From: Roseivivax marinus
Lineage (GTDB): Bacteria; Pseudomonadota; Alphaproteobacteria; Rhodobacterales; Rhodobacteraceae
Assembly (NCBI RefSeq): GCF_900109705.1
Contig: NZ_FOAI01000013.1
Coordinates: forward strand, 35,491-99,490
Direction of reading: 5' to 3'
Length of the DNA: 64,000 nucleotides
Of this stretch, positions 1-64,000 are shown in pieces (the stretch's first letter is position 1; every line of letters starts with the position of its first letter). The notes beneath the pieces are model-generated. The model searched no databases. It saw only the letters and a program-made list of their open reading frames with translations, and was not told where the DNA came from. Made by a program: the position numbers and the translations under genes.

Positions 1-155
1 GTCACCGTGGCGCCCCCCATGACGAAGGCGAGGCTCGGGTCCCACGTGCCGAACACGTCGAGGAAATTCAGAACCTTGGCCGGGTTCGACATGCCGGATA
101 TCACCAGCCCGAGGCCGAAGACGAGCCCGGCGGCGAAGCCTGCGATCAATTTCAT
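1..155 (-). CDS. DUF6691/YeeE-type sulfur transport protein (partial, cut by window start)
   Basis: Only the first 51 codons lie in the window; the gene runs off the left edge. The visible N-terminus is a hydrophobic helix rich in Gly and Ala, followed by [18 protein letters not shown] and [11 protein letters not shown]. That pattern is typical of the DUF6691/YeeE-YedE half-size membrane proteins that occur in pairs and resemble thiosulfate transporters (family knowledge). A strong ribosome site (GGAGGGAAGG) precedes the ATG at 155. It lies 13 nt downstream of the first YeeE gene, so the two form one operon. The substrate (thiosulfate or another sulfur compound) is inferred, not shown. Confidence 0.75.
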
Positions 156-168
156 GGCCCTTCCCTCC

Positions 169-621
169 TCAGATCACGTGACGCAGGACGAAGACGGTGA
201 TGGCCGCCGTCGCCATGAATGTGACCACGGCCGCGAGAGAGCGCGGCGAAAGACGTGCGAGGCCGCAGACACCGTGGCCGGACGTGCACCCCGAGCCGAG
301 CGCGGTACCCACGCCGACGATCAGGCCGGCCGCGATCATGCCGAGCGGCGCAGACGGCACCGTCTGCTCGGGCCAGCCGCCCGTCACAATGGCGTAGAGG
401 ATCGGCGCGGTCACAAGGCCCACCACGAAGGCGATACGCCAGTCGCGGTCCGAGGCCGAGCTCTGCATGGGCACAACCGCGCCCATGACGCCGGTGGTGA
501 TGCCCGAGATGCCAGCGATGCGGCCGAAAAGCGCCATCACGATAACGGCGCTCAGCCCGATCAGGATGCCGCCGCCCAGCGACAGCCACGGGGTGAACTC
601 GGTGGGTGTGGACAATTCCAT
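169..621 (-). CDS. YeeE/YedE family membrane protein (sulfur transport)
   Basis: A 150-residue protein with several hydrophobic segments. It carries the glycine-rich motifs expected for a YeeE/YedE half-transporter: [15 protein letters not shown] near residue 34 and [20 protein letters not shown] near residue 109, the latter with the Cys residues typical of the family. In related proteins such conserved Cys residues contact thiosulfate during uptake. It is the first gene of a two-gene unit with the DUF6691 gene downstream, which is the usual split arrangement. The ATG at 621 is supported by GGAGG seven bases upstream. No regulator is visible between it and lexA, which is transcribed in the opposite direction. 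Confidence 0.8.
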
Positions 622-734
622 CTCTGGCCTCCGTTCCTTGCGGCGTCCTGCGCCGGGATGCGAAACTCATGTCGCGTCACGCGGCCGAACGCCAGAGGAC
701 AGGGCGCCGCAATCCGGAAGAATAGCAGAACGCC

Positions 735-763
735 TTGACACAAATAGTGAACATGAATAGAAC
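735..763 (+). promoter_or_regulatory. lexA promoter with overlapping SOS box
   Basis: A TTGACA -35 element lies at 735-740. A perfect alphaproteobacterial LexA operator, GAAC-N7-GAAC, lies at 749-763 and covers the expected -10 position (TAGAAC at 758-763). LexA bound here would block RNA polymerase, as expected for autorepression. The element ends 33 bases before the lexA start codon. The assignment rests on the known alphaproteobacterial SOS consensus; binding is inferred. Confidence 0.85.
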
Positions 764-796
764 ACGGAGTGACAGACCCAGGACGGGGCGGCGGAC

Positions 797-1492
797 ATGC
801 TGACCAAGAAGCAACTCGATCTTCTCGACTTCATCAACAGGCGCGTCTCGCGCGACGGCGTGCCGCCCTCGTTCGACGAAATGAAGGAGGCGCTGGACCT
901 GCGGTCGAAATCCGGCATCCACCGTCTCATCACCGCGCTCGAGGAGCGGGGCTTCATCCGGCGCCTCGCCCACCGCGCCCGCGCCATCGAGATCGTCAAG
1001 CTGCCCGAAAGCCTTGGGGGCGAACCTGCTGGCTTCTCTCCCCGTGTCGTTGACGGCGGCCGCCCGGACGCGCGCCCGGCGAACGCCCAACCGGTCGAGG
1101 CCCTTCATGCCAGCGAACTCCCGGTCCTCGGCCGCATCGCCGCGGGCCGTCCGATCGAGGCGATCGACGACAATCCGCCGGGCATCGCGGTGCCGGGGCA
1201 GATGCTGTCGGGCCGCGGGCGTCACTACGCGCTCGAGGTGCAAGGTGACTCGATGATCGATGCAGGCATCAACGACGGTGACGTCGTGGTGATCCGCGAG
1301 ACCGGCGATGCCGGCGACGGCGACATCGTTGTCGCTCAGGTCGACGGCTACGAGGCTACGCTCAAGCGGTTCCGCCAGCGCGGCGACGCCATCGTGCTCG
1401 AAGCCGCGAACCCCGCCTACGAGCCGCGGGTTCTTCCCAAGGGCTCGGTGAAGGTGCAGGGACGACTGGTCGGCCTGATCCGCACGTACTGA
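797..1492 (+). CDS. lexA: LexA repressor (SOS response)
   Basis: A 231-residue LexA. The N-terminal winged helix-turn-helix (about residues 1-65) recognises SOS boxes. The C-terminal S24 peptidase domain carries the self-cleavage site Ala116-Gly117 (in GRIAAGRP) and the Ser152/Lys190 catalytic dyad (GDSMIDAG and EATLK). On DNA damage, RecA filaments trigger self-cleavage and derepress repair genes. A GAAC-N7-GAAC operator overlaps its own promoter just upstream. The linker between the two domains is Pro/Ala rich and somewhat long, as is common in Rhodobacterales. It is convergent with comEC, a neighbour order often seen in this group. Confidence 0.97.
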
Positions 1493-1745
1493 GTGGCTGG
1501 CGGGCGAACCGGCGCGGCGACGTCGGGTGACTGCGCTGCCGGGTCGGTCTTCGCCGCGTTCTTGAGAGCTCCCCCCCCCGCGCGCCGGACAACTGTGCAA
1601 GGCGCGGCTCGCGCGTTGGACCGATCGCGACGCATGCCCCTCCTTCACTGGTCGGCGCCGTCGCGGTGCTCGCACGATCCAACAGAGGGTATGCCGCGTC
1701 GGTCACCGCGCGGCGGCCCAGCACCGGTGACTCCGAGCTGCACGC

Positions 1746-3878
1746 TTACCGACCTGTCGCTTGACGGATCATACCTGGCGACAGCCGTGCCTCCTCCAGC
1801 ACGGCACAGAGTTCGGTATCCGCATCGAACCTGCTCCGTTCGGCGCCATACGCCGTGTTTTGCGGCCACGCGCTCCACAGGCGGTCGCCAGTGCGATCGC
1901 GCACGCCGACACGGCGCAGTCCCGATCCCTCGCGAAATAACGCCACCGCCCCGCTCCGGCGAAGCGAGGCGCCGCAGATCACCGCGCAGGACCAATCGGC
2001 GCGGCGGGCATCGGTGACCACGATGTCCCCTTGGTCACATCCCCCGAAGGCTGCGGTCTCGCGCTTGCCCCGAACGTGGAAAATCCGTCCGCCGTCCGTC
2101 TGAACCGGCATCCCGGACGGGTTCCAGCGTGCCGCCGCCCTCTCCTGCGGCACCGGCGCACCGTCATTCTCGAGCCAGATGCCGGCAACGAAGCCTTCGC
2201 CCCACTCGCGGCTGAGCGCCCGTCCCGCGTCCGACAGGACGCCGACGAGACGACCCGTGTCCGAGATCAGAACCATCGGTCGCTCGGCCCCGGCCCAAAG
2301 CGCGACTGCCACGCCCACAGGGACCAGACCCGCGAGCCGTCCCGCCCCCCGCCAGAGCAGGCAAACGAGCCCGCCCGCCGCCATCAGCGGCAGCACCGTG
2401 GCCGGGGGTGCAGGCACGTGCCCCACGGCACCCGGCAGGCCCGCGACTTCCTCGGCGATGCGCAGGATCGCCTCGAGACCCGCGCCCATGACCCCGAACC
2501 CGATCCAGCCGAGACCGAGAGGCATCAGCGCCAGACCCGCCACGCCCGCCGGCATCACCACCGTGCCCATGAGGGGCACCGCCAGTAGGTTCGCGACCAG
2601 CCCGTAATGCGACACCATGTTGAAGTGCGCCATCGCCACCGGCGCCGTGGCCGCACCGGCGACGGCCGAGGATACGACCAGCGACACCGGCCCCCGCGTC
2701 CAGGCGGGCCAGCGCGCCTGCAGACCTGCGTCGCGCAGGACTCCGAAGGCCGCGACGAGGGCCGTGGTTGCGGCGAAGGACATCTGGAAACCGGGGCCAA
2801 GCAACGCCTCCGGCCGCAGAACGAGGACGACCAGCGCCGCCAGCGCGACGCCCCGCAGCGACAGCGCCCGACGGTCGCAAAGAACCGCGCCGAGCGCCAC
2901 GGCGACCATGACGAACGCGCGCTCGGTCGCGACGTTGCCGCCCGAGAGGACGAGGTAGCCCGCGGCGGCCACGAGTGCTATTGCGGCCGCGATCTTCTTT
3001 GCCGGGGCCCGCAATGCGGCGGCGGGCCAGAGCGCCAGCGCGAAGCGCAGACCGCCGAACACGACGCCCGCCAGCAGGCCCATGTGCAATCCGGAGATCG
3101 CAAGGAGGTGCGCGAGGTTGGCCGCCCGGAGATCCTCTTGCGTGCCGCGCGCGACCGCGCTCCGGTCGCCGGTCAGGATCGCCGCCGCCACCGCGCCCGT
3201 CTGCCCCGGCAGAAGGTCCTGCACCCGCGCCGCCAGCGCGCGCCGCGCCGCGAAGACGACAAGCGCGCCGTCCGGCAGCTCGAGCAGCAAGGCCGGCGTG
3301 CGCGTGTAACCCACCGCGCCCAGCCCGAGAAACCACGCATGACGCTGGAAATCGAAGCCCCCCGGCTCGGCCGGACCCGCGGGCCCCGAGAGGTGGCCCG
3401 TCAGGATGACCGTCTGTCCGGGCGCGGGATCAAGCCAGCGCTGCGCGCCGTGAAGGGACACCCGCACCCGGCGCGGCGTCTCAGACGGGGCCACCCTGTC
3501 GAGCCGCACCCGGTCGAGCGTCAACCGGACCGCGTCGGAGGCCGAGCGATCGATGCCCACCACCCGGCCCTCCACCGGGCCGTAATGCCGGAAATCGAGC
3601 ACCGGCCCCGCCACGAGATGCGCCCGCGCGCCCGCGAGTGCAGTGCCCGCCGTCACCAGCGCCAGCGCTGTCAGCCCGATCCGCAGCCAGCCGTGCGCGA
3701 AACGCGCAAGGACGAGGCCGACAGCGCCCGCGAGGCCAAGCGCTGCCAGTGCCCAGACCGGCGGCTCGACCCGCAGACCGAAATACAACCCGATCCCTGT
3801 CGCGAGGCAGACCGGAACCCACGGAAACAGGTGTCCCTCCTGCCGCGAGAGAGCGAAGAGCCGCCACGCGCCGCCCAT
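1746..3878 (-). CDS. comEC: ComEC/Rec2 family DNA uptake channel protein
   Basis: A 710-residue polytopic membrane protein with an N-terminal DUF4131-like region and the central Competence domain, marked by HLLAISGLHMGLLAG near residue 240. Homologues form the inner-membrane channel that imports single-stranded DNA during transformation, and in R. capsulatus ComEC is needed for GTA DNA uptake. After the membrane helices, the C-terminal part (about residues 545-710) shows no HxHxDH metallo-beta-lactamase motif, so a nuclease activity is not supported. The gene is divergent from gltX, and a CtrA-like box sits between them. The ATG at 3878 gives the expected N-terminus. Confidence 0.92.
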   Translation of the reverse strand: MGGAWRLFALSRQEGHLFPWVPVCLATGIGLYFGLRVEPPVWALAALGLAGAVGLVLARFAHGWLRIGLTALALVTAGTALAGARAHLVAGPVLDFRHYGPVEGRVVGIDRSASDAVRLTLDRVRLDRVAPSETPRRVRVSLHGAQRWLDPAPGQTVILTGHLSGPAGPAEPGGFDFQRHAWFLGLGAVGYTRTPALLLELPDGALVVFAARRALAARVQDLLPGQTGAVAAAILTGDRSAVARGTQEDLRAANLAHLLAISGLHMGLLAGVVFGGLRFALALWPAAALRAPAKKIAAAIALVAAAGYLVLSGGNVATERAFVMVAVALGAVLCDRRALSLRGVALAALVVLVLRPEALLGPGFQMSFAATTALVAAFGVLRDAGLQARWPAWTRGPVSLVVSSAVAGAATAPVAMAHFNMVSHYGLVANLLAVPLMGTVVMPAGVAGLALMPLGLGWIGFGVMGAGLEAILRIAEEVAGLPGAVGHVPAPPATVLPLMAAGGLVCLLWRGAGRLAGLVPVGVAVALWAGAERPMVLISDTGRLVGVLSDAGRALSREWGEGFVAGIWLENDGAPVPQERAAARWNPSGMPVQTDGGRIFHVRGKRETAAFGGCDQGDIVVTDARRADWSCAVICGASLRRSGAVALFREGSGLRRVGVRDRTGDRLWSAWPQNTAYGAERSRFDADTELCAVLEEARLSPGMIRQATGR

Positions 3879-3933
3879 GCTTGTCCTTCCCTGCCCGCGT
3901 CGCTAAGGGTGCGCCATTCCTCTCCGACCGCGG

Positions 3934-3948
3934 TTAGAAAAAGGTTAA
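3934..3948. promoter_or_regulatory. CtrA-like box between comEC and gltX
   Basis: TTAG-N7-TTAA at 3934-3948 differs by one base from the CtrA consensus TTAA-N7-TTAA. Its right half continues as GTTAAC, which fits the palindromic form seen in Rhodobacterales. It lies 56 bases before the comEC start (minus strand) and 11 bases before the gltX start. CtrA control of com genes is established in R. capsulatus, so comEC is the likelier target. Binding is inferred. Confidence 0.5.
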
Positions 3949-3958
3949 CACCGGCTTC

Positions 3959-5368
3959 ATGTCCCAGGACGTCGTCACCCGTTTCGCCCCCTCGCCCACG
4001 GGCTACCTGCACATCGGCGGCGCGCGGACGGCGCTGTTCAACTGGCTCTACGCGCGCGGCCGCGGCGGCAAGTTCCTGCTGCGGATCGAGGACACGGACC
4101 GGGCGCGTTCCACCCAGGCGGCGACGGACGCGATCCTCAAGGGACTGTCGTGGCTCGGCCTCGACCATGACGGCGAGGTTGTCAGCCAGGCCGCCCGCGC
4201 CGACCGCCACGCCGAGGTCGCGCGCGAGATGCTGGCCGCGGGCCACGCCTTCAAGTGTTTCTCCACGCAGGAGGAAATCGAGGCGTTCCGCGAGACCGCG
4301 CGGGCCGAGGGCCGCTCCACGCTCTTCCGGTCGCCCTGGCGCGACGCCGATCCGGCGACGCATCCCGACGCGCCCTACGTGATCCGGCTGAAGGCCCCGC
4401 AGGAGGGCGAGACGGTGATCCCGGACGCCGTGCAGGGCGACGTGAAAATCGGCAACGACCAGCTGGACGACATGATCCTGCTGCGCTCGGACGGCACCCC
4501 GGTCTACATGCTGGCCGTGGTGGTCGACGACCACGACATGGGCGTGACCCATGTGATCCGCGGCGACGACCACCTCAACAATGGCGCGCGGCAGATGCAG
4601 ATCTACCTGGCGATGGGCTGGCCGGTTCCGGTTTACGCGCATATCCCGCTGATCCACGGCCCCGACGGCAAGAAGCTGTCGAAGCGTCACGGCGCGGTGG
4701 GACTCGAGGAATACCAGGTCATGGGCTATCCCTCCGCAGGGATGCGCAACTACCTGGCGCGGCTTGGCTGGAGCCATGGCGACGACGAGGTTTTCTCGGA
4801 CGAGGACGCCAAAGCCTGGTTCGACCTCGACGGCATCGGCCGCAGCCCGGCCCGGCTCGACTTCAAGAAGCTCGACAACATCTCGGGCCAGCAGATCGCG
4901 CGCGCCGAGGATGCTGCGCTGCTGCATGAAATCGACGCATTCTTGGAGGCCGCCGAAAAAAATCCGCTGACCGAGCGTCAGCGGGACGGCCTTGCACGCG
5001 CCATGTACTGCCTCAAGGGCCGCGCGAAGACGCTGCCGGAACTCCTTGAAAAGGCGCACTTCGTTCTGGCCGAGCCCTACCCCGTTCCGGACGAGAAGGC
5101 GCAGAAGGCCCTCGATCCGGTATCCCAAGGTATACTGTCAGAATTGACGCCGCAGCTGCATAATGCTAGCTGGTCGCGTGACGCACTGGAGGCGGTCGCC
5201 ACCGCCGTCGCCGAGGCGCACGGACTGAAGTTCGGCAAGCTCGCAGGGCCCCTCCGGGCTGCCCTCGCCGGCCGGACGACCTGCCCGAGCGTCTTCGACA
5301 TGATGCTCGTCCTGGGCCGCGACGAGACGATCGCGCGGCTCGAGCGGGCAGCGAGCGGGGAGAGTTGA
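3959..5368 (+). CDS. gltX: Glutamyl-tRNA synthetase
   Basis: A 469-residue class I aminoacyl-tRNA synthetase that charges tRNA-Glu (and, in many alphaproteobacteria, mischarges tRNA-Gln for GatCAB). The HIGH-type motif is seen as [18 protein letters not shown] near residue 12 and the KMSKS motif as KKLSKRHG near residue 238, followed by the anticodon-binding alpha-helical region. Length and motifs are normal for bacterial GltX. The start at 3959 lies only 80 bases from the divergent comEC start. A shorter paralogue, gluQ, occurs at 39845. Confidence 0.97.
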
Positions 5369-5468
5369 TCCGCCTTTCGGTCATACTCTCTTAATCGCTC
5401 GATGGTTTTGACGGATGGGCGCCGGGGTCTTGCCTCGCGCCCTTTCAGAGACGAAAGGGACCACGACC

Positions 5469-6770
5469 ATGGCTGACAGCTCTTCCTCGAAAACGGCGAC
5501 GCTGAGTATCGACGGGCAGTCCTACGACCTCCCGATGTATTCGCCCACGGCCGGCCCGGACGTCATCGACATCCGCAAGCTCTACGCGCAGGCCGGCGTC
5601 TTCACCTACGACCCGGGCTACACGTCGACCGCGTCGTGCGACTCGACCATCACCTTCATCGACGGTGACAAGGGCGAGCTGCTGCACCGCGGCTACCCGA
5701 TCGACCAGCTGGCGTCGAAGTCGCACTACCTCGAGGTCTGCTACCTCCTGCTCTACGGCGAACTGCCGTCGGCGGCCCAGCTCGAGACCTTCGAGAACAC
5801 GATCACCCGCCACACGATGATCCACGAGCAGATGCACAACTTCTTCCGGGGCTTCCGGCGGGACGCGCATCCGATGGCGACAATGGTGGGTGTCGTGGGC
5901 GCGATGTCGGCCTTCTACCACGACTCGACCGACATCACCGACGCGCACGAGCGCGAGGTGGCCTCGCATCGCCTGATCGCCAAGATGCCGACGATCGCGG
6001 CGATGGCCTACAAGTACTCGATCGGCCAGCCGTTCGTGTATCCGCGCAACGACCTGCCCTACGCGGCGAACTTCCTGCACATGTGTTTTGCCGTGCCGGC
6101 CGAGGAATACGTGGTCGACCCGATCCTCAGCCGCGCGATGGACCGTATCTTCACGCTGCACGCGGACCACGAGCAGAACGCCTCGACCTCGACGGTGCGC
6201 CTGGCGTCGTCCTCGGGGGCAAACCCGTTCGCCTGCATTGCCGCAGGCATCGCCTGCCTTTGGGGCCCTGCCCACGGCGGCGCCAACCAGGCGTGCCTGC
6301 AGATGCTCCGCGAGATCGGCACACCCGACCGCATCCCCGAGTTCCTGGCCCGCGCCAAGGACAAGGACGACCCGTTCCGCCTCATGGGCTTCGGGCACCG
6401 GGTCTACAAGAACTTCGACCCGCGCGCGAAGGTGATGAAGCAGTCCGCGGACGAGGTGCTCGACCTGCTCGGCATCGAGGACAACCCGACGCTCCAGGTC
6501 GCCAAGGAACTCGAGAAGCAGGCGCTGGACGACGACTATTTCGTCGACCGCAAGCTGTTCCCGAACGTGGACTTCTACTCGGGCATCATCCTCGAGGCGA
6601 TGCAGTTCCCGATGTCGATGTTCACGCCGATCTTCGCCGTGGGTCGCACCGTGGGCTGGATCTCGCAGTGGAAGGAAATGCTGGGCGATCCGCAGAACAA
6701 GATCGGCCGTCCGCGCCAGCTCTACCTCGGGTCCACGCAACGCGACTACGTGGATATCGAGAACCGCTGA
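5469..6770 (+). CDS. gltA: Citrate synthase (type II)
   Basis: A 433-residue citrate synthase that condenses acetyl-CoA and oxaloacetate in the TCA cycle. Diagnostic segments are [15 protein letters not shown] near residue 40, the active-site His region [25 protein letters not shown], and [14 protein letters not shown]. The start chosen is the ATG at 5469, preceded by GAAAGGGA; an in-frame ATG 54 bases upstream has no ribosome site and would add an atypical leader. A strong intrinsic terminator follows 22 bases after the stop codon, so the gene is probably transcribed alone. Confidence 0.97.
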
Positions 6771-6792
6771 TCCGCGAGAGAGCGCCGTTTCT

Positions 6793-6820
6793 GGCCCCGG
6801 CATTGCCGGGGCCTTTTTCG
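6793..6820 (+). terminator. Intrinsic terminator of gltA
   Basis: Perfect 8-bp stem GGCCCCGG/CCGGGGCC (6793-6800 and 6806-6813) with loop CATTG, followed by TTTTT and further T-rich sequence. It begins 22 bases after the gltA stop codon. Confidence 0.93.
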
Positions 6821-6875
6821 TTTTGGCCCTACGCCACAAAAAACATGGCCTCTGGCCACCGGAGACGATCCAGCC

Positions 6876-6954
6876 GGAACGTTGCTACCGTTTCCAGATC
6901 TCACCACTAAAGACGCGAACGCGGCACTCTTGAGGCGGAAACGTAGTGTTTCCG
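6876..6954. promoter_or_regulatory. Two related dyads upstream of the tandem-repeat protein gene
   Basis: A perfect 7-bp inverted repeat CGGAAAC-GTAGT-GTTTCCG lies at 6936-6954. A related imperfect dyad (GGAACG-N9-TTTCC) lies at 6876-6895. Both share the GGAA/TTTCC arms and precede the gene at 7043. They could be an operator pair or RNA hairpins; no family is recognised. Confidence 0.35.
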
Positions 6955-7042
6955 GCGCTTTGGCCGCAAATCGGGAAAATATGCGGTATCTCCGGGACGA
7001 CGCGGCCTTCTTTCGCCGCCCGGCCCCAGACGGAGACGCTCC

Positions 7043-8671
7043 ATGACCACCGGCGCAGTTCGCGAAGTCACCATCGGTGAGAACCCGCAGATGACGGTCC
7101 GCATCGAGGAAGACGACGGAAACCTCTTCATCCAGTTTCTCGCGAGCGAACCCGAGAAGATCGACATCGACGGAGCCTTCTTCAATCTGACCGACGACAC
7201 AGTGATCCCGAACCTGATGATCTCGCCCACTGTCGATCAGCTGACTGCCGGCAACGTCACCGGCTTTTCCGCCGAGGCGGGCGCGCTCAACAGCCTGCCG
7301 AACGGGGCGGTGGTCGAGGGCGGCTACGACGTGTTGGTCTCCTTCGGGACAAGCCCATCCTCCACCGAGGGCGACGTGGACGACGGCAAGTTCACCTTCT
7401 GGCTCGACGGCGAAGCGCCGCTGTCGGTGGACGACATCGACCTTTCGTCACTGACCGCGGTGGTCAACTCGGACGACGGCCGGGGTCTGGTGCTCAAGAC
7501 CGGCGACGCACCCCACGAGGGCACCACCGTCACCGCCTTCACCGAGGACTTCTCGTGCCTCTGGAGCCCCGATCACAGCGAGAACATCGTCCGCGACGAC
7601 GGCTGGGACAGCTACTGGGGCAAGCTCGTCACCAGCGGCTGCAATGACGGCGTGCTGCAGTTCGACGCGGTCGAGACCGACGGCCCGGTGGGGATCACCT
7701 TCGAGGCGCACGCCAACGATCCGTCGCGCTTCGAGGCCGGCGGCTGGCACGGCGACAGCCTGACGCTGGAAGTGCGGCTGGACGACGGCTCGTGGCAGAC
7801 GCTCGACACCTTCACCGTGGACCACGACCGCGGGCTTTTCGTGGGCTCCGAGACCGGTCAGACCTTCGGCGCGCACCCCTCCCAGCTCGAGTATTCCGGC
7901 GGCGTGCTGGACGACGCGTCCGGGCAGGCCGAGTTCCGCTTCGTTTCGGATATCAGCAGCTGGGATGAACGGATCTACATCGACGACGTGTCGGTGACGG
8001 CGACCGAGGCGCCCGCAGAGGAATCCTCCGCCCCTGCCGAGGACACCGTCGTGCAGTCGGAGGACTTCGATCACCTCTGGTGGGCCGAGCAGTCCGACGC
8101 AGTCGAAGGCCATACCGACTGGGATGTGCAATGGGGCAAGCTCAACACCGACGGCAATGACGACGGCGAACTGCGCTTCGACGAGGTGCAGACCGACGGC
8201 GACGTGCGCTTCGCCTTCGACGCCAAGGCCCCCGCCGCCCACCGCTTCGAGCAGGACGGTCACGCCGCCGACAGCCTGCGCGTCGAGGTTCAGGTCGACG
8301 GCAGCGACGACTGGCAGACCCTCGACACCTTCGCGGTGAACGACGAGGGCACAGCGCTGCTGGGCTCGGAAACCGGCCAGGAGATCGGCCGCGACTTCTC
8401 CAACATCGCCTACGAGGGTGGCGTGCTGGAGGGCGCGTCCAAGGTCCAGTTCCGCTTCGTGTCCGACATCAGCGCGCATGACGAGGACATCTGGATCGAC
8501 AATGTCGAGGTCACGGTGCTGGGCGAGGACGCCGGAAGTGACGGTGGCGCGGGTGACGGAGGCTCGCAATACGAGATCCTGTTCGATCCGTTCCGGCAGG
8601 CGCTGGAAGAGACCGAGGACGAGGCCGACGACACCGGGGGCGAGATCGAGGAGCCTCTCCTCGCAGGATGA
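7043..8671 (+). CDS. Acidic protein with two tandem ~150-residue repeats, function unknown
   Basis: A 542-residue, strongly Asp/Glu-rich protein that I cannot assign to a named family. Residues 1-165 are a unique N-terminal region. Two similar units follow at about 168-320 and 340-493; each opens with ED(F)-x-x-LW, has WG-KL, ETDG/QTDG, DSL-x-x-EV, WQTLDTF and GSETGQ, and closes with FRFVSDIS-x-x-(D/E)E-x-I(W/Y)IDDV. The pattern suggests beta-sandwich, jelly-roll-like domains (inference). The tail is very acidic and carries DDTGGEIEEPLL. There is no classical signal peptide; the acidic composition would fit a type I secreted or surface protein, but no RTX nonapeptides are seen. GGAG precedes the ATG at 7043. 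Confidence 0.7.
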   Translation: MTTGAVREVTIGENPQMTVRIEEDDGNLFIQFLASEPEKIDIDGAFFNLTDDTVIPNLMISPTVDQLTAGNVTGFSAEAGALNSLPNGAVVEGGYDVLVSFGTSPSSTEGDVDDGKFTFWLDGEAPLSVDDIDLSSLTAVVNSDDGRGLVLKTGDAPHEGTTVTAFTEDFSCLWSPDHSENIVRDDGWDSYWGKLVTSGCNDGVLQFDAVETDGPVGITFEAHANDPSRFEAGGWHGDSLTLEVRLDDGSWQTLDTFTVDHDRGLFVGSETGQTFGAHPSQLEYSGGVLDDASGQAEFRFVSDISSWDERIYIDDVSVTATEAPAEESSAPAEDTVVQSEDFDHLWWAEQSDAVEGHTDWDVQWGKLNTDGNDDGELRFDEVQTDGDVRFAFDAKAPAAHRFEQDGHAADSLRVEVQVDGSDDWQTLDTFAVNDEGTALLGSETGQEIGRDFSNIAYEGGVLEGASKVQFRFVSDISAHDEDIWIDNVEVTVLGEDAGSDGGAGDGGSQYEILFDPFRQALEETEDEADDTGGEIEEPLLAG

Positions 8672-9007
8672 TCGCTCGATACCTTGGCGGAGGGGCCGGT
8701 CTGTCCCGATGACCTGCGCCGAGGCAGCGCGAGCAGTCGCTCCTGCGAAAGCCGCGTGCGTGCAGGACCGTAGTCCGGCACCAACACCCTTAGGGGTCTT
8801 CGCTCGATCCCTGTCATGTCTGCCCGAGCTTCGATCTCCGCGCTGCCATGACCAAGGCGCCAGATTCCGGGGATGGTTCGGCGCGCGCCCGGCGGGGGTG
8901 ACGCCTCTCGTCCCGGGCCGGCGCCTCTAGGAAGCCGAGAGCATGCGGCATGACTGCACACTCGCGCGCGTCGAGGACGAGGCGCCGTTATGCAGCCGTC
9001 CCGACCC
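8672..9007. other. Intergenic region without a supported gene
   Basis: These 336 bases lie between the convergent ends of the tandem-repeat gene and the enoyl-CoA hydratase gene. Open frames here are short, lack ribosome sites and have no recognisable protein. No clear intrinsic terminator or RNA gene is seen. Confidence 0.6.
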
Positions 9008-9784
9008 TCAGCGCCCCTCGTAACGCGGCGGACGTTTTTCGAGAAAGGCGACCACGCCCTCGCGGAAGTCGCGGGTCTGGCCGCACTCGCCCTGCAGCCT
9101 GGCCTCGACGGCCAATTGCTCTTCGAGGGTGTTGCCGAAAGAGGTGCGCATGGCCTCCTTCACCCGCTTGAAAGCCTCCGTCGGGCCGGTGGCGAGGTGC
9201 TGAGCGCGGGCCTGCCAGCCGGTTTCGAACTCGGCGTCCGGCAGCGCCTCCCAGATCATGCCCCAGCGCTCGGCCTGCGCCGCGGTGATCTTGTCGGCGA
9301 AAAGCGCCGCGCCCATGGCCTTGGCTAGCCCCACCTGCCGCGGCAGCAGCCATGTTCCGCCCGCATCGGGGATCAGGCCGATCCGGGTGAAGGCCTGGCT
9401 GAACGCCGCGCTCTCGGTCGCGATCACAACGTCGGCGCACAGCGCGAGGTTTGCCCCGGCCCCTGCCGCCGCACCGTTCACCGCCGCGATGGTCGGCACC
9501 GGGCAGTCGGCGATGGCCATGAGCATCGGCACGTATTCGTCGCGCAGGGTGCGCTCGAGGTCGAGCGAGGCCGCGTTGCCTCCGTCGCCCAGGTCCTGCC
9601 CCGAGCAGAACGCCCGCCCCGTGCCGGTCAGCACCACCACGCGCGCCTCGCGCGCGCCTCGGGTCACCGCGTCGGTGATCTCGGCCCGCATCCGGGTGTT
9701 GAGCGCGTTCATCACGTCCGGCCGGTTCAGGCGGACCACGGCGACGCCGTCGGTGACCTCGTAGGCGATGGTATCGTACTGCAT
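9008..9784 (-). CDS. Enoyl-CoA hydratase/isomerase family protein, PaaG-like
   Basis: A 258-residue crotonase-fold enzyme. Residues around 55-70 (GTGRAFCSGQDLGDGG) and around 105-115 (GAAAGAGANLALCAD) form the CoA/oxyanion-hole region. The segment FSQAFTRIGLIPDAGGTWLLPR strongly recalls PaaG, the ring-1,2-epoxyphenylacetyl-CoA isomerase of phenylacetate breakdown. No other paa genes are nearby, so the substrate could equally be a fatty enoyl-CoA. The ATG at 9784 begins MQYDTIAYEVTDGVAVV, a normal crotonase start; the open frame upstream of it is an overlap with ccmH. Confidence 0.85.
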   Translation of the reverse strand: MQYDTIAYEVTDGVAVVRLNRPDVMNALNTRMRAEITDAVTRGAREARVVVLTGTGRAFCSGQDLGDGGNAASLDLERTLRDEYVPMLMAIADCPVPTIAAVNGAAAGAGANLALCADVVIATESAAFSQAFTRIGLIPDAGGTWLLPRQVGLAKAMGAALFADKITAAQAERWGMIWEALPDAEFETGWQARAQHLATGPTEAFKRVKEAMRTSFGNTLEEQLAVEARLQGECGQTRDFREGVVAFLEKRPPRYEGR

Positions 9785-9891
9785 GGCGTGGCCCCCTCCC
9801 GGCATGTGGCGCGTGTCGGGAGGCATCAAACACCGCCGTCGGCGGCGCGCCAAGCTCAACGCGGCGTCATGGCCCCGGCCAACATGCCACG

Positions 9892-10368
9892 TCAGTCGCG
9901 CAGGAGTTCCCGCAGGCGCGCCTGTTCCTCGGGCGACAGTCCCTCGTCGCGCTCGGGCGCCGTGGCCCGCCCCCGCAGGTAGACGGCACCGGTCCCGAGC
10001 GCCAGGAGCAGCATGATCGGCCCCGCAGCCCAGAGCAGCCAGTTCCAGCCAGCGGTAGTGGGCTGCAAGAGGACGAACTCGCCGTAGCGGTCGACGATGA
10101 AGTCGACCACTTCCTCGTCGCTGTCGCCCTCGGTCAGACGGTCGCGCACGAGGATCCTCAGATCGCGGGCCAGCGACGCGTTGGACTCGTCGATGCTCTC
10201 GTTCTGACAGACGAGACACCGCAGGCCTTCCGAGATCTCCCGCGCTCGCGACTCGAGGCCGGGATCGTCGAGCATCTCGTCCGGCTGCACGGCGAGCAGC
10301 GGTACAGGTGCGGTCAGAACCGCAAACGCGATCATGGCCGCACGCATGACGTGGCGCACCCGGCTCAT
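9892..10368 (-). CDS. ccmH: Cytochrome c maturation protein CcmH
   Basis: A 158-residue CcmH/CycL. It has an N-terminal signal/anchor, the thioredox-active LRCLVCQNESIDESNA motif near residue 48 (CxxC that reduces apocytochrome c haem-binding cysteines), and a C-terminal membrane helix near residue 105. It acts in the periplasm with CcmF during covalent haem attachment. Its start overlaps the ccmF stop codon (ATGA at 10365-10368), showing translational coupling. CcmE is encoded 18 kb away at 28367 instead of in the same operon. Confidence 0.95.
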   Translation of the reverse strand: MSRVRHVMRAAMIAFAVLTAPVPLLAVQPDEMLDDPGLESRAREISEGLRCLVCQNESIDESNASLARDLRILVRDRLTEGDSDEEVVDFIVDRYGEFVLLQPTTAGWNWLLWAAGPIMLLLALGTGAVYLRGRATAPERDEGLSPEEQARLRELLRD

Positions 10369-12329
10369 TCCGCGGGCACCGGCTGGGCCGGCGTGCGGCT
10401 TGCCCCCGTGGCGACCCGGAAGCGGCGGTCCGACAGCGACAGCCCGCCGCCCAAGGCCATGATGATGCAGCCGGCCCAGATCCAGTTGGCCAGCGGCTTG
10501 ATGTAGGTCCGCACGACCCAGCCGCCGTCCGTCTGCGCGTCCCCGATCACCACGTAGAGGTCGCGCAGGAAGCGGTAGTCGATGGCGGCCTCGGTGGTGG
10601 GCATCCCGGCGACGGGGTAGTTGCGCTTCTCGGGATGCATCGTGGCGATCTGCTCGCCGTTCCGGCGGACCACCACCTCGCCCACTATCGAGATGTAGTT
10701 CGGACCGCGCAGACGCTCGACATCGGTGAGTGTCAGTTCGAAGCCGCCGACTTCGAAGCTCTCACCGATATTGGCGACACGAATATCCTCCTGCTGCCAC
10801 GCGGTCAGGCCCGCGACGCCCAGCATGGTGATGCCGAGCCCCGCATGTGCGACGGCCTTGCCCCACTCGGCCCGCGGCAAGCGGAAGAGACGCTTCAGGT
10901 CCCGGCTCTTGCCCGTGCGGGAGATCAAGTCGGTCACGGCGCCTGCGACCAGCCAGGCGCCGAGGAAGACACCCACGGGGCCCAGCATGCTGCGCCCGGT
11001 CTGCATCGCCCAGACGAGACCCGCGAGCGCGAAGGCCAGGACCAGCGCCGGCACCAGCGACTTGAGCGCCCGGCCCGCCCGTCCGCGCTTCCACGACATC
11101 ATCGCCCCGACCGGCAGGATCAGCCCGAGGATCAGCATGAACGGCGTGAACGCCATGTCGAAGAACGGCGGACCGACCGACAGCTTCCGGTCGAAGAACA
11201 TCTCGGCCACGAGCGGCCACATGGTGCCCACGAAGACCACGAAGGACGACACCGCCAGCAGGATATTGTTGGCGACGAGCGCGGATTCGCGGCTGACCAC
11301 GCCGAACACGCCCTTCGCCTGCATCGCGCCGGCCCGCGCGGCAAAGAGCGTCAGCGCCCCGCCGGTGAACACCACGAGGATCATCAGGATGAACACGCCG
11401 CGTTCGGGGTCGTTGGCGAAGGCGTGCACGCTGGTCAGCAGGCCAGAGCGGACGATGAACGTCCCGATGAGCGAGAAGCCGAAGGCGAGGATGGCAAGCA
11501 GGATCGTCCATGCCTTCAGCGCCTCGCGCTTCTCGACCACGATGGCCGAGTGCAAAAGCGCGGCGGCGAAGAGCCACGGCATGAAGGACGCGTTCTCCAC
11601 CGGGTCCCAGAACCAGAAGCCGCCCCAGCCGAGCTCGTAGTAGGCCCACCAGGAGCCGAGGCCGATGCCGATGGTCAGGAACGCCCAGGACGCCAGCGTC
11701 CACGGCCGCACCCAGCGGCCCCAGGCGGCGTCCACGCGGCCCTCGATCAGTGCGGCCACGGCAAACGAGAAGCAGATCGAGAGCCCGACGTAGCCGAGGT
11801 AGAGAAACGGCGGGTGGAAGGCGAGGCCCGGGTCCTGCAGCAGCGGGTTCAGGTCCTGCCCGTCGAAGGGCGGTGTCGCGAGGCGTGCGAACGGGTTCGA
11901 CGTGAACAATATGAAGGCGAAGAACGCCACCGCGATGGACGACTGCACCGCGAGAACCCGCGACCGCAGCGTCGGCGGAAGATTGGTGCCGAACCACGCC
12001 GCCATCGCGCCGAACAGAGTGAGAATCAGAACCCACAGCAGCATCGAGCCCTCGTGGTTCCCCCATGTGCCGGTGATCTTGTAGAGCAGCGGCTTGGCCG
12101 AGTGCGAGTTCGCGACCACCACCGCCAGCGAGAAGTCCGACGTCACGAAGGCATGGACGAGCGCGGCGAAGGCCGTCGCGGTCAGCAGGAACTGCGCCGT
12201 GGCGGCGGGCTCGGCGACGGCCATCCAGCCGGGCCAGCGTTTGTGCGCGCCGACGAGCGGCACGACCGCCTGCACGATGGCGACGAGGAACGCGAGGATG
12301 AGGGCGAAGTGGCCGAGCTCTGTAATCAT
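10365..12329 (-). CDS. ccmF: Haem lyase CcmF (cytochrome c maturation)
   Basis: A 654-residue polytopic inner-membrane protein. The tryptophan-rich WWD haem-handling motif is visible as GWGGFWFWDPVENASFMPW near residue 220, with conserved His residues in the flanking periplasmic loops. CcmF accepts haem from CcmE and ligates it to CxxCH motifs of apocytochromes. The ATG at 12329 gives MITELGHFALILAFL, the usual CcmF N-terminus; an in-frame ATG 20 codons upstream is rejected. ccmH follows with a 4-nt overlap. Confidence 0.97.
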   Translation of the reverse strand: MITELGHFALILAFLVAIVQAVVPLVGAHKRWPGWMAVAEPAATAQFLLTATAFAALVHAFVTSDFSLAVVVANSHSAKPLLYKITGTWGNHEGSMLLWVLILTLFGAMAAWFGTNLPPTLRSRVLAVQSSIAVAFFAFILFTSNPFARLATPPFDGQDLNPLLQDPGLAFHPPFLYLGYVGLSICFSFAVAALIEGRVDAAWGRWVRPWTLASWAFLTIGIGLGSWWAYYELGWGGFWFWDPVENASFMPWLFAAALLHSAIVVEKREALKAWTILLAILAFGFSLIGTFIVRSGLLTSVHAFANDPERGVFILMILVVFTGGALTLFAARAGAMQAKGVFGVVSRESALVANNILLAVSSFVVFVGTMWPLVAEMFFDRKLSVGPPFFDMAFTPFMLILGLILPVGAMMSWKRGRAGRALKSLVPALVLAFALAGLVWAMQTGRSMLGPVGVFLGAWLVAGAVTDLISRTGKSRDLKRLFRLPRAEWGKAVAHAGLGITMLGVAGLTAWQQEDIRVANIGESFEVGGFELTLTDVERLRGPNYISIVGEVVVRRNGEQIATMHPEKRNYPVAGMPTTEAAIDYRFLRDLYVVIGDAQTDGGWVVRTYIKPLANWIWAGCIIMALGGGLSLSDRRFRVATGASRTPAQPVPAE

Positions 12330-12441
12330 GCCGCGACTATAGAAGTGCGCGGGCCCCGCGTCCAAGCCCTGCCAGCGCCGACTCGTCACAATGTCGCGGG
12401 TGGTCGGACCGAGGGGGCGTTCGTGAAGGACGCAGGCCGCC

Positions 12442-12470
12442 CCCGCCCGCCCCGGACACGGGCGGGCGGG
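12442..12470 (-). terminator. Strong GC hairpin after the holin gene
   Basis: A perfect 11-bp stem, CCCGCCCGCCC/GGGCGGGCGGG, with a 7-nt loop. It starts 16 bases beyond the holin stop codon on the minus strand. There is no U-tract, so it may be a Rho-dependent end or an mRNA-stabilising hairpin rather than a classical terminator. Confidence 0.5.
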
Positions 12471-12485
12471 AGAGGTATCGCTCCG

Positions 12486-13073
12486 TCAGCCGCTGCGCCG
12501 CCACTCCACCAGCGCGGCGTTCTCTTCTTCGGTCGTCGTGGACCCGAACACCGCCATCTCGCGCGGCGGGGCAACCGGCTCCTCGGCTGCAGTCTCTGGC
12601 ACTTTGCCACGCAGGGCCTCGATGTCGCGCAGCCGGGCGGCGACCTCGGGCGCCGCGGCCATGGTCGCCGCGATCTCGCGCCGGAAATCCTGCCCTTTCG
12701 CTTGGTGCCGCGCCCCGAAATAGAAGCTCACGACGGCGCCGAGCAGCCACCAGAGCGGTTCCGGCACCAGCGCGATGCCGGTCATGCGCGCCGCGAACCA
12801 GGTCGGATCGATCATCGCCGCGACGAAAAGCGCGAGGGTCCCGAGCGCCATCGCCGGACGCGGCAGCCGGTTCAGCCCGTCGATGCAACGGTCGAACCAC
12901 GACCGGCGCCCTTGCGCGAATTCCTGCGCCATCTGCGCCAGCGCGGCGCCCTGCGCCTGGGCCTCGCGCCCCGCCTGCGCCTCGGCGTTCACGCGGAAGA
13001 CCTCGGCGGTTTCGGCCACCACGTTCCGCCCCGACCCGAAGACAAGGCCCAGCGCCCGTTCGATCAGCCCCAT
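12486..13073 (-). CDS. Holin family protein (3TM-type), putative GTA/phage lysis holin
   Basis: A 195-residue protein. It has an N-terminal amphipathic Ala/Gln-rich region (about residues 20-55), hydrophobic segments at about 73-88 and 105-120, and a charged C-terminal tail with REIAATMAAAPEVAARLRDIEALRG. This matches the holin family found beside GH108 endolysins in Rhodobacterales (family knowledge). In R. capsulatus such a pair releases gene transfer agent particles by lysing producing cells. The start overlaps the 3' end of the endolysin gene by 10 bases. No other phage or GTA structural genes are in the window. Being a GTA lysis holin rather than a prophage remnant is inferred from the isolated pair. 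Confidence 0.8.
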   Translation of the reverse strand: MGLIERALGLVFGSGRNVVAETAEVFRVNAEAQAGREAQAQGAALAQMAQEFAQGRRSWFDRCIDGLNRLPRPAMALGTLALFVAAMIDPTWFAARMTGIALVPEPLWWLLGAVVSFYFGARHQAKGQDFRREIAATMAAAPEVAARLRDIEALRGKVPETAAEEPVAPPREMAVFGSTTTEEENAALVEWRRSG

Positions 13074-13681
13074 GACGCCACCCGCGCGCGGAACTGCGCG
13101 TCCGTCAGGTGATAGCGGGGAGCGATGAACTCTTCCGCCCGTCGGATCCATCCGCCCTTGCCGCCGGCGCGGGTGCGGGCGTACTTGCGCGACGCGGCAC
13201 GGCGATCGGCCAGCGCGAAGTAGTAGTTGCGCCGCGCGATGCCGTAGGCGTCGGTGAGGTGATCCGGCGCGGCGCGCTGCGCGGCGTCGGCCGCACCAAC
13301 GGTCTGCGGTCCGATCAGGCCATCCACCGCGACCTCCCATCCCATCCGCCGCAGCAGCCGCTGAAGGATTTTCACCGCGTTCGTGCCCGCGTTCACGTAC
13401 ATGTCGAAGACCGTCGCCTGAAGCGGCTCGGGCAACGCCGCGATCCGCGGCCGGGCAAAGTAATGGGTGAGGAAGATCTCGACAGCCTGATCCCGGGTAA
13501 GGCGCTTCACATCCGTGCGCGTGACACGGCCATCTCCGTCGAGATCGATGCCGAGGCGCGTCATCGTGCCGATGGTCACCCCGAAATTCGTCGCTCCGCC
13601 GGGATCGTCGGGATCGTCCACGTATCCGCCCTCTCGGGCCACGATCTCCTTAGCGATCGCTCGTACGTCCGGTCCAGCCAT
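13064..13681 (-). CDS. GH108-family endolysin (N-acetylmuramidase) with EF-hand-like loop
   Basis: A 205-residue glycoside hydrolase of family 108. The catalytic Glu17 lies in the family motif AREGGYVDDPDDPGGATNFG. The C-terminal peptidoglycan-binding half contains VDGLIGPQT. An EF-hand-like calcium loop (D46, D48, D50, D57 in IDLDGDGRVTRTD) is inserted after the motif. It lacks a signal peptide, so it needs the holin to reach the wall. The start at 13681 is backed by GGAGG; a further in-frame ATG six codons upstream is not. The gene matches the lysis partner of R. capsulatus GTA in type and order. Confidence 0.9.
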   Translation of the reverse strand: MAGPDVRAIAKEIVAREGGYVDDPDDPGGATNFGVTIGTMTRLGIDLDGDGRVTRTDVKRLTRDQAVEIFLTHYFARPRIAALPEPLQATVFDMYVNAGTNAVKILQRLLRRMGWEVAVDGLIGPQTVGAADAAQRAAPDHLTDAYGIARRNYYFALADRRAASRKYARTRAGGKGGWIRRAEEFIAPRYHLTDAQFRARVASWG

Positions 13682-13768
13682 CCGTTGCCTCCGTATCACC
13701 GTGATGAACGGTCTCGGGATAGGCGACGAAGTGCTAAGGTCGCCACTGCGCCCCGCGCGTTGCGGTCC

Positions 13769-15355
<1,587 letters not shown>

Positions 15356-15463
15356 GGTCTTGCTCCGTCGATTGGTCGTGCCCCCGCCGCGGGCCGGTCT
15401 TGGTTGCGGCGCGCGGACTGCGCGCCATGTCTCGGGCGGACGCCAACCGGGCGCCCGCGAAAG

Positions 15464-16141
15464 TCAGGGGGCCCAGTGCACCTCGGCGCCATCGAGGATC
15501 GCGTTCACCGGCGCCTCCTCGCGGCTCTTGCCCTTGGCGCTCTCCAGCGCCGCGCGCTTCTCGTCGCCGAATATCAGGACATGCTTGGACAGCGCCCCGT
15601 CGAGCACGGGTGCGGTCAGCGTCACCCGCGGTTCATCGGCGCCCGGCGCGCGCATCGGCATCAGGATCGGTGCATTCCGCGACAGCGCAGCCTCGAGATT
15701 GTCGGCGCCGGGAAAGAGCGACGCCGTGTGCATGTCGGACCCCATGCCCAGAAGCACGATGGACAGCGGCAGGTTCGGGCGAATGTGCTCGGCCAGTTCG
15801 TCCAGGCGTTCCTCGGGGTCCTGGCAGGGCAGGAACATCGGCAGCAGCCGGGCCGCCTCGGCCTTGCCCACCAGCAGCCGCTCGCGCAGCAGCCGGGTGT
15901 TCGAGCGGTCGTGATCCTCGGGCACCCAGCGCTCGTCTGTCAGCATCACGTCGACCCGGTCCCAGTCGAGTTCCACCTCGCAGAGATCGTCGAAGATCGG
16001 CCCCGGCGACGTGCCGCCCGGCACCGCCATCGTCACCCGCTCGGCCCGCGCCAGCGCGCCGCGCAGCTCGCCCGCGATGCGGTTGGCGAGCGCGATGCTC
16101 AGCATCTCGCGGTCGGCATACTCGTTGAAATGGTAGGACAT
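15464..16141 (-). CDS. pgl: 6-phosphogluconolactonase
   Basis: A 225-residue DevB/SOL-type lactonase that hydrolyses 6-phosphogluconolactone made by Zwf. Typical motifs are VPGGTSPGPIFDDL near residue 44, MLTDERWVPEDHDRSN near residue 73, and LLGMGSDMHTASLFPGAD near residue 130. The start at 16141 begins MSYHFNEYADRE and lies 8 bases after the zwf stop codon, consistent with one mRNA. Confidence 0.95.
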   Translation of the reverse strand: MSYHFNEYADREMLSIALANRIAGELRGALARAERVTMAVPGGTSPGPIFDDLCEVELDWDRVDVMLTDERWVPEDHDRSNTRLLRERLLVGKAEAARLLPMFLPCQDPEERLDELAEHIRPNLPLSIVLLGMGSDMHTASLFPGADNLEAALSRNAPILMPMRAPGADEPRVTLTAPVLDGALSKHVLIFGDEKRAALESAKGKSREEAPVNAILDGAEVHWAP

Positions 16142-16149
16142 GCTTTCCC

Positions 16150-17604
16150 TCAGGCCTTGATGTCGCGCCAGCGGCGCCCGTCTCGGTGCATCAGCATCAA
16201 CGCATCCTCCGGCCCGGACGATCCCGGGTCGTAAGGCTTGGGCACTTCTCCGCGCCGTTCCCAGCCGTCGATAATGGGATCGGTCCAGGCCCAGGCCGCC
16301 TCTACCTCGTCGCCGCGCATGAACAGCGTCTGGTTGCCCCGGATCACGTCCATGATGAGCCGCTCGTAGGCGTCCGGCATCTCGGCCCCGTCGGGCCCCA
16401 GCGCATCGGCGAACGTCATGTCCAGAGGCACGTCCAGAAGGCGCATGCCCCCCGGCCCCGGTTCCTTGATGGTGACGTCCAGCGTCATCCCCTCGTTCGG
16501 CTGAAGGCGGATCACAAGCACGTTGCGGTGCCGCCCGGCCTCGGCCCCGAAGATCGAGTGGGGCGCATCCTTGAACGTGACCACGATCTCCGAGGTCCGG
16601 CCCCGCAGCATCTTGCCGGTGCGCAGGTAGAACGGCGTGCCCGCCCAGCGCCAGTTCGAGATCGCCGCTCGCAGCGCCACGAAGCTCTCGGTGCGCGAGC
16701 GCGGGTTCTCCACGTGCGCGCGGTAGCCCGGCTGCTTGTCGTCGGCGTCGTACTGGCCGCGGACGATATGGTGCGGTTCGACCGGATCGAGCGCGCGGAT
16801 CACCTTGAGCTTTTCGTCGCGCACGGCGTCGGGCTCGAACCGCGCGGGCGGCTCCATGGCGATCAGGCACAAAAGCTGCATCAGGTGGTTCTGCACCATG
16901 TCCCGCATGGCGCCAGATTCGTCGTAATAGCCGCCGCGCCCGCCGACCCCAACGGTCTCGGCCACGGTGATCTGGATGTGGTCCACGAACTGCGCGTTCC
17001 AGAGCGGCTCGAACAGGACGTTGCCGAAGCGCACGGCCATCAGGTTCTGCACCGTCTCCTTCCCGAGGTAGTGGTCGATCCGGTAGATCTGCGTCTCGTC
17101 GAAATACTGCGCCAGTTCGCGGTTGAGCGCGCGTGCGCTCTCGAGGTCGTGGCCGAAGGGCTTCTCTACCACGATCCGGCTCTCGGGAGAGGCCAGCCCG
17201 AACTTGCGCAGCCGCTCGGCGAGATCACCAAAGAGGCCCGGCCCGACCGAGAAGTAGAAGGCGCGCACGTTCTCGTCGCGCAGGCGCCCGCGCAGGGCTT
17301 CCCAGCCGCTGTCGCCCTTGGCGTCCACGGCCTCGTAGGCCACGCGTTCCAGAAAGGCATCCACCTGCCCCGGCTCGCGCGGGGTGCCGCCGCCGAATTC
17401 CTCGATCGCCTCGCGCACGAGATCGCGGAAGCCGGTGTCGTCCATCTCGGAGCGCGCGGCGCCGACGATCTGCGCCTCGGCGGGCATCTGGCCCGCGCAG
17501 AACCGGCGGAAGAGGCCGGGCAGGATCTTGCGCCGGGCCAGGTCGCCGGTGGCGCCGAAGATCACGAGGTCGAAGCTCTCGACGGGAATGACGCGCGAAA
17601 CCAT
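16150..17604 (-). CDS. zwf: Glucose-6-phosphate 1-dehydrogenase
   Basis: A 484-residue NAD(P)-dependent G6PDH, the entry enzyme of the pentose phosphate and Entner-Doudoroff pathways. It has the coenzyme-binding IFGATGDLARRKILP near residue 13, VVEKPFGHDLESA near residue 145, and the active-site signature RIDHYLGKE near residue 173. The ATG at 17604 has GGAG upstream and gives a normal N-terminus; an in-frame start 41 codons earlier would add low-complexity sequence. It is the first gene of zwf-pgl-pgi and divergent from the nucleoside hydrolase. Confidence 0.97.
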   Translation of the reverse strand: MVSRVIPVESFDLVIFGATGDLARRKILPGLFRRFCAGQMPAEAQIVGAARSEMDDTGFRDLVREAIEEFGGGTPREPGQVDAFLERVAYEAVDAKGDSGWEALRGRLRDENVRAFYFSVGPGLFGDLAERLRKFGLASPESRIVVEKPFGHDLESARALNRELAQYFDETQIYRIDHYLGKETVQNLMAVRFGNVLFEPLWNAQFVDHIQITVAETVGVGGRGGYYDESGAMRDMVQNHLMQLLCLIAMEPPARFEPDAVRDEKLKVIRALDPVEPHHIVRGQYDADDKQPGYRAHVENPRSRTESFVALRAAISNWRWAGTPFYLRTGKMLRGRTSEIVVTFKDAPHSIFGAEAGRHRNVLVIRLQPNEGMTLDVTIKEPGPGGMRLLDVPLDMTFADALGPDGAEMPDAYERLIMDVIRGNQTLFMRGDEVEAAWAWTDPIIDGWERRGEVPKPYDPGSSGPEDALMLMHRDGRRWRDIKA

Positions 17605-17883
17605 GGACGTCTCCGTAATGCCTTTTGCGGATGCCGCCTCTGCGGGCGGGCCGGTCCGATCCCTGTTCCTGCGCCCGTTAGCGGTAACGGGCGCTCTCGC
17701 CGGATCGTTAGACGAGCCGCGCGGCAAAGTCTAACACTCGTCGCCGGTCCGGCAACGCGCGAGACGGAAAACCCGCGATCCGTGGACCGCGCGGCACAGC
17801 GTCGGCCCGCCGAGCCGCTCCGTGGTCTCTTGCAGGAACGCGCGCCCCGTGCGACGCGGAAGCACGCAGTCCGGAGTTCCGCC

Positions 17884-18825
17884 ATGCCCCCGCGCAAGAT
17901 CATCATCGACACCGATCCCGGACAGGACGACGCCGTGGCGATCCTGCTGGCGCTCGCGTCCCCGGAGGACATCGAGGTCGCCGCGATCACCGCCGTCGCC
18001 GGAAACGTGCCGCTGGAACTGACCGTCAGGAACGCCCGCATCGTCTGCGAACTGGCGGGCCGCACCGACGTGCCGGTCCATGCCGGCTGCGACCGGCCGC
18101 TGGAACGCGCCCCGGTGACCGCCGAGCATGTCCACGGCAAGACCGGCCTCGACGGTCCCGACCTGCCCGATCCGACCATGCCGATTGCCGAGGGGCACGG
18201 CGTGGACGCCATCATCGACATCGTCCGCCGCGAACCGGCGGGCACGGTGACGCTCTGCCCGCTCGGGCCGCTCACCAACGTGGCCCGGGCGCTGGAGAAA
18301 GCCCCCGACATCGCCGGACGCCTGAAGGAGATCGTGCTGATGGGCGGCGCCTATTTCGAGGTCGGCAACATCACTCCCACGGCAGAGTTCAACATCTATG
18401 CCGATCCCCACGCCGCCGCGCGCGTCTTTGCCTGTGGTGCCAAGATTACCGTCATGCCGCTCGACGTGACGCACAAGGCGCTGGTCACCAAGACGCGCAA
18501 CGACGCGTTCCGCGCGCTCGGCACGCCGGTGGGCGTCGCAGTCGCCGAGATGACCGATTTCTTCGAGCGGTTCGACAAGGAGAAGTACGGCTCGCTCGGC
18601 GCGCCGCTGCACGACCCTTGCGTGACCGCCTACCTGATCGACCCGGAGATTTTCTCGGGCCGCTTCGTCAACGTCGAGATCGAGACGGTGTCGGAGCTGT
18701 GCATGGGAATGACCGTCGCCGACTGGTGGGGGGTGTCGGGCCGCGCGCCCAACGCCACCTTCATGGGCGACCTCGACGCCGACCGTTTCTTCTCGCTGCT
18801 GACCGAGCGCCTCGCGCGCCTCTGA
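17884..18825 (+). CDS. Inosine/uridine-preferring nucleoside hydrolase
   Basis: A 313-residue nucleoside N-ribohydrolase that cleaves ribonucleosides to free base and ribose for salvage. The calcium/ribose-binding signature DTDPGQDDA lies at residues 9-17, a second cluster NITPTAEFNIYADPHAA near residue 160, and the C-terminal HDPCVTAYLIDP near residue 240. The start at 17884 gives MPPRKIIIDTDPG, as expected. A GNAT acetyltransferase follows 77 bases later in the same direction. Substrate preference within the family cannot be read from sequence. Confidence 0.93.
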   Translation: MPPRKIIIDTDPGQDDAVAILLALASPEDIEVAAITAVAGNVPLELTVRNARIVCELAGRTDVPVHAGCDRPLERAPVTAEHVHGKTGLDGPDLPDPTMPIAEGHGVDAIIDIVRREPAGTVTLCPLGPLTNVARALEKAPDIAGRLKEIVLMGGAYFEVGNITPTAEFNIYADPHAAARVFACGAKITVMPLDVTHKALVTKTRNDAFRALGTPVGVAVAEMTDFFERFDKEKYGSLGAPLHDPCVTAYLIDPEIFSGRFVNVEIETVSELCMGMTVADWWGVSGRAPNATFMGDLDADRFFSLLTERLARL

Positions 18826-18855
18826 TCGCCGCGCCCGCCCGAAGGGAGATTGCCC

Positions 18856-18903
18856 ATGACCATCGCCGTCCGCCCCCTCCGGCCCGCCCCGGGGAGCCTG
18901 TGA
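18856..18903 (+). CDS. 15-codon upstream ORF coupled to the acetyltransferase
   Basis: A 15-residue open frame (MTIAVRPLRPAPGSL) with a clear ribosome site, AAGGGAG, six bases upstream. Its TGA overlaps the ATG of the acetyltransferase (TGATG at 18901-18905). It may be a leader peptide for translational coupling. Alternatively it is the original N-terminus of the acetyltransferase separated by a frameshift in the C/G run near 18885-18897, since GNAT proteins often begin with similar sequence. Confidence 0.4.
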   Translation: MTIAVRPLRPAPGSL

Positions 18904-19352
18904 TGAAATCGCTGCACCTTGCCGGCATCGACGATGCCGAGAAACTGTTGCTGCTGGTCGCCGCGTTCCACGCCGAGCAGGGATTTGGCACAGACGAAGA
19001 CCACCAGCGGGCCGCGCTTGCGCCGCTGCTCGAGGGCTCGCCTCACGGCGCGGTCTGGCTGATCGGCCCGCGCAAGGCGCCCGTGGGCTACGTCGTGGTG
19101 ACGTTCGGATGGTCGGTCGAGTTCGGCGGCCTCGATGCGATCGTGGACGAGATCTACGTCCGCCGCGCCGTTCGGGGCCGCGGCATGGGGGGCGATGCGC
19201 TCGACGGCATCGCCAAGGCGCTGCGGGAAGCGGGCGTAAGGGCGCTGCACCTCGAGGTGGACAGGTCCGAGGAGCGCACGATCGGGTTCTACGAGCGCGC
19301 CCGCTTCAAGGTCCGCGACAGCTACGCCCTGATGTCGCGGGTGCTGAACTAA
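18903..19352 (+). CDS. GNAT-family N-acetyltransferase
   Basis: A 149-residue single-domain acetyltransferase. The acetyl-CoA pyrophosphate-binding loop is RRAVRGRGMGGDAL near residue 85, and the C-terminal part has LHLEVDRSEERTIGFYERARFKVRDSYALM, the usual beta-bulge region. The acceptor substrate is unknown. It follows the nucleoside hydrolase in the same direction and is convergent with the CBS-domain gene. Its ATG overlaps the stop of a 15-codon open frame that has the better ribosome site, so its translation may depend on coupling. Confidence 0.85.
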   Translation: MKSLHLAGIDDAEKLLLLVAAFHAEQGFGTDEDHQRAALAPLLEGSPHGAVWLIGPRKAPVGYVVVTFGWSVEFGGLDAIVDEIYVRRAVRGRGMGGDALDGIAKALREAGVRALHLEVDRSEERTIGFYERARFKVRDSYALMSRVLN

Positions 19353-19365
19353 GCCTGCCCTGCGG

Positions 19366-19904
19366 TCACGACATCGACGCGACCACGATCACCATGATGA
19401 CCGAGTAGAGCATGATGCCACCGCCGATCATCCAGACGGCATAGCTGCGGCCAAAGCTCGCCCGTGCCATCTGGCCGGCCTGGTAGATCAGGTCCGGCCA
19501 CGTGTAGCTGACGAAATCGCCTTGCGTGAACACCATCTTGACGCGGTTCTCGGCGTCCACCACCGGCAGGCGCCGAAAGCGTTCGTTCGACATGATCCGC
19601 AACCAGTCGACCACGTCGTCGGTCTCACGCGCGACGCGGGGATCGCGGGTCATGATCTCGGCCAGTGTCACATCGGCGGCGTTTCGACGCTCGCCAACGA
19701 TCTTGCGCATCACGTCGCGCTCGGTCGCGACGCCGATCACCTTCTCGTCGTCGTCCACCACGATCACCGAGCCGTAGTTGCGGGCGTTCATGGCTTCCAC
19801 GGCCTCCAGCACGTGGCGGTCTCGCGGAATGTCAGGGGCTTTGGCTTTGACTTGAATTCCGGGCGGTCGCGCAGCGCCATGCCCGGGCGGTCGGTCGCGG
19901 TCAT
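19366..19904 (-). pseudogene. CBS-domain membrane protein gene with a -1 frameshift
   Basis: The gene encodes two CBS domains (VLEAVEAMNARNYGSVIVVDDDEKVIG onward, and VTLAEIMTRDPRVARETDD onward) followed by a C-terminal membrane helix (AVWMIGGGIMLYSVIMVIVVAS). The natural start is the ATG at 19904, with GGAGG six bases upstream, reading MTATDRPGMALRDRPEFKSK and on to LTFRETAT. That frame then breaks at about 19812, where ACGTG stands in place of an expected ACGGTG; the CBS domains continue in the next frame. The span is 539 bases, one short of 180 codons. It is a true mutation or a missing G in the assembly. A GTG at the break could still start a protein holding both CBS domains. Confidence 0.8.
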
Positions 19905-20006
19905 GAGGGGCCTCCGTCTCTGGTTGCCGTAGGGGAAACGTAGCCCGGGAAACACGGCCGCCCACCGATGGTGGCAGCGTGTCGCGGCACTGCCTATATC
20001 GAGGCC

Positions 20007-21428
20007 ATGACCCTCACGATCCCGTTCGACAACAGCTACGCCGCCCTCCCCGAGGGCTTCTACACCAAGCTCGCGCCGACCCCGGTGGCGCGCCCATCGC
20101 TGGTGGCCTTCAACCGTGATCTCGCGGATATGCTGGGGATCGAGGCGCCCGCCGACGACGCCGAGGCCGCACGGGTCTTTTCAGGCTCGTCCGTCCCGCG
20201 CGGGGCCGATCCGCTGGCACAGCTCTATGCCGGCCATCAATTCGGCCAGTTCAACCCGCAACTCGGCGATGGCCGCGCGCACCTGCTGGGCGAGGTCGTG
20301 GGCCGCGACGGCGTGCGCCGCGACATCCAGCTCAAGGGCTCCGGTCCCACGCCGTATTCGCGGATGGGCGACGGCCGGGCTTGGCTCGGGCCGGTCCTGC
20401 GCGAATACGTGGTTTCGGAGGCGATGCACGCGATGGGTGTGCCGACGACCCGCGCGCTGGCCGCGGTCCGCACCGGCGAAGAGGTGATCCGCGAAGCCCC
20501 CCTGCCCGGCGCCGTGCTGACCCGCGTGGCGCGCAGTCACATCCGCGTCGGCACCTTCCAGGTCTTCGCCGCCCGCCGCGACGGACCGGCGCTCGAGCGG
20601 CTCTATGACTATACCGTGGCGCGGCACTACCCGGAGGTCACCGACCCGGGCGACCTTCTGGCGCGCGTGATCGACGCGCAGGCGGAACTCGTGGCTCACT
20701 GGATGAGCCTCGGCTTCATCCACGGCGTGATGAATACGGACAACTGCACGCTCTCGGGCGAGACCATCGACTACGGCCCCTGCGCCTTCATGGACGCCTA
20801 CCACCCCGAGACGGTGTTCTCGTCGATCGACCGTTACGGACGCTACGGCTACGCCAACCAGGCCGACATCATCGTGTGGAACATGGCGCAACTGGCGACT
20901 GCGCTGCTGCCGCTGATGCCCGATCCCGAGGCGGCAGTGGAGCCCTTCACCGCGCAGGTCCACGCCATGCCCGAGCGCATCCGCGCCGCGTGGGAGCGGC
21001 GTTTTGCCGCCAAGATCGGCATCTCCGACCCGCGCCCAGAGGACCGCACGCTAGTCGCCGACCTGCTGACACGCATGGCCGCAAATCAGGCCGACTTCAC
21101 CAACACCTTCCGTGGCCTCGCCCGCGGCACCGCCCGCGACGAATTCACCAACCGCGCGGATTTCGACGAGTGGGAGACGCGCTGGCGCGCCCGCATCGAG
21201 GACGAAGCCGAGCCGGACGCGCTGATGAACCGCTCCAACCCGGCCTTCATCCCCCGCAACCACCGGGTGGAGCAGATGATCGACGCGGCGGTCGACGGCG
21301 ACGATGCGCCCTTCCACCGGCTGCTCGACGTGCTTTCGCGTCCGTTCGAGGATCAGCCCGAGGCCGCGGATCTCGCCCGCGCGCCGCTTCCCGAAGAGCG
21401 CGTGCCCGCCACCTTCTGCGGGACCTGA
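20007..21428 (+). CDS. selO: Protein adenylyltransferase SelO/YdiU
   Basis: A 473-residue pseudokinase-fold enzyme that transfers AMP from ATP to protein hydroxyl groups. Landmarks are [23 protein letters not shown] near residue 75, [20 protein letters not shown] near residue 108, HGVMNTDN near residue 242 and the metal-binding [10 protein letters not shown] near residue 255. The C-terminus ends FCGT, with Cys at the place where some homologues carry selenocysteine. In E. coli the protein acts in redox stress. The ATG at 20007 gives [12 protein letters not shown], the family start. Confidence 0.93.
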
Positions 21429-21495
21429 GCCCACACCGGCTGGCCGGCGTCGCGGGATGCCCCATGTAGTGCGGCCCACGACGTCCGAGGCCCGC

Positions 21496-22449
21496 ATGAC
21501 CCCGCTTTTCGCCTACGATATTCCCACCGAGGGCACGCCCCGGGCCGTCTCGGACCTCGATCACCCGCTGCCGGAGGACGGCTATCGCTGGGTGCACTGC
21601 GACTTCACCCATCCGGGCGTCGAGGACTGGCTTTTCGCCAACCTGCCCGAGCGCGCCGCCGAGATCCTGTCGCTGCCGGAGACCCGGCCGCGCAGCCTGG
21701 GGCACGAGGGCGGCGTCATCGTGATCTTGCGTGGCCTGAACCTGGACCCCGAAGCCGACGATCCCGAGGACATGGTGGCCTTGCGGCTCTGGGCCGGGCC
21801 GCGCCTCGTGGTGTCGGTTCGCCGCCGCATGGTGCGCTCGGCACAGGAGGTCGGCGCCGAGGTGGCCAGCGGTGACGCGCCACGCTCGCCGCAGATGCTG
21901 CTCGTACGCCTCGCCGCGAACTTCACCGACCGGATCGAGCACCACGGCGTGGCGATCGAGGACAAGGTCGACGATCTCGAGGATCTGCTCTTCGCCGACG
22001 CCCGCCAGCCCGAACGCCGCGACCTGCCCGAGCTTCGCACCGCCTCGATCCGCCTGCACCGGTTCCTCACGCCGCAGGCGGTGGCCCTGCAACAGCTGAC
22101 CGATCCGCGGATGCCGCTGATCGACGCCGAGGCGCGCGAGGACCTGTCGGAGCTTGCCGACCGCGCCCAGCGCGCCGTCGAGGAGATGAACGCGATCCGC
22201 GAGCGGCTCGCCGCGCTGGCAGACCACGTGGACATGAAGCAGAACACCCGCCTCGCCCGGAATTCCTACGCTCTGTCGATCGTCGCGGCGATCTTCCTGC
22301 CGATGAGCTTCGTCACCGGGCTGTTCGGCGTGAACGTCGCCGGAATGCCCGGCATCGACTGGGCCCCGGCCTTCGCGGTGCTCACGTTGGCCAGCATCGG
22401 CCTCGGCGCGGTGGTCTACATCGTGCTGCGGGCCATGCGCCTGTTCTGA
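21496..22449 (+). CDS. zntB: CorA-like transporter, ZntB type
   Basis: A 317-residue CorA/ZntB superfamily protein. It has a large cytoplasmic N-terminal domain with a long helix (about residues 130-255) and two C-terminal membrane helices. The signature loop between the helices reads GVNVAGMPG, the ZntB-like form of the GxN motif rather than the CorA form, which suggests zinc rather than magnesium transport. The start at 21496 (MTPLFAYDIP) is preferred over in-frame ATGs upstream that extend into non-conserved sequence. It follows selO in the same direction by 67 bases. Confidence 0.85.
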   Translation: MTPLFAYDIPTEGTPRAVSDLDHPLPEDGYRWVHCDFTHPGVEDWLFANLPERAAEILSLPETRPRSLGHEGGVIVILRGLNLDPEADDPEDMVALRLWAGPRLVVSVRRRMVRSAQEVGAEVASGDAPRSPQMLLVRLAANFTDRIEHHGVAIEDKVDDLEDLLFADARQPERRDLPELRTASIRLHRFLTPQAVALQQLTDPRMPLIDAEAREDLSELADRAQRAVEEMNAIRERLAALADHVDMKQNTRLARNSYALSIVAAIFLPMSFVTGLFGVNVAGMPGIDWAPAFAVLTLASIGLGAVVYIVLRAMRLF

Positions 22450-22532
22450 GAGGCCACGCGCGGGGCTGCAAGGACCGGTCCGATGTGCCACTCTGACCGC
22501 GTTGTCCGAAACCTGACCGGGGGAGAAGAGCG

Positions 22533-23342
22533 ATGGGCATGATGAAGACGCTGGCCAAGGTGGCGATCGGCTACGCGGCCGCGCGCGGGGTGGACCGGAT
22601 GTCGAAGGGCGGCGGGTTGCAGGGCCTCTTCGGCGGCGGCGCACAGGTCAAGGGGAGCCACCCGATGACCAAGGCCGGCAGCCAGATGAGCAGCGCGCTG
22701 CAGGGTGGCGCCAGCCAGGCGACCCAGCCTTTGCAGGGGATGCTCGACCGGATGCGGGCGAGTGGGCTGGACCTCGGCGCGTTGATGGGCGGCGCCGGCG
22801 CGGCGCCGGCCGGGGCCGGGTCGAAGCGCGGCCTGCTGTCCTCGATGCCGTCAGGCACCGCGGCCGGACCGGGCGGCGGCATGGCCGGGATGATGGCCGC
22901 GGCCGGGGGCGCCGCCGCAACGGCCGGCGGCCAGGGCGTCGGTGCCCTTCTCGACCAGTTCAACACGCAGGAGACCGCCCCCGAGATGGAGAAGGGCGCG
23001 GGCCTCATGCTGCGTGCGATGATCCAGGCGGCCAAGGCGGATGGCGAGATCGACAAGGACGAGAAGGCGAAGATCATGGAGCTGGTGGGCGACGATGCCG
23101 ACCCCGCGGATGTGGCCTTCGTGCGCGAACAGCTCGAAGCGCCGGTGGACGTGGCGGGGCTCGCGCGGGACACGCCGCCCGCCCAGCGGGTTCCCGTCTA
23201 CTCGGCGTCGCTGATGACGATCCGCGTCGACACCGATGCCGAGGCCCAGTATCTCGACGCGCTTGCCAAGGCGCTCGACCTCGACGAGCCGACGGTGAAC
23301 GCGCTTCATGTCCAGCAGGGTGTCCACCCGCTTTATACCTGA
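22533..23342 (+). CDS. DUF533/TerB-like protein (YebE type)
   Basis: A 269-residue protein with a Gly/Ala/Met-rich N-terminal half (about residues 1-150, low complexity) and a C-terminal TerB-like helical domain: MIQAAKADGEIDKDEKAKIMEL near residue 168 and YLDALAKALDLDEPTVNALH near residue 240. The DKDE acidic motif is typical of TerB-like domains that may bind metal. DUF533 proteins are inner-membrane associated and of unknown role. The ribosome site GGGGGAGAAG precedes the ATG. A paralogue of the same architecture lies at 62724. Confidence 0.85.
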   Translation: MGMMKTLAKVAIGYAAARGVDRMSKGGGLQGLFGGGAQVKGSHPMTKAGSQMSSALQGGASQATQPLQGMLDRMRASGLDLGALMGGAGAAPAGAGSKRGLLSSMPSGTAAGPGGGMAGMMAAAGGAAATAGGQGVGALLDQFNTQETAPEMEKGAGLMLRAMIQAAKADGEIDKDEKAKIMELVGDDADPADVAFVREQLEAPVDVAGLARDTPPAQRVPVYSASLMTIRVDTDAEAQYLDALAKALDLDEPTVNALHVQQGVHPLYT

Positions 23343-23361
23343 CGACTGGACCGGTCCGATC

Positions 23362-24297
23362 ATGACGTCACCCAGATTGTCCGGGCCGGTCATCGCCTGC
23401 CTGGCCGCGCTCCTTCTCAGTCCCGACGCGCTGTTCATGCGCCTGTCGGGCATGGGCGGGGCCCAGATGTTGGCCTGGCGCGCGCCAAGCATGGCACTGA
23501 TCTTTCTGTTCGCCTGGGCGCTGACGTCGCGCCGCCGCGCGGCCGACCGCGCAAGCCTGCTGACCGGCGCAGGTGCCACGGTCATGATCTGCCAGTTCGG
23601 GAACAACGTGCTTTTCCCCACCGGCATCGCACTAGCGCCCGTGGCGGTCATGCTCATGGGCGTCGCGACCGTGCCGGTCTGGGCGGCGGTCCTGAGCCGC
23701 GTCCTGTATGGCGAGGCCACGAGCCGCGCCACGTGGGTCACCATCGTCGCGGTGCTGGCGGGCATCGCGCTGGCCGTGACCGGAGACACGCCCGTGGGGC
23801 TCGACGGGTCGTCCCTTCTGGGGGCGCTGTGCGGCCTGTGCACCGCCGCGGCGCTGGCGCTGAACTTTGTCACCCTGCGCCACAACCCCGAGCTGCCGTT
23901 GCTACTTGCCATGGGCGTGGGCGGGCTGGCGGCCGGTCTCCTCGGCATCGGGTTGACCGGCCCCGCGCAGATGGGTGACGGCGCGGTCTGGGCGATCCTC
24001 GTGACCGGTCTCTTCATCTTGCCGGTGTCGTTCTTCTCGTTGTCCTATGCGTCCCGCCATACCCCGGCGGCGGTGGTCAGCCTGTTCATGTTGCTCGAGA
24101 CGGTGCTCGGTCCCCTCTGGGTGTGGCTCGGCATCGGAGAGGCCCCGACCCCGCGCATGCTCGCCGGCGGCGTGATTGTGATCGGCGCGCTGGCGCTCTA
24201 TCTGCGGCACGGCGCGCGCGAGAAAGCCCGTGGCCTCCGCGGGCGCGAGGCGCTAGAACCGGGCCCCCAGCGACCCGAGCCCGCCCGAGGCCCATGA
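23362..24297 (+). CDS. EamA-family (DMT) transporter
   Basis: A 311-residue inner-membrane protein with about ten hydrophobic helices in two EamA repeats. The second repeat ends with SYASRHTPAAVVSLFMLLETVLGPLWVWLGIGE, a typical EamA closing pattern. Substrate unknown; family members export amino acids or other metabolites. The start at 23362 (MTSPRLSG) avoids overlapping the DUF533 gene. Its stop overlaps the fur start (ATGA at 24294), so the two are translationally coupled. A second EamA gene lies just beyond fur. Confidence 0.9.
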   Translation: MTSPRLSGPVIACLAALLLSPDALFMRLSGMGGAQMLAWRAPSMALIFLFAWALTSRRRAADRASLLTGAGATVMICQFGNNVLFPTGIALAPVAVMLMGVATVPVWAAVLSRVLYGEATSRATWVTIVAVLAGIALAVTGDTPVGLDGSSLLGALCGLCTAAALALNFVTLRHNPELPLLLAMGVGGLAAGLLGIGLTGPAQMGDGAVWAILVTGLFILPVSFFSLSYASRHTPAAVVSLFMLLETVLGPLWVWLGIGEAPTPRMLAGGVIVIGALALYLRHGAREKARGLRGREALEPGPQRPEPARGP

Positions 24298-24716
24298 CCG
24301 ACCGAATCGCAGATCGTTGCAGCCAAAAGGGGCTGCGCATGACCGGGCAGCGCCGGACCATCGCGCAGGTTCTGGACGATGCCCGCGACCACCCCGACGT
24401 CGAGGAACTGCACGCCCGCGCCGCCCGGCGCGACCCTCGCATCTCGCTCGCCACGGTCTACCGCACCGTCAAGCTGTTCGAGGAAACCGGCATTCTCGAG
24501 CGCGTCGAGTTCGGCGACGGCCGCGCCCGCTACGAGGACGCCCGCCGCGCCCATCACGATCACCTCATCGATCTCGACACCGGAAAGGTGATCGAGTTCT
24601 GCGACCCCGAGATCGAGGCCCTTCAGGAAAAGATCGCCGAGCGGCTGGGCTATCGCCTGGAAGGGCACCGGATGGAGCTCTATGGCGTGCCGGTGAAGCG
24701 CCGAGGCGAGGACTGA
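24294..24716 (+). CDS. fur: Fur-family metalloregulator (alphaproteobacterial Mur/Fur branch)
   Basis: A 140-residue Fur with an N-terminal winged helix (RMTGQRRTIAQVLDDARDHPDVEELH, DPRISLATVYRTVKLFEETGILERVEF) and a C-terminal dimerisation/metal domain. The metal motif reads HHDHLIDLDTGKVIEFCDPEIE and lacks the CxxC zinc site of enteric Fur. This lack, together with LGYRLEGHRMELYGVPVK at the end, matches the Mur/Fur branch, which in many alphaproteobacteria senses manganese. Operator targets in the window are not obvious. It is coupled to the upstream EamA gene by ATGA. Confidence 0.9.
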   Translation: MTDRIADRCSQKGLRMTGQRRTIAQVLDDARDHPDVEELHARAARRDPRISLATVYRTVKLFEETGILERVEFGDGRARYEDARRAHHDHLIDLDTGKVIEFCDPEIEALQEKIAERLGYRLEGHRMELYGVPVKRRGED

Positions 24717-24790
24717 CGCCTCCGGCGCAACGGCGGGCCATCGCGGCAAGGCTCTGGCATGACGCCGCTATTCCGCCTATGGCGCCACAC

Positions 24791-25711
24791 ATGGACAATC
24801 TCCGCGGCATCATCCTGATGGTTCTGGCGATGGCGGGCTTCGCCGTCGAGGACGCCTTCATCAAGGCCTCTTCGGCCACCGTGCCCACGGGGCAGATCCT
24901 GCTCTTCATCGGCATCGTCGGCGGCGGCGCCTTCGCGCTGGCGGCGCGTCGCGGCGGCGTACGCCTGATGGCGCCCACATTCCGGCACCGCGCCATCGTC
25001 GCGCGCAATGTGGCCGAGATCATCGGCACGATCGGCTTCGTAACCGCGATCACCACGATCCCGCTCGCCACCGCGTCGGCCATCGCGCAGGCCATGCCGC
25101 TGGTCATCACCGCCGGCGCCGCGCTGCTTTTCGCCGAACCGGTGGGGTGGCGGCGCTGGAGCGCCATCGCCGTGGGCCTTGTCGGCGTTCTCATCATCAT
25201 CCGCCCCGGTACTTCCGGTTTCGATCCGAACGCGCTCTGGGCGGTTCTCGCGGTTTTCGGCCTCGCGGCACGCGACCTTGCCGCGCGGGCTGTCCCGTCC
25301 ACCGTCAGCCACAGCCAGCTTGCCGTCTGGGGCATGTTCATGCTGGTCCCGACGGGGCTGATCCTGACGCCGTTCACCGGCGCTCCGGTAGTGCCCGCGC
25401 CGCTGACCCTCGTGCTGCTGACCGGCGCGGCGGCGGTCGGGTGCCTGGCCTACTACGCGATCACCAGCGCCTCGCGCACCGGCGCCGTCGCCGTGGTCAC
25501 CCCGTTTCGCTACACCCGGATCCTCTTCGCGCTGGTTCTCGGTGCGCTGCTCTTCGGCGAGAGTCCCGATGGCCCCACGCTCATCGGCGCGGCGCTCGTG
25601 ATCGCCTCGGGGGTCTACACCCTGCTGCGCGAGCGGCGGCTGGCCCGCGCCGGCGCCACCGGCATCGCGCCGAAGCCCGCGCGCGTTTACACCTCGACCG
25701 CGCGCCGCTAG
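24791..25711 (+). CDS. EamA-family (DMT) transporter
   Basis: A 306-residue protein with ten predicted helices and two EamA repeats. Landmarks are GIILMVLAMAGFAVEDAFIKAS at the N-terminus and ITSASRTGAVAVVTPFRYTRILFALVLGALLFGE near the C-terminus. It resembles the RhaT/EamA subgroup common in roseobacters; substrate unknown. The ATG at 24791 (MDNLRG) is chosen; another in-frame ATG lies four codons upstream. The C-terminal tail is Arg/Ala rich. Confidence 0.9.
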   Translation: MDNLRGIILMVLAMAGFAVEDAFIKASSATVPTGQILLFIGIVGGGAFALAARRGGVRLMAPTFRHRAIVARNVAEIIGTIGFVTAITTIPLATASAIAQAMPLVITAGAALLFAEPVGWRRWSAIAVGLVGVLIIIRPGTSGFDPNALWAVLAVFGLAARDLAARAVPSTVSHSQLAVWGMFMLVPTGLILTPFTGAPVVPAPLTLVLLTGAAAVGCLAYYAITSASRTGAVAVVTPFRYTRILFALVLGALLFGESPDGPTLIGAALVIASGVYTLLRERRLARAGATGIAPKPARVYTSTARR

Positions 25712-25718
25712 ACCCTGA

Positions 25719-27705
<1,987 letters not shown>

Positions 27706-27709
<4 letters not shown>

Positions 27710-28347
27710 CCGGCTGGATCACTTCGTTGATGGAACAGGGCAGCTATGCCGCGGCCGCGTTCCTGATGTTTTTCGAGAACGTCTTTCCCCCGGTCCCCTC
27801 GGAGATCGTCATGCCGCTCGCCGGGTTCATCGCGAACCGCGACGGGATGAGCCTGATCCTGATGATCGCGGCCGGCAGCATCGGGTCGCTCGCAGGCGCG
27901 GTGCTCTGGTATTACCTCGGCGCGTGGATCGGGCTGGAACGGCTCAAGACCTTCGCGCGCAAGTACGGCCGCTGGCTGACGCTCACCCCGGGAGAGATCG
28001 ACGCCGCGGACGCGTGGTTCGACAAGCACGGCGGCAAGGCGGTGTTCATCGGGCGCCTCGTGCCGGGCGTGCGGACGTTCATCTCGGTGCCCGCCGGGCT
28101 GTCGGGGATGCCACTGGGCAAGTTCATGGTCTACACGACCGCCGGCACCGTCATCTGGACCGCGTTCCTGACCATCGCCGGATGGTTCCTCGGCCGCAAC
28201 TACGAGGCGGTCTCGGGCTGGCTCGCGCCGGTGTCGAACGTCGTGATCGTGTTGCTTGTCGGCTGGTATCTCTACCGGGTGGCCACCTTCCGCCGGACCG
28301 TCCGGAAAGAGGACGCCAAGCGGGACAACTCCAGCAAGGCGGGCTAG
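27706..28347 (+). CDS. DedA family membrane protein
   Basis: A 213-residue DedA/VTT protein with four to five hydrophobic helices. The signatures FFENVFPPVPSEIVMPLAGF near residue 23 and GRLVPGVRTFISVPAG near residue 115 match the family; the Glu and Arg residues there are needed for function in E. coli DedA proteins, which are thought to be lipid-carrier flippases. It is the third gene of the coupled eno-orphan-dedA run (ATGA overlap at 27706). Convergent with ccmE, 19 bases apart. Confidence 0.93.
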
Positions 28348-28366
28348 GACCGATGCGCGTCCGGAC

Positions 28367-28822
28367 TTAGCTGCCCGGCGCGCTTTCCTGATAAACGCCC
28401 TGCTCCTTCAGCGCGTCGACGACCTCCTTCGGCATGTAGGTCTCGTCGTGCTTGGCAAGGATCTCGGTCGCGACAAAGCGGCCGTCCACGTAGCGGCCGG
28501 TGCCGACCATGCCCTGATTTTCCTCGAAAAGGTCGGGCAGCACGCCGGTATAGACCACCGGCACGCTGGCGCCGCCGTCCGTCACGCTGAACGAGATTTC
28601 CTCGCCCGCGCCGCGGATCAGCGTGCCCTGCTCCACCAGTCCGCCGATGCGGAACGTTTCGGTGGGTTGCGGCGGCTCGGCCATCACCTGCGAGGGTGAG
28701 CGGAAGAAGTTGATCCCGTCGCGCATGGCGTAGCCGACCAGCGCCGTCGACACCACGAGCGCCACCGCCGCCATCGCGACGACCTGAATGCGACGTTTCT
28801 TCTTGAGCGTGCTCAGAGCCAT
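28367..28822 (-). CDS. ccmE: Cytochrome c maturation haem chaperone CcmE
   Basis: A 151-residue membrane-anchored periplasmic haem chaperone. It has an N-terminal anchor helix (VVAMAAVALVVSTALVGYAM), an OB-fold beta-barrel, and the covalent haem-binding His in ILAKHDETYMPKE near residue 127. It delivers haem to CcmF. It stands apart from ccmF-ccmH (18 kb away) and precedes no other ccm gene here; argC lies upstream in the same direction with a 76-base gap. Confidence 0.95.
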   Translation of the reverse strand: MALSTLKKKRRIQVVAMAAVALVVSTALVGYAMRDGINFFRSPSQVMAEPPQPTETFRIGGLVEQGTLIRGAGEEISFSVTDGGASVPVVYTGVLPDLFEENQGMVGTGRYVDGRFVATEILAKHDETYMPKEVVDALKEQGVYQESAPGS

Positions 28823-28898
28823 GCGAACCTCCCGGTCTCCCCGGGCAATATAGCCGGTGGCGCCCCCGCCCGAAAGCGGGCGGGAGGTCGCAATCGCG

Positions 28899-29927
28899 TC
28901 AGGGGAAGCACGGTGCGAGCATCAGGCCCGCCGTCTCGTCCACGCCCAGCATCAGGTTCGCGTTCTGCACCGCCTGTCCGGAGGACCCCTTGGTCAGGTT
29001 GTCGAGCGCCGCGACCACGATGGCACGGCCCGGGATTCGGTCGCCGGTCACGCCGATATGGCAGAAGTTCGAACCGCGCACGTGGTGGGTCGAAGGCGTC
29101 TCGCCCATGGGCAGCATTTCGAGGAACGGCTCGTCGGCATAGGCACGGGTCAGAGCGTCATGCACGGCGTCGGCTTCGCCCGATACATAGGCGGTGGCGA
29201 GGATTCCACGGTTCATCGGCAGCAGGTGCGGCGTGAATTGCACGCGCACCTCCCGCCCCGCGAGTTTCGAAAACTCCTGGTCGAACTCTCCGAGGTGCCG
29301 GTGCGTGCCGCCCACGGCATAGGCGTTGGTGCCCTCCGACAGTTCGGCGTGAAGAAGGTTTTCCTTCAGCGAGCGGCCCGCGCCGGAGACCCCGCACTTG
29401 AGGTCGAGGATGATGTCGTCGAGCCCGATGACCCCGGCCGAGATCAGCGGCCGCAGCGCGAACTGGCCCGTAGCGGCGTTGCAACCCGTGCCGGCCACGA
29501 GGCGCGCGCCGCGGATGTCGTCGCGGTAGAACTCGGTGAGACCATAGACGGCCTCTTTCTGCATCTCCTCGGCGGCGTGGGGGTTGCCGTACCACTTGCC
29601 GTAGTCCGCCGGGTCCCGCAGCCGGAAGTCCGCCGACAGGTCCACGATCTTGAGGTGGCCCGGCAGCTTCGAGATCACCTCCTGGCTGGTCTTGTGCGGC
29701 AGGGCGCAGAAGCACAGGTCGATGCCGTCGAAATCGATCTCTTCCCACGTCACCAGAGCCGGCAGGTCCAGATGTCGCAGGTGCGGAAAGACCTGGGCCA
29801 TGGTCTGCCCCGCCTTCGAATTGGCGGCGAGCGCCTTGATCTCGAAGGACGGATGCGTGGCGATGAGCCGGATCAGCTCGGCCCCGGTGTAGCCGGAGGC
29901 GCCGATGATGGCGATCCTTTGGGTCAT
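28899..29927 (-). CDS. argC: N-acetyl-gamma-glutamyl-phosphate reductase
   Basis: A 342-residue ArgC that reduces N-acetylglutamyl phosphate to the semialdehyde in arginine synthesis. The NADP-binding [15 protein letters not shown] lies at residue 8. The catalytic Cys149 is in [12 protein letters not shown], and [17 protein letters not shown] follows. The length is that of the type 1 enzyme. No other arg genes are adjacent; murI lies upstream in the same direction after 100 bases. Confidence 0.96.
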
Positions 29928-30027
29928 GTCGGTCTCCCGGTCGGGTGGTCGGGCAGTGTATAGCGCGACGGGCGCGCGGGGGCCATGCCCGCCGCGCGCC
30001 GCTTGGGTCCGCGGATGGACTGGGCCG

Positions 30028-30840
30028 TCAGGCCTTCTCGAAGCGGATCTCGCGTCGGAGGAACTGCGTCGCCTGCCCCGAGACCTTGCGCGGGTCGCCG
30101 GTGGTCAGGAATTTCGAGCTGCCGCCCTCGCCCGCCATCTCGGGACGGCGCGCGAGGTAGTCGGCAAGGCTCTCGGCCACCACGTCGGCCTGGCTGAAGA
30201 CGCGCACGTCCGGGCCCAGCGCCTCCTGGAATGTCTCCTGCAGAAGCGGGTAGTGCGTGCAGCCCAGCATTGCCGCCTGCGGCTCGGGCATCTTGCGCTT
30301 GAGCGCGTCGACATGGCTGCGCACCAGCGCCTCGGCGAGGATCATGTCGCCCTCCTCGATCGCGTCGACGAGACCGCCGCAGGCCTGCGCCTCCACGTCC
30401 ACGCCGACGGCGCGGAAGGACAGCTCGCGCTGGAAGGCACGGCTTCGCACGGTCGCGGGCGTCGCGAACAGCGCCACGCAGTTGACCGCGACCTCGCGCG
30501 GGGGCGAGTTGTCGCCCCAACGCCGCTCGGTCAGCGCCTCGATCAACGGCACGAACACGCCGAGCACGCGCTTGTCGGTGGGGATCCAGCCCTCCTGCAT
30601 CCGGCGCAGCGCGGCCGCGCTCGCCGTGTTGCAGGCGAGGATCACCAGCTTGCAGCCCTCGTCGAAGAGCCGCTGAACGCCTGCGACGGTCAGCTCGTAG
30701 ATCGCATCCGCATCGCGCACGCCGTAGGGCGCGTTCGCGTTGTCGCCAAGGTAGGTGAACTCGACCCCGGGCAGCCGACGTGCCACGGCGTCCAGAACCG
30801 TCAGGCCGCCGAGGCCCGAATCGAAGATGCCAACCGCCAT
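30028..30840 (-). CDS. murI: Glutamate racemase
   Basis: A 270-residue racemase supplying D-glutamate for peptidoglycan. It has [13 protein letters not shown] at residue 5, [11 protein letters not shown] near 35, the first catalytic Cys in [15 protein letters not shown] near 68, and the second in [13 protein letters not shown] near 180. It follows the acyltransferase gene by 34 bases in the same direction and may share its transcript. Confidence 0.95.
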
Positions 30841-30874
30841 GTCCTGCCCCTGCTCTGCGCCGGTGCGACCGGCC

Positions 30875-31801
30875 TCAGTAGACCATTCCGCCCGTGCGTT
30901 TGTGTTTGCCGTCGCGCAGCCTGGGATCGCGGTGCTTCACCTCGAACTCGAAGCCGGTGTCCAGCGACGCCAACGGCGTCGGGGACAGTCCATAGGTCGA
31001 TTTGCGCAGGAAATCCATCAGCTCGCGCGCGTCTTTCGCCCGGCTCCCGATCTCGTCCGGCGGGATGGGGCGGCCGATGACGAGCCGCACCGGTTTGTCG
31101 ACGCGGCGATTGAACTCGCGGATCAGCAGACCCATGCGCAACGTCGTGTGCAGGTGGCTCGCCAACTGGAACAGGCGCGAGTTGTGCCCGTCGAAGTAGA
31201 TCGGCACCACGGTCGCGCCGGACTTGGCGATCATCCGCGCGGTGAAGCTGCGCCAGCCCGGATCCATCGGCTTGCGGAACGGTTTGGCCGCCGTCGACAC
31301 GGTGCCACCGGGAAAGATTCCGATGGCCCCGCCCGCACCGAGATAGCGCAGCGCTTCCTTGCGGGTGTCGAGGTTCTGCTGCACCGCCTCCTTCGTCTCG
31401 TCGAAGTTGACCGGCAGGATCACCTTGTCGAGGTCCTCGGCCTTGCGGAACACGCGGTGGGCCAGGATGCGGAAGTCGCCGCGGGTGACCGACAGGAGGT
31501 GCCCGAGGATCAATCCGTCGAGGATACCGTAGGGATGGTTCGCCACCACGATCAGCGGGCCGCTCGTGGGGATGTCGGTGATGTCGCCGGCCACGACCTC
31601 GAGCCGGAGGCCGTAGCGTTCGACCATGACCTCCCAGAAATCACGGCCCCGCGCGACCTCGGCATCGTAGCCGCGCGCACGCCGGATGAGGCCCACGCGG
31701 CCGGTGGCGTTCTCCATCAGACGGATCAGGGCGCGACCGCCCCTGGTCTGCGCGGAGTACGAATAGGATATGTCCCGGGCAACCTGACGCGTGTCGGGCA
31801 T
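30875..31801 (-). CDS. Lysophospholipid acyltransferase family protein (PlsC-like)
   Basis: A 308-residue acyltransferase of the PlsC superfamily. The catalytic HX4D motif is in [18 protein letters not shown] near residue 103, and the substrate-binding block is [12 protein letters not shown] near residue 170. The sequence resembles the 'putative hemolysin'/lysophospholipid acyltransferase group rather than canonical PlsC. Acyl donor and acceptor are unknown; a role in membrane phospholipid or ornithine-lipid acylation is plausible. The ATG at 31801 is chosen because GAAGGAGG lies ten bases upstream; the open frame further upstream lacks such a site. Confidence 0.88.
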
Positions 31802-31974
31802 CGGAACCGAGCCTCCTTCTGGCGTTTGTCGGTCCCGCCTCACTGCAACAGGCAGGTGACCGTTTTGTAAACGCGGGCGCGCAGCGGCCCCCGCGTGACG
31901 CATGGGAATACATCAAATCCCTCTCGGGTCCACTCGGGGCCGTCCGGGTTTCGCATTTGTGACCGTCGTCCGCC

Positions 31975-34900
31975 TCAGCCAGCGGCGCGCAGGTCGCGCC
32001 GCGGCGCATCCCCGCCCGACCGCAGCACGGCCAGCAGTTCCTCTCGCCGCTTCTCGGCCTTGGCGGCGTTCGCGGCCTTCACCGGGCCGAAACCCCGGAT
32101 CGACAGCGGCAGCTCGGCCAGCGCCACCAGCGTGTCGCCCGTCACCTCGTCCGCGCGCGGCAGCCACTCTTCCATGTCGGCCTCGTACTGGCGGATAAGC
32201 GCCCGCTCCATCCGGCGCTCCTCGGACCGGCCGAACGGGTCGAGGAACGTCCCCCGCAGCCCCTTCAGCCGTGCCAGTACACGGAAGCCCTTGAGCATCC
32301 CCTCGCCGAAACGCCGCTTCTGCGGGCGCCCGTCGGCGCCCTCTTTCGCGACCACCGGCGGGGCAAGATGGAAGCTCATCCTGAAATTCCCGTCGAAGGC
32401 CTCTTCGGCCCGCTTGCGGGTCTCGAGATGCAGGCGCGCCACCTCGTATTCGTCCTTGTAGGACAGAACCTTGTGGTAGCCGAGCGCGACCGCCTCGCGC
32501 AGCCGTCCCTCGGGCGCACTGTCGACCAGCGCCCGGTAGCGCCGCGCCAGCCGCCGATTCTGGTAGGCGGTCAGATGCTCTTCGCGCACGGCGATGCGCT
32601 CAGCCAGCGTGGCGGGCTTGGCGACCACGTTCGGGGTCACGATCCGGGCAGCATCCTTGGGATGGGTGACGGCCCAGCGACCGATCTCGAAGGCGCGCTT
32701 GTTGCCCTCGACTGCTGCGCCGTTCAGCTCGATCGCCTGCAGGATCGCGTCCTTGGGCAGCGGGATCAGACCGCGCTGCCACGCCGCACCCAGCAGCATG
32801 GTGTTCGAGAAGATCGAGTCACCCGTGGTCTCGCGCGCGAGGTCGGAGGCGTCGAAGAGGTCCAGCCGCTCGCGCAGACGCCGCTCCAGCGACAGCCGCA
32901 GGCGGTCGGCCGGCAGCGTGAATTCCGGCTCGCGCGTGAAGTCGCCGGTGGGGGTCTCGTGGCTGTTGACCACCGCCCCTGTCCGGCCGGTCGCCGTCAG
33001 GCCCAGCGTCTTGGCGCCGGCGCTGACGACGAGGTCCCCCCCTATCAGCGCGTGTGCCTCGCCGGTCGCCACGCGCACGGCGCTGATGTCCTCGGGCGCC
33101 TCGGCCAGCCGCAGGTGGATGTGCACCGCGCCGCCCTTCTGCGCGAGACCGGCCATCTCCATCATCCCCGCGCCCATGCCGGCAATCTGCGCGGCCTGCG
33201 CCAGCACCGCGCCCACCGTCACGACGCCGGTGCCGCCGACGCCCGTGATGACCACGTTCCAGGTGCCGTCGATGGCGGGCAGGTCGGGATCGGGAATGTC
33301 CGGCAGGTCGAGATCGGTCGTCGCGCCCTTGCGGGGCTTGGCCCCCTCAAGCGTGACGAAGGACGGGCAGAACCCGTTGAGGCAAGAGAAGTCCTTGTTG
33401 CAGGCGGACTGGTCGATCTCGCGCTTGCGGCCGAACTCGGTCTCCTTCGGCGCGATGGCGACGCAGTTGGACTGCACGCCGCAATCGCCGCAGCCCTCGC
33501 AGACATCGGTGTTGATGAACACGCGCGTGTCAGGGTCCGGGAATTCGCCGCGCTTGCGGCGGCGGCGCTTTTCGGCGGCACAGGTCTGGACGTAGATGAT
33601 CGCCGAGACGCCCTCGACCTCGCGCAGATCGCGTTGAACCTCGTCCAGTTCGGCCCGCTCGTGCCAGCCGACCGAAGACGGGAAGTCCGACTTCTCGGGC
33701 TCTTCCTTCTCGTCGAAGACCACCTCGATGCGGCGCACGCCCATGGCGTCCAGCTCGCGGGCGATGCGGTCGGGGGTCAGGCCGCCCTCGTTCTTCTGTC
33801 CGCCGGTCATGGCGACCGCGTCGTTATAGAGGATCTTGAAAGTGATGTTGGTGCCCGACGCCAGCGCCGCCCGGATCGCCTGCACGCCCGAGTGGTTGTA
33901 GGTGCCGTCGCCGAGGTTCTGGAACACGTGCGGCGTGGTCGAGAAGGGTGCCTCCCCGATCCAGTTCGCGCCCTCACCGCCCATGTGCGTGAAGCCGGTG
34001 GTGTTCCGGTCCATCCACTGCACCATGTAGTGACAGCCGATGCCCGCATAGCCGCGCGACCCCTCGGGCACCTTGGTGGATGTATTGTGCGGACAGCCGG
34101 CACAGTAATAGGGCAGCCGAGCCGCGATCTCCTCGACGTTGTCGGCGCGGCGGGACTCCTCCAGGCGCGCCAGCCCCGCGCGGACGCCGTCGGTGCCGCG
34201 GCCTTCCTCCACGAGGATGCCGCCCAGCTTTTCGGCGATCCAGACGGGATCGAGCGCGCCGCGGGTCGGGAAAAGTTCCTCGCGGTGCATCCCGCCGGCG
34301 CCGCCCTTGTACCAGCCGTAGACACGGCGGCCGCGGCGATCGTCGAAGATCGCCTCCTTGACCTGCACCTCGATCAGCTTGCGCTTTTCCTCGACGATCA
34401 CGATGAGCTCGAGCCCCTCGGCCCAGTCGTGGAAGCCCTGCATGTCCAGCGGGAAGGTCTGGCCGACCTTGTAGGTGGTCAGGCCAAGCCGGTCGGCCTC
34501 CGCCTCGTCGATCCCCAGCAGGGACATGGCGTGTGTCAGGTCGAGCCAGTTCTTGCCCGCAGCGACGAAACCGATCTTGGCGCCCGGCTTGCCCCACACC
34601 CTTCGGTCCATGCGGTTGGCATGGCTGAACGCCTCGGCCGCGAAACGCTTGTAGTCGATCATCCGCGCCTCTTGCAGGTGCGGCGTGTCGCCGAGGCGAA
34701 TGTTGAGCCCGCCCTCCGGCATGGCGAAATCGGTCGGGTCCACGAGGTGGAGACGCTCCGGGCGACCGTCGACCACCGCTGTCGCCTCCACCGTGTCCTT
34801 CATGGTCTTGAGCCCGACCCACAGCCCCGAGAACCGCGAGAGCGCGTAGCCGTAGATGCCGTAGTCGAGGATCTCCTGCACGCCCGCGGGGCTGACCACC

Positions 34901-35406
34901 GGCATGTAGGCGTCGACCAGCGCCCACTCGGACTGGTGCAACACGGTCGAGGATTCACCGGTATGGTCGTCGCCCATGGCCATGAGCACGCCGCCGTGTT
35001 TCGAGGTTCCGGCCATGTTGGCATGGCGCATCACGTCGCCCGAGCGGTCTACCCCCGGCCCCTTGCCGTACCAGAGGCCGAAGACGCCGTCGTGCCGCCC
35101 CTCGCCGCGGAGCTCGGCCTGCTGGCTGCCCCAGAGGGCCGTCGCCGCGAGGTCTTCGTTCAGACCGGCCTCGAAGCGGATGCCGGCGGCCGAAAGGTGC
35201 TTTTCGGCACGGGCCATCTGCAAGTCCACCGCGCCCAGCGGCGAGCCGCGATAGCCGGTCACGTAGCCCGCCGTATCCAGCCCACGCGTCACATCGCGTG
35301 CTTTTTGCATCAGCATGAGGCGGACTAGGGCCTGTGTGCCGTTCAGAAGCACGCGGTCCTTGTCCACATCGAAACGATCGTTCAGGGATATATCGGTTGC
35401 GTTCAT
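31975..35406 (-). CDS. Fused indolepyruvate:ferredoxin oxidoreductase
   Basis: A 1143-residue single-chain 2-oxoacid oxidoreductase. The N-terminal region has GYRGSPLGAVDLQMA near residue 50 (pyrimidine-binding part), and the central TPP-binding region has YYCAGCPHNTST near residue 440 and GEGANWIGEAPF. A ferredoxin-like CEGCGDCGVQSNC site lies near residue 640. The gamma-subunit-type domain has GVGGTGVVTVGAVLAQAAQIAG near residue 720 and LAQKGGAVHIHLR, then a DUF6537-like C-terminus. It oxidatively decarboxylates aryl pyruvates (from Trp, Phe, Tyr) to acyl-CoA. GGGAGG supports the ATG at 35406. It is divergent from a LysR gene. Confidence 0.93.
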   Translation of the reverse strand: MNATDISLNDRFDVDKDRVLLNGTQALVRLMLMQKARDVTRGLDTAGYVTGYRGSPLGAVDLQMARAEKHLSAAGIRFEAGLNEDLAATALWGSQQAELRGEGRHDGVFGLWYGKGPGVDRSGDVMRHANMAGTSKHGGVLMAMGDDHTGESSTVLHQSEWALVDAYMPVVSPAGVQEILDYGIYGYALSRFSGLWVGLKTMKDTVEATAVVDGRPERLHLVDPTDFAMPEGGLNIRLGDTPHLQEARMIDYKRFAAEAFSHANRMDRRVWGKPGAKIGFVAAGKNWLDLTHAMSLLGIDEAEADRLGLTTYKVGQTFPLDMQGFHDWAEGLELIVIVEEKRKLIEVQVKEAIFDDRRGRRVYGWYKGGAGGMHREELFPTRGALDPVWIAEKLGGILVEEGRGTDGVRAGLARLEESRRADNVEEIAARLPYYCAGCPHNTSTKVPEGSRGYAGIGCHYMVQWMDRNTTGFTHMGGEGANWIGEAPFSTTPHVFQNLGDGTYNHSGVQAIRAALASGTNITFKILYNDAVAMTGGQKNEGGLTPDRIARELDAMGVRRIEVVFDEKEEPEKSDFPSSVGWHERAELDEVQRDLREVEGVSAIIYVQTCAAEKRRRRKRGEFPDPDTRVFINTDVCEGCGDCGVQSNCVAIAPKETEFGRKREIDQSACNKDFSCLNGFCPSFVTLEGAKPRKGATTDLDLPDIPDPDLPAIDGTWNVVITGVGGTGVVTVGAVLAQAAQIAGMGAGMMEMAGLAQKGGAVHIHLRLAEAPEDISAVRVATGEAHALIGGDLVVSAGAKTLGLTATGRTGAVVNSHETPTGDFTREPEFTLPADRLRLSLERRLRERLDLFDASDLARETTGDSIFSNTMLLGAAWQRGLIPLPKDAILQAIELNGAAVEGNKRAFEIGRWAVTHPKDAARIVTPNVVAKPATLAERIAVREEHLTAYQNRRLARRYRALVDSAPEGRLREAVALGYHKVLSYKDEYEVARLHLETRKRAEEAFDGNFRMSFHLAPPVVAKEGADGRPQKRRFGEGMLKGFRVLARLKGLRGTFLDPFGRSEERRMERALIRQYEADMEEWLPRADEVTGDTLVALAELPLSIRGFGPVKAANAAKAEKRREELLAVLRSGGDAPRRDLRAAG

Positions 35407-35568
35407 TGCGCGCCTCCCGTCGCTCAATGACCTATCCTGTTGAAACTACGGCGGATGGGGACGGGATCCCAAGAAAATTCCGCAATATTTCTGCGCCGCA
35501 GCATAGAATGTTACCCCAAAGTTCATTATTTGCCGTATTCAATCCCCGCAGCAACGAAGATCGATCCG
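35407..35568. promoter_or_regulatory. Divergent promoter region, oxidoreductase / LysR regulator
   Basis: 162 bases between divergent start codons, noticeably more AT-rich than the surroundings. At 35482-35495 it holds GCAATATTTCTGCG, a short imperfect dyad (GCA-N8-TGC) of the kind LysR proteins bind. A similar string, GCAAATTCGTGCG, occurs upstream of the small RNA promoter at 36535. No exact -35/-10 pair is certain. Confidence 0.4.
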
Positions 35569-36474
35569 ATGGACTGGGACAAGCTTAGAATCTTTCACGC
35601 CGTGGCGGACGCCGGGTCGCTCACCCATGCGGGGGACGCGCTGCACCTGTCGCAGTCGGCAGTGTCGCGCCAGATTCGCGCGCTCGAAGAATCGCTGAAC
35701 ACCACGCTCTTCCACCGCCACGCGCGCGGCCTGATCCTGACCGAGCAGGGCGAACTGCTCTTCGATGCCACCTCGTCGATGATAAAGCGGATCGAGGCGG
35801 CGACCGCCCGCATCCACGACAGCGAGGAAGAGGTCTTTGGCGAGCTGCGGGTCACCACCACGACCGGCTTCGGCTCTCTCTGGCTCGCACCGCGACTGTC
35901 CAAGCTGTACGAAAAGTACCCCGAACTGAACATCGACCTGATGCTCGAGGAGCGGGTGCTCGACCTGCCGATGCGCGAGGCCGACGTCGCCATCCGCATG
36001 AAGGAGCCGAGCCAGGCCGACCTGATCCGCAAACGGCTGATGGCGGTGAAGATGCGGCTCTACGCCTCGCCCGACTATCTCGAACGGTTCGGCACACCTC
36101 ACACGCTGGACGAACTGGCCGGCCACCGGCTGATCTGCCAGAATCCGCGGTCGGCGCAGGTGACGGCGGGCTTGCAGCTGGTCCAGCAGTTGCTGACCCA
36201 CGACATTCACGGCACGCTGACGGTGAACAACTACTTCGGCGTCCTGCAGGCGGTGATCTCGAACCTCGGGATCGGTGTGCTGCCCGACTACATCATCGAG
36301 GATTTTCCCTCGGTGGTGCGTGTCCTGCCCGAGATCGAGTCGAACGAGGTGCCGGTCTTCCTCGCCTACCCCGAGGAACTGCGGCAATCGAAACGCATCG
36401 CCGCGTTCCGCGACTTCGTGCAGGAAGAGATCGTCGCCCACCGCGTGAGCCGCAAGGCGATGGGCGCCGAGTAG
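35569..36474 (+). CDS. LysR-family regulator, VtlR/LsrB type
   Basis: A 301-residue LysR regulator. The N-terminal winged HTH reads MDWDKLRIFHAVADAGSLTH and continues with LHLSQSAVSRQIRALEESL. FHRHARGLILTEQGELL follows near residue 45, and the effector-binding domain runs from about residue 90 to the end. The MDWDKLR start and HRHARGL motif match rhizobial LsrB and Brucella/Agrobacterium VtlR, which activate AbcR small RNAs. A candidate AbcR-like small RNA lies immediately downstream, which supports the assignment. The start at 35569 is chosen because the family begins MDWDKL; the open frame extends upstream without similarity. It could also control the divergent oxidoreductase. Confidence 0.88.
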   Translation: MDWDKLRIFHAVADAGSLTHAGDALHLSQSAVSRQIRALEESLNTTLFHRHARGLILTEQGELLFDATSSMIKRIEAATARIHDSEEEVFGELRVTTTTGFGSLWLAPRLSKLYEKYPELNIDLMLEERVLDLPMREADVAIRMKEPSQADLIRKRLMAVKMRLYASPDYLERFGTPHTLDELAGHRLICQNPRSAQVTAGLQLVQQLLTHDIHGTLTVNNYFGVLQAVISNLGIGVLPDYIIEDFPSVVRVLPEIESNEVPVFLAYPEELRQSKRIAAFRDFVQEEIVAHRVSRKAMGAE

Positions 36475-36534
36475 GCGCCCCGTCCGCGCCCGCTCGACCA
36501 TCGCTTCGAGGCGCCTCGCCAAGGTGTCTCACAT

Positions 36535-36565
36535 GCAAATTCGTGCGTGGCTTGCACAGCACGCA
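36535..36565. promoter_or_regulatory. Candidate LysR-type operator upstream of the small RNA
   Basis: Nested dyads: TGCGTG-N10-CACGCA (36544-36549 and 36560-36565) and GTGC-N7-GCAC (36543-36546 and 36554-36557). They overlap GCAAATTCGTGCG at 36535, which resembles a string in the LysR divergent promoter. The centre is about 80 bases before the predicted small RNA start, near where LysR activators bind. Binding is inferred. Confidence 0.45.
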
Positions 36566-36599
36566 TATCGGCCATGTGAACGCACCGCGGCGCTTTCGC

Positions 36600-36628
36600 T
36601 TGATCGACTCAAAACCGGTGACTAATTC
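36600..36628 (+). promoter_or_regulatory. Sigma-70-type promoter of the candidate small RNA
   Basis: TTGATC (36600-36605) and TAATTC (36623-36628) separated by exactly 17 bases. Predicted start is near 36635. No protein gene begins before the terminator at 36689, so this promoter appears dedicated to a short RNA. Confidence 0.65.
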
Positions 36629-36634
36629 AGCAAT

Positions 36635-36717
36635 CGAACGATGGGGCGCCCACCGGCGCATCATCTTCATACCTCCCTGTTGGACTTCGGCCGAGCTTTG
36701 TGCTCGGCCTTTTTTTT
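36635..36717 (+). ncRNA. Candidate trans-acting small RNA, AbcR/suhB (alpha-r15)-like
   Basis: About 83 nt from the predicted start to the end of the T-tract. The single-stranded region before the terminator contains ACCTCCCTGTTGG (36671-36683), an anti-Shine-Dalgarno motif like the targeting loops of AbcR RNAs, which repress ABC-transporter and other mRNAs with Hfq. The RNA ends in an 8-bp GC-rich hairpin and eight T residues, a typical Hfq-binding tail. In rhizobia, Agrobacterium and Brucella, abcR genes are activated by the LysR protein VtlR/LsrB, and the gene just upstream here is of that type. Family membership is from motif and context, not from a covariance search. Confidence 0.65.
36689..36717 (+). 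terminator. Intrinsic terminator of the small RNA
   Basis: Perfect 8-bp stem GGCCGAGC/GCTCGGCC (36689-36696 and 36702-36709), loop TTTGT, followed by eight T residues at 36710-36717. Confidence 0.95.
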
Positions 36718-36783
36718 GGCCGTCCCCGAACGACCTCCGCCAAGGCACGGACAGAGCGAAGCGCAGCACTACCTCTGCGCGAC

Positions 36784-37722
36784 ATGAAGATGCTCCTCCG
36801 CCTCGCCGCCGCGCTCGTTCTGCTGCCGCTCCTGCTGGCCTGCGGCGCCTACGTCATGCAATCGCGCGGCACGGCCCCGCCGGCCGCCGGCGCAGCGCTG
36901 CGGGTCGCCACCCACAACGTGCATTACATCTGGCTGAACCGGTCCGAGGGCCCGTGGTCCGTGGGCGACTGGACCGAGCGGCGCGCGGCGCTCGACGCGG
37001 CGTTCAAGGCACTCGAGGCCGACATCGTCGCCACGCAGGAGATGGAAAGCTTCGGCGGCGGCAACAGCGACGAGGTGAACCTCGCCCGCGCCTGGTTGCT
37101 GGAGCGCAATCCCGGCTACGCCGCCGCTGCCGTAGGCGACTGGCGGAGCTTTCCGTCGACCCAGCCGATCTTCTACCGCCGTGACAGGCTCGACCTGACG
37201 GACCAGGGCTGGTTCTTCTTCTCCGAGACGCCCGATGTCATCTACTCGCGCACCTTCGACGGCTCCTACCCGGCCTTCGCATCCTGGGCCGAGTTCCGCA
37301 CCGAGGCCGGCACATCCCTGCGCGTGGTGAACGTCCACTTCGACGCCGGCAGCGGGTCGAACCGGATCAGGTCGGCCGAGCTGGTGGCAGAGCGACTGGC
37401 GCCGCTGCTGGCACGCGGCACGCCGGTCCTTCTGCTCGGCGACCTGAACGCGCGACTCGGGGCGCCGACGGTCGACATCCTCGCCGAGGCCGGACTGACC
37501 TTCGCCGACGTGCCGGGTGCGACCTTCCACTTCAACCGTGGGATCAATGTCTTCGGCGCGATCGATCACGTGGCCCTCGGCCCCGGCATCGCCCTCGAGG
37601 GTGGCCCCTGGGTGCTTCGCGAAAGGTTCGCGGGCGACTGGCCTTCGGATCATTACCCCGTCGCCGCCGACATCGCGCTGCCCCGCGCGGATCAGCCCGG
37701 GGGCGCAGGCGGGATCGAGTAG
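36784..37722 (+). CDS. Endonuclease/exonuclease/phosphatase-family protein with N-terminal lipobox
   Basis: A 312-residue EEP-fold hydrolase: [13 protein letters not shown] near residue 40, a metal-binding Glu in [14 protein letters not shown] near residue 83, [11 protein letters not shown] near residue 218, and the catalytic [12 protein letters not shown] at the end. The N-terminus, [23 protein letters not shown], is a signal sequence with a possible lipobox (LLAC), so it is probably periplasmic and may be a lipoprotein. Substrate unknown (nucleic acid, phosphoinositide or other phosphodiester). The last 31 bases overlap the 3' end of the thioesterase gene on the other strand. Confidence 0.87.
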
Positions 37723-38120
37723 GTCAGCGACGCGCGCGCCACGGGCGCGTCCGAGCCCTCCGAGAACAACAGGCAATCGCAGACGCTCAGAGTGCGCCCG
37801 AGCTTCAGCACCCGTGTCTCGGCCAGCACGTCGGCGCCCGACGCGGGCTTTCGCATGAAGTCGATGGAGCAGTTGGTGGTCACCGCCAGCGCCTGCCGCC
37901 CGATCCGAGCCATCGTCGCCACGTAGGCCGACACGTCCGCCAGCCCGAACATCGCCGGACCCGACACCGTGCCGCCCGGACGCAGGTGCCGCTCGTTCTG
38001 CAACAGCCGCATGACCAGCAGGTCCTCGTCCAGCCGGTCGATGGCGAACATGCCCCGCACCTGCGGAAACACCTCGTCCAGAAACGGCATCATCTCCTCG
38101 GCCGACACCTTCAGCGCCAT
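37692..38120 (-). CDS. PaaI/hotdog-fold thioesterase
   Basis: A 142-residue hotdog protein with [21 protein letters not shown] near residue 45 (helix and catalytic region of the PaaI type) and [15 protein letters not shown] near residue 78. Such enzymes hydrolyse acyl-CoA thioesters; the substrate here is unknown. The ATG at 38120 follows GGGAGGG. It is convergent and overlapping with the EEP gene and divergent from trmFO. Confidence 0.87.
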
Positions 38121-38249
38121 CCGCGTCCCTCCCTTGCCTCGCTCCGACGCGCAGACTGGCCGCAGGCCGAGGCGGGGACAAGTCACCAGCGTGCGCTTTG
38201 CCGCGCACACCCCCGTGACAAGCGCCTCCGTCATGCCTATCTCGGCGCC

Positions 38250-39623
38250 ATGATCGAAGAGCTTCATATCGTAGGCGGCGGCATGGCCGGGTCCGAGGCC
38301 GCTTGGCAGGCCGCCAATCTCGGCGTGCCGGTGGTCCTGCACGAGATGCGCCCCGAGCGCGGCACGTTCGCGCACAAGACGGGCAACCTGGGCGAGATGG
38401 TGTGCTCCAACTCCTTCCGCTCCGACGACCACGAACAGAACGCCGTGGGCTTGCTCCACTGGGAGATGAAGGCCGCTGGCGGGCTCATCATGGACGCCGC
38501 CTACCGCCACCGCCTGCCCGCGGGCGGCGCCCTTGCCGTGGACCGCGAGCTGTTCGCCGAGGACATCACGGCCGCGCTGTCCGCGCATCCGAACGTGCGC
38601 GTCTCCTACGAGGAAGTGACGGAGCTGCCCGACCAGGGGCGCTGGATTTTCGCCACCGGGCCGCTGACCTCCGACGCGCTGGGGCAGTCCATCGCGCGGG
38701 CCACCGGCTCGGACGCGCTGGCCTTCTTCGACGCCATCGCCCCCATCGTCCACGCCGAGTCCATCGACATGGACGTAGCGTGGATGCAGTCGCGCTACGA
38801 CAAGGGCGAGACCGAGGACGAGCGCCGCGCCTACCTCAACTGCCCGATGGACCGCGAGACCTACGAAGCCTTCATCGACGCGCTGCTGGCCGCCGACAAG
38901 ACAGAGTTCCACGAGGGTGAGACAGCGGGCTACTTCGACGGCTGTCTGCCGATCGAGGTCATGGCCGAGCGCGGCCGCGAGACCCTGCGCCACGGCCCCA
39001 TGAAACCCGTGGGCCTGACCAACGCCAACGATCCGGAAAACAAGCCCTACGCCGTGGTGCAGCTTCGCCGCGACAACGCACTCGGGACCCTGTTCAACAT
39101 CGTCGGGTTCCAGACCAAGATGAAGTACGGCGCGCAGAAAGAGGTCTTCCGGATGATCCCCGGCCTCGAGAACGCCCGCTTCGCGCGGCTCGGCGGCATT
39201 CACCGCAACACGTTCCTCAACTCGCCCACCCTGCTCGACGCGGGCATGAGGCTGCGCGCGCAGCCGAACGTGCGCTTCGCGGGCCAGATCACCGGCGTCG
39301 AGGGCTACGTGGAAAGCGCCGCGATGGGGCTTCTGGCGGGTCGGATGGCCGCGGCCGAGGCGCTTGGCACTGCGCTCGAGCCCGCGCCGCAGGACAGCGC
39401 GCACGGGGCCCTGGTGCACCACATCACCGGCGGCGCCGAGGCCAAGACGTTCCAGCCGATGAACGTGAACTTCGGCCTGTTCCGGCCGCTCGAGGGTCTG
39501 CGCGGCGGCCGGAAAGGCCGGCGCGAGCGCTACAAGGCGTATACCGACCGCGCCAAGGAGGCGTGGACCGGGTGGCTCGAAGGTCAGGCGGCCGGTGCGG
39601 CGCAAACCGAAGCGGCGGAGTGA
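38250..39623 (+). CDS. trmFO: tRNA (uracil-54-C5)-methyltransferase TrmFO
   Basis: A 457-residue folate- and FAD-dependent enzyme that makes ribothymidine at position 54 of tRNA. The FAD-binding [16 protein letters not shown] begins at residue 7. Further landmarks are [19 protein letters not shown] near 45, the catalytic-Cys region [14 protein letters not shown] near 200, and the C-terminal [21 protein letters not shown]. The start at 38250 ([11 protein letters not shown]) is the family norm. It is followed 4 bases later by the small membrane protein gene. Confidence 0.96.
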
Positions 39624-39627
39624 TCGC

Positions 39628-39840
39628 ATGAACTACGTCCTTGCCCTCCTCCTGCCGCCGCTGTCGATCCTGCTGGCCGGCCGGATCTTCACGTCGATCA
39701 TCGTGTTCCTGATCTGGGTGCCCGCGATCCTGATCCCGGGCGGCGTGTTCACGCACCCGATGTTCATCCTGTTGGCGTGGATCTTGATCTACCAGGCCCG
39801 CGAGGACCGGCGCGCCCGGCGGCAGCTGCGCGACGAGTGA
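39628..39840 (+). CDS. Small two-helix membrane protein (Pmp3/YqaE-like)
   Basis: A 70-residue protein with two hydrophobic segments, MNYVLALLLPPLSILLAG and HPMFILLAWILIYQA, and a charged tail REDRRARRQLRDE. The LLPPLSILLAG start resembles Pmp3/UPF0057 proteolipids, but identity is weak. It sits between trmFO and gluQ with gaps of 4 bases each, so the three form one operon. Function unknown. Confidence 0.75.
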   Translation: MNYVLALLLPPLSILLAGRIFTSIIVFLIWVPAILIPGGVFTHPMFILLAWILIYQAREDRRARRQLRDE

Positions 39841-39844
39841 GCCC

Positions 39845-40684
39845 ATGCGCACGCGCTTCGCGCCGTCGCCCACCGGGCCGCTGCACCTCGGCCACGCCTA
39901 CTCGGCCATTCTGAATCATGATGCCGCCCGCGCCTCGGGCGGCTCGTTCGTTCTACGCATCGAGGACATCGACCGTTCCCGCGCCCGCCCCGAATGGGAG
40001 GCCGCGATCTACGAGGACCTGCGCTGGCTCGGCCTCGACTGGGAAGAGCCGGTAATGCGCCAGTCAGACCGAATGCCCGCCTATGCCGAAGCGCTGGACC
40101 GGCTTTGGGACATGGGCGTGCTGTATCCCTGCGACTGCCGCCGCCGCGACATCCTCGAGGCGCTCTCGGCCCCGCAGGAGGGCTCCGTGACCTACGGCCC
40201 CGACGGCCCGGTCTACCCGGGGACATGCCGCCCCGGGACGGCGCCGACCGGACCGCGCCCCACCGGCACGGCGCTCAGACTCGACATGCGCCGCGCACTG
40301 CACCGCATTGGAGACGCGCCTCTTTCCTACATCGAATCCGATGAGCGGATCGAGGTGTCCCGCGATGCCCTGGTCGACGCTGTCGGCGACGTGGCCATTG
40401 CCCGTCGCGACATGGACACGTCCTATCACCTCTCCGTGGTCGTGGATGACGCGGCACAGGGGATCACCGACGTCATGCGCGGCGCCGACCTGGCGGACGC
40501 CACGCAGATCCACGTTCTTCTTCAAGTTCTTCTGAGCCTTCCCTCACCCCGATATGTCCATCACGAACTGATCAGGGACGAGGCGGGCAAACGGCTGGCC
40601 AAGCGTGACGACGCCCGCGCGATCTCGCGCTACCGGGACGACGGCCACACGCCCGAAGACATCCGGGCTATGGTGAACTTGTAA
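39845..40684 (+). CDS. gluQ: Glutamyl-Q tRNA(Asp) synthetase
   Basis: A 279-residue GluRS paralogue without the anticodon-binding domain. It has the HIGH-type motif SPTGPLHLGHAYSAILNH at residue 7, the Cys-containing zinc region YPCDCRRRD and later PGTCRPGT, and a KMSKS-like AGKRLAKRDDA near residue 246. It attaches glutamate to queuosine in the anticodon of tRNA-Asp. Two tRNA-Asp(GTC) genes, its substrate, are in the same window at 56145 and 56254. It follows the small membrane protein gene by 4 bases. Confidence 0.95.
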   Translation: MRTRFAPSPTGPLHLGHAYSAILNHDAARASGGSFVLRIEDIDRSRARPEWEAAIYEDLRWLGLDWEEPVMRQSDRMPAYAEALDRLWDMGVLYPCDCRRRDILEALSAPQEGSVTYGPDGPVYPGTCRPGTAPTGPRPTGTALRLDMRRALHRIGDAPLSYIESDERIEVSRDALVDAVGDVAIARRDMDTSYHLSVVVDDAAQGITDVMRGADLADATQIHVLLQVLLSLPSPRYVHHELIRDEAGKRLAKRDDARAISRYRDDGHTPEDIRAMVNL

Positions 40685-40712
40685 ACAACGTCAAATCGTT
40701 GCGCGCGGACCT

Positions 40713-41072
40713 TCACTCGTCCGGCGCCATGATCTCCACCGGCTCGCCGTCGCGCACCGCCGTGTAGAAGCAGGAGCGCCGGTTGGTGTGACACGCCGGC
40801 CCGGTCTGACGCACCAGCACCAGAAGGCAATCGCTGTCGCAGTCCACCCGCAGCTCTACGAGCTCCTGCACGTGGCCCGAGCTTTCACCTTTCACCCAGA
40901 ACGCCTGACGCGAACGAGACCAATAGGTTACGCGGCCGGTTTCAAGTGTCTTGCGTACCGCCTCGGCGTTCATCCACGCCATCATCAGCACCGCATGATC
41001 GCCGGCATCCTGCGCGATGACCGGGATCAGCCCCTGTTCGTTGTAGACCAAGGTATCGGGATCGAACGACAT
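40713..41072 (-). CDS. hisI: Phosphoribosyl-AMP cyclohydrolase
   Basis: A 119-residue HisI, third step of histidine synthesis. It shows MMAWMNAEAVRKTLETG near residue 30, YWSRSRQAFWVKGESSGHVQ, and the zinc/magnesium-binding DCDSDCLLVLVRQTGPACH and CFYTAV at the end. It lies alone, divergent from the Fe-S scaffold-like gene and convergent with gluQ. Confidence 0.96.
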   Translation of the reverse strand: MSFDPDTLVYNEQGLIPVIAQDAGDHAVLMMAWMNAEAVRKTLETGRVTYWSRSRQAFWVKGESSGHVQELVELRVDCDSDCLLVLVRQTGPACHTNRRSCFYTAVRDGEPVEIMAPDE

Positions 41073-41140
41073 GACGGGTTTTCCTTTTGCACACGCGGGC
41101 GGGACGCCTATCTAGGAAAGACGATCGACGAGAGGAAGCC

Positions 41141-41593
41141 ATGTCCGGCGAAAGCGACCTTATCAAGCTCTATTCCCAGAAGATCCTGGCGCTGGCCGCG
41201 GATATCCCGCGGACGCAACGCCTGGAAGCGCCGGACGCCACGGTCAAGAAGCGTTCGCCGCTCTGCGGCTCGACCGTGACGGTGGACCTTACTCTCGCGG
41301 ACGGCCGCGTTTCCGATTACGGCCAGGACGTGAAGGCCTGCGCACTGGGCCAGGCCTCGGCAGCCGTGGTGGGCGGCGCCATCGTCGGCCGCACGCCGGA
41401 CGAGATCGTGCACGCCCGCGATGCGCTGCGCGAGATGCTCAAGAACGACGGGCCGACGCCGCCCGCACCCTTCGACGGGCTGGAGGTCCTGCGCCCCGCA
41501 CGCGATTACAAGAACCGCCACGCCTCGATCCTGCTGGCACTGGACGCAGCATCCGATGCCGCCCAGGAGGCATCGGCGCGGGAACGCGCTTAA
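41141..41593 (+). CDS. NifU/IscU-like iron-sulfur scaffold family protein
   Basis: A 150-residue IscU-fold protein. Two of the usual cysteine positions are visible: SPLCGSTVTVDL near residue 42 and VKACALGQASAAV near residue 66. The normal third Cys near the C-terminus is absent, and the C-terminal region is diverged. This variant is common in Rhodobacterales as a stand-alone 'iron-sulfur cluster assembly scaffold' protein, role uncertain. GAGAGGAAG precedes the ATG at 41141. Divergent from hisI. Confidence 0.8.
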   Translation: MSGESDLIKLYSQKILALAADIPRTQRLEAPDATVKKRSPLCGSTVTVDLTLADGRVSDYGQDVKACALGQASAAVVGGAIVGRTPDEIVHARDALREMLKNDGPTPPAPFDGLEVLRPARDYKNRHASILLALDAASDAAQEASARERA

Positions 41594-41617
41594 GGGTTTC
41601 TTCCGATTCTCCGGACT

Positions 41618-43066
41618 ATGCCTCTGCCCGTAATCAATGGGCAGTCGGACATGGAACACGATCGCAGGCTGAGCATCCGGCGCGACCGCGATGCGGAGGC
41701 CGAGGCGCTGCTGAGCACGCTGACGAACGACGCCGTGACGCTCGGGCACGAGCTTGTCTCGATCCACGGCGTGATGTCCGACCTCGACGCCCGCCGCGCC
41801 GGGCAGTTGGAAGAACTGAGGCTGGTACGCGTCGCCCTAACCCGGCTCGAGGAGGCGACCCGCACCGTGTCCGAACGCACGGCGCGCGGCCGCGACACCG
41901 CGCGGTCCGCGCAGCAGGATGTGCGCCAGTCCATCGCCATTCTCAGCGACACCGGCACTTCGTCGCGCACGCTCGCGGAATGGGTGCAATCCGTCCGGGC
42001 CGGCTCTGACGATGTGGACGACATGCTGCTTGCCGTGGGTCGCTCGAATGACCAGATCGCCTCCATCGCCAGCCAGGTGAACATCCTCGCCATGAACGCC
42101 AAGATCGAAGCGGCCCGCGCCGGTCAGGCCGGGACAGGATTCGCCATCGTGGCCGAGGCGATCAACGAACTCAGCCAGAAGACCGCCCGCGCCGCCGCGG
42201 ACGTGTCGGGCACCGTCACGCGGATGTCGGAATGGATGCACAGCCTGCGCGAAGGGGCCGTCACCACATCGCAGGCCGCAACGCATCTGCTCGGCCGGTC
42301 CGAGGAGACTGACAGCGCGCTTTCGCGGATCGACGACAACGTCAGTGCGCTGCACCGCGCGATGGACGAGATCGGCGCCGAGATGGGTAGCACGGACACC
42401 GCCGTCGCCAGTCTCGCACCGGCCATAGAGGGCATGATTGCGGCACAGGATGAAACCGCTGGCGCGATCGCCGGCGCCACCCGCGCCGGGGAACGGCTGG
42501 TGGACGTGTCCGAGGGTATCCTGCAGAAGTCGGTGCGCCTCGGTGGGGCGGCCGCCGATGGCGAGAAGATCGCGTTGGTGGCGGAGCTCGCTGCCCGGAT
42601 CGGCGCGGCGTTCGAAGAGGCGGTGCTCGCAGGACGCATCTCCGAAGCCGAGCTCTTCGATGCCCGCTATTGTCCGGTGCCCGAGACCGACCCGCAGCAG
42701 GTCGTCACTGCCTTCACCGAGCTGACCGACCGCCTTCTGCCGCCGATTCAGGAGCCCGTGCTCGACATGCCGGGCGTGGTGTTTTGCGCTGCGGTGGACC
42801 GCAACGGCTACCTGCCGACCCACAATCGAAAGTTCTCGCAACCGCAGGGCGCAGATCCGGTCTGGAACGCCTCGCATGCCCGCAACCGGCGCATCTTCGA
42901 CGACCGCGTCGGCCTGAAGGCAGGCCGGAACCGCGACCCGTTCCTGCTACAGATCTACCGGCGCGACATGGGCGGCGGGCAGTTCGCCATGATGAAGGAC
43001 CTCTCCGCCCCGATCGAAGTGAACGGCCGCCACTGGGGAGCTTTGCGGCTGGCCTACAGGCTGTGA
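41618..43066 (+). CDS. Soluble methyl-accepting-chemotaxis-type protein with C-terminal sensor domain
   Basis: A 482-residue protein without membrane helices. A coiled-coil MCP signalling region occupies about residues 20-330, with the conserved hairpin tip INxLAMNAKIEAARAG near residue 155 (seen as VNILAMNAKIEAARAGQAGTG). The C-terminal domain (about residues 370-482) has NGYLPTHNRKFSQPQG, NRRIFDDRVGLKAGRN and LQIYRRDMGGGQFAMMKDLS. It recurs after MCP domains in alphaproteobacteria, probably as a Cache/PAS-like sensor. The order, signalling first and sensor last, is the reverse of classical chemoreceptors. The ligand is unknown. The start at 41618 is weakly supported; MEHDRR at 41651 is an alternative. 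Confidence 0.83.
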   Translation: MPLPVINGQSDMEHDRRLSIRRDRDAEAEALLSTLTNDAVTLGHELVSIHGVMSDLDARRAGQLEELRLVRVALTRLEEATRTVSERTARGRDTARSAQQDVRQSIAILSDTGTSSRTLAEWVQSVRAGSDDVDDMLLAVGRSNDQIASIASQVNILAMNAKIEAARAGQAGTGFAIVAEAINELSQKTARAAADVSGTVTRMSEWMHSLREGAVTTSQAATHLLGRSEETDSALSRIDDNVSALHRAMDEIGAEMGSTDTAVASLAPAIEGMIAAQDETAGAIAGATRAGERLVDVSEGILQKSVRLGGAAADGEKIALVAELAARIGAAFEEAVLAGRISEAELFDARYCPVPETDPQQVVTAFTELTDRLLPPIQEPVLDMPGVVFCAAVDRNGYLPTHNRKFSQPQGADPVWNASHARNRRIFDDRVGLKAGRNRDPFLLQIYRRDMGGGQFAMMKDLSAPIEVNGRHWGALRLAYRL

Positions 43067-43102
43067 CTGGTTGCCGGTTCCGGCCGCATCAGGCGCAGAA
43101 AG

Positions 43103-43134
43103 AAAAAGCCGCCGCCCTTGCGGGAGGCGGCGGC
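43103..43134 (-). terminator. Intrinsic terminator of the 36-residue protein gene
   Basis: Read on the minus strand: a 9-bp stem GCCGCCGCC/GGCGGCGGC (43134-43126 and 43116-43108), then TTTTT (43107-43103). It lies about 130 bases after the small gene's stop codon and 37 bases past the end of the convergent chemotaxis-type gene. Confidence 0.8.
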
Positions 43135-43265
43135 GAGTGAAGCGTCGGCATGACGGGTCCGCATTCGACGAACAGCAGCGGGGGACAACCGCCGCTATTC
43201 CGGTTCGCGTCGACGGGACAAGGACGACGAACCATGCGGGCACGCGCAACGCAGGCAGAAACAGG

Positions 43266-43376
43266 TCAGAGGTGAAGGGCTGCCACCAGCAGGACGACAA
43301 GCGCCATCGCCCCGAGCGCGTCCTCGAGAATCTCCGCTTCGGCGCGGGTAAAGGCGATCTTGATCCGGTTGAGCAT
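43266..43376 (-). CDS. 36-residue single-helix membrane protein
   Basis: A short gene with a strong ribosome site, AGGAGG, six bases before the ATG at 43376. It encodes a charged N-terminal segment (MLNRIKIAFTRAEAEILEDA) followed by one hydrophobic helix (LGAMALVVLLVAALHL). It has its own downstream terminator on the same strand. I recall similar short proteins in Rhodobacteraceae, but cannot verify that here. Function unknown; the acidic AEAEILED segment before the helix could contact a partner protein. Confidence 0.7.
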   Translation of the reverse strand: MLNRIKIAFTRAEAEILEDALGAMALVVLLVAALHL

Positions 43377-43477
43377 GTGACCCTCCTGAGCAATCCGTTG
43401 CACCTTTGTTCTCATGGCAGCGCCCCACCTGTAAAGAACTTTTTAAGAACATTCGCGAACAAAGGGGGTTGCCCTGG

Positions 43478-48005
<4,528 letters not shown>

Positions 48006-48725
48006 TCAGGCGCCGAGCGCCATGGCCCCCGGCTTGGCTTCGGCTTGCTCTTCGGGATCGCGCAGAACGTAGCCGCGGCCCCACACCGTTTCGATGTAGC
48101 TCGGGTCGCCCGTGGCTTCCGAGAGCTTCTTGCGAAGCTTGCAGATGAACACGTCTATGATCTTGAGCTCGGGTTCGTCCATGCCGCCGTAGAGATGGTT
48201 GAGGAACATCTCCTTGGTCAGCGTCGTGCCCTTCCGCAGGCTCAGAAGTTCGAGCATCTGGTATTCCTTGCCGGTCAGGTGCACCGGCTGGCCGTTCACA
48301 TCCACCGTCTTCGCGTCGAGGTTCACCTCGATCTTTCCGGTGCGGATCACCGACTGCGCGTGGCCCTTCGAGCGGCGGATGATGGCGTGGATACGGGCGA
48401 CGAGTTCGTCGGCGTGGAACGGCTTGGTGAGGTAGTCGTCAGCCCCGAAGCCGAAGCTCTTCAGCTTGCTCTCGGTGTCCTGGGCGCCGGACAGGATCAG
48501 GATCGGTGTAGAGATGCGCGCGGACCGCAGCTGACGCAGGACATCGTGCCCGGTCATGTCCGGCAGCGTGATATCCAGCAGGATCAGATCATAGTCGTAG
48601 AGCTTCGCGAGATCGACGCCCTCCTCACCCATGTCCGTCGCATAGACGTTCAGGTTGGATCGGGTCAGCATCATCTCGATGCTCTTCGAAGTTGTGGGAT
48701 CGTCCTCGATCAAAAGCACGCGCAT
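48006..48725 (-). CDS. ctrA: Cell-cycle/GTA response regulator CtrA
   Basis: A 239-residue OmpR-type response regulator. The receiver domain has phosphoacceptor Asp51 ([11 protein letters not shown]), acidic pocket E7/D8/D9 and Lys101 (LTKPF). The C-terminal winged helix has [50 protein letters not shown], nearly invariant among CtrA proteins. In Rhodobacterales CtrA is not essential and controls motility, competence, GTA production and c-di-GMP genes. A TTAA-N7-TTAC box lies 51 bases upstream. The start is MRVLLIEDD at 48725. The DUF1153/SciP gene is next upstream in the same direction. Confidence 0.97.
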
Positions 48726-48776
48726 GGCCGTCTCCGCCAATTATTACTCACACATCACACATTTGCGCCGTAATCG

Positions 48777-48791
48777 TTAACTTCGGATTAC
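48777..48791. promoter_or_regulatory. CtrA box upstream of ctrA
   Basis: TTAA-N7-TTAC (48777-48791), one base off the TTAA-N7-TTAA consensus, within the region 5' of ctrA and 3' of sciP. It would allow CtrA to control its own gene, as known in Caulobacter and R. capsulatus. Binding is inferred. Confidence 0.65.
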
Positions 48792-48839
48792 CGGCCAATG
48801 GCTTGAGCTTAGACGGATCGGTTATGCGAAGTAAACACT

Positions 48840-49118
48840 TCAGGGTTGTCTAAATTTCTGTATCGCCGTGGCCTTCAATGCCCCCTCCCCGTGCACGGAC
48901 ATGGCGCGCATCCATTCGTCCAGCTCCTCCTCGCTGAGCGCATACCGGAGGCGGGCCTGTTCCTCGGTCAGGAGCCCATGCTGCACTGCCCGAACCACCG
49001 CCGCCTTCCGTGAGGCCACCCAGCGCCGGGTGTCGGCGGCTGGCAGGTCCGCGCGGGTCATCTTCGTCCCGTCCGGAAGCGTGACCGCGCGAGGTCCGTC
49101 GACTTTCTTGAGATACAT
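48840..49118 (-). CDS. sciP: SciP-type (DUF1153) CtrA inhibitor
   Basis: A 92-residue DUF1153 protein starting MYLKKVDGPRAVTLPDGT, with TRADLPAADTRRWVASRKAAVV and a helix-turn-helix-like stretch HGLLTEEQARLRYALSEEELDEWM. In Caulobacter, SciP binds CtrA and blocks its activation of promoters. Its position directly upstream of ctrA, in the same direction, strengthens the assignment. The start at 49118 is the family start. Longer open sequence upstream overlaps mnmA and is not conserved. Confidence 0.92.
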   Translation of the reverse strand: MYLKKVDGPRAVTLPDGTKMTRADLPAADTRRWVASRKAAVVRAVQHGLLTEEQARLRYALSEEELDEWMRAMSVHGEGALKATAIQKFRQP

Positions 49119-49241
49119 CTGTCCGTCCCGCTGGCGTTTCGCAGGAAGACCCTGCGCCAGCGCACTTAACGCCCGATGAAACGGCCCCTTGAGAGTACGT
49201 CGCATTTTCCTATATTCCGCGCGCATCCATCGGAGACCGTC

Positions 49242-50384
49242 ATGCCGCTCGATCAGGGACAGCTGAACTCGCTGGGCCTTCCCAAGGCCCCGTCCGACAC
49301 ACGCGTCGTCGTCGCAATGTCCGGCGGCGTCGACAGCTCCGTCGTGGCCGCGATGCTCGCCGAAGAGGGCTACGACGTCGTCGGCGTCACGCTGCAGCTT
49401 TACGACCACGGCGCGGCGCTCGCGAAAAAGGGCGCCTGCTGCGCCGGGCTCGATATCCATGACGCCCGGCGGGTGGCCGAGGCCATGGGCTTCCCGCACT
49501 ACGTCCTCGATTACGAGAACATCTTCCGCGACGCGGTGATCGACGAGTTCGCCGACAGCTACCTCGCGGGCGCCACGCCCGTGCCCTGCATCCGCTGCAA
49601 CGAGCGTGTGAAGTTCAAGGACCTGCTCGAGACCGCGCGAGACCTCGACGCCGATTGCATGGCGACCGGCCACTACATCCAGCGCAAGCCGGGCGACGCA
49701 AAGGCCGAGCTGCACCAGGCCGCGGATCCCGCCCGAGACCAGTCGTACTTCCTGTTCTCGACCACGCAGGACCAGCTTGACTACCTGCGCTTCCCGCTCG
49801 GGCACCTGAAATCCAAGGACGAGACCCGTGCGCTCGCGGCGCGCTACGGGCTTCCCGTCGCCGACAAGCCCGACAGCCAGGATATATGCTTCGTGCCCAA
49901 CGGCGACTACGCGAGCGTCATCGAGAAGCTGCGTCCGGGTGCAGCCGATCCCGGCGACATCGTGCACGTCGACGGCCGCGTCCTCGGGACCCACGAGGGC
50001 GTCATCCACTACACCATCGGCCAGCGCCGCGGCCTCGGGATCGGCGGCCTGTCGGAGCCGCTCTACGTGGTGAAGCTCGACGTGGAGGGGCGCCGCGTGA
50101 TCGTGGGACCGAAAGAGATGCTGGCCACCCGCCGCGTTCCTGTGCGCGAGATCAACTGGCTGGGCGATTCGCCGCTCATATCGCAAGACGAATGGCATGT
50201 GGCGGTGAAGGTTCGCTCGACGCGCCCGCCACGCGACGCGATCATCCGCCCCGTATCGGCCACGGAGGCGGAGGTGGAGCTCGTAACCCCCGAGGAAGGT
50301 GTGTCGCCCGGCCAGGCCTGCGTGTTCTACGACCCCGAAGGCACGCGCATCTTCGGCGGTGGATGGATCTGGCGGGGCTACTGA
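49242..50384 (+). CDS. mnmA: tRNA-specific 2-thiouridylase MnmA
   Basis: A 380-residue enzyme that thiolates U34 of tRNA-Lys, -Glu and -Gln. The PP-loop [19 protein letters not shown] lies near residue 27. The catalytic cysteines are in [13 protein letters not shown] near residue 120 and [11 protein letters not shown] near residue 213. C-terminal beta-barrel with [14 protein letters not shown]. The ATG at 49242 follows CGGAG; an in-frame ATG 22 codons upstream overlaps the divergent sciP promoter and is rejected. A hairpin repeat follows 31 bases after the stop. Confidence 0.97.
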
Positions 50385-50415
50385 GGGCTCCCGGGCACGT
50401 TTCATCGAACGGCAA

Positions 50416-50466
50416 CGGGGGGCTGTCTGCCCCCGGACCCCCCGAAGGTATTTCAATCCCAAAGAC
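50416..50466 (+). repeat. Hairpin repeat copy 1, just past mnmA
   Basis: Contains the stem GGGGGC-TGTCT-GCCCCC followed by CCCGAAGGTATTT and CCCAAAGAC. Copy 2, in reverse orientation, lies past the ketosynthase gene at 50666. Both copies point along the gene they follow, so they probably act in the 3' end of the mRNA. I recall similar 'GGTATTT...CAAAGA' motifs scattered between genes in Rhodobacteraceae, but cannot verify that here. Confidence 0.7.
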
Positions 50467-50473
50467 ACCCGCG

Positions 50474-50488
50474 TTAGCCAATTCTTAA
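50474..50488. promoter_or_regulatory. CtrA-like box
   Basis: TTAG-N7-TTAA, one mismatch to the CtrA consensus, in the sequence TTAGCCAATTCTTAAC. It lies 46 bases before a 29-codon open frame with a good ribosome site, and no other gene is positioned to use it. Confidence 0.4.
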
Positions 50489-50533
50489 CTGTGCGCATGG
50501 GACGATTAGGGTGCGGTACAGGCGGAGGCGCCG

Positions 50534-50623
50534 ATGACCGCGCCCGAAGACGGGGCCCGGGTAAGTCCGGGCATCGCGCCGGACGTCGCGCCGCACTCAT
50601 GCGGCCGACGTCCGGATCCGTAA
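50534..50623 (+). CDS. 29-codon open frame, possible gene remnant
   Basis: Starts MTAPEDGARVSPGIAPDV after GGCGGAGGCG, a good ribosome site, and lies downstream of a CtrA-like box. The product is short, Pro/Ala rich and not recognised. It could be the stub of a decayed CtrA-controlled gene between the two hairpin repeats, or chance. Confidence 0.25.
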   Translation: MTAPEDGARVSPGIAPDVAPHSCGRRPDP

Positions 50624-50665
50624 AAGTATTCGAATGTCGTCGCTTCAGCTTCTGACGCGCTGCCG

Positions 50666-50713
50666 TCTTTGGGCGTCAAATACCTCGGGAGCGCGAGGGC
50701 AGAGCCCTCGCTC
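50666..50713 (-). repeat. Hairpin repeat copy 2, just past the ketosynthase gene
   Basis: Read on the minus strand: perfect 8-bp stem GCGAGGGC-TCT-GCCCTCGC (50711-50693), then CCCGAGGTATTT and CCCAAAGAC. It begins 38 bases after the ketosynthase stop codon, matching the placement of copy 1 relative to mnmA. There is no T-tract. Confidence 0.7.
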
Positions 50714-50751
50714 CGTAGCCACTGCCGTGTGCGCGGCCGTAAACTCCGCGC

Positions 50752-51960
50752 TCAGGTCCGCTTCAGTGCCAGCACGGCGTTCAGGCCCCCGAAGGCGAAG
50801 GCGTTCGACAAGGCGACATCCACCCGGGCCTCGCGCGCTTCGTTCGGCACGACATCGAGGGCGCATTCGGGGTCGGGCTCCTCGTAGCCGATCGTCGGGG
50901 CGATCACCCCATCCCGCAGGGCCATCAGCACAGCCAGCAGTTCCACGGCGCCGGTGCCGCCGATGCAGTGGCCGTGCATGGACTTGGTCGATGACATCAT
51001 CAGGTCGTCCGCGTGGGTGCCGAACACGTCCGCCACCGCGGCGCACTCGGTCTTGTCGTTCGCCGCGGTCCCGGTGCCGTGGGCGTTGATGTAGCCGACC
51101 TCCTCTCGCGCAATGCCCGCATCCGACAGTGCTCCGGCCATCGCGCGGGCCGCGCCCTGCTTGGAGGGCATGACGATATCGGCGGCATCCGAGCTCATCG
51201 CGAAGCCCGCCACCTCGGCAAGGATCTCGGCACCCCGGGCCTTGGCATGCTCGTATTCCTCGAACACGAAGATGCCCGCCCCCTCGCCCTGCACCATGCC
51301 GTTGCGCGTGGCCGAAAACGGGCGGCAGGCATCGCGTGACATCACGCGCAGGCCCTCCCACGCCTTGATTCCGCCGAAGCACAGCATCGATTCCGAGCCG
51401 CCTGTCACCATCACCGGTGCCATCCCCGACCGGACGAACCAGAACGCCTGCCCCATGGCGTGATTGGACGAGGCGCAGGCCGAGGCCACGGTAAAGCTCG
51501 GGCCCTTGATGTTGTACTGCATGGACACGTGGCTGCAGGCCGCGTTGTTCATCAGCTTCGGCACGACGAAGGGGTGAACACGGTTCTTACCCTCTTCGTA
51601 GACCGCGCGGTAGTTCTCGTCCTGAGTCGTGAGCCCGCCGCCGGAGGTCCCGAGCACCACGCCCGAACGCGCTGCGAGGTCGCCGTCGAAGGTCAGGCCC
51701 GACTGGCGGATGGCCTCTTCGGCGGCGATCAGGGTGAACTGGGTGTAGCGGTCGTAGAGAGCGATCTGCTGGCGATTGAAGACGCTCTCGGGGTCGAACC
51801 CCTTCACCTGCCCGCCAATCTTGATCGCCAGCCGGTCGCTGTCGCGCATCTCGAGCGGGCCGATCCCGCAGCGGCCCTCGCGCATGGCCTCCATCGTGGC
51901 CGGCACCGACTGGCCGAGCGCGTTGATCGTGCCCGCGCCGGTGATCACGACCCGCTTCAC
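50752..51960 (-). CDS. Beta-ketoacyl-ACP synthase (FabF/KAS II-like)
   Basis: A 402-residue condensing enzyme with catalytic Cys in VASACASSNHAMG near residue 170, and the His residues in INAHGTGTAANDK near 303 and STKSMHGHCIGGTGAVE near 340. It elongates acyl-ACP with malonyl-ACP. It is coupled (ATGA at 51957) to a dedicated acyl carrier protein and lies downstream of lpxD, so it probably serves a special acyl chain rather than bulk fatty acid synthesis. It is more diverged than housekeeping FabF; NodE-like or lipid A-related enzymes are the closest guess. Confidence 0.88.
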   Translation of the reverse strand: MKRVVITGAGTINALGQSVPATMEAMREGRCGIGPLEMRDSDRLAIKIGGQVKGFDPESVFNRQQIALYDRYTQFTLIAAEEAIRQSGLTFDGDLAARSGVVLGTSGGGLTTQDENYRAVYEEGKNRVHPFVVPKLMNNAACSHVSMQYNIKGPSFTVASACASSNHAMGQAFWFVRSGMAPVMVTGGSESMLCFGGIKAWEGLRVMSRDACRPFSATRNGMVQGEGAGIFVFEEYEHAKARGAEILAEVAGFAMSSDAADIVMPSKQGAARAMAGALSDAGIAREEVGYINAHGTGTAANDKTECAAVADVFGTHADDLMMSSTKSMHGHCIGGTGAVELLAVLMALRDGVIAPTIGYEEPDPECALDVVPNEAREARVDVALSNAFAFGGLNAVLALKRT

Positions 51961-52217
51961 GGGTGCTGCTCGGCCACGAGCTTTTCGACCCCCTCCACGA
52001 TCCGCGCGACCGAGGAGATGTCGAAGTCGCTTTCCTGGGGATCGTTGGCGTTGAACGGCACCGAGATGTCGAATGCCTCCTCGATGGCGAAGATCGACTC
52101 GACCAGCCCGAGCGAGTCGATGCCAAGATCCTCGAGGCTCATTTCCATCTTCACGTCCGAGGGTTCGAGAACGGCCTGTTCGGCGAGGATCTCGACAACC
52201 TTGTTCTTGACCTCCAT
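51957..52217 (-). CDS. Acyl carrier protein
   Basis: An 86-residue ACP with phosphopantetheine attachment at Ser35 (DLGIDSLGLVESIFAIEEAF). It is acidic and helical, and carries an insertion after the second helix (PFNANDPQESDFD). It is not the housekeeping AcpP by sequence, and its pairing with a ketosynthase and LpxD suggests it carries hydroxy- or long acyl chains for lipid A. Start supported by GGGAGGCACGCGCG region; stop overlaps the ketosynthase start. Confidence 0.9.
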   Translation of the reverse strand: MEVKNKVVEILAEQAVLEPSDVKMEMSLEDLGIDSLGLVESIFAIEEAFDISVPFNANDPQESDFDISSVARIVEGVEKLVAEQHP

Positions 52218-52259
52218 CGCGCGTGCCTCCCGGTCATTTCTCGTCGCTGGAGGGGAGCT

Positions 52260-53351
52260 TTAGTCGCTCGGGTCTTCCTTGGAAACCGCTTTCCGAAGCT
52301 CCGCGACCTCACGTGACAGGCGCGGCAGGCGGCGCAACGCCTTGTAGGTCTCGAGGTGCTGATCCATCTTCATCGCCGGGTAGCCCAACATGACGCGGCC
52401 CGCCGGAATCGACGACAGCACGATGGTCGAGCCGCCGCAGATCACATTGTCGCCGATGCGGATGTTGTCCGACACGCCGACCTGCCCCGCCAGCACCACG
52501 AAGTCTCCGATGGTCACCGAGCCCGCGATCCCGACCTGCCCGCACAGCAGCGTGTGGCGGCCGACCACGGTGTTGTGGCCGACCTGCACCTGGTTGTCGA
52601 TCTTCGTGCCGTCGCCGATGCGGGTGTCGCGCACGGTGCCGCGGTCGATGGCCGCGGCGGCGCCCACTTCGACGTCGTCGCCGATGGTCACGCCGCCGAG
52701 CGACGCGATCCGGGCCCAGGGCTGGCCCTTGGCCTCCCCCTGGTCGCCGAGTGTCTCACGTGCCTTTTCGACGCCCGACGCCTCGGGGGTGACGAACGAG
52801 AATCCGTCATTGCCGACCACCGCGTTGAAATGCGCGATGAAGCGGTCGCCGATGGTGCAGCGGGCGCCGATCTTGGCGCCGGCGTGCAAGAGCGCGTCGT
52901 CGCCGATGCGCGTGCCCCAGCCGACATGGACCTGCGGGCCGATCACCGCGCCATCGCCGATGATCACGTCCGCGCCGATCACGCTGAAGGGTCCGACAGT
53001 AACGTCGCGACCGAGCTTTGCGGTGGGATCGATTGCGGACATCGGATGGATGCCGGCGGGATAGCCCTGGCCCGGGTCCATCATCCCCGACAGTGCCGAG
53101 AGCGCATACCGGGGGCGCGGCGCAAGGATCGCGGCCTCGAGGCCCAGCGCCTGCCAATCCGCCTCGCCCCACAGCATCGCCGCGCGCGCCGATCCCTTGG
53201 CGATGCCCTCGGCGTATTCCGGCTTCATCGCCATGGCGAGCCGGTCCGGCGGGCAATCCGCCGGCTCGGCCACGCCTTCGACGACGATGGAGGTGTCGCC
53301 CACTGCCTCGAGCCCGAGGGCGGCGGCGATCTCTGCAACGGTGTGGCTCAT
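52260..53351 (-). CDS. lpxD: UDP-3-O-acylglucosamine N-acyltransferase LpxD
   Basis: A 363-residue left-handed beta-helix acyltransferase. The N-terminal uridine-binding domain (about residues 1-100) is followed by repeated hexapeptides, for example IGADVIIGDGAVIG, VVGNDGFSF near residue 180, and VQVGHNTVVGRHTLLCGQVGIAGS near residue 255 holding the catalytic His. It N-acylates UDP-3-O-acylglucosamine in lipid A synthesis. The usual lpxA/fabZ/lpxB neighbours are missing; ACP and ketosynthase genes follow instead. It may be a second or specialised LpxD. Confidence 0.93.
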   Translation of the reverse strand: MSHTVAEIAAALGLEAVGDTSIVVEGVAEPADCPPDRLAMAMKPEYAEGIAKGSARAAMLWGEADWQALGLEAAILAPRPRYALSALSGMMDPGQGYPAGIHPMSAIDPTAKLGRDVTVGPFSVIGADVIIGDGAVIGPQVHVGWGTRIGDDALLHAGAKIGARCTIGDRFIAHFNAVVGNDGFSFVTPEASGVEKARETLGDQGEAKGQPWARIASLGGVTIGDDVEVGAAAAIDRGTVRDTRIGDGTKIDNQVQVGHNTVVGRHTLLCGQVGIAGSVTIGDFVVLAGQVGVSDNIRIGDNVICGGSTIVLSSIPAGRVMLGYPAMKMDQHLETYKALRRLPRLSREVAELRKAVSKEDPSD

Positions 53352-53381
53352 GGCGTCCTCCGGGTCAGGTCTGACGGAGGA

Positions 53382-54986
53382 TTAGCTTTCCCCGCGCCCG
53401 AGAACCACCCCTGCCGCCGACAGGGCCCGCCAGATCGTCTGGTCGCGATTGTAGATATCGGGGCGGTACTGCACGTGTCCCTTCGCCTGGGTGAAGGCGG
53501 TGCGGTAGATCAGGTGCACCGGCACCGGCTCCACCAGGTTCACACGCGCCTCGGCTCCGGTCCGCAGCCTGGAATGGAAGAAACCCTCGGGGTCGTCCTC
53601 TTGCTTGGCGAGCAACGTGTAGGCGAATTCGTAGGGGTCATCGAGGCGCACGCACCCGTGAGAGTAGGCCCTGACCGTCCGGCTGAAGAGATGCTGCGCC
53701 GGCGTATCGTGCAGGTAGATGTTGTATTTGTTGGGGAACATGAACTTCACCTGCCCCAACGCGTTCTTCGGCCCCGGAGGCTGGCGCATCGAATAGGGGA
53801 AGGAGCCCGCAAAGCTCTGGTTGCGGCTGACCACCTGGCCCCGGCTGTTGAGAATCTGCAGGTGGCTGACCGCGTAGGGGTTGCGGCGCAGTTGCGGCAG
53901 GTACTCGTTCTTGATGATTGAGCGGGGGACGTACCAGCTCGGGTTGATGACCATGTGGTCCATCTCGTCCGAGAACTCGGGCGTCTGGCGGTCGCTCTCG
54001 TTCGAGCCGATGACCGCACGGGTCTCGAAGGTCACCTTCTCGTCGTCATAGACGCGGGCCATGAACTCGGTGAGGTTCACCTTGATGTGGCGTTTGCCGA
54101 GGCCGCCTGGCCTGTTCAGCCAGCGCTCACGCTCCATCGCGACCAGGACCTGCTGTAGCCGCGTTTCCGGCGAATGGTTGAGCTCGCGCAGGGTCGAATC
54201 CCCTGCGATTCCGTCAACGGCCAGGCCATGGTCCGCCTGAAAAGCCTTTACGGCCTGTTCCAACGCCGAGTCGTAGACCGCCGAAGCGGTCGGCCGCAGA
54301 TAGTTCATCGCGATAAGCCGGTCGCGCAGCGGTACGACGCGGGAGCCCGACTCGCCGGGGTCGATCCGTCCGGGCGACACCGGCCGGCCCCAGCCACCGC
54401 GGGCGACCACACGCTCCAGCCGCATCTTTTCGCGCATGAGGCGGCCGTACTCCGGGCTAGACGGAGCGAGACCGCGGAAGACCGCTCGCGGGTCGTCCGA
54501 TTCCAGCTTGTCGAGCAGGTCCGCGGTATCGGGGATGTAGACCTCGCGCTTGAGGCCAGAGATCACCCGGCGCGGATCGAGAGCGCCCGCGCTCAGATCC
54601 CGGGCGAAACGCCCGAAGGTCAGCGACAGGTGCACATCGAGCGCGCCGCGCTCTTCGGCGGTGCGTGCGGCGCGCATCTCGGCCATGAGGGCGTTGGCAT
54701 CGTAGCGGCCGGCCGGAAGGCCGTGCGCCGACGCCATCGTCACCGCCTCGAGAAGCGCCTCGCGCCGCAGTCTCTGGATGTCCTCGGGACCGGTCCAGAC
54801 CGGCTCGAATCCCCGATCGCGATAGAAGGCGGCGACCGCCTCGTCCTCTCCCACCGTCTCGGCGACGGCACGCTTGAAGGCCGTGACCTGCGCGGTCGCG
54901 GGTGCGGCGAAGCCGAGTGTCAGGGCAAGCGCAGCGCCCGCCAGGAGCGCTCCGGTCCGATTTCTGAGGGTCGAGGCTCTTGTCAT
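53382..54986 (-). CDS. L,D-transpeptidase (YcbB-like) with signal peptide
   Basis: A 534-residue periplasmic enzyme. The signal peptide (about residues 1-32, ending FAAPATAQ) is followed by a scaffold domain, a peptidoglycan-binding-like segment (AVKAFQADHGLAVDGIAGDSTLRELN near residue 245) and the YkuD catalytic domain. The active-site Cys is in YSHGCVRLDDP near residue 425. It forms 3-3 crosslinks or attaches proteins to peptidoglycan. The ATG at 54986 gives the signal peptide; an earlier in-frame ATG would bury it. Divergent from an M15-like peptidase gene. Confidence 0.93.
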   Translation of the reverse strand: MTRASTLRNRTGALLAGAALALTLGFAAPATAQVTAFKRAVAETVGEDEAVAAFYRDRGFEPVWTGPEDIQRLRREALLEAVTMASAHGLPAGRYDANALMAEMRAARTAEERGALDVHLSLTFGRFARDLSAGALDPRRVISGLKREVYIPDTADLLDKLESDDPRAVFRGLAPSSPEYGRLMREKMRLERVVARGGWGRPVSPGRIDPGESGSRVVPLRDRLIAMNYLRPTASAVYDSALEQAVKAFQADHGLAVDGIAGDSTLRELNHSPETRLQQVLVAMERERWLNRPGGLGKRHIKVNLTEFMARVYDDEKVTFETRAVIGSNESDRQTPEFSDEMDHMVINPSWYVPRSIIKNEYLPQLRRNPYAVSHLQILNSRGQVVSRNQSFAGSFPYSMRQPPGPKNALGQVKFMFPNKYNIYLHDTPAQHLFSRTVRAYSHGCVRLDDPYEFAYTLLAKQEDDPEGFFHSRLRTGAEARVNLVEPVPVHLIYRTAFTQAKGHVQYRPDIYNRDQTIWRALSAAGVVLGRGES

Positions 54987-55319
54987 TCTGAAATCCGTTC
55001 CGGCAGGGGGCGAATACATAGGGAAAACCGCACGTTGCAGAGTGTCGGAATTCCGGCGGGTGTCCATTCACAAAGCGTCGGGGACGCGAAACGGGTCCGG
55101 CGTGATGCGTCCGCGCACCGGGGAGTGCGACATCCTTGCGACACTTCGCCGACGTTCGGCAGAAACCTGCCGAAATTTCGCGGAAGGCGGAACCATTTCG
55201 GTTCCCGGGTTTCTCGGGAGCGACTGCTGTGCAATAAATCTTAAGGCATCTGGGGAAAGATGGCAGGGCCGACGCAACGACGCCGGCACAAGCAGTAACC
55301 GAACGGGACAGCACCGACC

Positions 55320-55889
55320 ATGACCACCGCAGCTTCTGGCAGCATGACGCGGCGCGGCCTGTTGACGGCTTTCGCCGCAACGACCATCACCGCAGCTCCG
55401 ACATTCGCCAACGCAGCAGGCCTCCTGCGCGGCGGCGGCGACATCCGGCGCATCAAGATGTATTCCGGCCGCACCGGCGAGAAGATCGACATGATCTATT
55501 GGGTCGAAGGCGAGTATATCTCTGACGCCGTAAAGGAAATCACCTACTTCATGCGCGACTGGCGCAATGACCAGGTGAAGAACATCGACCTTCGCACCAT
55601 CGACATCATGGCCGCGTGTCACAACCTTCTCGACTGCTCCGAGCCGTACATGCTGATCTCGGGCTACCGCAGCCCCGAGACCAACGCGATGCTCCGGGCC
55701 CGGTCGTCCGGTGTCGCGAAGCGCTCGCGTCACCTCGTCGGCGAGGCGGCGGACCTTCGGCTTTCGTCCCGCTCGGTCAACCAGATGGCCAAGGCGGCCC
55801 TCTCCTGCAACGGCGGCGGCGTCGGTCGCTACAGTAGCTCTAACTTCGTGCACATGGATTGCGGTCCGGTCCGCACTTGGGGCAGCTGA
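55320..55889 (+). CDS. DUF882/YcbK (MepK-like) peptidoglycan peptidase with Tat-type signal
   Basis: A 189-residue M15-like metallopeptidase. The twin-arginine signal MTRRGLLTAFAATTITAA is followed by the zinc site: SGYRSPETNAML near residue 115, SRHLVGEAADLRL near residue 138 (HxxxxxxD), and FVHMDCG near residue 178. In E. coli, MepK cuts 3-3 crosslinks made by L,D-transpeptidases. The neighbouring divergent gene encodes such a transpeptidase, so the pair may balance making and cutting of these bonds. A terminator follows 27 bases after the stop. Confidence 0.9.
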   Translation: MTTAASGSMTRRGLLTAFAATTITAAPTFANAAGLLRGGGDIRRIKMYSGRTGEKIDMIYWVEGEYISDAVKEITYFMRDWRNDQVKNIDLRTIDIMAACHNLLDCSEPYMLISGYRSPETNAMLRARSSGVAKRSRHLVGEAADLRLSSRSVNQMAKAALSCNGGGVGRYSSSNFVHMDCGPVRTWGS

Positions 55890-55916
55890 GCCCCCCACGA
55901 TGGCACGATCGAACGA

Positions 55917-55937
55917 GGCGCCCGCGGGCGCCTTTTT
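55917..55937 (+). terminator. Intrinsic terminator of the M15-like peptidase gene
   Basis: Stem GGCGCC-CGCG-GGCGCC (55917-55932) followed by TTTTT. Confidence 0.9.
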
Positions 55938-56144
55938 CGTGTCTGGCTTAGTGCAAACTGCGTAGGTCACACGACCAGAGCGCACTGACCCCCTCGGCAG
56001 TTTCCCGCCGATCGGTCACAAACGCGTCAGGCGGCGTGATCGGTCGTCGGCATGGGGAACCATGCTGACCCGAGACGTCATGCAATCGGTCGAGCGACAC
56101 GGACCATGCAGCCGTTCGGACACCGGATCATGCAAGGATGAAAG

Positions 56145-56221
56145 TGGCGCGGTTGACGGGGCTCGAACCCGCGACCCCCGGCGTGACAGGCCGGTACTCT
56201 AACCATCTGAGCTACAACCGC
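56145..56221 (-). tRNA. tRNA-Asp (GTC)
   Basis: 77-nt cloverleaf read on the minus strand. The acceptor stem GCGGTTG pairs with CAACCGC, followed by discriminator G and an encoded CCA. The anticodon loop CTGTCAC gives anticodon GTC between CCGGC/GCCGG stems; T-arm GGGTTCGAGCCCC. Nearly identical to the next copy. Confidence 0.97.
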
Positions 56222-56253
56222 GCATCGCGCCGGCGGGAAGGATCGGACAGCGG

Positions 56254-56330
56254 TGGCGCGGTTGACGGGGCTCGAACCCGCGACCCCCGGCGTGACAGGC
56301 CGGTACTCTAACCAACTGAGCTACAACCGC
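56254..56330 (-). tRNA. tRNA-Asp (GTC), second copy
   Basis: Same structure as the neighbour, differing by one base in the D-loop (AGTTGG instead of AGATGG). It lies 32 bases upstream in transcription order, so both are likely cut from one precursor. CCA is encoded. Confidence 0.97.
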
Positions 56331-56571
56331 GTATGCTGTCCGCCCATACCTTCGGGCGTGGGGCGCGTTCTAGGCGGGGCGGAAACCGCCGTCAAGCGGA
56401 TTTGACCCGCCCGGGCACAAGGAATCACGGCCCGCCGCGACGGCAACCTCGGTTCATATGCGCGGTTCGTCCGCGGCACCCCGTCGCGGCGCCGACGGTT
56501 GGCCGTAAGCCCCCTGCCCGCTACCTCTGGCCGACGCCCGATCGCGCGAGGCCCGACGGAGACACCCGCCC

Positions 56572-57225
56572 ATGCTCGACGCCCACGACCTGCGAAAAAC
56601 CTACCAGACCGGCGACGGCTCCCTCACCGTGCTCGATGGCGTGTCGCTGTCGGTCGCCCGTGGCGAGAGCGTGGCGCTCACCGGCGAAAGCGGGTCGGGC
56701 AAGTCGACGCTCCTGCACCTGCTGGGATGCCTCGACACCCCGGACGGCGGGCGGCTGAGCCTCGACGGTTCGCGCATCGACGACCTCGACGACGCGGGCC
56801 GCGCGCGACTGCGCCGCGACCGGATCGGTGTCGTGTTCCAGAGCCTGAACCTGATTCCTTCGCTCACCGTTGCGCAGAATCTGGCGTTCCAGGCCCGGCT
56901 TGCCGGACGGCACGACCCGGACTGGCAGGAACGGCTGACCCGGCGCCTCGGCCTCGACGGGCTGGGCCAGCGCTTTCCCGAGCAGCTTTCGGGCGGACAG
57001 CAGCAGCGCGTCGCGATCGGCCGCGCCATCGCCAACCGGCCCGACCTCGTGCTGGCCGACGAGCCCACCGGCAACCTCGACGAGACCACCGCCGCGCGGG
57101 TCAGGGACCTGCTGCTCGAACTCGTGGACGAGACCGGCGCCGCGTTCCTGATGGTCACACATTCAGACGTCCTCGCCGCGCGACTGTCGCGGCGGCTGCA
57201 CCTGAGCGGCGGGCGCCTGGCATGA
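56572..57225 (+). CDS. ABC transporter ATP-binding protein (LolD/MacB type)
   Basis: A 217-residue ABC ATPase: Walker A GESGSGKST at residues 38-46, Q-loop VVFQSLNLIPSLTVAQN near 87, signature LSGGQQQRVAIGRAIANRP near 140, Walker B LVLADEPTGNLDE near 160, and H-loop VTHSD near 195. It belongs to the LolD/MacB group that drives FtsX-type permeases moving lipoproteins or other amphiphiles rather than importing solutes. ATGA overlap with the permease at 57222. Confidence 0.93.
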   Translation: MLDAHDLRKTYQTGDGSLTVLDGVSLSVARGESVALTGESGSGKSTLLHLLGCLDTPDGGRLSLDGSRIDDLDDAGRARLRRDRIGVVFQSLNLIPSLTVAQNLAFQARLAGRHDPDWQERLTRRLGLDGLGQRFPEQLSGGQQQRVAIGRAIANRPDLVLADEPTGNLDETTAARVRDLLLELVDETGAAFLMVTHSDVLAARLSRRLHLSGGRLA

Positions 57226-59621
57226 CACGCACCGCGCTCATGGCGCTTCTGTCCCACTGGCGGCGCCACAAGCTTCAGCTCGCGACCCTGCTGACCGGGC
57301 TCGCGCTGGCCACCGCGCTCTGGTCCGGGGTGCAGGCGATCAACGCCGAGGCCCGTCGCAGCTACGACCGCGCCGCCGCGACGCTCGGACAGGACGTGCT
57401 CGACAGGCTGACCGCCCCGGAGGGCGTGACGCTCGACCAGTTCGTCGCCCTGCGCCGCGCCGGGTGGCAGGTGAGCCCGGTGATCGAGGGACGCATCCGC
57501 GCGGGCGGCACGCCCCTGCGCATTCTCGGGATCGACCCGCTGACCGCGCCGCCGCAAGCCGGGCTGACCGCGCTTGCGGGGGACAACGACATCATCGGCG
57601 ACTTCCTCTCCACGCCGGGCCTGCTACTCGTAGCGCCCGAGACCGCCGCGCAGATCGGGGACGCCGACCTGCCGCCCACCCGCATCGCGCCGGACGTGGC
57701 CCCCGGCACCGCGGTCACCGATCTCGCCACCGCGCGGCGATTGCTGGAGCGGCAGCGCCTCTCCTACCTCCTCGTCGCTTCCGAGCAACCGCTGGGCCTG
57801 CCCCCCCTGTCCGACATTGCCGAACTCGACCGCCGCACGCCCGACGAGAGCACCGACCTCTCAGAACTGACCGACTCGTTCCACCTCAACCTCACCGCCT
57901 TCGGGCTCCTGTCCTTCGCAGTTGGCCTGTTCATCGTGCAATCGGCCATCGGCCTCGCCTTCGAACAGCGGCGGCAGAGCTTCCGGACACTGCGCGCCCT
58001 CGGCCTCAGCCTGCGGCGGCTGATGGTCCTGCTGACAGCCGAACTGGCGGTCTTCGCGCTGCTCGCGGGCATCGCGGGGCTGGCGCTTGGCTACGGCATC
58101 GCGGCCGCGCTCCTGCCCGGGGTGGCCGGCACGCTGCGGGGTCTTTACGGCGCTTCGGTCGCAGGCACGTTGGCGTTCGATCCGGCATGGGCGGCGGCAG
58201 GTCTCGGCATCACGCTGGCCGGCACGGCTTTGGCGGGGGCGCAGGCACTTTGGCGGGTGGCGCGGATGCCCCTACTGGCCCCGGCACAGCCCCGCGCCTG
58301 GGCCATGGCTTCGGCCCGGACGCTGACGGCGCAGGCGGGAGGCGCCGTCGCGTTGCTGCTCACCAGCGCCGTTCTGGTCTGGGTCGGAGAAGGCCTGATC
58401 GCCGCGTTCGCCTGCCTCGGCGCGCTGCTACTTGGCGCGGCTCTGGCGCTGCCGCCGCTGTTGATCGGGGCGCTCCGGATCGCCCGTCCGCTGGCGCGCG
58501 GTCCCGTGGGCGAGTGGCTCCTGGCCGATGGACGCCAGCAGGTGCCCGCCCTGTCGCTGGCCCTGATGGCGCTCTTGCTGGCGCTGTCCGCGAATGTCGG
58601 CGTGGGCACGATGGTGGGCTCGTTCCGCACCACCTTCACGGCCTGGCTCGACCAGCGGCTCGCGGCCGAGCTCTACGTCACGGCGCCCGACGAGGCCGCG
58701 GCCGCACGCGTGCGCGCGGCGGGCGACGAGTTGGCCGACGCTGTCGTGCCGATCTGGTCCGTGGACGTTGACCTGCGCGGGCGACCGGGAAGCGTCTACG
58801 GCATCGCCGACGATCCGCTCTACCGCGACAACTGGCCGATCCTCGAGGCGCTCCCCGAGGTCTGGGACAGGGTTGCGGCGGGCACCGGGGCCATCGTCAA
58901 CGAACAGCTCTTCCGAGGCACCGACATGACCCTCGGCGCGCCACTTCGCATGGCAGAGGGGTGGGAGGTGCCGGTCGTCGGCGTCTATTCCGACTACGGC
59001 AACCCGGCGCCGCAGGCGATGATCGGCAGCGATGCGCTGTCCCGGCGCTATCCCGACGTGCCCCGCCTGCGGTTCGCCGTCAGGACCGATCCCGACCAGG
59101 CCGCCGAGGTCGCAGCGCAACTGCGCGAGCGCGCGCGCCTGCCCGATCAGGGCGTGGTCAACCAGTCCGAGGTCAAGGCGCTGTCGCTGCGGGTCTTCGA
59201 GCAGACCTTCCTCGTGACCGGCGCGCTCAATGTTCTGACGCTCGGCGTCGCGGGAATCGCGGTGCTGACATCGCTGCTGACCCTCTCGGGGTTGCGCCTG
59301 CCGCAGCTCGCCCCGCTCTGGGCTCTGGGAATGCGGCCGCGAACGCTCGCGGCGCTGGAGGTCGCACGGACCTGCCTTCTCGCGCTCCTGACGTGGGCTC
59401 TGTCGCTCCCCGTGGGGCTGGCGCTGGCCTGGGTTCTTCTGGCCAAGGTCAACGTCGAGGCGTTCGGCTGGCGCCTGCCCATGCACCTGTTTCCCGCCCA
59501 GTGGATCGGTCTGGCCGGGGCGGCGCTGCTCGCCGCCGGGCTCGCCTGCCTCTGGCCCGCGATCCGCCTGACCCGCCTGCCCCCATCCCGACTGCTGAGG
59601 GTGTTCGCCCATGATCGCTAG
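57222..59621 (+). CDS. FtsX-like ABC transporter permease
   Basis: A 799-residue permease with an N-terminal helix, a periplasmic domain, and two FtsX-type membrane blocks (about residues 220-430 and 660-799), giving the duplicated 'large' permease type. The segment ALGLSLRRLMVLLTAELAVFALLAGIAGL is a typical FtsX core. It pairs with the upstream ATPase (ATGA) and its 3' end overlaps the AttH-like gene by 11 bases. The set resembles the attEFGH-type export systems. The transported molecule is unknown. Confidence 0.9.
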   Translation: MTRTALMALLSHWRRHKLQLATLLTGLALATALWSGVQAINAEARRSYDRAAATLGQDVLDRLTAPEGVTLDQFVALRRAGWQVSPVIEGRIRAGGTPLRILGIDPLTAPPQAGLTALAGDNDIIGDFLSTPGLLLVAPETAAQIGDADLPPTRIAPDVAPGTAVTDLATARRLLERQRLSYLLVASEQPLGLPPLSDIAELDRRTPDESTDLSELTDSFHLNLTAFGLLSFAVGLFIVQSAIGLAFEQRRQSFRTLRALGLSLRRLMVLLTAELAVFALLAGIAGLALGYGIAAALLPGVAGTLRGLYGASVAGTLAFDPAWAAAGLGITLAGTALAGAQALWRVARMPLLAPAQPRAWAMASARTLTAQAGGAVALLLTSAVLVWVGEGLIAAFACLGALLLGAALALPPLLIGALRIARPLARGPVGEWLLADGRQQVPALSLALMALLLALSANVGVGTMVGSFRTTFTAWLDQRLAAELYVTAPDEAAAARVRAAGDELADAVVPIWSVDVDLRGRPGSVYGIADDPLYRDNWPILEALPEVWDRVAAGTGAIVNEQLFRGTDMTLGAPLRMAEGWEVPVVGVYSDYGNPAPQAMIGSDALSRRYPDVPRLRFAVRTDPDQAAEVAAQLRERARLPDQGVVNQSEVKALSLRVFEQTFLVTGALNVLTLGVAGIAVLTSLLTLSGLRLPQLAPLWALGMRPRTLAALEVARTCLLALLTWALSLPVGLALAWVLLAKVNVEAFGWRLPMHLFPAQWIGLAGAALLAAGLACLWPAIRLTRLPPSRLLRVFAHDR

Positions 59622-60693
59622 CGTCCCCGCCGCAATTCTGTCCGCAGCTCTCGCCGCCGTGCCGGCCGCCGTCCTCGCGCAGGGCTATGCAGGGCTCGGC
59701 GCCGAGGCCGACGGCGACTTCGCGGTCCCGCAACAGGGCGCGGCGCTGGCCTTCCCCGGAGATCATCTTCCGCATCCCGACTACCGCATCGAGTGGTGGT
59801 ACCTGACCGCCGCGCTGTCTGCCGCCGACGGCACGCGCTACGGGGTTCAGTGGACGTTGTTCCGCTCGGCGCTGCGGCCCGGCTCGGATACACCCGGACT
59901 GCCCGGCGACACCCGCCAGGTCTGGATGGGCCACGCCGCGGTCACGACGCCCGACGCGCATCTCTTCGACGAGAGACTCGCGCGCGGCGGGGTCGGACAG
60001 GCGGGCGTGACCGAGCCGTTCGAGGCGTGGATCGACGACTGGACCATGCGCTCGACCGCGCCGGCGGACGCCGATCCGCTGGACGCGATCACGCTGACGG
60101 CGCGGGGCAACCGCTTCGCCTACGACCTCGCGCTCGAGGCCACCGGTCCACTGGTTCTGCACGGCGACGCTGGCTTTTCCGTCAAGTCGCCCGCCGGGCA
60201 GGCCAGCTACTACTACTCCCAGCCGTTCTACGACGTCTCGGGCACGCTGACCCTGCCCGAGGGCGACATCGAAGTGACCGGCTCGGGCTGGCTCGACCGC
60301 GAATGGTCGTCGCAGCCATTGTCGGGCGATCAGGAGGGATGGGACTGGTTCTCGCTGTCGTTCGAGAGCGGCGCGAAACTGATGGGCTTCGGTCTGCGCG
60401 AAAGCGATGGCGGGCACTTCACTTCGGCCACGTGGATCGCGCCGGACGGAACCGAGACCGCCTACGGGGACGGCGCTCTGCGCCTGACCCCTGGCGCCAC
60501 GGCCGAGGTCGCGGGACGCACGATCCCGGTCGAATGGCGCGTGGAGCTGCCTGACGAGGGTCTCGACGTGACGACCACGCCGCTGAACCCACAGGCCTGG
60601 ATGGGCACGACCTTCTCGTACTGGGAAGGACCGATCGCCATCTCCGGCAGCCACGACGGCCACGGCTACCTGGAGATGACCGGATACGAATGA
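59611..60693 (+). CDS. AttH/CrtC-like lipocalin-domain periplasmic protein
   Basis: A 360-residue protein with a signal peptide (ends AVLAQG near residue 24) and an AttH/CrtC-type two-lipocalin fold: RIEWWYLTAALSAADGTRYGVQWTLFR near residue 60, WLDREWSSQPLSGDQEGWDWFSLSF near residue 229. In att systems such a protein accompanies an ABC-FtsX exporter and may bind the transported lipid or modify it; in carotenoid pathways the relative CrtC is a hydratase. Context favours the exporter role (inference). Two GC hairpins follow, the first (ACGCCTCCCG/CGGGAGGCGT) beginning at its stop codon. Confidence 0.9.
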   Translation: MIASVPAAILSAALAAVPAAVLAQGYAGLGAEADGDFAVPQQGAALAFPGDHLPHPDYRIEWWYLTAALSAADGTRYGVQWTLFRSALRPGSDTPGLPGDTRQVWMGHAAVTTPDAHLFDERLARGGVGQAGVTEPFEAWIDDWTMRSTAPADADPLDAITLTARGNRFAYDLALEATGPLVLHGDAGFSVKSPAGQASYYYSQPFYDVSGTLTLPEGDIEVTGSGWLDREWSSQPLSGDQEGWDWFSLSFESGAKLMGFGLRESDGGHFTSATWIAPDGTETAYGDGALRLTPGATAEVAGRTIPVEWRVELPDEGLDVTTTPLNPQAWMGTTFSYWEGPIAISGSHDGHGYLEMTGYE

Positions 60694-60770
60694 CGCCTCC
60701 CGATGGACGGGAGGCGTTCGGGGGCGCTGGTCCGCGCGGTGCGCGTCACGCCGGGCCCCCAAGGGCCCGG
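60693..60770. terminator. Two GC hairpins between convergent genes
   Basis: Stem ACGCCTCCCG/CGGGAGGCGT (60693-60702 and 60708-60717) and stem CCGGGCCC/GGGCCCGG (60751-60758 and 60763-60770). Neither has a T-tract, so they are candidate bidirectional mRNA ends rather than proven terminators. Confidence 0.5.
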
Positions 60771-60781
60771 CGCGCGCCAGA

Positions 60782-62338
60782 TCACTCGCCCGGCGTCATG
60801 CCGGCAGCGCGCATCGCATCGTCGATCTCGTTCATGAACGACAGCTGCCGCTCGAGGAACACGGACCGGCCCACCGCAGGCTCCGCCTCCGCGAGGGCGA
60901 GGCAGTACTCGGCCGTCAACGCGGCCATCGCTTCGGAATAGCCGGCATCGGGCTCGGCGGCGTGGAAGCCCTCCACCAGGGGTGCGATGTCCTCTTCGGC
61001 CACGGTCTGCCCGGCGAGGTCGCCTACCTGCGTGCGAACGCCGGCGGGGATCTCGTAGTTGCCGGGCGCCGGGCAGTTCGTCGTCAGGTCGATGCTGTCG
61101 GTCTCCTCGGCATCGGGGCGGCTTTCCGCGACCATCTCGGGCGTGGCAGATTCAGGGCCATCGTTGTCCCAGCTGCGCCGCACGTAGTTCGACACGTCCG
61201 AAAGCTCCTGATCCGACAGGACGTTGGCGAAGCTGGGCATCGGCCCGAACTGGTTGCGGGTCTCGATGCCCCGCAACAGCACGTTCACGACGTTCAACGG
61301 CGACTGTGCGTTGACCCCGCCATTGTCCACGAGCCGGGCGGCATTCTCGCCACCCATGCCGTCCTCGGCATGACAGGACTGGCACTGCGCCTCGTACACG
61401 CCCGCACCCCGCTCCATCACCTCGTCGGGAATGCTTTCGATCTCGGGGCCGCGCCCGGGCTCGTCGTCCTCGGCACGGTCGAGGATGAAGGCGGCGATGG
61501 CCTCGATGTCCGAGCGCTGCGCGTCCTGAAGACTTTCGGTGACCTGGTACATCGCCCCGAAGGCGGCAAGCCCGTCGGGATGTTCGTCGGCAAGATAGGC
61601 GGTCAGCGTCTCCTGATCGAACTTTTCGAGCGCGGAGCCCTGCGTGCCGCTGATGTTGGGCGCATACCAACCGTCGACCAGGGCACCCTGATAGGCCCGA
61701 TCCTCGATCGGGCCGCCGATGGCGTTCCGCGGAGTGTGGCAGGACGTGCAGTGTACCGGCCCTTCGGCAAGGTAACGGCCCCGGTTGATCTGGTCGCTCT
61801 TCTCGGCATCAGGCTCGAAGCGGTGTGCATCGAAATAAAGCACCTGCCAGGCGTTCACGCCGGTGCGGATGTTGAACGGAAAAGGCAGCTGGATGACCTG
61901 CACCTCGTGGGTGACGGGCTCCACATTGCGGAAATAGGCCCAGAGGTCGTCGATGTCCTGATCGGTCATCTGCGTGAAGGACAGGTAGGGCATCGCCGGG
62001 TAGAGCGGCCCTCCGTCCTTCTGGCGACCTTGCCGCAGCGCACCCTCGAAATCGTCGCGGGTCCAGGTGCCGATGCCGGTCTCCGGATCCGGGGTGATGT
62101 TGGGGCCGACGAGTTCCCCGAACGGCGTGCCAAGCACCACCCCGCCTGCATAATCTCCGGCATCCGCGGTGTGGCAGTGTTTGCACCCCCCGATCATGGC
62201 CAGGTATTGACCACGGGCGATCGCGTCGTCTCCGGGCGCACCGGCCCAGGACTGCGCCGACGAGATTGCGGGAAAAAGCATGGCGGACGCCGACACCGCG
62301 ACGCTGGCCATGAGACGGGATTTCCAGTTCGCGCGCAT
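60782..62338 (-). CDS. Periplasmic triheme cytochrome c
   Basis: A 518-residue secreted cytochrome. Signal peptide to about residue 30, then three CxxCH haem sites at Cys52-His56, Cys197-His201 and Cys319-His323. This layout matches the cytochrome subunit of membrane-bound gluconate/alcohol/aldehyde dehydrogenases. No flavin or PQQ dehydrogenase subunit is adjacent. The C-terminal 90 residues after the third domain lack haem sites and begin with a Cys (TTNCPAPGNYEIP). AGGAGG supports the ATG at 62338. The enzyme partner is unknown. Confidence 0.9.
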   Translation of the reverse strand: MRANWKSRLMASVAVSASAMLFPAISSAQSWAGAPGDDAIARGQYLAMIGGCKHCHTADAGDYAGGVVLGTPFGELVGPNITPDPETGIGTWTRDDFEGALRQGRQKDGGPLYPAMPYLSFTQMTDQDIDDLWAYFRNVEPVTHEVQVIQLPFPFNIRTGVNAWQVLYFDAHRFEPDAEKSDQINRGRYLAEGPVHCTSCHTPRNAIGGPIEDRAYQGALVDGWYAPNISGTQGSALEKFDQETLTAYLADEHPDGLAAFGAMYQVTESLQDAQRSDIEAIAAFILDRAEDDEPGRGPEIESIPDEVMERGAGVYEAQCQSCHAEDGMGGENAARLVDNGGVNAQSPLNVVNVLLRGIETRNQFGPMPSFANVLSDQELSDVSNYVRRSWDNDGPESATPEMVAESRPDAEETDSIDLTTNCPAPGNYEIPAGVRTQVGDLAGQTVAEEDIAPLVEGFHAAEPDAGYSEAMAALTAEYCLALAEAEPAVGRSVFLERQLSFMNEIDDAMRAAGMTPGE

Positions 62339-62454
62339 GGCACTCCTCCTGACGATAGGCGGAGCGAGCATGCGCTCCTTTCCTTGGCGTCAGGACGTAG
62401 GGCGGCGCGAACCCGCTTCGAGTCCCCGCGAGCGCGATCTCTGTCACACCCGCA

Positions 62455-62618
62455 TCACGCGAGCGAGACGGCCATCACCAGCATCACGCCACAAAGCCCG
62501 GCGAAGACCGCGGATCCGCGGTTCAGCGCCGGTGTGGGACAGAAACACGCCCCGCATTCGTCCGCGCCGAAGCGCAGCGGTGATCGCAATCGGGACACCT
62601 GAAGACGCGGACGGACAT
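62455..62618 (-). pseudogene. Zinc-ribbon membrane protein gene with a -1 frameshift
   Basis: From the ATG at 62618 (GGGAGG eight bases upstream) the frame reads MSVRVFRCPDCDHR and then leaves the family sequence. In the next frame the product continues RFGADECGACFCPTPALNRG and a hydrophobic helix FAGLCGVMLVMAVSLA. Joined, they give a 54-residue protein with two CxxC zinc knuckles (CPDC, CGAC) and one membrane helix. The break is near 62578, where CACCGCTGCGC appears to lack one base. The span of 164 bases is one short of 55 codons. Either a mutation or an assembly error. Confidence 0.7.
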
Positions 62619-62723
62619 CGGGGGAACCTCCCTGGGACAACGCGAACCGAACGCGACCAACTAGCGCCCCGTTCTTTAAGAAGCGGTTTACACGCCCTGC
62701 CCGGCCCGCAGTCCTTCGGGGGG

Positions 62724-63464
62724 TCAAGAGGCGATGGCGTCGGCCTCCGCAGCCTCTTCTTCGGAGAGGCCGAGCCGCTGGCGCAGGTCCGAGAGATAGC
62801 GCTGTTCCTGTGCGCTCTCGCCGTCTACCGCCGCCCGCGAGGCAAGGTAGAACTCTTCTGCGGTCTCCTGGTCGTTCACCTGACCGAGCAAGGTGTCCAG
62901 CGGCTTCGGATTCGCGATTTCGCGCTCCATCGTGGCGCGTTCCTCGGGCGTCGCGTCCGCGTCGTCGATCGCCTGCACGATCCGTGCCCGCTCGTCCTGC
63001 GACAGCGCGCCGTCGGAATAGGCGGCGGTGATCATCGCGCGGATCATCAGGAGCGCCTCGTCCTCGCTGAACCGCTCCGCCGCGGCCTCGCCCTCGCGCA
63101 TGTCCTCGTCGTCGGCAGAGGCGGCTGCCGCCTGCCCGGATGCCTGCGTCGGCCCGGACCCGTCGCCGAGAAGCTCGTTCGCCTTGTTGCGGATCGTGTC
63201 GATGAGGCTGCCGCCGCTGCTGCCCGAGCTGGTCGTGGCGGTGCTCTGCGCGCTGCCCGACTGGGAAGACTGGCTTTTCTGATAGGCTTGAAACGCCATA
63301 TAGCCCAGCGCCGCGAGACCCAGCTTCGAGCCCAGCCCGCTCCTGCGCCGACGCCGGCCACCGAGCAACCCGAGGGCAGAGGCTGTCCCCAACGCGCCGC
63401 GCCGCCGCCCGCGCCCGGCCATGCGGGTCGCCAGCATCGTGCCCAGTATACGCTTCATGCTCAT
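62724..63464 (-). CDS. DUF533/TerB-like protein (second copy)
   Basis: A 246-residue protein with an Arg/Gly-rich N-terminus (KRILGTMLATRMAGRGRRRG), a hydrophobic stretch LGLAALGYMAFQAYQ near residue 50, a Ser/Ala linker, and a C-terminal TerB-like domain: MIRAMITAAYSDGALSQDERARIV near residue 140 and YLSDLRQRLGLSEEE at the end. The SQDE motif matches the DKDE motif of the copy at 22533, so the two are paralogues of the same architecture. GGGAGGA precedes the ATG at 63464. Function unknown. Confidence 0.83.
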   Translation of the reverse strand: MSMKRILGTMLATRMAGRGRRRGALGTASALGLLGGRRRRRSGLGSKLGLAALGYMAFQAYQKSQSSQSGSAQSTATTSSGSSGGSLIDTIRNKANELLGDGSGPTQASGQAAAASADDEDMREGEAAAERFSEDEALLMIRAMITAAYSDGALSQDERARIVQAIDDADATPEERATMEREIANPKPLDTLLGQVNDQETAEEFYLASRAAVDGESAQEQRYLSDLRQRLGLSEEEAAEADAIAS

Positions 63465-63922
63465 CGTCCGATCCTCCCGGCACCGGTCGGCGCCCGCGGG
63501 TGTTCGGGGCACAATGACAACGGCCTGCCTGTCGTGAGATGAAACTCCGCCCAACGATGCCCGTTCCGAGCAGACGAGTCAGTAGGCGATACACCGCGCC
63601 GGCATACCGCCCCCCTGCATCGACTTTGCCTGCCTGCACGAAAAATGGCATGGGTCGACCGGATCAAGGAAGGTGCCTTGCAAGACCGATCCGCAGGCGG
63701 ATCCCGCTCCTTGGTGGTTAAAAATCGGGGCCAGCGGCATCAAGGCTTGCAACCGGCCGGCGGATGGAAGTCTACCGCCTTCCACGAAAGAGCAACCTCG
63801 CTTATTCCCAGAACGAGCCGCCGCCGTCGAGGTGATACAATATGCCCATTATCAAGACGTATCGCGTCAAAGCGACGAAATCGGCGAGTATTCCGTTCGT
63901 CCGGGCCTAGCAACTGTATCTG
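63465..63922. other. Region holding the 3' non-coding end of the IS element
   Basis: About 460 bases without a supported gene. The part nearest 63922 should belong to the IS110-type element, whose transposase ends at 63923, but I cannot place its exact boundary. A short dyad GATCCGC-AG-GCGGATC lies at about 63687-63702, and CTTGCAA is repeated directly nearby. The first 70 bases are the promoter side of the DUF533 gene. Confidence 0.45.
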
Positions 63923-64000
63923 TCAGGTAGCCGGAGCGGCCCATTTCTGACGGTTCCTGCACAGCGCGTTCGCGATGGTTACGAGCTTTCGGGCAACCGC
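63923..64000 (-). mobile_element. IS110-type transposase, C-terminal fragment (cut by window end)
   Basis: The last 25 codons of a transposase, reading AVARKLVTIANALCRNRQKW then AAPAT and a stop. The ARKLVTIANALCRNRQKW ending is characteristic of IS110/IS116-family DEDD transposases. The rest lies beyond the window, so completeness cannot be judged. IS110 elements often lack terminal inverted repeats, in line with the absence of an obvious end here. Confidence 0.75.

Follow-up and report, generated by a model that had tools for sequence, protein, structure and literature searches.

The question raised by this locus is whether a short element downstream of a LysR-type gene in Roseivivax marinus is a small-RNA gene, to which family its RNA would belong, and whether the neighbouring regulator is likely to control it. 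A first-pass annotation had proposed an AbcR-like RNA beside its VtlR/LsrB-type activator. In our analysis of the window, that is, the whole stretch of 64 kb of DNA, the small-RNA gene, the LsrB-type LysR gene and the exposed CUCCCU motif of that proposal are retained, and identity with AbcR is not. We consider it probable that window 36635-36717 (+) is a SorY-type small-RNA gene immediately after the only LsrB/VtlR-type LysR gene of the genome, that LsrB likely activates it via a box at 36547-36577, and that the RNA lowers transporter expression by pairing of ACCUCCCUGUUGG with ribosome-binding sites.

A small-RNA gene downstream of a LysR-type gene

The locus contains the following features, the start of the RNA at 36635 being set by analogy with the published SorY start.

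35569-36474 (+): LysR-type regulator gene, LsrB/VtlR type, 301 aa (PDB 9HH1 match, tree, Pfam)
36547-36577 (+): predicted LsrB-binding region, core GCATATCGGCCAT at 36563-36575 (box match and conservation)
36600-36605 (+): -35 element TTGATC (read directly; family profile)
36623-36628 (+): -10 element TAATTC, after a 17-base spacer (read directly)
36635-36717 (+): SorY-type small RNA, start predicted, about 83 nt (Rfam RF02651/RF02784, model R1)
36636-36668 (+): 5' hairpin of the SorY-type RNA (fold)
36671-36683 (+): exposed seed ACCUCCCUGUUGG, DNA ACCTCCCTGTTGG, predicted to pair with ribosome-binding sites (conservation and folds)
36689-36717 (+): intrinsic terminator, 8-bp stem GGCCGAGC/GCTCGGCC at 36689-36709 and T8 at 36710-36717

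Direct reading confirmed the promoter, the RNA of about 83 nt with its exposed motif, and the terminator at the coordinates first given for them, and all are present far above chance. The distance from the LysR gene had been understated: the elements were placed within 120 bases of it, whereas, counted from the stop codon, the -35 element begins at 126 nt and the end of the RNA is reached at 243 nt. The predicted fold of the RNA has an energy of -36.4 kcal/mol (z -4.9), and none of 200 shuffled sequences was equally stable. With a weight matrix from 95 other loci, in which the -35 and -10 columns were chosen by consensus and the box columns were not, box and promoter together score 51.7 bits at the window site against 7.3 bits for the next best site in 64 kb, and the box alone scores 21.6 against 17.3 bits. 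A second box-like site at 9148 (-), apparently inside coding sequence, was taken as a chance occurrence.

The same arrangement is found throughout the Rhodobacteraceae. We examined 147 LsrB loci, from 145 Rhodobacteraceae genomes and two from the class draw, and the seed, as [AC]CTCCCTGT, follows the LsrB stop codon by no more than 600 nt in 137 of them. This bears out, as far as sequence can, the earlier suggestion that the pairing of regulator and small RNA extends to Rhodobacterales. Among the ten other loci one contig ends 377 nt on (L118), seven have no seed in range, and in two (L139 and L189) a SorY match occurs farther along, at 1.2 and 1.5 kb. The promoter spacer is 17 bases in 129 of the 137 loci; as the -35 and -10 elements were placed by best fit to consensus, their conservation is partly selected. 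In a sample of every third locus, 45 of 133 usable, the seed ACCTCCCTGTTG is identical in all RNAs and its first 12 bases are invariant (ACCUCCCUGUUG in all). When the RNAs are folded singly, most of the seed stays unpaired in 43 of the 45, in agreement with the exposed CUCCCU first described. A 5' hairpin forms in every folded locus (z below -1 against simple shuffles in 45/45, median -3.8), the sequence of its 5' arm varies, and its outer pairs appear as GC, AU, UA and CG across loci. RNAalifold on a MAFFT alignment of the 45 RNAs gave only two pairs, neither with changes on both sides; we attribute this sparse result to the unequal length of the 5' hairpins, and therefore relied on single folds and pair types. 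Both kinds of evidence on which the first-pass annotation had made its proposal depend, a covariance-model match and conservation of promoter and loop in related genomes, were thus found, the matches being to the SorX and SorY models.

That the element ends in a strong terminator, at 215-243 nt from the LysR stop codon, would also be expected if it did no more than terminate transcription of the LysR gene. We regard this as highly improbable, since the element has its own conserved promoter, the start mapped in R. sphaeroides falls at the corresponding position (PMC6238624), and the invariant 12-mer would be needless for a terminator. The small-RNA gene is presumably transcribed in R. marinus as well.

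Relationship of the RNA to SorY, SorX and AbcR

At curated thresholds, Rfam identifies three features in the 64 kb, namely two tRNAs and SorX (RF02784) at 36647-36715, the last with 47.8 bits and a cut-off of 46.6. Under an E-value threshold the best match is to the SorY model RF02651, with 59.1 bits, short of its cut-off of 111, over its full length (positions 1-83 of 83; E 5.2e-11 in 1.2 kb and 4.2e-11 in the whole genome). Because this cut-off is missed, we name the RNA SorY-type by position and sequence, rather than as a curated member of the Rfam family. The same model at E 0.01 finds matches in 140 of 149 Rhodobacteraceae genomes and passes its cut-off in just one, G051. The match there, at 1,632,645-1,632,727, nearly coincides with the SorY start mapped in R. 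sphaeroides at 1,632,642 (PMC6238624), from which we infer that G051 represents R. sphaeroides or a genome nearly identical to it. In the R. sphaeroides locus L006 our predicted start (base 1499) is one base off the published start (base 1498), an orthologue of the window LysR protein is encoded upstream (76% identical), and the promoter elements are the same. By these sequence comparisons the window locus corresponds to the SorY locus of R. sphaeroides with its own promoter, and the kind of RNA is already known, SorY having been described in that organism. The two RNAs (SorY was formerly RSs1543) share the full-length model match, the seed, the place of the promoter and the orthologous LysR gene upstream; they differ in score, 115 bits there against 59.1 in the window, and in the sequence of the 5' hairpin.

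SorX was rejected as the identity of the window locus, although its cut-off is passed, because another locus of the same genome is a better fit. This SorX-type paralogue (L001:1472-1547, (-), 71.8 bits) follows an OmpR-like response-regulator gene, as does SorX in R. sphaeroides (PMC6238624). The window RNA shares core and terminator with SorX; however, SorX arises by cleavage from the 3' UTR of an OmpR-like mRNA, whereas the window RNA is preceded by a LysR gene. The suhB model, which had been recommended for checking the locus, is described as mmgR (ar8, RF00519), and was likewise rejected at 26.3 bits against a cut-off of 41. RNAs of this family, including SisA-D of Caulobacter, resemble the window RNA in having a single-stranded CUCCCU core between hairpin and terminator (PMC12559287), but the suhB/mmgR core is UUUCCUCCCU, and sisA adjoins an FGase gene.

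The case for AbcR (ar15, RF02345) rests on context. The window RNA adjoins an LsrB/VtlR gene, has upstream a GCAT box with one base changed, and carries a CUCCC anti-Shine-Dalgarno motif and a terminator, much as in the LsrB/VtlR-AbcR1 arrangement of Rhizobiales, in which the gene after the LsrB-type one encodes an anti-Shine-Dalgarno RNA whose promoter has a GCAT box upstream. The RNA might therefore be a true AbcR that has been shortened, AbcR and SorY being homologous. This we judge unlikely: RF02345 has no match up to E 10 in 36000-37200 and none in the R. marinus genome at E 0.01 with strict filters, and the AbcR identity first proposed was rejected on these grounds. Furthermore, the rhizobial AbcR RNAs are longer (121 and 114 nt in S. 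meliloti), occur as tandem copies, and differ in sequence and fold (PMC8844928, PMC3712013). A covariance model, R1, built from 19 of 20 RNAs of the class Alphaproteobacteria (one near-copy omitted, no Rhodobacteraceae included), finds the window RNA as its only match in the 64 kb (E 4.4e-8), has a match in all 12 Rhodobacteraceae loci to which it was applied (E at most 6e-7), and misses rhizobial AbcR in the 12 loci searched (best E 0.9). These E-values are optimistic, as R1 also matched a bare terminator, with 23 bits, in one of 18 control loci from the R. marinus genome. Homology between the SorY and AbcR RNAs was thus not found, yet they stand at the same place under a similar box. What is strongly supported at the sequence level is a LysR-small-RNA module like that of LsrB/VtlR and AbcR, with a SorY-type RNA in the place of AbcR.

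The LsrB-type regulator and the proposed inputs of the promoter

The LysR protein, in which the opening MDWDKLR and the HRHARGL noted by the first-pass annotation can both be read, has the Pfam domains HTH_1 and LysR_substrate and matches PDB 9HH1, the LsrB of A. tumefaciens (PMC11975290), over nearly its whole length (E 4e-73). Identity to this protein is 47/62 in the DNA-binding part and 65/199 in the effector domain. It is the sole LsrB-like protein of its genome, the next LysR protein being 30% identical (E 8e-35). Among Rhodobacteraceae 145 of 149 genomes have an LsrB gene, with one match each except in one genome with two fragments, and 170 of 289 class genomes have a match at E <=1e-45, mostly one each; outside Rhodobacteraceae identity is 38-53% among the matches listed. 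We compared 67 proteins in a tree (20 from Rhodobacteraceae including the window, 26 from the class, 17 of 80 rhizobial and four outgroup rows), in which the window protein falls inside the Rhodobacteraceae group and the rhizobial LsrB proteins are united in a single clade with full support. Of the outgroup rows, all very long, one is misplaced. Four of five further LysR genes of the R. marinus genome are in the tree, the fifth, L041, having been left out as it gave no alignment. With full-length similarity, one copy per genome and grouping with LsrB, the sequence evidence places the protein in the LsrB/VtlR type, as first proposed. This bears on the published view of these regulators: on the basis of a tree of selected species, a 2025 paper describes LsrB as restricted to Rhizobiales (PMC11975290), and VtlR has been called conserved in many Alphaproteobacteria (PMC7486931). 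We note that genes sharing 93% and 70% identity with A. tumefaciens LsrB occur in two records titled Arenimonas (L225) and Bacillus subtilis (L269), respectively, whose titles or assemblies look wrong.

Rhizobial LsrB differs in two respects. A. tumefaciens LsrB has the cysteine pairs C144/C273 and C236/C244 (PMC11975290). Cysteines at C144 and C273 are present in 17/17 rhizobial and 0/20 Rhodobacteraceae rows, and among the 26 class rows none has a cysteine at C144 and one has it at C273. In the absence of these redox cysteines we file the window protein as an LsrB-type orthologue and not as a redox sensor of the rhizobial kind. Its single cysteine, residue 190, is common to 15 of the 20 Rhodobacteraceae rows and occurs in no class or rhizobial row among those listed, and may be another sensing residue. 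Secondly, trxB directly precedes the LsrB gene in 74 of 80 rhizobial loci, as it also does in 22 of 26 class loci, whereas the upstream neighbour in the window is a divergent gene for a one-piece indolepyruvate ferredoxin oxidoreductase (31975-35427, (-), 1150 aa), standing where trxB stands in other lineages.

It has been shown that S. meliloti LsrB activates abcR1 through a GCAT-N3-TG-N3-T box (PMC8844928). The window box departs from the rhizobial consensus at one base, the T of TG being replaced by G, and its distance from the start is greater by about 11 bases. In Rhodobacteraceae GCAT is found 37 nt upstream of the -35 element in 77 loci and 36 nt upstream in 25, that is, in 102 of 137, and these offsets, unlike the -35 and -10 elements, were not selected by consensus. 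The 35 loci without GCAT at 36-37 nt count against LsrB control. It is nonetheless likely, on this comparison of sites, that 36547-36577 is an LsrB site activating the SorY-type RNA, at which LsrB would bind and help RNA polymerase to start transcription.

The core promoter points to a further input. Its consensus in Rhodobacteraceae, CTTGAW-N16-CYTAWWT, is like the RpoH1 consensus of S. meliloti, CTTGAA-N16-CCTATAT (PMC8844928), and SorY of R. sphaeroides is RpoHI/RpoHII-dependent and Hfq-bound (PMC5036791). The gene could accordingly be that of a stress RNA under RpoHI/RpoHII alone, the LysR gene being an inherited neighbour and the box serving another protein; the published accounts of SorY control consulted name only RpoHI and RpoHII. 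We think this improbable. In 102 of 137 loci the box holds its distance of 36-37 nt to the -35 element amid nearly random columns (mostly below 0.3 bits outside the elements in a profile of 68 loci), a similar box is the proven LsrB site of S. meliloti abcR1, and the RNA is linked to LsrB in most loci of the family and in many across the class. Since the core promoter is RpoH-like, a SorY-type gene activated by LsrB would take two inputs, LsrB and RpoH, at one promoter, where S. meliloti splits them between AbcR1 and AbcR2. In the open-access literature searched, we found no paper tying SorY to LsrB.

Predicted targets and recurrence of the pair across the class

The RNA would act by pairing of CCUCCCUG with GGGAGG-type Shine-Dalgarno sites of transporter mRNAs, probably assisted by Hfq, and would thereby lower transporter expression. 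A published target of SorY is takP, the mRNA for a malate transporter (PMC6238624, PMC8307010). In the R. marinus genome transporter genes account for 8 of 18 ORFs behind CAGGGAGG (28 matches, less eight short ORFs and two antisense copies of the window RNA), one of the eight looking like an internal start. Counts for the controls were 9/30 for [AGT]AGGGAGG (first 30 of 57 matches) and 2/24 for AAGGAGA (first 30 of 98 matches, six short ones dropped), taken in each set among the 25 Pfam families listed. Against AAGGAGA the unadjusted p is 0.010 for CAGGGAGG and 0.087 for [AGT]AGGGAGG; against its closest control, [AGT]AGGGAGG, the enrichment of CAGGGAGG is not significant (p 0.36). These counts are weakly consistent with broad anti-Shine-Dalgarno action and with the silencing of transporter mRNAs foreseen by the first-pass annotation. 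In L296, a gene for a solute-binding protein, the start is immediately preceded by CCAACAGGGAGG, which offers twelve bases of complementarity to the RNA. A search for CCAACAGGGAGG-N-ATG in the 149 genomes gave a match in 78; the resulting target list was dropped because many sites were the opposite strand of the small-RNA genes themselves and an ORF of at least 90 aa was present at only two of 30 loci examined.

A similar pair of genes recurs, by sequence, in many Alphaproteobacteria. A CTCCC motif with a terminator lies no more than 800 nt after LsrB in 18 of 26 class loci and, in the same scan, in 14 of 80 rhizobial loci, the scan having been built for short RNAs, which accounts for the few rhizobial positives. 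The reverse strand gave none in all three groups (0/26 in the class), and on the forward strand one of four unrelated-LysR loci was positive (L038). Among the class RNAs, 14 of 20 share CGTCTCCCAGACGT followed by CCTCCCTGTT, and an RNA of this kind is highly conserved after the LsrB genes of L388-L394, L396 and L397, at about base 1500-1590. R1 has matches in 160 of 289 whole class genomes. Comparing R1 matches above 32 bits with LsrB genes, among the matches listed, we find that at least 79 of 142 LsrB genes outside Rhodobacteraceae are followed on their own strand by an R1 RNA at a distance of 0-1000 nt (median 208 nt); of the 142, 44 have no listed RNA and 19 have one elsewhere. Without the 16 training genomes the count is at least 63 of 126 listed LsrB genes, some of them in kin of the training genomes. 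The small genome G382 has six R1-type matches, none beside an LsrB gene among the matches listed. In class family f41 two or three tandem RNAs follow LsrB (L053:2580-3188, L048:2849-3123), an arrangement like that of rhizobial AbcR1/AbcR2 with a different sequence. In the rhizobial loci CTCCC[AT] lies no more than 600 nt after LsrB in 79 of 80, the sole locus without it being L266. The box GCAT-N3-TG-N3-T is found in 58 of these 80 loci and is followed by the motif within 130 nt in 56, with none on the reverse strand.

We somewhat favour the view that LsrB and a CUCCC small RNA form an ancestral module of Alphaproteobacteria, in which a single regulator would have, at one and the same place, different outputs: SorY in Rhodobacterales, AbcR in Rhizobiales, and the CGUCUCCCAGACGU...CCUCCCUGUU RNAs among other lineages. 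On this view the RNA output would be older than the cysteine redox input, which Rhizobiales would have added, and the SorY promoter would join the LsrB and RpoH inputs that are divided between AbcR1 and AbcR2 in S. meliloti. The recurrence of the pair further indicates a widespread RNA, which scored below the cut-off of every Rfam family in a scan of 16 class loci. The presence of LsrB in these lineages stands against its recently stated restriction to Rhizobiales (PMC11975290), and suggests that the signal first sensed by LsrB was not oxidation of cysteines of the C144/C273 type. The locus would join two literatures, that of the RpoH-linked singlet-oxygen RNA SorY of Rhodobacter and that of the rhizobial LsrB/VtlR-AbcR circuit, and SorY would gain from it a testable second regulator.
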